Of a DNA stretch of 22,533 nucleotides, positions 1 through 22,533 are shown one piece after another. The position numbers and the translations under genes were made by a program. How positions within the stretch are numbered: position 1 is the stretch's first letter; each line of letters starts with the position of its first letter. Origin of the DNA: a virus; IMG/VR virus record IMGVR_UViG_3300044673_000561, positions 1 to 22,533 of that record; one strand, 5' to 3'. The notes beneath the pieces were generated by a model. It did no database searches. It was not told where the DNA came from and was given only the letters and a program-made list of their open reading frames with translations.

Positions 1-1235
1 GTGTAATATGGAATGAAATTCTGAGTTAATCCACCAAACACAGATGATAGTTTAGCATAGACTGTACTATGGTCATGATCACTTCTAGCAATTGTTGTAG
101 CAGAACCTGTTCCATCAAAAGTATACTTAGTAAAAGTATCATTCCCAGTTTGATAAATAAATCCTACATTGGAATTTAATCCTGCTAATGCAGTCAATGT
201 ATTATCAGCAGGTTGAGCACCAACATCAGTATAAGTCAACCCATGCGCAGTAAACCCGAACTCTGTGGCAGAAATAGCTTTGAGGAAATGTCCCGTCGTT
301 AAACCGGATACCGTATGCGTCGCACTTACCAAACCGTGAGCTGTTGGTGCCCTGGTATCGCTCAATCTGCTATCATTTCCTTGACACGCCGTCCCCGCTG
401 TGGTACCATATGCAACAGCTGCTGTCACCGCAGCAGCGCCATTATAAGAGGTCCCTGTTAACCCAGTACCCAGAGTTAATTCATAGGGATTTGGAAGGCT
501 CGTTGGCATAGTGGCTAACGACATATCACCGCGAAAATACTGGGCCGTTGTTCCCTTTGTAATGGCAGGTTCATACTCTCCATCATGGTCGTGATCGAGT
601 CGCGAATAAAGTAAATCTCCAACAGCGACTAACGCAGTTGCAAAATCGCTAATTGTACTTGCAGTTTGCGTTCCGCTATGCGTTGATCGATCTCTATCCG
701 AAGCATGGTAATGAAGGGTAGTATTTCCACCGTCCATGAGATCAACTGCTTGAGCATATGTTAAATGGTAATAGTTATTACTGTTTAAATTTTCTAAAAG
801 AGCATGATCAGTGATCCCAGCAGCTAAGCGGTCAAGCCATGTACTCCCATTGTAAAAGTTAAATTTATCAGTATTTTTATCCCAAACTTCATACCCTTCT
901 ACGGGAATTGTCTCGGTCCACTGCGTCCCATCCCACTCATATAACCTATGCTGAATCCACCCATTTCCGTTGGCAGTAGCCACATATCTGTCAAAGAGAA
1001 CTGGATTTGCCGGTAAACCATTTGTTGGGTTAAAAAAAGCATTGACCGTCTCTATGCCACTAATACCATCATACATCCGGTCAACAATCGAATCGATCAG
1101 TGGGGTCATCTTTTGCAGTGGTGAATTCAAGTTGTAACCAACCCACAACTGGCCAGATATGGTCCTTGTAGGGTTATCCGGATCTTGGTTCAGATCATCC
1201 CGTATTCCTTGCTTAACTTCTTCTTTAGTTGCCAT
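1..1235 (-). CDS. Tail fibre / receptor-binding protein, partial at 3' end
   Basis: This frame is open from an ATG at 1235 to the window edge: 411 codons are visible and the C-terminus is missing. It is probably a trimeric tail fibre that contacts the host surface. The first 140 residues look like a baseplate-attachment part rich in W/Y/G (for example YEWDGTQWTE). A fibrous part rich in G, T, A and S follows. It includes YYHLTYAQ near residue 160 and the HxH motifs HDHDGEY at about 215 and DHDHSTVY near 387. Such HxH motifs bind metal along the axis of known fibres such as T4 gp37. The ATG overlaps the stop of the spike gene by one base and has no strong ribosome binding site, so coupled translation is likely. 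Fibre identity rests on composition and position. In Mu, gp46-gp48 come between the spike and the fibre; here they do not. Confidence 0.75.
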   Translation of the reverse strand, partial: MATKEEVKQGIRDDLNQDPDNPTRTISGQLWVGYNLNSPLQKMTPLIDSIVDRMYDGISGIETVNAFFNPTNGLPANPVLFDRYVATANGNGWIQHRLYEWDGTQWTETIPVEGYEVWDKNTDKFNFYNGSTWLDRLAAGITDHALLENLNSNNYYHLTYAQAVDLMDGGNTTLHYHASDRDRSTHSGTQTASTISDFATALVAVGDLLYSRLDHDHDGEYEPAITKGTTAQYFRGDMSLATMPTSLPNPYELTLGTGLTGTSYNGAAAVTAAVAYGTTAGTACQGNDSRLSDTRAPTAHGLVSATHTVSGLTTGHFLKAISATEFGFTAHGLTYTDVGAQPADNTLTALAGLNSNVGFIYQTGNDTFTKYTFDGTGSATTIARSDHDHSTVYAKLSSVFGGLTQNFIPYY

Positions 1236-1888
1236 TATGCAATTTTCGCTTTTACGGTTTGAGATCCCATAGCATGCATTCCACCAGTAATGCATGCGCA
1301 CATCGTCGTAACTACTCCGCCACCAGCATTGGCAAGTGGTTCATTCCCGAGGAAAATATTTGTTGCATTAACAATAACTTTTCCACCGGCGCCATTGGCA
1401 TTTATTTCAACACTCGATGCAGCACCAGTAGCATTTATCTTAACATTACCCGCAGCGCCTCCTGCGTTAATAGTAACATTACCCCCAGTCTCGCTTGTTG
1501 CATTGATTTCGATATCATTTCTTGCCTCGACAATTATCTTGTTGTCTGTAGGGCTCAGATGCACTTTGTTGCCATTTCTGTCGTATAACGCAACATCAGC
1601 CTCATTAGGCAGCTTTATTCGATATTCTCGGTGTTCACAGCTTATTACAATACCATTATCTCTGTTACCCCCAACAAATGCAGCAACAGCCTCTGAACCA
1701 ACAGGAGGCCTGCTCGTAAAACCGTACTCCTGGTGTCGTGGGAGCTCGTCAACTTCTCCATCAAAAAGTGTCACCTGTACGGTTTGAAGCCCTTTTGCAT
1801 CATTGACCATAGTAACAACAGCGCGACTTAAAATTAACATTATTCGTCGCTGTAATGGAGCTATGATTTTTTTAATTGCGTCAATCAT
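1235..1888 (-). CDS. Baseplate spike protein, Mu gp45 / gpV type
   Basis: At 217 aa this is close to the usual length of the Mu gp45 family, the trimeric spike at the tip of a contractile tail that pierces the outer membrane. Residues 30-115 form the OB-like region typical of the family, with VTLFDGEVDELPR and then RPPVGSEAVAAFVGGNRDNG. Residues 115-175 form a beta-helix stalk built from 11-residue repeats (VTINAGGAAGN, VKINATGAASS, VEINANGAGGK). The C-terminus has CACITGGMHAMGSQTVKA, whose Cys and His residues could cap the tip with metal, as iron does in gp45 spikes; that detail is inference. It lies between the gpP-like hub gene and the fibre gene, as expected from Mu tail order. The ATG at 1888 sits a few bases after the previous stop. 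Confidence 0.9.
   Translation of the reverse strand: MIDAIKKIIAPLQRRIMLILSRAVVTMVNDAKGLQTVQVTLFDGEVDELPRHQEYGFTSRPPVGSEAVAAFVGGNRDNGIVISCEHREYRIKLPNEADVALYDRNGNKVHLSPTDNKIIVEARNDIEINATSETGGNVTINAGGAAGNVKINATGAASSVEINANGAGGKVIVNATNIFLGNEPLANAGGGVVTTMCACITGGMHAMGSQTVKAKIA
1379..1477 (-). repeat. Three 33-bp tandem repeats coding the spike stalk
   Basis: Codons 138-170 of the spike gene form three back-to-back 11-residue units with the pattern V-x-I-N-A-x-G-A-x-x-x. A degenerate unit precedes them (DIEINATSETGGN) and a partial one follows (VIVNATN). The regular period is that of an extended triple beta-helix and sets the length of the spike. Confidence 0.75.
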
Positions 1889-1891
1889 TAG

Positions 1892-2971
1892 TTATTTCTT
1901 TGCTGGTGGTAACAATGCAAACGGGTTTTTATCTTTTTTGCTGATATCGCTTTGCGGTTCAACAGTAAAAGACCCTTCAGGCACAAGGGTTATATCTGTC
2001 ATTTCGCCATCGAGTTCATTGTACGTTTTTGTCACCTTACTTGTAATATAATAACTATTACCTGTAATTCCTAATGTTTCCGACTGAAACAACACCGTTA
2101 CATTTTTTTCCCATAATGTCGCATCATAACTCCACCCATTGACAATACAATTTATGCCTATCGATCGTGCTCTCCGAATGGCACATTCCCATTCTGCGCG
2201 TTTCTTTGCTGTGTCCTTTGAGACAACCGATTCAGCAACAATGACAGTGGGCCGGTACCTTGGAATTAATGGATCCACCACAGAATGTCTTATTGCAGTA
2301 GCGCTCTTAGCAAAAATTGAATCGTTTGCCAAATCTTGACCAGTCACGATATATTTACTAAATCGTTCTTTTACCGACCTTTTTAATGATGCCTTGTATA
2401 TGTTTACCCCCTCTTTCAAACTCACGGGGATTCTATTCTTTCCAATTTCTCCAATTACAAGGGTTCCACTATTATCACAAACGATAATATGTCCACGCAA
2501 CCGGCAGGCTCGATCCATCGCTTCGAAGACCGTTTCACCGGGTTGTATTTTAAATTCTGAAAATACCTTACCCGTTTCCACCTCGACTTTCAAGTCAATT
2601 CCGAATGGTTTGCACAGTTTGCGTATAATTGTTTCTAATGATGCATTCTTAAACGAAGAAAAACTTTCTATTCCGCAATCGACAAGGTCACAGGTTTTGG
2701 ATCGGCCGGTAATTGTTGTAATCGATACATCGTCCGGGTGAAGATCCGGATCACAATCATCGATGTATCCCGTGAGTAATAATTTGCCTCCATAAGTAAT
2801 ACTACATGGCATGCCTGTGGTAATCGGCAAAAACTTTTCGTTTTTACCTGATGCATTAATCGCTTTAAAAGAAAAAGATCCGCAGATTGCTTCGATAGCG
2901 TCAACTAATTCAACTTCAGTCCAACCGGTGTATATTTGGCCATTCACATGTAATTGTACGTTTTTATTCAT
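1892..2971 (-). CDS. Baseplate hub protein, Mu gpP (gp44) type
   Basis: This gene encodes 359 aa from the chosen ATG, near the Mu gpP length. Family members form the hub that joins the tail tube to the spike. The N-terminus (QLHVNGQIYTGWTEVELVDA, then FSFKA) and the segment TGYIDDCDPDLHPDDVSI followed by TGRSKTCDLVDC are typical of the family. SVKERFSKYIVTGQ near residue 210 also fits. The frame stays open upstream to 3007, but that adds 12 residues (MFLRDIQSWWYQ) lying inside the end of the gpN-like gene. The ATG at 2971 gives the familiar N-terminus and overlaps the previous gene by only 8 bases. Its position between the gpN-like and spike genes matches Mu order. Confidence 0.88.
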   Translation of the reverse strand: MNKNVQLHVNGQIYTGWTEVELVDAIEAICGSFSFKAINASGKNEKFLPITTGMPCSITYGGKLLLTGYIDDCDPDLHPDDVSITTITGRSKTCDLVDCGIESFSSFKNASLETIIRKLCKPFGIDLKVEVETGKVFSEFKIQPGETVFEAMDRACRLRGHIIVCDNSGTLVIGEIGKNRIPVSLKEGVNIYKASLKRSVKERFSKYIVTGQDLANDSIFAKSATAIRHSVVDPLIPRYRPTVIVAESVVSKDTAKKRAEWECAIRRARSIGINCIVNGWSYDATLWEKNVTVLFQSETLGITGNSYYITSKVTKTYNELDGEMTDITLVPEGSFTVEPQSDISKKDKNPFALLPPAKK

Positions 2972-4115
2972 TTGATACCACCATGATTGGATATCCCGCA
3001 GGAACAAACCCAGGGTGTAATATTTTATTCCGCTTCAAAATCTCATCAGCCATATCAATGTTGCCATATAATTGATACGACAATACCATTGCCGGTGTGG
3101 GCTCATCTAATTGCACTGTGGATACCCTGGGATAATCAATAAATGTAGTTGCCACATAGTCGTTTACTGAAGATTTTAATTTGTAGAGGGCCTCATACAA
3201 ATTATCCGAAACAACAGCCTCGATACTTTCAATTGCTGTCGTTATTTTATCACTGTAAAGTATTGCATCATCGTAGGTAGTGAAATTGGTATTCAGCATA
3301 GTAGTGACAATCACGCCTGTAATTGCCACTTTGAGGAATGTATTTATATGATCATTATTTACAGTGCCGGTCAGCTCGATTTCCAGGCTTTCAAACAATT
3401 CCAGCAAATCGTCAATTTGTCCTACGCCGGCAGTCTCGTTATTGTTTGTTGTCAACAAAAGCAGGAGTCTTGTTGCTAATTCTTTTGGATCTGTAAGCAA
3501 TGATGCCAACTCAGATTCTACACTCGATAACACGCTTGCAAACGTGTCAACCGAGTTCATGAAGAACAATTTGTCCTGTATCTTTCCGGTAATATCTCTG
3601 CAATCAGACAATGCTTTTGCAACTAGAAACTGTGGTTTATTACTAAAGTTATAATTTTCAACAAACTCACTTTCCGTAGTGGATTGCAGATCTTCCGCTG
3701 CTACAACCACGGTTGCTTTCGTGTCGGTAATTCTGATTGGTTTATTATCACTTTCGCTGTACTCAACAAAAGTGAACGTAAACTTTGCTACACGAGTTTC
3801 CGAATCAACCAGCGTTGGTGCGAAATCATCGCAGGAAACCATCTTGCGGCCCATGTAAGTATTAACATACTCACCAGGCCCCTCAACCTCAGATGCAGCC
3901 TGCAGCGCGCGGATCTGCTCGATGTAATCATCTCCAATTACGTGCCCGTTGATAGTGAATTTCCGATCTTTACGCCCCAGATCAGCAATGTATGGGTTGT
4001 CTCTTGATGGCAATGACTTAGTGACAAGCCTGCGGCCAGTCGGTGCAGAAACCAACTCCTCAAAAAACGGCACACCTCGAAATGAGGCCTGGTGCAATTT
4101 GTCCGCTGAGCTCAA
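2964..4115 (-). CDS. DNA circularisation / tail protein, Mu gpN (gp43) type
   Basis: This 383-aa protein resembles the N-terminal domain of the Mu gpN family, which serves as a baseplate or tail component. The diagnostic start is ASFRGVPFFEELVSAPTGRR, followed by a DLGRKDRKFTINGHVIGDD-like segment and then VSCDDFAPTLVDSETRVAKF. The rest is helical and less conserved. The start is TTG at 4115 with AGGCGG upstream. It overlaps the tape measure stop as TTGA, and there is no better in-frame ATG before the conserved region. It is shorter than Mu gpN (about 490 aa), with the difference in the C-terminal half. The TTG choice is moderately sure and the family assignment is good. Confidence 0.85.
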   Translation of the reverse strand: MSSADKLHQASFRGVPFFEELVSAPTGRRLVTKSLPSRDNPYIADLGRKDRKFTINGHVIGDDYIEQIRALQAASEVEGPGEYVNTYMGRKMVSCDDFAPTLVDSETRVAKFTFTFVEYSESDNKPIRITDTKATVVVAAEDLQSTTESEFVENYNFSNKPQFLVAKALSDCRDITGKIQDKLFFMNSVDTFASVLSSVESELASLLTDPKELATRLLLLLTTNNNETAGVGQIDDLLELFESLEIELTGTVNNDHINTFLKVAITGVIVTTMLNTNFTTYDDAILYSDKITTAIESIEAVVSDNLYEALYKLKSSVNDYVATTFIDYPRVSTVQLDEPTPAMVLSYQLYGNIDMADEILKRNKILHPGFVPAGYPIMVVSNE

Positions 4116-5983
4116 AATGATACCGCCTGGTAACCCATACTTAGATCAACGTTTTTCAATGAACCAGAAGTGGATACTTTTGTGCCTTGCGGCAATCCAG
4201 CAATTTCCACCTTTACCTTTTGCTCGCTTTTAGAAATTTCTGTTTTTCGTGATTCTCTGATGCTTTCTTTAAGAGCCATTCCAGCAGGAGCGCCACTTGG
4301 GGTGCCGAAGAAAGCGGTACCATCATCATTACCTAATAACCACTTGAGCGATTTGCCTGCCACAGAACCAGCACTTTTATCAAGCTGGTCAAGAGGTCCC
4401 TTTAATCCATTATCAACACCGCCCAGCCACGAACCAACTTTTCCAAAAAAGCTATACACTGGAGACTTTACAAACCAATCAGAGAATGCTGCAACGGTCT
4501 TTTTGATAGAATCAAATCCGTTAGAAAAAGCATCCTTAATTTTGTCCCAATTTTTTATTAAAAGTGTTGGAAGTGCTGTGAATATATTGGAATATAGAAC
4601 TATCGTTCCTATTCGTGAATTGAATAACTTTGTAAGAAAGTCCCATACCCCAACAAAGAAACCCTTAATTGCGTTCCACTTAACAACAATTAGTGTAACC
4701 GCTGCCCCGACAAGCGCAATCCCCCCAACGATAGCAGCCACCCAGCCAACGACGGGGAGACTGGCCGCTACGAATATAGCGGCTATACTACTGATACCTA
4801 CTATTACAGGACCTGCAAGTGCAACAAGGCCTGCAAACGCAGCTGTAACACTAAGTATTGTAGGGTCAAGATTTATAAGCCAATTTAAAAGAGGGGTACC
4901 AATACGTATAACAGCATCAATTGCTGGAGCTAATGCATCACCCAACTTTTGACCAAACACAGTTAATCTTTGCAGTGCCTGACTTAATGCAAAACCAGTT
5001 TTATTGATTCCCTCTGTTTGTTGTCTAAAAGCGCGATCGGCAGCACCGGCAACCGCTGTATCCGACATTCCTTTTAGTATGGAGTCAAATTTCTTTACAC
5101 CATCACCAGTAAATTGCATTGCAAACAACATGGCTTCACTGCGGCCTAAAAACTTCTGTAAAGGCACGTCCGCCAATGTTGATAATTCGGTAATTTTTTG
5201 TAATGTTGGGATAACTCCTCCCAAACCTTTTATCATCTCCGGACCAGATTTGTACCCGAGATAATCCATAAGTTGAGTTAGTTCCTTTGATGGATTTAAT
5301 ATTTCTTTTAATGCGCTTGCAAACTGAGTGGATGAAACCGAAGTACTATTTGTAATTAATGTACTGTATGCCATTGCAGCAAACATCTCATTCAAACTTA
5401 CTCCCAGTTGTTTACTGGGAAGTGTGACGTTGCTTATTGATGCAGCAAGCTCTGGGAATGTAGTCTTTCCAAGGTTTGAGGTTTGAAAAGCAAAGTCGGC
5501 AGCTGTCTGAACAGCTTTCGCTGAGGTATCCCCCCACACCTGTGTAACTGATGAAGTCAAATTAATTGCATCAGAGACAGTAGCTAAACCCGCAACAGCA
5601 GCTTTGGTATTGATACCTAAAAGCTTAGTAGTTTCTGCAGAATCCTGAAAGGTGCTAACTGTTTGATACAAGCCTTCAGCAACATCCTTAGAACTTTTAC
5701 CCGCCTCGATTGCAAGATCTTGCACCGGTGATTTAAGTTCGTTAATTCTGCTGATGTTATCAGGTATCAGTGTCGCTACATTCGCCATAGCGGAATTTAA
5801 CTCTGTGGAAAAAGCAGTGCTGGCAATACCCAGGCCCAATATAGGTAGCGATAAGCCTACAGTTAATGCATTTCCAACGCTTTTTGCTTTCTTGCCAAGA
5901 AAGTCAATATCTTTAATGGCACCATTAAACGTACTACCGTACTGATTAACACCAGCGAGTATTATTTTTATCGGTTGAATCAT
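4112..5983 (-). CDS. Tail tape measure protein (TP901-like core)
   Basis: This 623-aa protein sets tail length and probably passes into the host during DNA injection. Residues 60-330 match the TP901-type tape measure core: ELNSAMANVATL, EGLYQTVSTFQDSA, SDAINLTSSVTQVWGD, FPELAASISNV, then FLGRSEAMLFAMQFTGDG. Residues 376-435 form long hydrophobic stretches (LVALAGPVIVGISSIAAIF, VVGWVAAIVGGIALVGAAV) that could enter a membrane. At roughly 1.5 angstrom per residue the tail would be about 90 nm, which is an estimate only. The ATG overlaps the end of the frameshifted chaperone frame (ATGA, 5983-5980), so translation is probably coupled to frameshifting ribosomes. The next gene also overlaps its stop. 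Confidence 0.93.
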   Translation of the reverse strand: MIQPIKIILAGVNQYGSTFNGAIKDIDFLGKKAKSVGNALTVGLSLPILGLGIASTAFSTELNSAMANVATLIPDNISRINELKSPVQDLAIEAGKSSKDVAEGLYQTVSTFQDSAETTKLLGINTKAAVAGLATVSDAINLTSSVTQVWGDTSAKAVQTAADFAFQTSNLGKTTFPELAASISNVTLPSKQLGVSLNEMFAAMAYSTLITNSTSVSSTQFASALKEILNPSKELTQLMDYLGYKSGPEMIKGLGGVIPTLQKITELSTLADVPLQKFLGRSEAMLFAMQFTGDGVKKFDSILKGMSDTAVAGAADRAFRQQTEGINKTGFALSQALQRLTVFGQKLGDALAPAIDAVIRIGTPLLNWLINLDPTILSVTAAFAGLVALAGPVIVGISSIAAIFVAASLPVVGWVAAIVGGIALVGAAVTLIVVKWNAIKGFFVGVWDFLTKLFNSRIGTIVLYSNIFTALPTLLIKNWDKIKDAFSNGFDSIKKTVAAFSDWFVKSPVYSFFGKVGSWLGGVDNGLKGPLDQLDKSAGSVAGKSLKWLLGNDDGTAFFGTPSGAPAGMALKESIRESRKTEISKSEQKVKVEIAGLPQGTKVSTSGSLKNVDLSMGYQAVSF

Positions 5984-6401
5984 TTTTTGTTTATCTCCGC
6001 TGCAACAATTTCTGCCCGTCTCGACCAGGCTCTCAGGTTATCACTATCCATTTCGCTTAATTCTGACGGCTGAAAATGGAAAAAATAGGCTAAATAGCCT
6101 ATTAATTCGTCCCAGTTTCCTGGGACTTCGGCAAAAAATACGCCATCACCTTGTTAGCTTCCTGAAAATCAACAGGATCCATCTCCGAAATAACAGCTGA
6201 AACTACTCCTGTTAATCTGGATAAGATCTTCGCGGATCTGTCAATATTCGATAAACTATCAGGAATACCCTCAAGATCTTTTACCTTCGGTTTTCTTGTA
6301 AAAGTAATCGACGTTATTGGGTTTTCAGTAATCCCAACAATTGCTTCTTTCAGAGTAACAGTATGCGGTATGGTGTATGTAGTTTCTTTATTGGTAGACA
6401 T
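5980..6401 (-). CDS. Frameshifted long tail assembly chaperone (gp41 fused to a GpE-like extension)
   Basis: The product starts at the gp41-like ATG (6401), is read in frame for 90 codons to the TTG at 6134-6132, then shifts -1. It adds 50 residues before a TGA at 5982-5980, for 140 aa in all. The extension begins AEVPGNWDELIGYLAYFFHF and continues with QPSELSEMDSDNLRAWSRRA. That F-x-x-SEL-x-x-MD-x-x-x-L-x-x-W pattern is the signature of the P2 GpE/GpE+E' type C-terminal domain. Long and short chaperones made in a fixed ratio coat the tape measure during tail assembly in many phages. Between 6101 and 5984 no other start or gene explains this open frame. The junction is inferred from the slippery site and hairpin annotated separately. 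Confidence 0.88.
6102..6401 (-). CDS. Short tail assembly chaperone, Mu gp41 type
   Basis: This is the 99-aa unshifted product. The N-terminus (YTIPHTVTLKEAIVGITENP, then ITSITFTRKPKVKDLEGIPD) has the beta-rich start and the R-x-P-x-v-x-D-L motif of the phage tail assembly protein family that includes Mu gp41. A helical part follows, ending in MDPVDFQEANKVMAYFLPKS. The start has a strong AAGGAGG upstream at 6406-6415. It lies between the tube and tape measure genes, the invariant place for tail chaperones. About nine residues before its stop the message carries a -1 frameshift signal, so this form should be the abundant one. Confidence 0.88.
   Translation of the reverse strand: MSTNKETTYTIPHTVTLKEAIVGITENPITSITFTRKPKVKDLEGIPDSLSNIDRSAKILSRLTGVVSAVISEMDPVDFQEANKVMAYFLPKSQETGTN
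6109..6138 (-). promoter_or_regulatory. Programmed -1 ribosomal frameshift signal
   Basis: On the minus strand the heptamer T TTT TTG (6138-6132) lies in the frame required for a -1 slip. A 5-nt spacer CCGAA follows. Then comes a perfect 7-bp stem GTCCCAG/CTGGGAC closing a GAAA tetraloop (6126-6109). The zero-frame stop follows directly at 6104-6102. The three parts have canonical order and spacing, and the -1 frame beyond them encodes a recognised chaperone domain. Confidence 0.92.
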
Positions 6402-6412
6402 TGAACTCCTCC

Positions 6413-6781
6413 TTAAATTTCTCTTCCCGACATGCCTTCAAACCGGAAGTCTCCGGTGCCATCATTGCTGCTCATATTACCTTCACTGGCAAAACATGCT
6501 CCTTCAAGGATGAAAGACTTGCCATTTGCAAGTCTGCACAGAATTGTAGCGTTTGTAATATTTTGAAACTCTGACAGCTTTACACTTTTACTATCTCTAA
6601 ACTTCCCGCTGCAAAATGGCACCTGGGCTTTTTCTCCGTAGCCCTGCGGGCCATTCGGGCCGGTGTACATTTCACGTTTCGGATAGAATCCACCGTACTC
6701 GATTCCGTCACCGGCAACCTCGACAACCTTACCATCGTAGGAAAGTTCAATGGTTCCGGATCTTCTATTAGAATTATCCAC
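6413..6781 (-). CDS. Tail tube protein, Mu gpM type
   Basis: At 122 aa this is close to Mu gpM (about 118 aa). It forms the inner tube of a contractile tail. Family features are the N-terminal GTIELSYDGKVVEVAGDGIE, a middle KVQ-like stretch (here SVKLSEFQNITNATI) and a C-terminal GDFRFEGMSGREI close to the usual F-x-G ending. The start is GTG at 6781, preceded at ideal spacing by AAGGAGG, one of the strongest ribosome binding sites in the window, which fits a protein needed in many copies. It follows the sheath gene directly, as in Mu and P2 relatives. Confidence 0.9.
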   Translation of the reverse strand: MDNSNRRSGTIELSYDGKVVEVAGDGIEYGGFYPKREMYTGPNGPQGYGEKAQVPFCSGKFRDSKSVKLSEFQNITNATILCRLANGKSFILEGACFASEGNMSSNDGTGDFRFEGMSGREI

Positions 6782-6790
6782 AATACCTCC

Positions 6791-8290
6791 TTACATAATG
6801 AATGCGATTTTTGTCGCACCGTTATAGAATTGGTTTACAAAGTTCGGTGACAACATCCAGTCCATCCGGTCAACGTTCTGGCCGTTTCGTTCAGCTAACA
6901 GGTCTTCTGCAAACTGTTCGTAATCTTCGACAAGACCAAGTTTTTCCCATTGGAAAAAACGTGTCAACGCTTCAGCTTTCGCGAGTATAGGTTTCATCAC
7001 AACCTGTCCAGATCCTATGCGCGCATCATCGCCTGCCAATTTAGCCCGGGAATACTTGAATTTCAACACATTGAAAATCCAGTCCCAGCGCAAATACATT
7101 GCAATGAACCTGTATTCTAAATTTCTCCAGCTCGGATCAGTAGCACCAACTGCATTTTTTTGGTAATTTGTTACCAGTCGTTCAATTGCAACTTTCCCTC
7201 CGGTTGTAAATGCCAGTACGCTGCATCCACCTTCAAGTAGAGTCTGTTTTTCCGCAAAATCATCAATGCGGTCTCCACTTTTTGCAGCAGTTACACCAGG
7301 CAATTCCAGTGTTGTATAGGGTAAAGCTTCAGCGCCGTTCCCAGTCCGGAGTGATTTTGTCACCAACGCTCCTACTGATGCAGCAACCTCGCATGGTAAT
7401 TGCGGAATTCCCTTGGTCGGGATAAAACAAAAATGCTTCGAGTTCTTGCCGCTTGCATCAGCATCACATAATGTCACCATATTAGCATGTGTCGAATTAT
7501 CGCCCATAAAAACGACACCGTCAATACCGGCCTGTGCCTGAAATTTGCGCTGCATTTCGACATCGAGATCGCCCTGCGAAGTTGTGTCGATGTACGGAGT
7601 CACAATAATATGAAACCACTCGTTTGAAAGAAGTGCGATCGCATCATCAAGTGCAGGGTTTGTTGTTCCACCAGTAAATTGTGTCGGTGTTACGGTAAGC
7701 CCGGCCGGTGTTTCTTCGCCCGGATTCCAGTTAATGTTCAGCGGGATTTTAGCTCCTGCTGGACCAACATTTTTACTAGTTAATGCCACAGTCCCTGCTG
7801 TTGTTGCGCCGTCCGCTGTGACGGGAAAATCTTTTGTTATCGCAGCTGCAACTGCAGCAGAAATAGTTGCGAGAGTTGCTCCCACTTCAACCGCTACGGT
7901 TATTCGTTGGAAACCTACATATAAATACAGCATTCCTGCTTTTGTTGGCGATCCGGTTATTACAAAGCTACCAGTTGCTTTTCCCGTTGCTGATGCGAGT
8001 GCATCTTTTGCTGCTCCCACACCATAAAACATAAACGATGGGAATGATTTGCATGCATATATTGCCATGCGATGCAGCTGTGATCCACGCCCCCACAATT
8101 TAGCGGCTTGGTCAGCATTAGAAAAACCATTGAGTGTATTTACAGCAGCTGCACCTTCATCAGTCCCACCACCTATAATCAGCATGCGGTAGGGGAGACT
8201 CAATGGCGTCCGAACTGCTCCACTGCTGTCAAATTCTGCTTGCATGAAAGGTACAAGTGAATCAGTAATTTCATTAAACGTTATCGCCAT
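6791..8290 (-). CDS. Contractile tail sheath protein, Mu gpL type
   Basis: This 499-aa protein compares with about 495 aa for Mu gpL. The sheath contracts to drive the tube through the envelope. The N-terminus PLSLPYRMLIIGGGTDEG and then LWGRGSQLHRMAIYACK is characteristic of Mu-like sheaths (the LFGRGS and MA motifs). The central region has the repeat-like insertion common in this family, and the C-terminal part ends in DWMLSPNFVNQFYNGATKIA, matching the usual NQ-F-x-x-x-A-x-K-I-x-F ending that interlocks neighbouring subunits. The ATG at 8290 lies inside the DUF2635 gene (17-base overlap) and is preceded by GGAGGTGACAA. The presence of a sheath makes this a myovirus-type tail. Confidence 0.95.
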   Translation of the reverse strand: MAITFNEITDSLVPFMQAEFDSSGAVRTPLSLPYRMLIIGGGTDEGAAAVNTLNGFSNADQAAKLWGRGSQLHRMAIYACKSFPSFMFYGVGAAKDALASATGKATGSFVITGSPTKAGMLYLYVGFQRITVAVEVGATLATISAAVAAAITKDFPVTADGATTAGTVALTSKNVGPAGAKIPLNINWNPGEETPAGLTVTPTQFTGGTTNPALDDAIALLSNEWFHIIVTPYIDTTSQGDLDVEMQRKFQAQAGIDGVVFMGDNSTHANMVTLCDADASGKNSKHFCFIPTKGIPQLPCEVAASVGALVTKSLRTGNGAEALPYTTLELPGVTAAKSGDRIDDFAEKQTLLEGGCSVLAFTTGGKVAIERLVTNYQKNAVGATDPSWRNLEYRFIAMYLRWDWIFNVLKFKYSRAKLAGDDARIGSGQVVMKPILAKAEALTRFFQWEKLGLVEDYEQFAEDLLAERNGQNVDRMDWMLSPNFVNQFYNGATKIAFIM

Positions 8291-8450
8291 TTGTCACCTC
8301 CACAACGTCACCGTCATTGATACGTCTGCGCCAGTATGGGTCGTTAGGAACGACATCGCCATCAACCGGCAGAAATTTTGGTTTACCTGGTCTCGGGTCT
8401 CGAACGAATAATCCCGCAGCAGGTATAACCATCAACTTTTTTTCGCTCAT
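8274..8450 (-). CDS. DUF2635 family small tail-region protein (Mu gp38-like)
   Basis: This 58-aa protein is encoded by an ATG at 8450-8448 and a TAA at 8276-8274. It begins MSEKKLMVIPAAGLFVRDP, continues with PGKPKFLPVDGDVVP and ends in YWRRRINDGDVVEV. The pattern V-x-P-x-x-G-x-x-V-R-D-P, then L-P-x-x-G-x-x-V-P, then YW-RR-x-x-D-GDV is that of DUF2635, found just upstream of the sheath gene in Mu-like phages. Its start overlaps the tail terminator stop (ATGA, 8450-8447), and its end overlaps the sheath start in another frame. The molecular function is not established. Confidence 0.9.
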   Translation of the reverse strand: MSEKKLMVIPAAGLFVRDPRPGKPKFLPVDGDVVPNDPYWRRRINDGDVVEVTNGDNV

Positions 8451-9025
8451 GGTTCACTCCTTACATTCACTGTATTGTCAACGTCTGCAACGCCATCGTT
8501 ATTTCTATCAAAACGTGTATTTGCCTGAAGAAAATCGTCAATTTCATCACTATCAGGATCAACCGTTACCGGCCAATTTTTTTCATAGCTACAGGTGTAG
8601 CGCAATGTACTCGCCCCAAGTGGTACCTTTGTGTCAATTATCACCTCTGTTTCGGACCCGGTAGGTTCTAACCCATTAATAAGTGCATCAGTATTTACAT
8701 TTGTCGTGCTTTCCGGATCCGGCAAATATTCACTTGCTGGTAGTAGAGCTTCGACCTGCTCCTGGATCGTATCGAGCACGTCTTCCAGGCTTTCATTTGC
8801 TTCTGCAAGAATTATTATGTTTACATCAGGTGTCCTCTCGAACACTTTTACTGGACTGCAAGATGTTTTTTTAAATTGCTCCCGAGGCGTTGATATACAA
8901 ATAGCAGGCAGTTCAGGTATCCATACAGGGGTTGGACGCGATGTAAACACATTCTGTCCACAATCAGTATTACCAAGCAATAACTCACGTATTCGTTTCC
9001 GAATTGTAATTTTATTGGTTGCCAT
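8447..9025 (-). CDS. Tail terminator / tail completion protein (gpU or Mu gp37 position)
   Basis: This 192-aa protein has the plan of a tail terminator: an N-terminal helix with a short basic segment (ITIRKRIRELLLGN), then VFTSRPTPVWIPELPAICI, a VNIIILAEANESLEDVLDTI strand and helix, and a late LRYTCSYEKNWP strand. Proteins of this type cap the growing tail tube and join it to the head. Mu has a DUF1834 protein in the same place and lambda has gpU; the sequence alone does not let me choose between them. The last 30 residues are acidic and mention no known motif. The gene overlaps its upstream neighbour by 14 bases and its downstream neighbour by 4. Confidence 0.72.
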   Translation of the reverse strand: MATNKITIRKRIRELLLGNTDCGQNVFTSRPTPVWIPELPAICISTPREQFKKTSCSPVKVFERTPDVNIIILAEANESLEDVLDTIQEQVEALLPASEYLPDPESTTNVNTDALINGLEPTGSETEVIIDTKVPLGASTLRYTCSYEKNWPVTVDPDSDEIDDFLQANTRFDRNNDGVADVDNTVNVRSEP

Positions 9026-9347
9026 GATAATCCTTTAAAAAACTGAGTAGTATATCCGCAGTACCCACGCCATCAGGTTCATAGTCTCTTACACGATACC
9101 GTTTACCACTAATCTCAATTTCATCCTGGTTGTTCGGTATTGTTTTAAGGGCCTTTTCCATGACATTAAATGTTGGTGCAGTAGTTACCACACCAACACC
9201 AAGTTCAGCAGTCTGATTGGGTTCATCAAAAATTCCATTAATTGGATAAGGGTCTCCAACTTTCGGATAATAGACAGCTGAAACACCGAATTCATCAGTG
9301 TTGTACATCTGTCCAAGATCCCGATCCTGTAGCTGCTTGAAATTCAT
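9012..9347 (-). CDS. Head-tail joining protein, lambda FII-like
   Basis: This 111-aa protein compares with 117 aa for lambda gpFII, the connector subunit to which the tail binds. The order of elements matches: VSAVYYPKVGDPYPINGIFD (a strand ending in the I-x-G-x-F-D motif), an EPNQTAELGVGVVTT segment, a P-x-x-x-V loop, DEIEISGKRYRVRDYEPD and a final G-x-x-x-I-x-L-S-F-L strand. The ATG overlaps the stop of the preceding gene by one base (TAATG). Position after the capsid genes and before the tail terminator supports the call. Confidence 0.78.
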   Translation of the reverse strand: MNFKQLQDRDLGQMYNTDEFGVSAVYYPKVGDPYPINGIFDEPNQTAELGVGVVTTAPTFNVMEKALKTIPNNQDEIEISGKRYRVRDYEPDGVGTADILLSFLKDYHGNQ

Positions 9348-9895
9348 TACACACTCTTTACGTAATCAAAAATCTTTTTTGCCCTTGTGTACCCGATTTT
9401 CGGTAACGCAACCAGGGCATCCATAGTTAAAGCTTTGAGAGACTCAATGGAAGTATATCCAGCTTTAACAAGCACATCAATCGTAGCGCTGTCAATTCCA
9501 GGAATTACGTACACACCGATGTTATCTGCCTTACCTGCCGTTTCATCAATAACCCGGAAGCTTGATGTATCAACGATTTCTTTTTCAGACTCATCGCTGT
9601 CAGTTGTTTCGTCAAGATCTTCTTCGTTATTGTCGTCTGTATCATCTGTTTTGCCATCGGCATCACTTTCACCTTTTGTTTCGTTAGCACCATTTCCGTC
9701 AGCCGGAGCTTCAGGAGTGAGCTTTTCGCCCTTATTTGCAGGAGCTTTGCTATCACTGGGCACAAACGACATGAACGGCTGCGCCAATCCTTGTTCGACA
9801 AGAGACTGACCCTCTTTATCGCTAACCGTTAAAGGAGTATCTTTTTTTACAAAGCTACCACCTCGCTTAATCTGTCTGGTCAATTTTATATTCAT
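9347..9895 (-). CDS. Head protein in the FI position with acidic linker and helix-hairpin-helix
   Basis: This 182-aa protein has three parts. Residues 1-44 form a small basic module (IKRGGSFVKKDTPLTVSDKE, then GLAQPFMSF). Residues 45-112 form a disordered linker very rich in D, E and T. Residues 122-182 form a helix-hairpin-helix unit with two hairpins, IPGIDSATIDVLVKAGYTSI and LPKIGYTRAKKIFDYV. Lambda gpFI, encoded at the same place, helps the DNA-bound terminase find the prohead and is also acidic. The HhH end suggests non-sequence-specific contact with DNA or another protein; this is inference. The ATG at 9895 has AGGA upstream. It follows a hairpin after the capsid gene. Confidence 0.7.
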   Translation of the reverse strand: MNIKLTRQIKRGGSFVKKDTPLTVSDKEGQSLVEQGLAQPFMSFVPSDSKAPANKGEKLTPEAPADGNGANETKGESDADGKTDDTDDNNEEDLDETTDSDESEKEIVDTSSFRVIDETAGKADNIGVYVIPGIDSATIDVLVKAGYTSIESLKALTMDALVALPKIGYTRAKKIFDYVKSV

Positions 9896-9907
9896 AGTTT
9901 TCCTGAA

Positions 9908-9933
9908 AATTCCCGGTATTGCTACCGGGAATT
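9908..9933 (-). terminator. Hairpin after the major capsid gene
   Basis: A perfect 11-bp stem (AATTCCCGGTA with TACCGGGAATT) closes a 4-nt loop that reads GCAA on the minus strand. The minus strand continues with TTTTC. It lies 18 bases past the capsid stop. It could be a weak intrinsic terminator lowering downstream tail expression, or a 3' stabiliser of capsid mRNA. The short T-run argues for partial termination. Confidence 0.7.
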
Positions 9934-9951
9934 AATGAATAATGTTTTCAG

Positions 9952-11004
9952 TTATCGGACTTTCACACAAATCCATGAGTCGATTACTTTAGGAACAATC
10001 AGCGGTGCCGACTGAAGCATAAAATACCGAGCAGATGGGTCCTTTTCAGTCCATACTTTTGGATAGCGAGGCACAGCAAACAACCCAGCTTCGATCGCAT
10101 CGACATCTTTAATTGCTCCGTAACACTGTGTACCCTGGCCATTTCGAGAACCAAGAATCACACTGTCAGGGTCAATCATGGGTTTTTCTTCATTTGTGTT
10201 TTCATCAATATACCACTCATCATATGTCCACAAATCAAGCGCTGGTTCTGTCAATCTTCCAATGTAGGTAACTCCATCGGGTAGTTCCTGTGGGTTGATA
10301 CGCCCTAATTGAACGTTAGTCAGATCAAAGAGAGATTTTTTTGTGGAAGAGCCAATGACATCATCACATTTCATGAAGTCTGCATATGCATTTGAGCCAA
10401 GGATAGCATCTGTAGCACCTACTCCAGATCTGTTGAGGCCTTGTCGTTTAAGCTCACGAAAGTCATCAAGTGGGTGAGCTGTGGTAGGAGCACTCCATTT
10501 ATCGCCGCCGGTAAGTGTGGCAAGGTTGTCCTGATCCATGCCGAAATCAATTTCAGCCTCGATTCCATCACCTTTAATGACTATTTTACCAGTTTGGATT
10601 GCTTCTGAACACATCTGTTCCAGCCGGCGTGTAATCGAATCGTCGCAGATTTGTACCTCTTTGGCAAGCTGCTCAGCAGCACGCATTTCCGGTGTCTTTC
10701 CACCACCGTAAAAAACTTCCCCCGCAGAACGTTTCAAAAAGTCTCCAGCAGTGGAAACTGTTTTGGGTTTTACGTATGCTGGAACAAAGTTCAGTGTTTT
10801 GTACCCTTGTTTCTGCATTACCTTACCTGCAACCATTGGCGAAACATAAGGTGCAATTGTCCGGCGGCCTTTAGTAATGTCAAATGTTATGCTCTCTGCA
10901 GCACTGACGTCTACATTTTGAAAAAAGGTATCAAGAAGAAACCTTCGAGCCGGTTTGAGAATTTCGACCGCCGTCATCATGTTAGTAAATTCGTAAATAT
11001 CCAC
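9952..11004 (-). CDS. Major capsid protein, lambda gpE type
   Basis: This 350-aa protein compares with 341 aa for lambda gpE. It forms the icosahedral shell with the HK97 fold. Family features are PARRFLLDTFFQNVDVSAAE near the N-terminus, ESITFDITKGRRTIAPYVSP, then QGYKTLNFVPAYVKPKT and a late DPSARYFMLQSAPLIVPKV. The start is GTG at 11004 with a perfect GGAGG six bases upstream; the first ATG would remove conserved sequence. It directly follows the decoration gene, the lambda D-E order, and is followed by a hairpin. Confidence 0.94.
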   Translation of the reverse strand: MDIYEFTNMMTAVEILKPARRFLLDTFFQNVDVSAAESITFDITKGRRTIAPYVSPMVAGKVMQKQGYKTLNFVPAYVKPKTVSTAGDFLKRSAGEVFYGGGKTPEMRAAEQLAKEVQICDDSITRRLEQMCSEAIQTGKIVIKGDGIEAEIDFGMDQDNLATLTGGDKWSAPTTAHPLDDFRELKRQGLNRSGVGATDAILGSNAYADFMKCDDVIGSSTKKSLFDLTNVQLGRINPQELPDGVTYIGRLTEPALDLWTYDEWYIDENTNEEKPMIDPDSVILGSRNGQGTQCYGAIKDVDAIEAGLFAVPRYPKVWTEKDPSARYFMLQSAPLIVPKVIDSWICVKVR

Positions 11005-11033
11005 TATATCCTCCAGATTTCAGTTTTAAAGGT

Positions 11034-12230
11034 TTAGTTACCCTTGATGGTTCGTTGTGTGTAAATGCCATTTTCTTTCATCGCCAGGCGATGAGTCTCA
11101 ATAGTATCGTCTCCACCAAAGTAGAGCGATCGTTCGTCAAAAACGCCACCGATGTAAACAGGTGCATTTTTGGGAACTGTCGTTGCATCGACAGCCTCTG
11201 CCAGAATCATCTCCGGTATATTTGATCCATCAGTATTGTCTTTATTGACCAACTTTGATTCACCCTGCGCAATTGTCGTTGTGATGGCAAATTTGTCGCC
11301 AACAACAAAATCAGTTGCGTCCCATATTACAAACGCGATATGGTTGTTTTCAAAAAAGTAGAGGGTAAACACACTGTCAACAAGAGTGTCCGTTGAACCA
11401 TCCGTGATCCTGAAAGAAATCTGCTCGTGCCAGAACACCGCTGATGCTCCTGCTCCCGGAGTGATCGTTACCGTACCCAGTGAAACGCCATCGGGATCGA
11501 ATACAGTGAATACACCGCCATTCGCAACCGCTGTAGTACACTTAATGAGATACGGTCCATTGTTTTTGAACTCGGGACCAGCTTTAATCTCGGTCACCGT
11601 ACCGTTACCAGTGCCGATAAATTTTGACGCATACGCATATCCGACAATCACACCGTCAGGGTCGACAACTTTAAACTTACCACCGTTTGCGATCGCTTCG
11701 GTACACTCAACATTGTATGCACCTTTTTTGAGCGACGGACGAGGTTCAACCTGTATGAGAGTACCATTACCAGTGTTTCCACCATCAGCAGTGCCGGTGT
11801 CAGGACATCCCTCAGTCACAGCAATGGTAAACGAGTCATTCGCAACAAACGCAGTAGTTCCCGATGTTATCCGCAATTTGATCTGGTCGTTTGCAAAATC
11901 GCCCGTTTCAGTACTGGCAACGCCAACCATGCAATTACCAAGAACTTCACTGTTAGGACCAATAACGCGGAATTCAGCATAGGCACTTGCTACGACCTTT
12001 AGACAGAGGATCGTATACGTACCATACTTAACATTTTTACCACCGCGAACGAGAGTGACCGTTCCATTGCCAGTATTTGCGCCAGCAGCCCCTGTTGTCG
12101 GGCACGAAAACTTCACTTTCGACAAAACAGCGCCACGCGGCAATTTCTGTCCTGCCTGGACAACAGTATTGTCGGTGAAAAAGGGCCCACCGACAAGCAG
12201 GTTATCTGGTCTGAATCTTCCGATTTCCAT
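11034..12230 (-). CDS. Head decoration protein (lambda gpD-like) with an internal repeat insertion
   Basis: Family members bind the capsid as trimers and stabilise it after expansion. At 398 aa it is far longer than lambda gpD (110 aa). Residues 1-40 (LLVGGPFFTDNTVVQAGQKL, then PRGAVLSKV) and residues 323-398 (GESKLVNKDNTDGSNIPEMI, LAEAVDATTVPKNAPVYIGG, FDERSLYFGGDD) are the two halves of the decoration fold. About 280 residues between them are imperfect repeats with NGTV, DPDG-x-x-x-G and ITDG-T-D motifs, likely Ig-like domains projecting from the capsid. Related repeat-carrying decoration proteins are known in other phages. The ATG has GGAGG 11 bases upstream. The gene sits between the protease and the capsid genes, as in lambda C-D-E. 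Confidence 0.88.
   Translation of the reverse strand: MEIGRFRPDNLLVGGPFFTDNTVVQAGQKLPRGAVLSKVKFSCPTTGAAGANTGNGTVTLVRGGKNVKYGTYTILCLKVVASAYAEFRVIGPNSEVLGNCMVGVASTETGDFANDQIKLRITSGTTAFVANDSFTIAVTEGCPDTGTADGGNTGNGTLIQVEPRPSLKKGAYNVECTEAIANGGKFKVVDPDGVIVGYAYASKFIGTGNGTVTEIKAGPEFKNNGPYLIKCTTAVANGGVFTVFDPDGVSLGTVTITPGAGASAVFWHEQISFRITDGSTDTLVDSVFTLYFFENNHIAFVIWDATDFVVGDKFAITTTIAQGESKLVNKDNTDGSNIPEMILAEAVDATTVPKNAPVYIGGVFDERSLYFGGDDTIETHRLAMKENGIYTQRTIKGN
11265..12071 (-). repeat. Shuffled A/B repeat modules inside the decoration gene
   Basis: Codons 54-322 contain three A half-modules (starting NGTVTLVRGG at 54, NGTLIQVEPR at 154 and NGTVTEIKAG at 208, the last two ending in DPDGV). They also contain three B half-modules (ending FVANDSFTIAV near 138, LVDSVFTLYF near 291 and FVVGDKFAITT near 319). 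The order is A-B-A-A-B-B rather than A-B-A-B-A-B. This suggests unequal recombination among repeats. Confidence 0.75.
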
Positions 12231-12235
12231 AATAG

Positions 12236-12646
12236 TTAACGCCTCCGCTGATTGACATTTTTGGTAGCTTCCGCAATAATCGCCTTATCGGCAGCGGTTT
12301 TATCCTGACCAGGATTAGTCTGAGAGCCCAGGCCCTTCAGCTGGTTATTTAACTGATCAGTCTCTTCTGTTTTTGCGCTTTTCAACGCTTCCGCAGTCTG
12401 TTTTTGATTTGCCATTATTGCCAATGCTACATCAGCATCAGTTTTTGACGAATCAAACTTCATTGCTGCAATTATTTTTTCGTAACCAGGTACGGCTACG
12501 GCTTCAATTTTTTTGATTCGGTCGTTTTCCTGAGTGACACCTGCATTTTTACCAGCATTGTATATTGCCTGGTAAACCGCAGGATTATCTCTCTGGATCG
12601 ATTCGGCCGTAACTACCGGCCCGGAATTTTCGCCTGTGAGACTCAT
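12236..12646 (-). CDS. Internal in-frame scaffold protein (Nu3-like)
   Basis: Within the protease gene, Met273 (ATG at 12646-12644) is preceded by GAAGGGGG at 12659-12652 with a 5-base spacer, a strong ribosome binding site in the middle of a coding region. Starting here gives a 136-aa protein made only of the helical C-terminal part (SLTGENSGPVVTAESIQRDN onwards, with a Q/K/E-rich tail ending NVNQRRR). In lambda the scaffold Nu3 is made from an internal start of gene C in the same way. Family knowledge and the visible site agree; no direct evidence of expression is available. Confidence 0.75.
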   Translation of the reverse strand: MSLTGENSGPVVTAESIQRDNPAVYQAIYNAGKNAGVTQENDRIKKIEAVAVPGYEKIIAAMKFDSSKTDADVALAIMANQKQTAEALKSAKTEETDQLNNQLKGLGSQTNPGQDKTAADKAIIAEATKNVNQRRR

Positions 12647-13462
12647 CACGGCCCCCTTCGAGTTTGTTAAATTGAGTATTGAATAATTTTTATATTTATC
12701 AATAATAGCCTCAAGTGTACCTACACTTTCCGCCATCTTTTGATCGACAATCTGTTGACCAACAAAAAGGCCACCTTTACCATAGTTATTTTTTACTGTA
12801 TCAACGGTAACGTTTCTATTGGTTGCTATATCGGCAATCATGGCTTCAGCCATTGCATCTACAACAGCCTGTACTTTTGCTCGACCTTCAGGGGTTTTAA
12901 GGTCGGGTCGTTTATCAGGAGACACCTCGCTGACGATCTGAATATTCTCATACCCATCCCGTTGATCCCGGACAGATGAATCCCACGCATCCCACACAAC
13001 ACCAAGACTCCCAGCTTCAGCAGTTGGTGAAACGATTATCTCTGAACAAGCGCTTGCTATCCAATAACAAGCAGATGCACATGCTCCATGAGCAAACGCG
13101 ATAATAGGCTTTTTAATTTTCACCTGTCGGATAAGAGCTGTCAATTCAACACACCCGACAACATTTCCCCCAGGAGAATCCATATTCAACACGATAGCAC
13201 GAATTGCAGGATTATTTGATGCAGTAGTTATGTCATGTGCCAGTAACTGCAAACTGGTTCGATAATACCAGTAATCACGTGGTACAATTACCCCAAAAAC
13301 CGGTATAATTGCTACGTTATTACGGACATCTGCTTTATAGGTATTATCAAGTGGAGGTGTATACTGTTTGAGTAAACTGTCAAATTGTTCTTTGTCGATA
13401 CTCTTGATCTTATCCAGAGCAGATGGTAGTATTCCCCATACGCTGCTTAATTCAACATTCAT
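12236..13462 (-). CDS. Capsid maturation protease (S49/SppA family, lambda gpC-like) with C-terminal scaffold
   Basis: This 408-aa protein has two parts. Residues 50-260 are an S49 peptidase: AIIPVFGVIVPRDYW, VLNMDSPGGNVVG, then FAHGACASACYWIAS with the likely nucleophile Ser130. Lys184 in SEVSPDKRPDLKTPEG is a plausible catalytic lysine, since the Ser-Lys distance (54) is close to that of lambda gpC (52). Residues 270-408 are helical, charged and low in complexity and resemble a scaffold. Lambda gpC is likewise followed in frame by the scaffold Nu3. The ATG overlaps the portal stop (ATGA, 13462-13459). It should process head proteins inside the prohead. Confidence 0.92.
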   Translation of the reverse strand: MNVELSSVWGILPSALDKIKSIDKEQFDSLLKQYTPPLDNTYKADVRNNVAIIPVFGVIVPRDYWYYRTSLQLLAHDITTASNNPAIRAIVLNMDSPGGNVVGCVELTALIRQVKIKKPIIAFAHGACASACYWIASACSEIIVSPTAEAGSLGVVWDAWDSSVRDQRDGYENIQIVSEVSPDKRPDLKTPEGRAKVQAVVDAMAEAMIADIATNRNVTVDTVKNNYGKGGLFVGQQIVDQKMAESVGTLEAIIDKYKNYSILNLTNSKGAVMSLTGENSGPVVTAESIQRDNPAVYQAIYNAGKNAGVTQENDRIKKIEAVAVPGYEKIIAAMKFDSSKTDADVALAIMANQKQTAEALKSAKTEETDQLNNQLKGLGSQTNPGQDKTAADKAIIAEATKNVNQRRR

Positions 13463-15099
13463 TCCTGGGTATCTCCATTCTCATCAGTGTCAGCTTTGTT
13501 CTCGTCATCATCAATGTGACTTTTTGATTTTGATGTCTTCAGGTCGTAGGTGTCTGCAATCAACTTACTTACCTTTTTCCGCTCTCGCGTTTGACGGGAA
13601 ACTGCTCCATCCCAGCCCGATCCATTGATGGCGGCATATTCATCTTCATAAGTAGACAAAACGTTCTTTATTCTAAGTTCTGCGCCTTGAGTCTCTTTTA
13701 CCGGGTCAACTTGACCCTGTGCTGGACCAGTCCAGTGCGACCCACACCACGCAGCGCGGATCTCGTCATTCTCAAAAAAACCGGGAGCCGCGATTCGGCC
13801 TTCCAGTATTTCTGTTTCCAGCCAATCCTCGTAAACAGGTTGACTAAATTCTGTCACATTAAACTTTCGTGACCCCATGTAAAACTTCCAGGCTTCTAGT
13901 ACTGCACCGCGAAACGCAGTGTATGATGATGCAAAATGCAGTAGTAAGTGCTCCATGGGAATTTCTATCGCCGCACCTATCTGCTTTGCCATAGCAAGAA
14001 AAAACGGCTCAAATGCTCCGTTTGGTCTCTTTGCTTCCGCAATTTCAATGCTCTGACCTTCCTGGCCCAGTTCCAGAATATTGCCACTGCCCATTTCAAG
14101 CGCCTGGCTTACCTGATTATTTACCGATGCTCCAGTACTGCCACTCGCGTCGATCAGTGTTCCAGGAGAAATAGAGTTTTGAGGAGACGCGGTCTTAATG
14201 AAAACAGTAAAAAATGATGTAATAACAGCAGCCATCAGCTCAGCTTCACTTAACCGAGATACACTTTTAAGTAGTTCTACAATGGCAGCAAAGAGCGGCA
14301 TGCCGCGCAACTGACCAATGCGTTCTTTGTGGTAAATGTGCAGAACCTGTTTTCTGCCACTTGAAGAATACACATTAATCGGCTCTGTTTTCAGACCCGC
14401 CAAATTAACATCTGAGTTTATAAAACTATCTGGATTCAGCTTTCTGACATAAATACGAACTTTTTCTTTAGTATCAGGATCAATCTCGATACCGCCCGCA
14501 AAAGTAAAAGTTTCAGGTTTATTTAAGGGATTCGTAACATCATCAGCCTCGATAAGTTTGACCGATGTTTGTCGTTTTCCTTTAAAAACACGTGTTGTCA
14601 ATACAGCAAACACATCTCCCGAAAGGGATGTGTTAAATGTAACCATCCATTGCTGTTGATAAAAATTGCTGTCTAATGAAAAATCTGATCGTTTTGATCC
14701 CGCCCATATGTGAAATTTTCTCTCAGTATTGCTTTGCCACTCGTCAGCCTCTTCATCAGAGAGTTTCAATACATTTTGATTAATTCGAGACTGTAGAAAA
14801 AGCCCTGGCCCTATGGCGTTTCGCGCCTCGCGTAGTAAAGCCCCCCTTGCAATAGGGGTATTCATGGTCAAATCACGTGATGATTCCCGCGATTTTTTGA
14901 GCTTTGGTAATGTGTCCTGGTTCGCAGTACCGCTATTTGCTCTCCAACTTTTTACGGCATTTCGGTTGCTGCCGGCGGTAATGTACCCGCTGGTTTGCAT
15001 AAACGAAAGCGCTGTTTTCGCTTTAACGCGCTCCATACCCTTAACGGGATTTATGTAATTTATGCAGCGATCGATAACGTTAAGTTTAACAGGATTCAT
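13459..15099 (-). CDS. Portal protein, lambda gpB type
   Basis: This 546-aa protein compares with 533 aa for lambda gpB. Twelve copies form the ring at one vertex through which DNA is pumped. Family features are SRDLTMNTPIARGALLREAR, then NAIGPGLFLQSRI, NFYQQQWMVTFNTSLSGDVF, VLHIYHKERIGQLRGMPLFA and a late FSQPVYEDWLETEILEGRI. The C-terminal 60 residues are charged and probably flexible. The ATG at 15099 follows the previous stop by two bases. Order TerS, TerL, joiner, portal, protease matches lambda. Confidence 0.95.
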   Translation of the reverse strand: MNPVKLNVIDRCINYINPVKGMERVKAKTALSFMQTSGYITAGSNRNAVKSWRANSGTANQDTLPKLKKSRESSRDLTMNTPIARGALLREARNAIGPGLFLQSRINQNVLKLSDEEADEWQSNTERKFHIWAGSKRSDFSLDSNFYQQQWMVTFNTSLSGDVFAVLTTRVFKGKRQTSVKLIEADDVTNPLNKPETFTFAGGIEIDPDTKEKVRIYVRKLNPDSFINSDVNLAGLKTEPINVYSSSGRKQVLHIYHKERIGQLRGMPLFAAIVELLKSVSRLSEAELMAAVITSFFTVFIKTASPQNSISPGTLIDASGSTGASVNNQVSQALEMGSGNILELGQEGQSIEIAEAKRPNGAFEPFFLAMAKQIGAAIEIPMEHLLLHFASSYTAFRGAVLEAWKFYMGSRKFNVTEFSQPVYEDWLETEILEGRIAAPGFFENDEIRAAWCGSHWTGPAQGQVDPVKETQGAELRIKNVLSTYEDEYAAINGSGWDGAVSRQTRERKKVSKLIADTYDLKTSKSKSHIDDDENKADTDENGDTQE

Positions 15100-15101
15100 G
15101 G

Positions 15102-15323
15102 TTACCAGTTTGGAGCTACAGGAATTATTCGAATACTATTTGTTCCGCTGAGCGAGTCAACATAGTTCTGCCAGCGCTGACGTTCCCGAACGACCTCATT
15201 GAGATTTGCCCGGGTATAGGTACGATTCTTAAAGGTGTAGGATTGATTTATCAGGATAGCCTTTTCAGCTTCAATGTAGAGATTTAGCATCTCAGTAGCA
15301 ACTTCTTTACTTATAGCTGACAT
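15102..15323 (-). CDS. Small head-tail joining-position protein (DUF6148 / gpW-like place)
   Basis: This 73-aa protein begins MSAISKEVATEMLNLYIEAE and continues KAILINQSYTFKNRTYTRANLNEVVRERQRW in two parts around residue 30. The pattern Y-x-x-A-E-x-A-(8-9)-S-Y-x-(4)-R-x-x-T-R-A-(4)-V-x-x-x-R is that of DUF6148, which sits between terminase and portal in many phages. Lambda gpW (68 aa), the head completion protein, has the same place, size and order. Equivalence to gpW is therefore likely but inferred. AGGA precedes the ATG by 7 bases. The 143-bp gap before it is the longest inside the late block between TerL and the fibre. Confidence 0.78.
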   Translation of the reverse strand: MSAISKEVATEMLNLYIEAEKAILINQSYTFKNRTYTRANLNEVVRERQRWQNYVDSLSGTNSIRIIPVAPNW

Positions 15324-15388
15324 TGTAGAATCCTGTTAAATTAATGATCCAATCAACCATTAATTTACCTATATGCAGGCGCTGTCGG

Positions 15389-15425
15389 TTGTTACCAATT
15401 GTGGAAAATTGTTACTGAATGTTAC
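15389..15425. repeat. Phased GTTAC repeats in the gap after the large terminase
   Basis: The 143-bp gap 15324-15466 is AT-rich and has no gene. On the plus strand it holds TTGTTAC at 15389-15395 and 15409-15415 and TGTTAC at 15420-15425. The GTTAC cores start 20 and 10 bases apart, that is on one face of the helix, and a weaker TTGTTATC lies at 15459. A protein-binding array is possible; the role is unknown. Confidence 0.45.
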
Positions 15426-15466
15426 TTTTAATTTATAAGCAATAAACTGTAATCAGATTGTTATCA

Positions 15467-17314
15467 TCAGAGGGATGTGAGCCCGGCAGATATAACTTTT
15501 GCTTTTTTTTCAACGAGTTTATATGATGGTGAAAAGTAGGTATTATGTTGAATTAACAATTCAATATTCGGATTCAGAAATTTTACCGCTGCCAGTGCAC
15601 CGACAAAGCAGTCCAGGGTTTCATTGCGCTTTCCTGCTGGACAAAACCATGTCGACACTGGTAGGCCTGCCGCCATACGCGTTTTCTTGCGCTCTGCGGT
15701 CAATTGCTGAAAGTAGTTCTCATTGCAGGATAAAGGGAAATGTATATACCCTGGCCCAGGAGTTTTATTCTCAAGGTTCTCATAGATCCAGTCCTTTGCC
15801 TGATGAGTCCCGATCAAATACAAAAACCCTCCGGCCCGCCGGTTCTTTGATGCACCAGCTGCAATTGGTTTTCCCGCTCCATGCAACCCCTTTGTAGGGA
15901 ATATTCTGCGATGTTTACGAGTACTGCAAAACTGATATACTGCATCCGTACGGTGTCCCATCGAGTCTATACAAGCAGCAGCTACATTTAACCCATAGCC
16001 CGACTCTGATCGCCATTGTCTAAGTAGATGCTGGTCAACCAGCTGCCAGACATCATCCTGCTTGGTATCGCCCCATATAATAGAGTGGTCAATCACCCAG
16101 CATTCTCCTCGGGATCCCCATCCGATCGTAGATATTTCAACACGATCTTCATGAGTATCGCCCCCAGCAGTGAGAAGTACTGCACCTTTGGGCACTTCAG
16201 CGGGATATGCTTCGCATCGTTTCAAAATCTCTGCGCTGTCAATTTTAGCTTCAGTCTCGTCCCACTCTTCACCTATAACCGTGTTGATAAACACCTTTAA
16301 TTTAGCAGGATCCCCAACGGCTTTTAAAAACTGGTTAACCGCATCAATCCACGAAAACCATCCGAGTGGAGAGTAAAACGCGCTCAAGTGGAAGCCCGCG
16401 ACTTTGCTTTTAGGTTTATGTTTTATCCACATACCATGGTCAAGCATCCACGTTTTATGATACTCTTTTATTTTGTTGTCACAGTGAGTGCATCGAAGGT
16501 ATACGGAGTCCTCTATCAAATCACCATCGGAATCAGTTTTGTATTTGATATTTTCCCACAATATTATTTGTGGTTTTTTACACTTTGGACACGGCACATA
16601 ATAATAACGCTGATCTGACTGTTTGAATTTTTTCGCAATTTTGCTTTTACCGGCAACCGTAGGAGATGAGGCCCAATACTTCTTTTTTCGTGGAAAGTTT
16701 GCAGCACGTTTATCCAGGAGGTCGAACGGATCTCCCTGGCCATCAACATCATCAGGCCATATATCCACTTCGTCACCGTTTATATTTGGTGTTGACATCA
16801 TGCGCAAACCAACAGAGCTGTTAACACCGGTGATAATTATGCTGGATCCAGGGAAATCTTTGCGCATGATTGTGTTTTTTAAATCACCATCATTACGTTC
16901 CCGTACCTTTTCACTGAGAGCTTCACACGACGTTATGCCTGCTTGCAGGCGTGTGGTTGAATACAGTTTGGCCATCTCATTAGTAGGATATGCAGACAGC
17001 ATCGATCCCAGGCCATAATACGCAGTATACAACTGCCAGTTGATACCAATTTCAGTAGCACCTACCTGGGTGCCCTTCATAAATACAATTTCTTCAGTGT
17101 GCGACAACTGAGACAATTCGAAACTGATTTCTTTTGAATATGGTACGCGAGAGGTTCTCCATTGCCCAGGTTCCGGTGTGGTGCCTGATTTTAATACCCT
17201 ATGTTTATCAGCAAACTCATTAACAGTTTCTTTGGGAGGAGGCCGAAAACCGGAAAAGAACATATCCAGGCAAACAGCAACATTGTCTATAACCTCAAAA
17301 TCCGAAGTGACCAT
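15467..17314 (-). CDS. Terminase large subunit, GpA family
   Basis: This 615-aa protein compares with 641 aa for lambda gpA. It is the packaging motor and the nuclease that cuts phage DNA. A Walker A-like MKGTQVGATEIG lies at residues 79-90, and a Walker B-type region around INGDEVDIWPDD at 178-189. Two CxxC pairs (CPKC 242-245, CTHC 275-278) form a probable zinc site. The nuclease half has acidic residues in GGDTHEDRVEISTIGWG (D386), AACIDSMGHRTDAVY (D450) and GKRNETLDCFVGALAA (D568), the conserved places in this family. The ATG overlaps the small subunit gene by 20 bases. Confidence 0.96.
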   Translation of the reverse strand: MVTSDFEVIDNVAVCLDMFFSGFRPPPKETVNEFADKHRVLKSGTTPEPGQWRTSRVPYSKEISFELSQLSHTEEIVFMKGTQVGATEIGINWQLYTAYYGLGSMLSAYPTNEMAKLYSTTRLQAGITSCEALSEKVRERNDGDLKNTIMRKDFPGSSIIITGVNSSVGLRMMSTPNINGDEVDIWPDDVDGQGDPFDLLDKRAANFPRKKKYWASSPTVAGKSKIAKKFKQSDQRYYYVPCPKCKKPQIILWENIKYKTDSDGDLIEDSVYLRCTHCDNKIKEYHKTWMLDHGMWIKHKPKSKVAGFHLSAFYSPLGWFSWIDAVNQFLKAVGDPAKLKVFINTVIGEEWDETEAKIDSAEILKRCEAYPAEVPKGAVLLTAGGDTHEDRVEISTIGWGSRGECWVIDHSIIWGDTKQDDVWQLVDQHLLRQWRSESGYGLNVAAACIDSMGHRTDAVYQFCSTRKHRRIFPTKGLHGAGKPIAAGASKNRRAGGFLYLIGTHQAKDWIYENLENKTPGPGYIHFPLSCNENYFQQLTAERKKTRMAAGLPVSTWFCPAGKRNETLDCFVGALAAVKFLNPNIELLIQHNTYFSPSYKLVEKKAKVISAGLTSL

Positions 17315-17966
17315 TTACGAGATTCTCCAGACATGTTGACAGTTCACCGTCCAATATATCTTCAATTTCCTTTTTATTGAAAACCGCAGTCTCATCGGCT
17401 TTATATTCCTCGATATATGCTATAACCAGAGAATAGATAAGTGCTGAGACTCTGGGGGAAACTGTCAGTATATTCTGTTTAATATCACTCGATAACCGAA
17501 ATAACTGGGATTTTATTTCATCGACATCTACCAGTTGATTGAGTAACTTTTTGTATTCTACCTCAGCGGTTTTAGCTTCCCACATTTCCCGCACTGCGCG
17601 TGCTTTACTATACATTTCTCCATGCTGCCCAGTTGCATTTTTGGAAGTTCCACCACCCTGCGATGCTTTTGGTGGATCCGGAAAAAGTGTAACCTGTTCA
17701 GAATCGGGTGTGGACGGTGTCGGACTGAAAGGTGATGGTTCATCAATAATACCCTTGTCTTTTCTTGTCGCTGTTCTTTGCTGTGTGGGATCGGTATTAT
17801 TATTCCAGGCAACGTCCGCATCAATGGAATTAACGAATTTTAAAATATTTTTTCCTTGTCGTTCCTCTTTAGCAATACCTATTCTACCTGTGGCAATCGC
17901 TTTCTGTACAGCTGCAAGCGATACTCCGCGATGCCTGGCATATTGGCGAAGCGACATTAATGGCAT
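17295..17966 (-). CDS. Terminase small subunit, Nu1-like
   Basis: This 223-aa protein compares with 181 aa for lambda Nu1. It recognises the packaging site and recruits the large subunit. Residues 4-30 (MSLRQYARHRGVSLAAVQKA, then IATGRI) form the winged helix-turn-helix of Nu1-type proteins. A Pro/Ser/Thr-rich linker spans about 55-105. The C-terminal half is helical (VREMWEAKTAEVEYKKLLNQ, VDVDEIKSQLFRLSSDIKQN), typical of the dimer and large-subunit binding part. ATG at 17966 directly follows the ParB-domain stop; a second ATG three codons on is an alternative start. It lies just before the large subunit gene. Confidence 0.9.
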   Translation of the reverse strand: MPLMSLRQYARHRGVSLAAVQKAIATGRIGIAKEERQGKNILKFVNSIDADVAWNNNTDPTQQRTATRKDKGIIDEPSPFSPTPSTPDSEQVTLFPDPPKASQGGGTSKNATGQHGEMYSKARAVREMWEAKTAEVEYKKLLNQLVDVDEIKSQLFRLSSDIKQNILTVSPRVSALIYSLVIAYIEEYKADETAVFNKKEIEDILDGELSTCLENLVNGHFGF

Positions 17967-18584
17967 TTATAATCCAAGCCTTTTAATTATTTCCCTTGCA
18001 GCAGCTTCCCTGTTTTCGCTATCAAATTTTATTGTCTCTGAAAACCACCTGTCAAAGCGCCCTTGTTTAACTGCAAACTTGAACTTTCCAAACACCAAGG
18101 CAACCTCTTTTTCTTCCTTAACCTTTGAAGTTTTGATAGTGTCATCTGTAACTGAAAACGGATCATCTTCGAGAAATCCAGATATTTCTTTTTCTGAAAA
18201 ACTGGTGAGGGACAAATCGTATGCCGTCTCATTGAGCTCAGCCATTATCTCTGCAATCAATTCAGCGTCATACCCATAGTCCTCACCTATTTTATTATCA
18301 GCAAGAAGGTATGCTTTCGCATCTTCAAGTGATAGATGATCAGCTACAATTACCGGCAGATGGGTCATCTTCAGTTTTTTTGCAGCCAACAGCCTGCCAT
18401 GGCCAGCAATAATCCCGAGTTCTGAGTGCACCACTATCGGATTTATGAAACCAAACGATCTAATAATTTTACATAATTTGTCGATTTGCTCCTGGGGATG
18501 AAGCTTAGGATTTTTTTCATACGGCCGCAATTTTTCAATAAGCCACTGCTCAACTTTGTCTCCGACAACCTGTATTCCTGCCAA
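17967..18584 (-). CDS. ParB N-terminal domain protein
   Basis: This 205-aa protein has a ParB/Srx-type domain at about residues 12-105: VEQWLIEKLRPYEKNPKLHP, then FGFINPIVVHSELGIIAGHG, RLLAAKKLKMTHLPVIVADH and AYLLADNKIGED. The GHGR motif (61-64) takes the place of the nucleotide-binding GERR box of chromosomal ParB. The C-terminus FGKFKFAVKQGRFDRWFSET with a final IIKRLGL resembles a tail seen in phage-encoded members. These often sit beside terminase or DNA methylase genes, but no methylase domain is fused or adjacent here. The start is TTG with AAAGGTGG six bases upstream. A role in packaging or partition is possible but unproven. Confidence 0.82.
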   Translation of the reverse strand: MAGIQVVGDKVEQWLIEKLRPYEKNPKLHPQEQIDKLCKIIRSFGFINPIVVHSELGIIAGHGRLLAAKKLKMTHLPVIVADHLSLEDAKAYLLADNKIGEDYGYDAELIAEIMAELNETAYDLSLTSFSEKEISGFLEDDPFSVTDDTIKTSKVKEEKEVALVFGKFKFAVKQGRFDRWFSETIKFDSENREAAAREIIKRLGL

Positions 18585-18635
18585 GACTGACCACCTTTCG
18601 TTAAAACGTGCCGATTCTGATCATATTTCGCATGT

Positions 18636-18649
18636 GGGGTGACAACCCC
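18636..18649. other. GC-rich inverted repeat in the gap upstream of the ParB-domain gene
   Basis: The 189-bp gap 18585-18773 contains no convincing gene. It holds GGGGT-GACA-ACCCC, a 5-bp inverted repeat of G and C in AT-rich surroundings, 50 bases upstream of the TTG start. No T-run follows on either strand, so it is not an intrinsic terminator. A short hairpin or a protein or nuclease site are both possible. No clear sigma-70 promoter is visible in this gap. Confidence 0.4.
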
Positions 18650-18773
18650 GTGATTTTGTACCATACACTGAAAAGGGAGGCATCGCATGTTACCCGTTTC
18701 TCTATACATTTAAAAGGACCCAAAGGTCTGATACTCTTTACATATATGCATAAAAAGTCTTTACACACAGCAC

Positions 18774-19466
18774 TTATCGAGCTGTTTCTATTGCGTACTT
18801 TAGTGCCTCTTCAAAGTTTCCTTTGAATACTCTACCCGCTGTCATGTCGATTATTTGTTCCGGATCATACCTCTCATCATACAACAATGAGTCAACTATG
18901 TAGAAAATGGGTAGTGCTATACCGCTTTGCCTGAAGAAAATTATTTTCTTGTTCCTGGATACGTACCATGATTTTCTCTTCTTTCCTTTTGAATATTGCT
19001 GAGTATCAAACGTTGCCTGTAAGCCAGACAGCATCTTGCTTATTTCGGATCTTTTTACGTTGCCATATTGGTCAACGTTTGCATAAGACGATGGGACAAT
19101 GAATGAGTTTGCGGGTATCAAACCTTTTTGTCTCAGCAGTACTTCAGACCTTTTTGCAGGTCTTGATCCACCGAACGCATGATGTGAAATTACTTTTGCA
19201 GATGGTGTACCCTTCGATGCCCAGGCTTTGTACTCAAGTGATGCAAACAGATTGCTCTTTGTTGACTTTTTAACATATAGTGCATTTGTAGTCCAGTTCG
19301 TTGGTCTGTCAAAAATTAAAGGGAGTTCTTTTTTTATTTCTGCATTACAATCAAATGCGGTTTTATTCAATGCTCTTGAGGTCGCAAAAGGTATTTGACT
19401 GTTGAATGTGGCTTTTAAATCTCTAATACAACCGTCAACATCAACCTTAACATGAAAACCCTGCAT
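18774..19466 (-). CDS. Conserved phage protein of unknown function, first gene of the late block
   Basis: This 230-aa protein contains segments I recognise from uncharacterised phage proteins: SQIPFATSRALNKTAFDCNA near residue 25, then RPTNWTTNALYVKKSTKSNL, SHHAFGGSRPAKRSEVLLRQ, FIVPSSYANVDQYGNVKRSE and a C-terminal region with VFKGNFEEALKYAI. Some relatives are annotated as minor tail or virion proteins. The many Lys/Arg residues and lack of a signal or membrane segment fit a virion or DNA-associated role. GGAG lies 8 bases before the ATG. It heads the operon that includes the terminase genes, which is an odd place for a tail component. Confidence 0.6.
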   Translation of the reverse strand: MQGFHVKVDVDGCIRDLKATFNSQIPFATSRALNKTAFDCNAEIKKELPLIFDRPTNWTTNALYVKKSTKSNLFASLEYKAWASKGTPSAKVISHHAFGGSRPAKRSEVLLRQKGLIPANSFIVPSSYANVDQYGNVKRSEISKMLSGLQATFDTQQYSKGKKRKSWYVSRNKKIIFFRQSGIALPIFYIVDSLLYDERYDPEQIIDMTAGRVFKGNFEEALKYAIETAR

Positions 19467-19574
19467 ATTTTTTCTCCTTCAAAAATGACCACACAAAACG
19501 CAATATAATTGCATAAATAGCAAAAGGTTACATCCTAACCTCAAATAAAATGATATTATTAAATGTCGTAACCG

Positions 19575-20062
19575 GTTGCAGAATTTCGCAACCTTAACAA
19601 CATTAAAAATCATATACTTACAGACGTACTATTTTACAACCAATAATTCGCAACATTTTTGCAACAAAAACACAAACAGATAACTATATGTTTTTTAATA
19701 AGATAGAACTTTATATGGTAATTGTTGCAGAACTGTGGAGTTATAGATATCGTAGTGAACGAAGAACGGTTAAGGCAACATGTGAGATGTAAACACGCTG
19801 TCTTATTTACATCTGCTCTTAAGTGGGAAAATGGAGAAATGTCTTTTTGTAGAAGAGAGAGCTATATTTCTTGCAACATCGCACGTGTTAATAACTAAGT
19901 CGTTTAAAATCATGGGGTTTGCTGTTTGTTTTTGGCTTGCAACCACTGCAACATGCCGCAACAAGCACTTTTTCTGATGGATCGAGAAATATCTTTTGTT
20001 AAATCATATAATAAGGAAATTCCAAATTATATGAAAAAAATTATTAAAGAATTAAATGTTGC
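19575..20062. repeat. Cluster of eleven GCAAC/GTTGC sites upstream of the late block
   Basis: GCAAC occurs on the plus strand starting at 19588, 19650, 19661, 19775, 19873, 19939, 19948 and 19958. GTTGC occurs at 19575, 19724 and 20058. Only about one copy would be expected by chance in this length. Many extend to TTGCAACA or TCGCAACA. Local spacings of 11, 9 and 10 bases put sites on one face of the helix. The pair at 19575/19588 is a GGTTGC...GCAACC inverted repeat. The surrounding 19467-19976 stretch is AT-rich and otherwise has no gene, apart from an AGGTTA/TAACCT inverted repeat at 19525-19541 without a T-run. Confidence 0.6.
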
Positions 20063-20246
20063 AAAAATTGGTATAACGTCTGGTTTAATACTTTCAGGAA
20101 CAGGGAATTTTGCGTCACTCCCTGCATTGGAGTTGTCGGATCTTCGCGAAAGAGATAATCAGTTATCTCTAAATCTTATCAGAACCGCCAGAAATGGCCC
20201 AATTCGAGAGGATCTCACATTGGTCCGAGCATTTGGTCGTATCTAA
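19977..20246 (+). CDS. Small hypothetical ORF, doubtful
   Basis: This is the only substantial plus-strand frame not covered by a minus-strand gene. From ATG 19977 it encodes 89 aa: MDREISFVKSYNKEIPNYMK, then a helical basic part with KKIIKELNVAKIGITSGLIL, then SDLRERDNQLSLNLIRTARN and a final REDLTLVRAFGRI. The frame is open back to a TTG at 19926 and includes an ATG at 19953, but those upstream codons consist of the GCAAC array, so I prefer the later start. No start has a good ribosome binding site. I recognise no family. It may be a remnant or chance frame. Confidence 0.3.
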   Translation: MDREISFVKSYNKEIPNYMKKIIKELNVAKIGITSGLILSGTGNFASLPALELSDLRERDNQLSLNLIRTARNGPIREDLTLVRAFGRI

Positions 20247-20600
20247 CTCTATTTAGGGGCAGTTTTAAATATAGATGGCAAAAGTTGTAAAGGTTACTTA
20301 GGGGTATCGTGTTTCGCTATGTCTTAATTTTTATTGCACAAAAAAAGAATATAATAAAATAGGAATTTCACTTGCTTGTTTGCACTTTTAGAAACATTAA
20401 ACAATTATAACGCATTGTATTTAAACAAGATTATTTTCAGAATTATTCTTTATATTGTTCTAAAGAATTGTTTAAAATAAACATGTTATATTAAAAAATC
20501 ACATAAATATTTGATGGTGAAGGCCCGAAGCCGAGTATTTGTTAAATTTGCATGTCCGTGATGATTTTTAGGGAAGGATCTAAGTTTGAAGCAATAGATA
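20247..20600. other. AT-rich intergenic stretch without a recognised gene
   Basis: This region of about 350 bases is strongly AT-rich. I see no frame with a ribosome binding site, no tRNA and no riboswitch. It contains TATAAT-like boxes but no -35 partner at good spacing, and a small GTTTA/TAAAC inverted repeat near 20470. Confidence 0.5.
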
Positions 20601-20642
20601 AAAAGAAAAACAGCCTGATACGCTTAAATTCGTACCAGGCTG
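20601..20642 (-). terminator. Intrinsic terminator after the 46-codon gene
   Basis: On the minus strand CAGCCTGGTACG pairs with CGTATCAGGCTG (12 bp with one G-U pair) around an 8-nt loop, followed by TTTTTCTTTTT. This is a textbook rho-independent terminator ending the small minus-strand gene 47 bases upstream. Confidence 0.92.
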
Positions 20643-20688
20643 ACAACTGTAGCACTATTAGTAATGCTTGTTTAAGTAAGAGTTACTC

Positions 20689-20829
20689 TCACCTGCATCG
20701 CACAAGTATCCAAAAGCATTCCTTGCCGTAGTTTTCGGCATAGATCTTTTGCTTTGATCTCCAGTGGGTGAAATACTTTACTGGTATCCATCTATAGCCG
20801 GATGGTGCGGCTTTTGTTGGTTGTCCCAT
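20689..20829 (-). CDS. 46-aa basic aromatic small protein, unknown
   Basis: The ATG at 20829-20827 is preceded by GAAGGAGG at ideal distance, and the TGA is at 20691-20689. The protein begins MGQPTKAAPSGYRWIPVKYF and continues THWRSKQKIYAENYGKECFW, ending ILVRCR. It is rich in Lys/Arg and in Trp/Tyr/Phe and has no signal or membrane segment. I do not recognise a family. The strong ribosome binding site, the intrinsic terminator downstream and another terminator upstream show a separate short transcript. No clear promoter is seen in 20830-20935. A short palindrome TATATT-GT-AATATA and an ACAACATT box like the repressor half-sites lie there at about 20876-20900. Confidence 0.72.
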   Translation of the reverse strand: MGQPTKAAPSGYRWIPVKYFTHWRSKQKIYAENYGKECFWILVRCR

Positions 20830-20935
20830 AAGGGGCCTCCTTCAATTAGTTATTGAAAAATAAAACCCCTCATGTTATATTGTAATATAGTCACAACATT
20901 CAGGGTGCCCAGTTTCAGGATTCGGGCGTCCTACG

Positions 20936-20970
20936 AATAAAAGAGCATTACTGCGCCAACAGAATGCTCT
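20936..20970 (-). terminator. Intrinsic terminator of the XRE-ImmA operon (possibly bidirectional)
   Basis: AGAGCATT pairs with AATGCTCT, extended by CTG/CAG past one bulged A. On the minus strand TTTTATT follows. It begins 3 bases after the ImmA stop. On the plus strand the same stem is followed by six T residues, so it could work in both directions. Confidence 0.85.
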
Positions 20971-20973
20971 TTT

Positions 20974-21609
20974 TTATTTAATCATTTTAATAAGTTCATT
21001 TTCATTCCGTAATCTGTATTGTGTTGCTTCTTTTGAAATTAAAAACGTTTTACTTATTTCTGATGCAATCCTATCTAAAGCATAGTCAAGATATAAATGC
21101 CGAGCCAGGCCATTTCGCTTTGCATCCTCGATTAATGACGATACGGTCGAAATTGCTTCTTCAAATTTAACTTTGAGTTTTTCCGCAGGTAATAGTAAAA
21201 AATTTGCGAATTTGTTTCCTTGAGTTTCTAATTTATCATACTCATTAAGATCGACTCCCTTATAAAAGTTTATCCAATCATCAATTGAATTAAAGTCAAT
21301 CTCTTTAAATATATTGCGATGAAGAACAAAATGTCCGATTTCATGAGATAATGAAAACCTATAGCGGTTTTCAAAAAAATCTGCTAATTCTCTGTCGATC
21401 ACGATTTCAGTAAAGTCCCCAGTTGTCCATGCATCAATATCAAAATTTTTCCTAAGACCTGGCACAGAAATAATATTCATTTCCAACTTAAACTCAATAA
21501 TTTGTTCAATAGGAAAAATAAAACTACTCTGACTGTCATACTCAGCTGCAAACTTAGCAGCTGCATTTTTAATATCTGCATCTGACAAAAAAGGGACTTT
21601 CAGGGACAT
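20974..21609 (-). CDS. ImmA/IrrE-family metallopeptidase
   Basis: This 211-aa protein belongs to the COG2856 zinc protease family, whose phage and mobile-element members cleave or inactivate a partner XRE repressor. The zinc motif is RFSLSHEIGHFVLH with HEIGH at residues 89-93. The third ligand is probably E128 in LETQGNKFANFLLLPAEKL, a pattern typical of the family. Residues 1-60 include the usual FPIEQIIEFKLEMNI region. The ATG overlaps the repressor stop by one base (TAATG) with AGGAG upstream, so the two are translated together, and an intrinsic terminator follows. It would allow induction by repressor removal; the target is inferred. Confidence 0.92.
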   Translation of the reverse strand: MSLKVPFLSDADIKNAAAKFAAEYDSQSSFIFPIEQIIEFKLEMNIISVPGLRKNFDIDAWTTGDFTEIVIDRELADFFENRYRFSLSHEIGHFVLHRNIFKEIDFNSIDDWINFYKGVDLNEYDKLETQGNKFANFLLLPAEKLKVKFEEAISTVSSLIEDAKRNGLARHLYLDYALDRIASEISKTFLISKEATQYRLRNENELIKMIK

Positions 21610-21986
21610 TAGATACTCCTAATCTGATCCGCAAGGTCAATGAGTTTATCATCCGATACTTTATCACCCCTTAATGTCCTAAACACAAAGGGCAACTTAG
21701 CCATTAATTCTTCATTACTTAAAATCGACTCAGGTAGTTTTCCTGCACACGCAGCCGCCAGATCAAAAAAGTGATTCCACTCAACTGACCCTTCCATAAT
21801 CCCCAAACATTCAGCATACTTCTTTTGTTTTTCATATGCTCCTGGGGGAGCTGATAGACCACGTTCAACCTTTGATATATTACCCGGGTCATACCCATAA
21901 AGCTTACAAAACTCCCTTAACGTTACACCAGCCTTAAGACGAATACTTTGAACGAATTCACCGAATGCCTTGAATACTGTGTCCAT
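21609..21986 (-). CDS. XRE-family repressor
   Basis: This 125-aa protein has an N-terminal helix-turn-helix of Cro/CI type at residues 8-60: FGEFVQSIRLKAGVTLREFC, then KLYGYDPGNISKVERGLSAP. The C-terminal 60 residues (LPESILSNEELMAKLPFVFR, then TLRGDKVSDDKLIDLADQIR) form a helical partner or dimer domain seen in XRE proteins paired with ImmA. It has no LexA-type self-cleavage domain, consistent with control by the adjacent ImmA. It is transcribed from a consensus promoter overlapped by palindromic sites, so autoregulation is likely. It could be the prophage repressor or the regulator of a separate element; no early gene it might control is in the window. Confidence 0.9.
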   Translation of the reverse strand: MDTVFKAFGEFVQSIRLKAGVTLREFCKLYGYDPGNISKVERGLSAPPGAYEKQKKYAECLGIMEGSVEWNHFFDLAAACAGKLPESILSNEELMAKLPFVFRTLRGDKVSDDKLIDLADQIRSI

Positions 21987-22027
21987 AGTAACTTGTTCCT
22001 TCCTTTCTTTGATGGCCTGTTGTAGTA

Positions 22028-22056
22028 ATAATACAACATTTTAAAAGTGTTGTCAA
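22028..22056 (-). promoter_or_regulatory. Sigma-70 promoter of the XRE-ImmA operon
   Basis: On the minus strand TTGACA (22056-22051) is followed by exactly 17 bases and TATTAT (22033-22028). The -35 box is a perfect consensus match and the -10 box differs at one base. It lies about 42 bases upstream of the repressor ATG. Confidence 0.9.
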
Positions 22057-22075
22057 TATTTTACAACACTTTTTT
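22033..22075. promoter_or_regulatory. Probable XRE operator sites
   Basis: ACAACATTTT (22033-22042) and AAAGTGTTGT (22044-22053) form a 21-bp palindrome centred on 22043 with one mismatch per arm. It fills the promoter spacer and touches both boxes. A third half-site, ACAACACTTT, lies at 22063-22072 just upstream of the -35 box. Binding there would block RNA polymerase, as expected for an autoregulated repressor. Confidence 0.75.
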
Positions 22076-22101
22076 GAAAAAATATAATTATAAGGGAATT
22101 C

Positions 22102-22284
22102 CTACTCCCCACACTCCCAACATTTGACCCCGCCATGATGAGCACACGCGCCGGATCCGCGCGCTTCACTCTTGTGGCCGTCGTTGCAGATTGATCCGGA
22201 TCTTGATGTTGATGGGCAATCCTGGGTGCAGGGTGGCGGAGGGGTGCAAAAGCAGAATAGCGCTATAACGAGCAGTAGTTTCAA
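22102..22284 (-). CDS. Small Cys-rich secreted protein, DUF3761-like
   Basis: This 60-aa protein starts with a TTG at 22284 that has AGGAG six bases upstream. Residues 1-13 (MKLLLVIALFCFC) are a short hydrophobic export signal, possibly a lipoprotein signal although the box before the Cys is not canonical. Residues 33-56 (CNDGHKSEARGSGACAHHGG, then VKCW) match the DUF3761 pattern C-x-DG-x-x-S-(6)-GAC-x-x-HGGV-x-x-W, whose function is unknown. It has eight cysteines. Its ribosome binding site lies in the last codons of the upstream gene, so the two form an operon. It may be host DNA or prophage cargo. Confidence 0.75.
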   Translation of the reverse strand: MKLLLVIALFCFCTPPPPCTQDCPSTSRSGSICNDGHKSEARGSGACAHHGGVKCWECGE

Positions 22285-22287
22285 GTA

Positions 22288-22533
22288 TTACTCCTTGTAC
22301 CAGGTCGTTGTCCATTTCGCTATTTCCATATAACTGTCTAAATTCATTGGGATCTTACCTGTTGTTTGGATTGAATTGATAGTCCCAGTTGAATCTATAA
22401 GTTTAGTCCATGCATTAAACGGTAAATCAATATCTTCTAAAACAAATTTTGAACTATCGTATAAGATTATATTTTTAAAAATAATGGATTTTGCAATTAT
22501 TCTTTCGTCGCAAGGCTGAATAGTTACCTTATA
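22288..22533 (-). CDS. Unrecognised gene, 3' end only
   Basis: A frame open from the right edge to a TAA at 22290-22288 gives the last 81 residues of a protein. It reads YKVTIQPCDERIIAKSIIFK at the edge, then LYDSSKFVLEDIDLPFNAWT and ends YMEIAKWTTTWYKE. It looks like a soluble, beta-strand-rich domain, and I recognise no family. It ends 3 bases before the TTG of the DUF3761-like gene, so the two are likely cotranscribed. Whether it is phage or host cannot be decided here. Confidence 0.6.
   Translation of the reverse strand, partial: YKVTIQPCDERIIAKSIIFKNIILYDSSKFVLEDIDLPFNAWTKLIDSTGTINSIQTTGKIPMNLDSYMEIAKWTTTWYKE

Follow-up and report, generated by a model that had tools for sequence, protein, structure and literature searches.

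Conserved TGCAACA repeats before the late operon of an uncultivated phage: a probable iteron array of a replication origin

In lambda, the R sites of cosB are bound by Nu1, and cosB is adjacent to cosN, towards TerS. Other short repeats are read by replication proteins: the helicases SaPI Rep and SCCmec Cch2 use their C-terminal domain to recognise short iterons located downstream of the helicase gene (PMC7581432). At the origin of pRN1, an element past the 3' end of the primase-helicase gene orf904 is required for replication (PMC4234260).

The repeat array described here belongs to a linear viral contig of 22,533 bases, hereafter the window, which is incomplete and has a GC content of 42%. 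Its late genes lie on the minus strand and begin with a minor tail protein gene (phrog_1924; 18774-19466), a gene for a ParB_N-domain protein (17967-18584), the small terminase gene TerS (phrog_57; 17295-17966) and a large terminase gene TerL of the GpA type (15467-17314), followed by gpW-like, portal, capsid and sheath genes. The initial annotation, which placed the array ahead of two genes, the terminase pair, a joiner and the portal, thus had the gene order right. Upstream of the minor tail gene, a gene-free, AT-rich stretch holding the array (19467-20610) extends to a terminator-like hairpin (20611-20642, minus strand), the apparent end of the upstream transcription unit. Beyond the hairpin, on the array's upstream side and also on the minus strand, lie a conserved ORF of 46 amino acids whose function is unknown (20689-20829) and an HTH/IrrE-like peptidase pair (20974-21986). 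We found no RNA element or tRNA in the array region, and GC skew was uninformative, as it follows gene strand.

The array itself (19575-20062) consists of 11 exact copies of GCAAC/GTTGC, eight on the plus strand and three on the minus strand. Dinucleotide shuffles of positions 19467-20100 give an expectation of 1.15 copies, hence a z of 9.8, while the 99th percentile of the per-shuffle maximum over all 5-mers is 6.4. The GC content of the array region is 34%, against 42% for the window. The initial claim of 11 copies far above expectation in AT-rich DNA is therefore borne out, and the locus shows two traits of iteron origins, a short sequence repeated several times in non-coding DNA and, by composition, an AT-rich flank. 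When the sites of the window are pooled with those of its relative L002 (see below), the consensus extends to TGCAACA, with T at -1 in 81% and A at +5 in 71%. Two arrangements stand out: a triplet, GCAAC-N4-GCAAC-N5-GCAAC, on the plus strand (19939-19962) and an inverted pair, GGTTGC-N6-GCAACC (19575-19592), in which the GCAAC starts are 13 bp apart. The array had also been described as helically phased. Steps of 9, 10, 11 and 13 bp are indeed present (19939/19948/19958, 19650/19661 and the inverted pair at 19575/19588), but the array as a whole shows no significant phase at 10.5 bp (Rayleigh p about 0.25).

Could such a cluster arise by chance or from composition, with no function attached? 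When all 5-mers are counted in 400-bp windows, a few cluster about as strongly by z, or more so, in other parts of the window, for example AAGCT (z 6.8 at 9351), and density alone is for this reason weaker evidence than conservation. Conservation could be assessed in L002, the only close relative found, whose proteins are 90% (TerL), 82% (TerS) and 84% (ParB) identical to those of the window. Scans of viral contigs with the minor-tail, TerL and TerS sequences gave no other close relative; a genome scan with the window TerL gave no match, and one with a wider TerL alignment retrieved relatives with at most about 43% identity. L002 has 10 GCAAC sites in the same gap, among them the same triplet with identical N4 and N5 spacing and the same terminal inverted pair, of which the GTTGC...GCAAC core is kept. 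Across positions 19500-20070, eight of the 11 pentamers are identical in L002, compared with 59% identity for the other bases. The initial annotation had asked for the motif to be counted in relatives, and in this one the array proves to be kept site by site. Given this, and an excess far beyond shuffles of its own region, chance clustering is the least probable explanation we considered, and the data support a functional, sequence-specific array.

The 46-residue ORF and the HTH/IrrE-like pair are also kept in L002. The minor tail genes (18774-19466 in the window, 3436-4095 in L002) share only their first codons and then encode different proteins. This looks like an allele swap, located between the conserved array and a conserved cos-like block. 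Since the minor tail protein differs beyond its first codons, the conserved array has a replaced gene as its neighbour.

With its clustered short sites, in direct and inverted orientation and spaced by about one turn, the array resembles arm-type sites, and the phage may be temperate, so that it might belong to an attP or transposition-end region bound by an integrase or transposase. We regard this as very improbable: no integrase or transposase was recognised and no tRNA was found in the window, the array and both its flanks are continuous and syntenic in the two contigs, and the genome scans with TerL revealed no integrated copy.

The reading first put forward was that of a packaging site; TerS (phrog_57) would then bind the GCAAC array as a pac or cosB-like region of terminase recruitment. 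A separate conserved element argues against it. A cos-like element, GGGTCCTT-N-CGGGTAA (18690-18721, minus strand), is located between the minor tail gene and the ParB gene; it probably is the packaging end site and lies outside the array. The pattern GGGTCCTT-N-CGGGTRA is also present in L002 (4157-4188), and the linear records of phages JBD68 and Haddon stop in the interval that separates the minor tail gene from TerS, at most 2 bases after GGGTRAT. The JBD68 record, which ends in GGGTCCT-N-GGGTAAT, has the cos-like element at this end. In 1.03 Mb of prophage loci with GpA terminases, the pattern GGGTCCTT-N-CGGGTRA has four matches, in distant prophages (L482, L483, L521 and L524), all of them 0.6-1.1 kb upstream of TerL and on the TerL strand, and GGGTCC peaks 500-1000 bp upstream of TerL. 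Record ends and conservation thus make 18690-18721 the probable cos. Its conserved flank is on the TerS side, where a highly conserved non-coding block containing GGGGTTGTCACCCC (18589-18659, minus strand) separates it from ParB; this block is a possible candidate for TerS recognition, in the manner of cosB. Dense GACCC/GGGTC arrays also occur about 1 kb upstream of TerL in three alphaproteobacterial prophages (L517, L518 and L530), and are possibly related to the GGGTCC part of the cos-like element. A lambda-type cosB lies between the cleavage site and TerS. The array does not fit this layout, because it is 0.85-1.37 kb from the probable cos, past the minor tail gene and on the wrong side.

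We then looked for the same arrangement in other phages by scanning viral contigs for GCAAC-N4-GCAAC-N5-GCAAC, with a permuted 5-mer as control (about 120 stretches each). Dense arrays, with 15-23 copies per 500 bp and a good share of them on each strand, were present in 10 of 119 stretches and in none of 120 for the control; two of the ten (L108 and L017) are close relatives. The window array, with its 11 sites, is smaller than the strongest of these. Eight of the ten are located 0.7-3.5 kb upstream of TerL, counting only TerL genes supported by a family search or by seeds of the first round, and this favours a packaging role. A further point on the same side is a Magnetococcales contig with the TerS family of the window (L538), which carries a tandem GTTGCAAC array with a unit of about 30 bp (1046-1317) and a second array, GGTTGAC/GTCAACC (1430-1620), both ahead of ParB-methylase, TerS and TerL genes. 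No primase is in view near the GTTGCAAC array, where a TerS or some other function is possible.

The motif also has another companion. Arrays of medium density border a primase-helicase gene at its 3' end in eight loci identified by Pfam or PHROG (L016, L020, L050, L069, L101, L103, L309 and L382), and similarity to these eight gave eight more. The array is on the 3' side of the primase-helicase in all 16 loci, eight of which supplied the query proteins, compared with one of 120 control loci. One of them (L020) combines both associations, with primase-helicase, array, TerS and TerL in this order. The extended motif TGCAACR is common to the window, the TerS-side arrays and the primase-side arrays. 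It recurs with unrelated TerS families and, in G010, beside a primase gene far from TerL, which again speaks against packaging. A literature search on the TGCAAC motif in phages returned nothing relevant, with thin coverage of subscription journals.

A motif-independent test started from 80 loci fetched by similarity to AAA_25 primase-helicase proteins only, of which 76 had enough downstream DNA. One reservation is that the five query proteins had been picked from phages with arrays; the remaining loci had not been picked in this way. Within 600 bp of the gene's 3' end, the top two pooled 5-mers were TGCAA (5.9-fold) and GCAAC (2.8-fold), and at least eight GCAAC copies were present in 18 of the 76 loci. 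In other loci of this set, the dense arrays at this position consist of different 5-mers. A two-strand GGTTA array likewise occurs at the 3' end of the Prim-Pol primase gene of phage KT1 (L010, about 2950-3300).

Which protein reads the motif? In phages with AAA_25 primase-helicases the array frequently has the primase-helicase on one side and TerS on the other, so position cannot tell. The repeat sequence is more informative: 19 TGCAA arrays go with initiators having an RDTR-type C-terminus and four CCTTC or ACCCT arrays with the KGN type, with no crossovers (Fisher p 1e-4, a post hoc value that ignores relatedness). Two phages (L402 and L418) have TerS N-termini that are 83% identical, yet differ both in initiator C-terminus and in motif. 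In G006 and G007 the array is upstream of TerS, unlinked to the initiator gene, and the initiator is of the RDTR type. Matrix correlations (Mantel) of motif similarity with initiator or TerS similarity were not significant. Taken together, these comparisons suggest that the repeats of the AAA_25 family change along with the C-terminal domain of the initiator, not with TerS, in agreement with published biochemistry on SaPI Rep and Cch2 (PMC7581432). Nearly identical TerS N-termini with different motifs are hard to reconcile with TerS as the reader, and the packaging proposal is thus not supported: the array is probably not the packaging site, and we hold recognition by TerS to be unlikely.

A phage regulator acting on the GCAAC sites, as an operator or activator array controlling the downstream late operon, is about as unlikely, if marginally less so, and together with TerS binding it is the main rival to an origin. 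The array is directly upstream of the late operon, and XRE and IrrE-like genes are nearby. Against this, a promoter scan put promoter-like sites in the array region at chance level, and regulation leaves the recurrence of the motif at primase-helicase 3' ends unexplained.

A replication origin, mentioned initially as an alternative, is the best supported reading, owing to the presence of the motif at primase-helicase genes and its correspondence with the initiator C-terminus. We therefore favour, with somewhat better than even confidence, an iteron array belonging to the replication origin of this phage. The T-GCAAC-R motif, its occurrence on two strands, the AT-rich setting and the place before the late operon all fit an origin; for this particular phage, the link is drawn from motif and position only. 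We infer the existence of a matching initiator, its binding to the array and a start of replication there. This initiator would most likely be a primase-helicase whose gene lies outside the fragment. It would bind the TGCAACA sites via its C-terminal domain, and its oligomers, assembled on this two-strand cluster, would melt the AT-rich flank for the primase to start synthesis there. The gene adjoining the array encodes the minor tail protein, not an initiator. Neither the window, an incomplete fragment, nor the L002 record, searched with PF13481, PF06048 and PF05272 and also incomplete, yielded a recognised initiator. This weighs against an origin, as do L538, with the same TerS family and no primase in view, and the number of sites in the window array, below that of the strongest arrays.

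The original packaging-site proposal can thus be corrected, and one uncultivated phage receives two assignments, a probable origin at 19467-20610 and a probable cos at 18690-18721. The mechanism proposed for the array, an iteron origin, is already known; the correspondence between motif and initiator is the more interesting lead. It suggests that, for phages throughout a large primase-helicase family, origins may be predictable from sequence; this would aid origin mapping and the understanding of origin compatibility between phages. More tentatively, and with confidence somewhat short of even, TGCAACR may represent a widely shared origin specificity across primase-helicase architectures (AEP+AAA_25, PrimPol+VapE, DUF927 and DnaG-like), set by the C-terminal domain of the initiator and separable from the initiator gene. 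Origins could then be found at the boundary between replication and terminase genes, with the window array as one unlinked example.

How does this locus compare with the systems described so far? Like lambda cosB, the array consists of repeated short sites near terminase genes, but it is 0.85-1.37 kb from the cos-like element and on its other side. The pRN1 origin uses a stem-loop instead of iterons and has no motif in common with the array. In phage ZRG1, which shares the gene order of the window, a GTTAGC array on two strands comes right before the minor tail gene (L005 987-1358, about 25.6-26.0 kb in the phage): the position is the same but the repeat sequence differs. At the origins of SaPI Rep and SCCmec Cch2, as in the window, a short motif (5 nt for Cch2) is repeated several times in non-coding DNA; their iterons, however, are directly downstream of the helicase gene, whereas the window array adjoins a minor tail gene and its presumed initiator is off the fragment. 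A further likeness is with the putative origins downstream of AEP/AAA_25, VapE and DUF927 genes in other phages (L020, L069, L101, L103, L309, L382 and others), themselves assigned from sequence, which share TGCAACR on two strands in non-coding DNA. These arrays are linked to the initiator gene, while that of the window is unlinked, as in G006 and G007.
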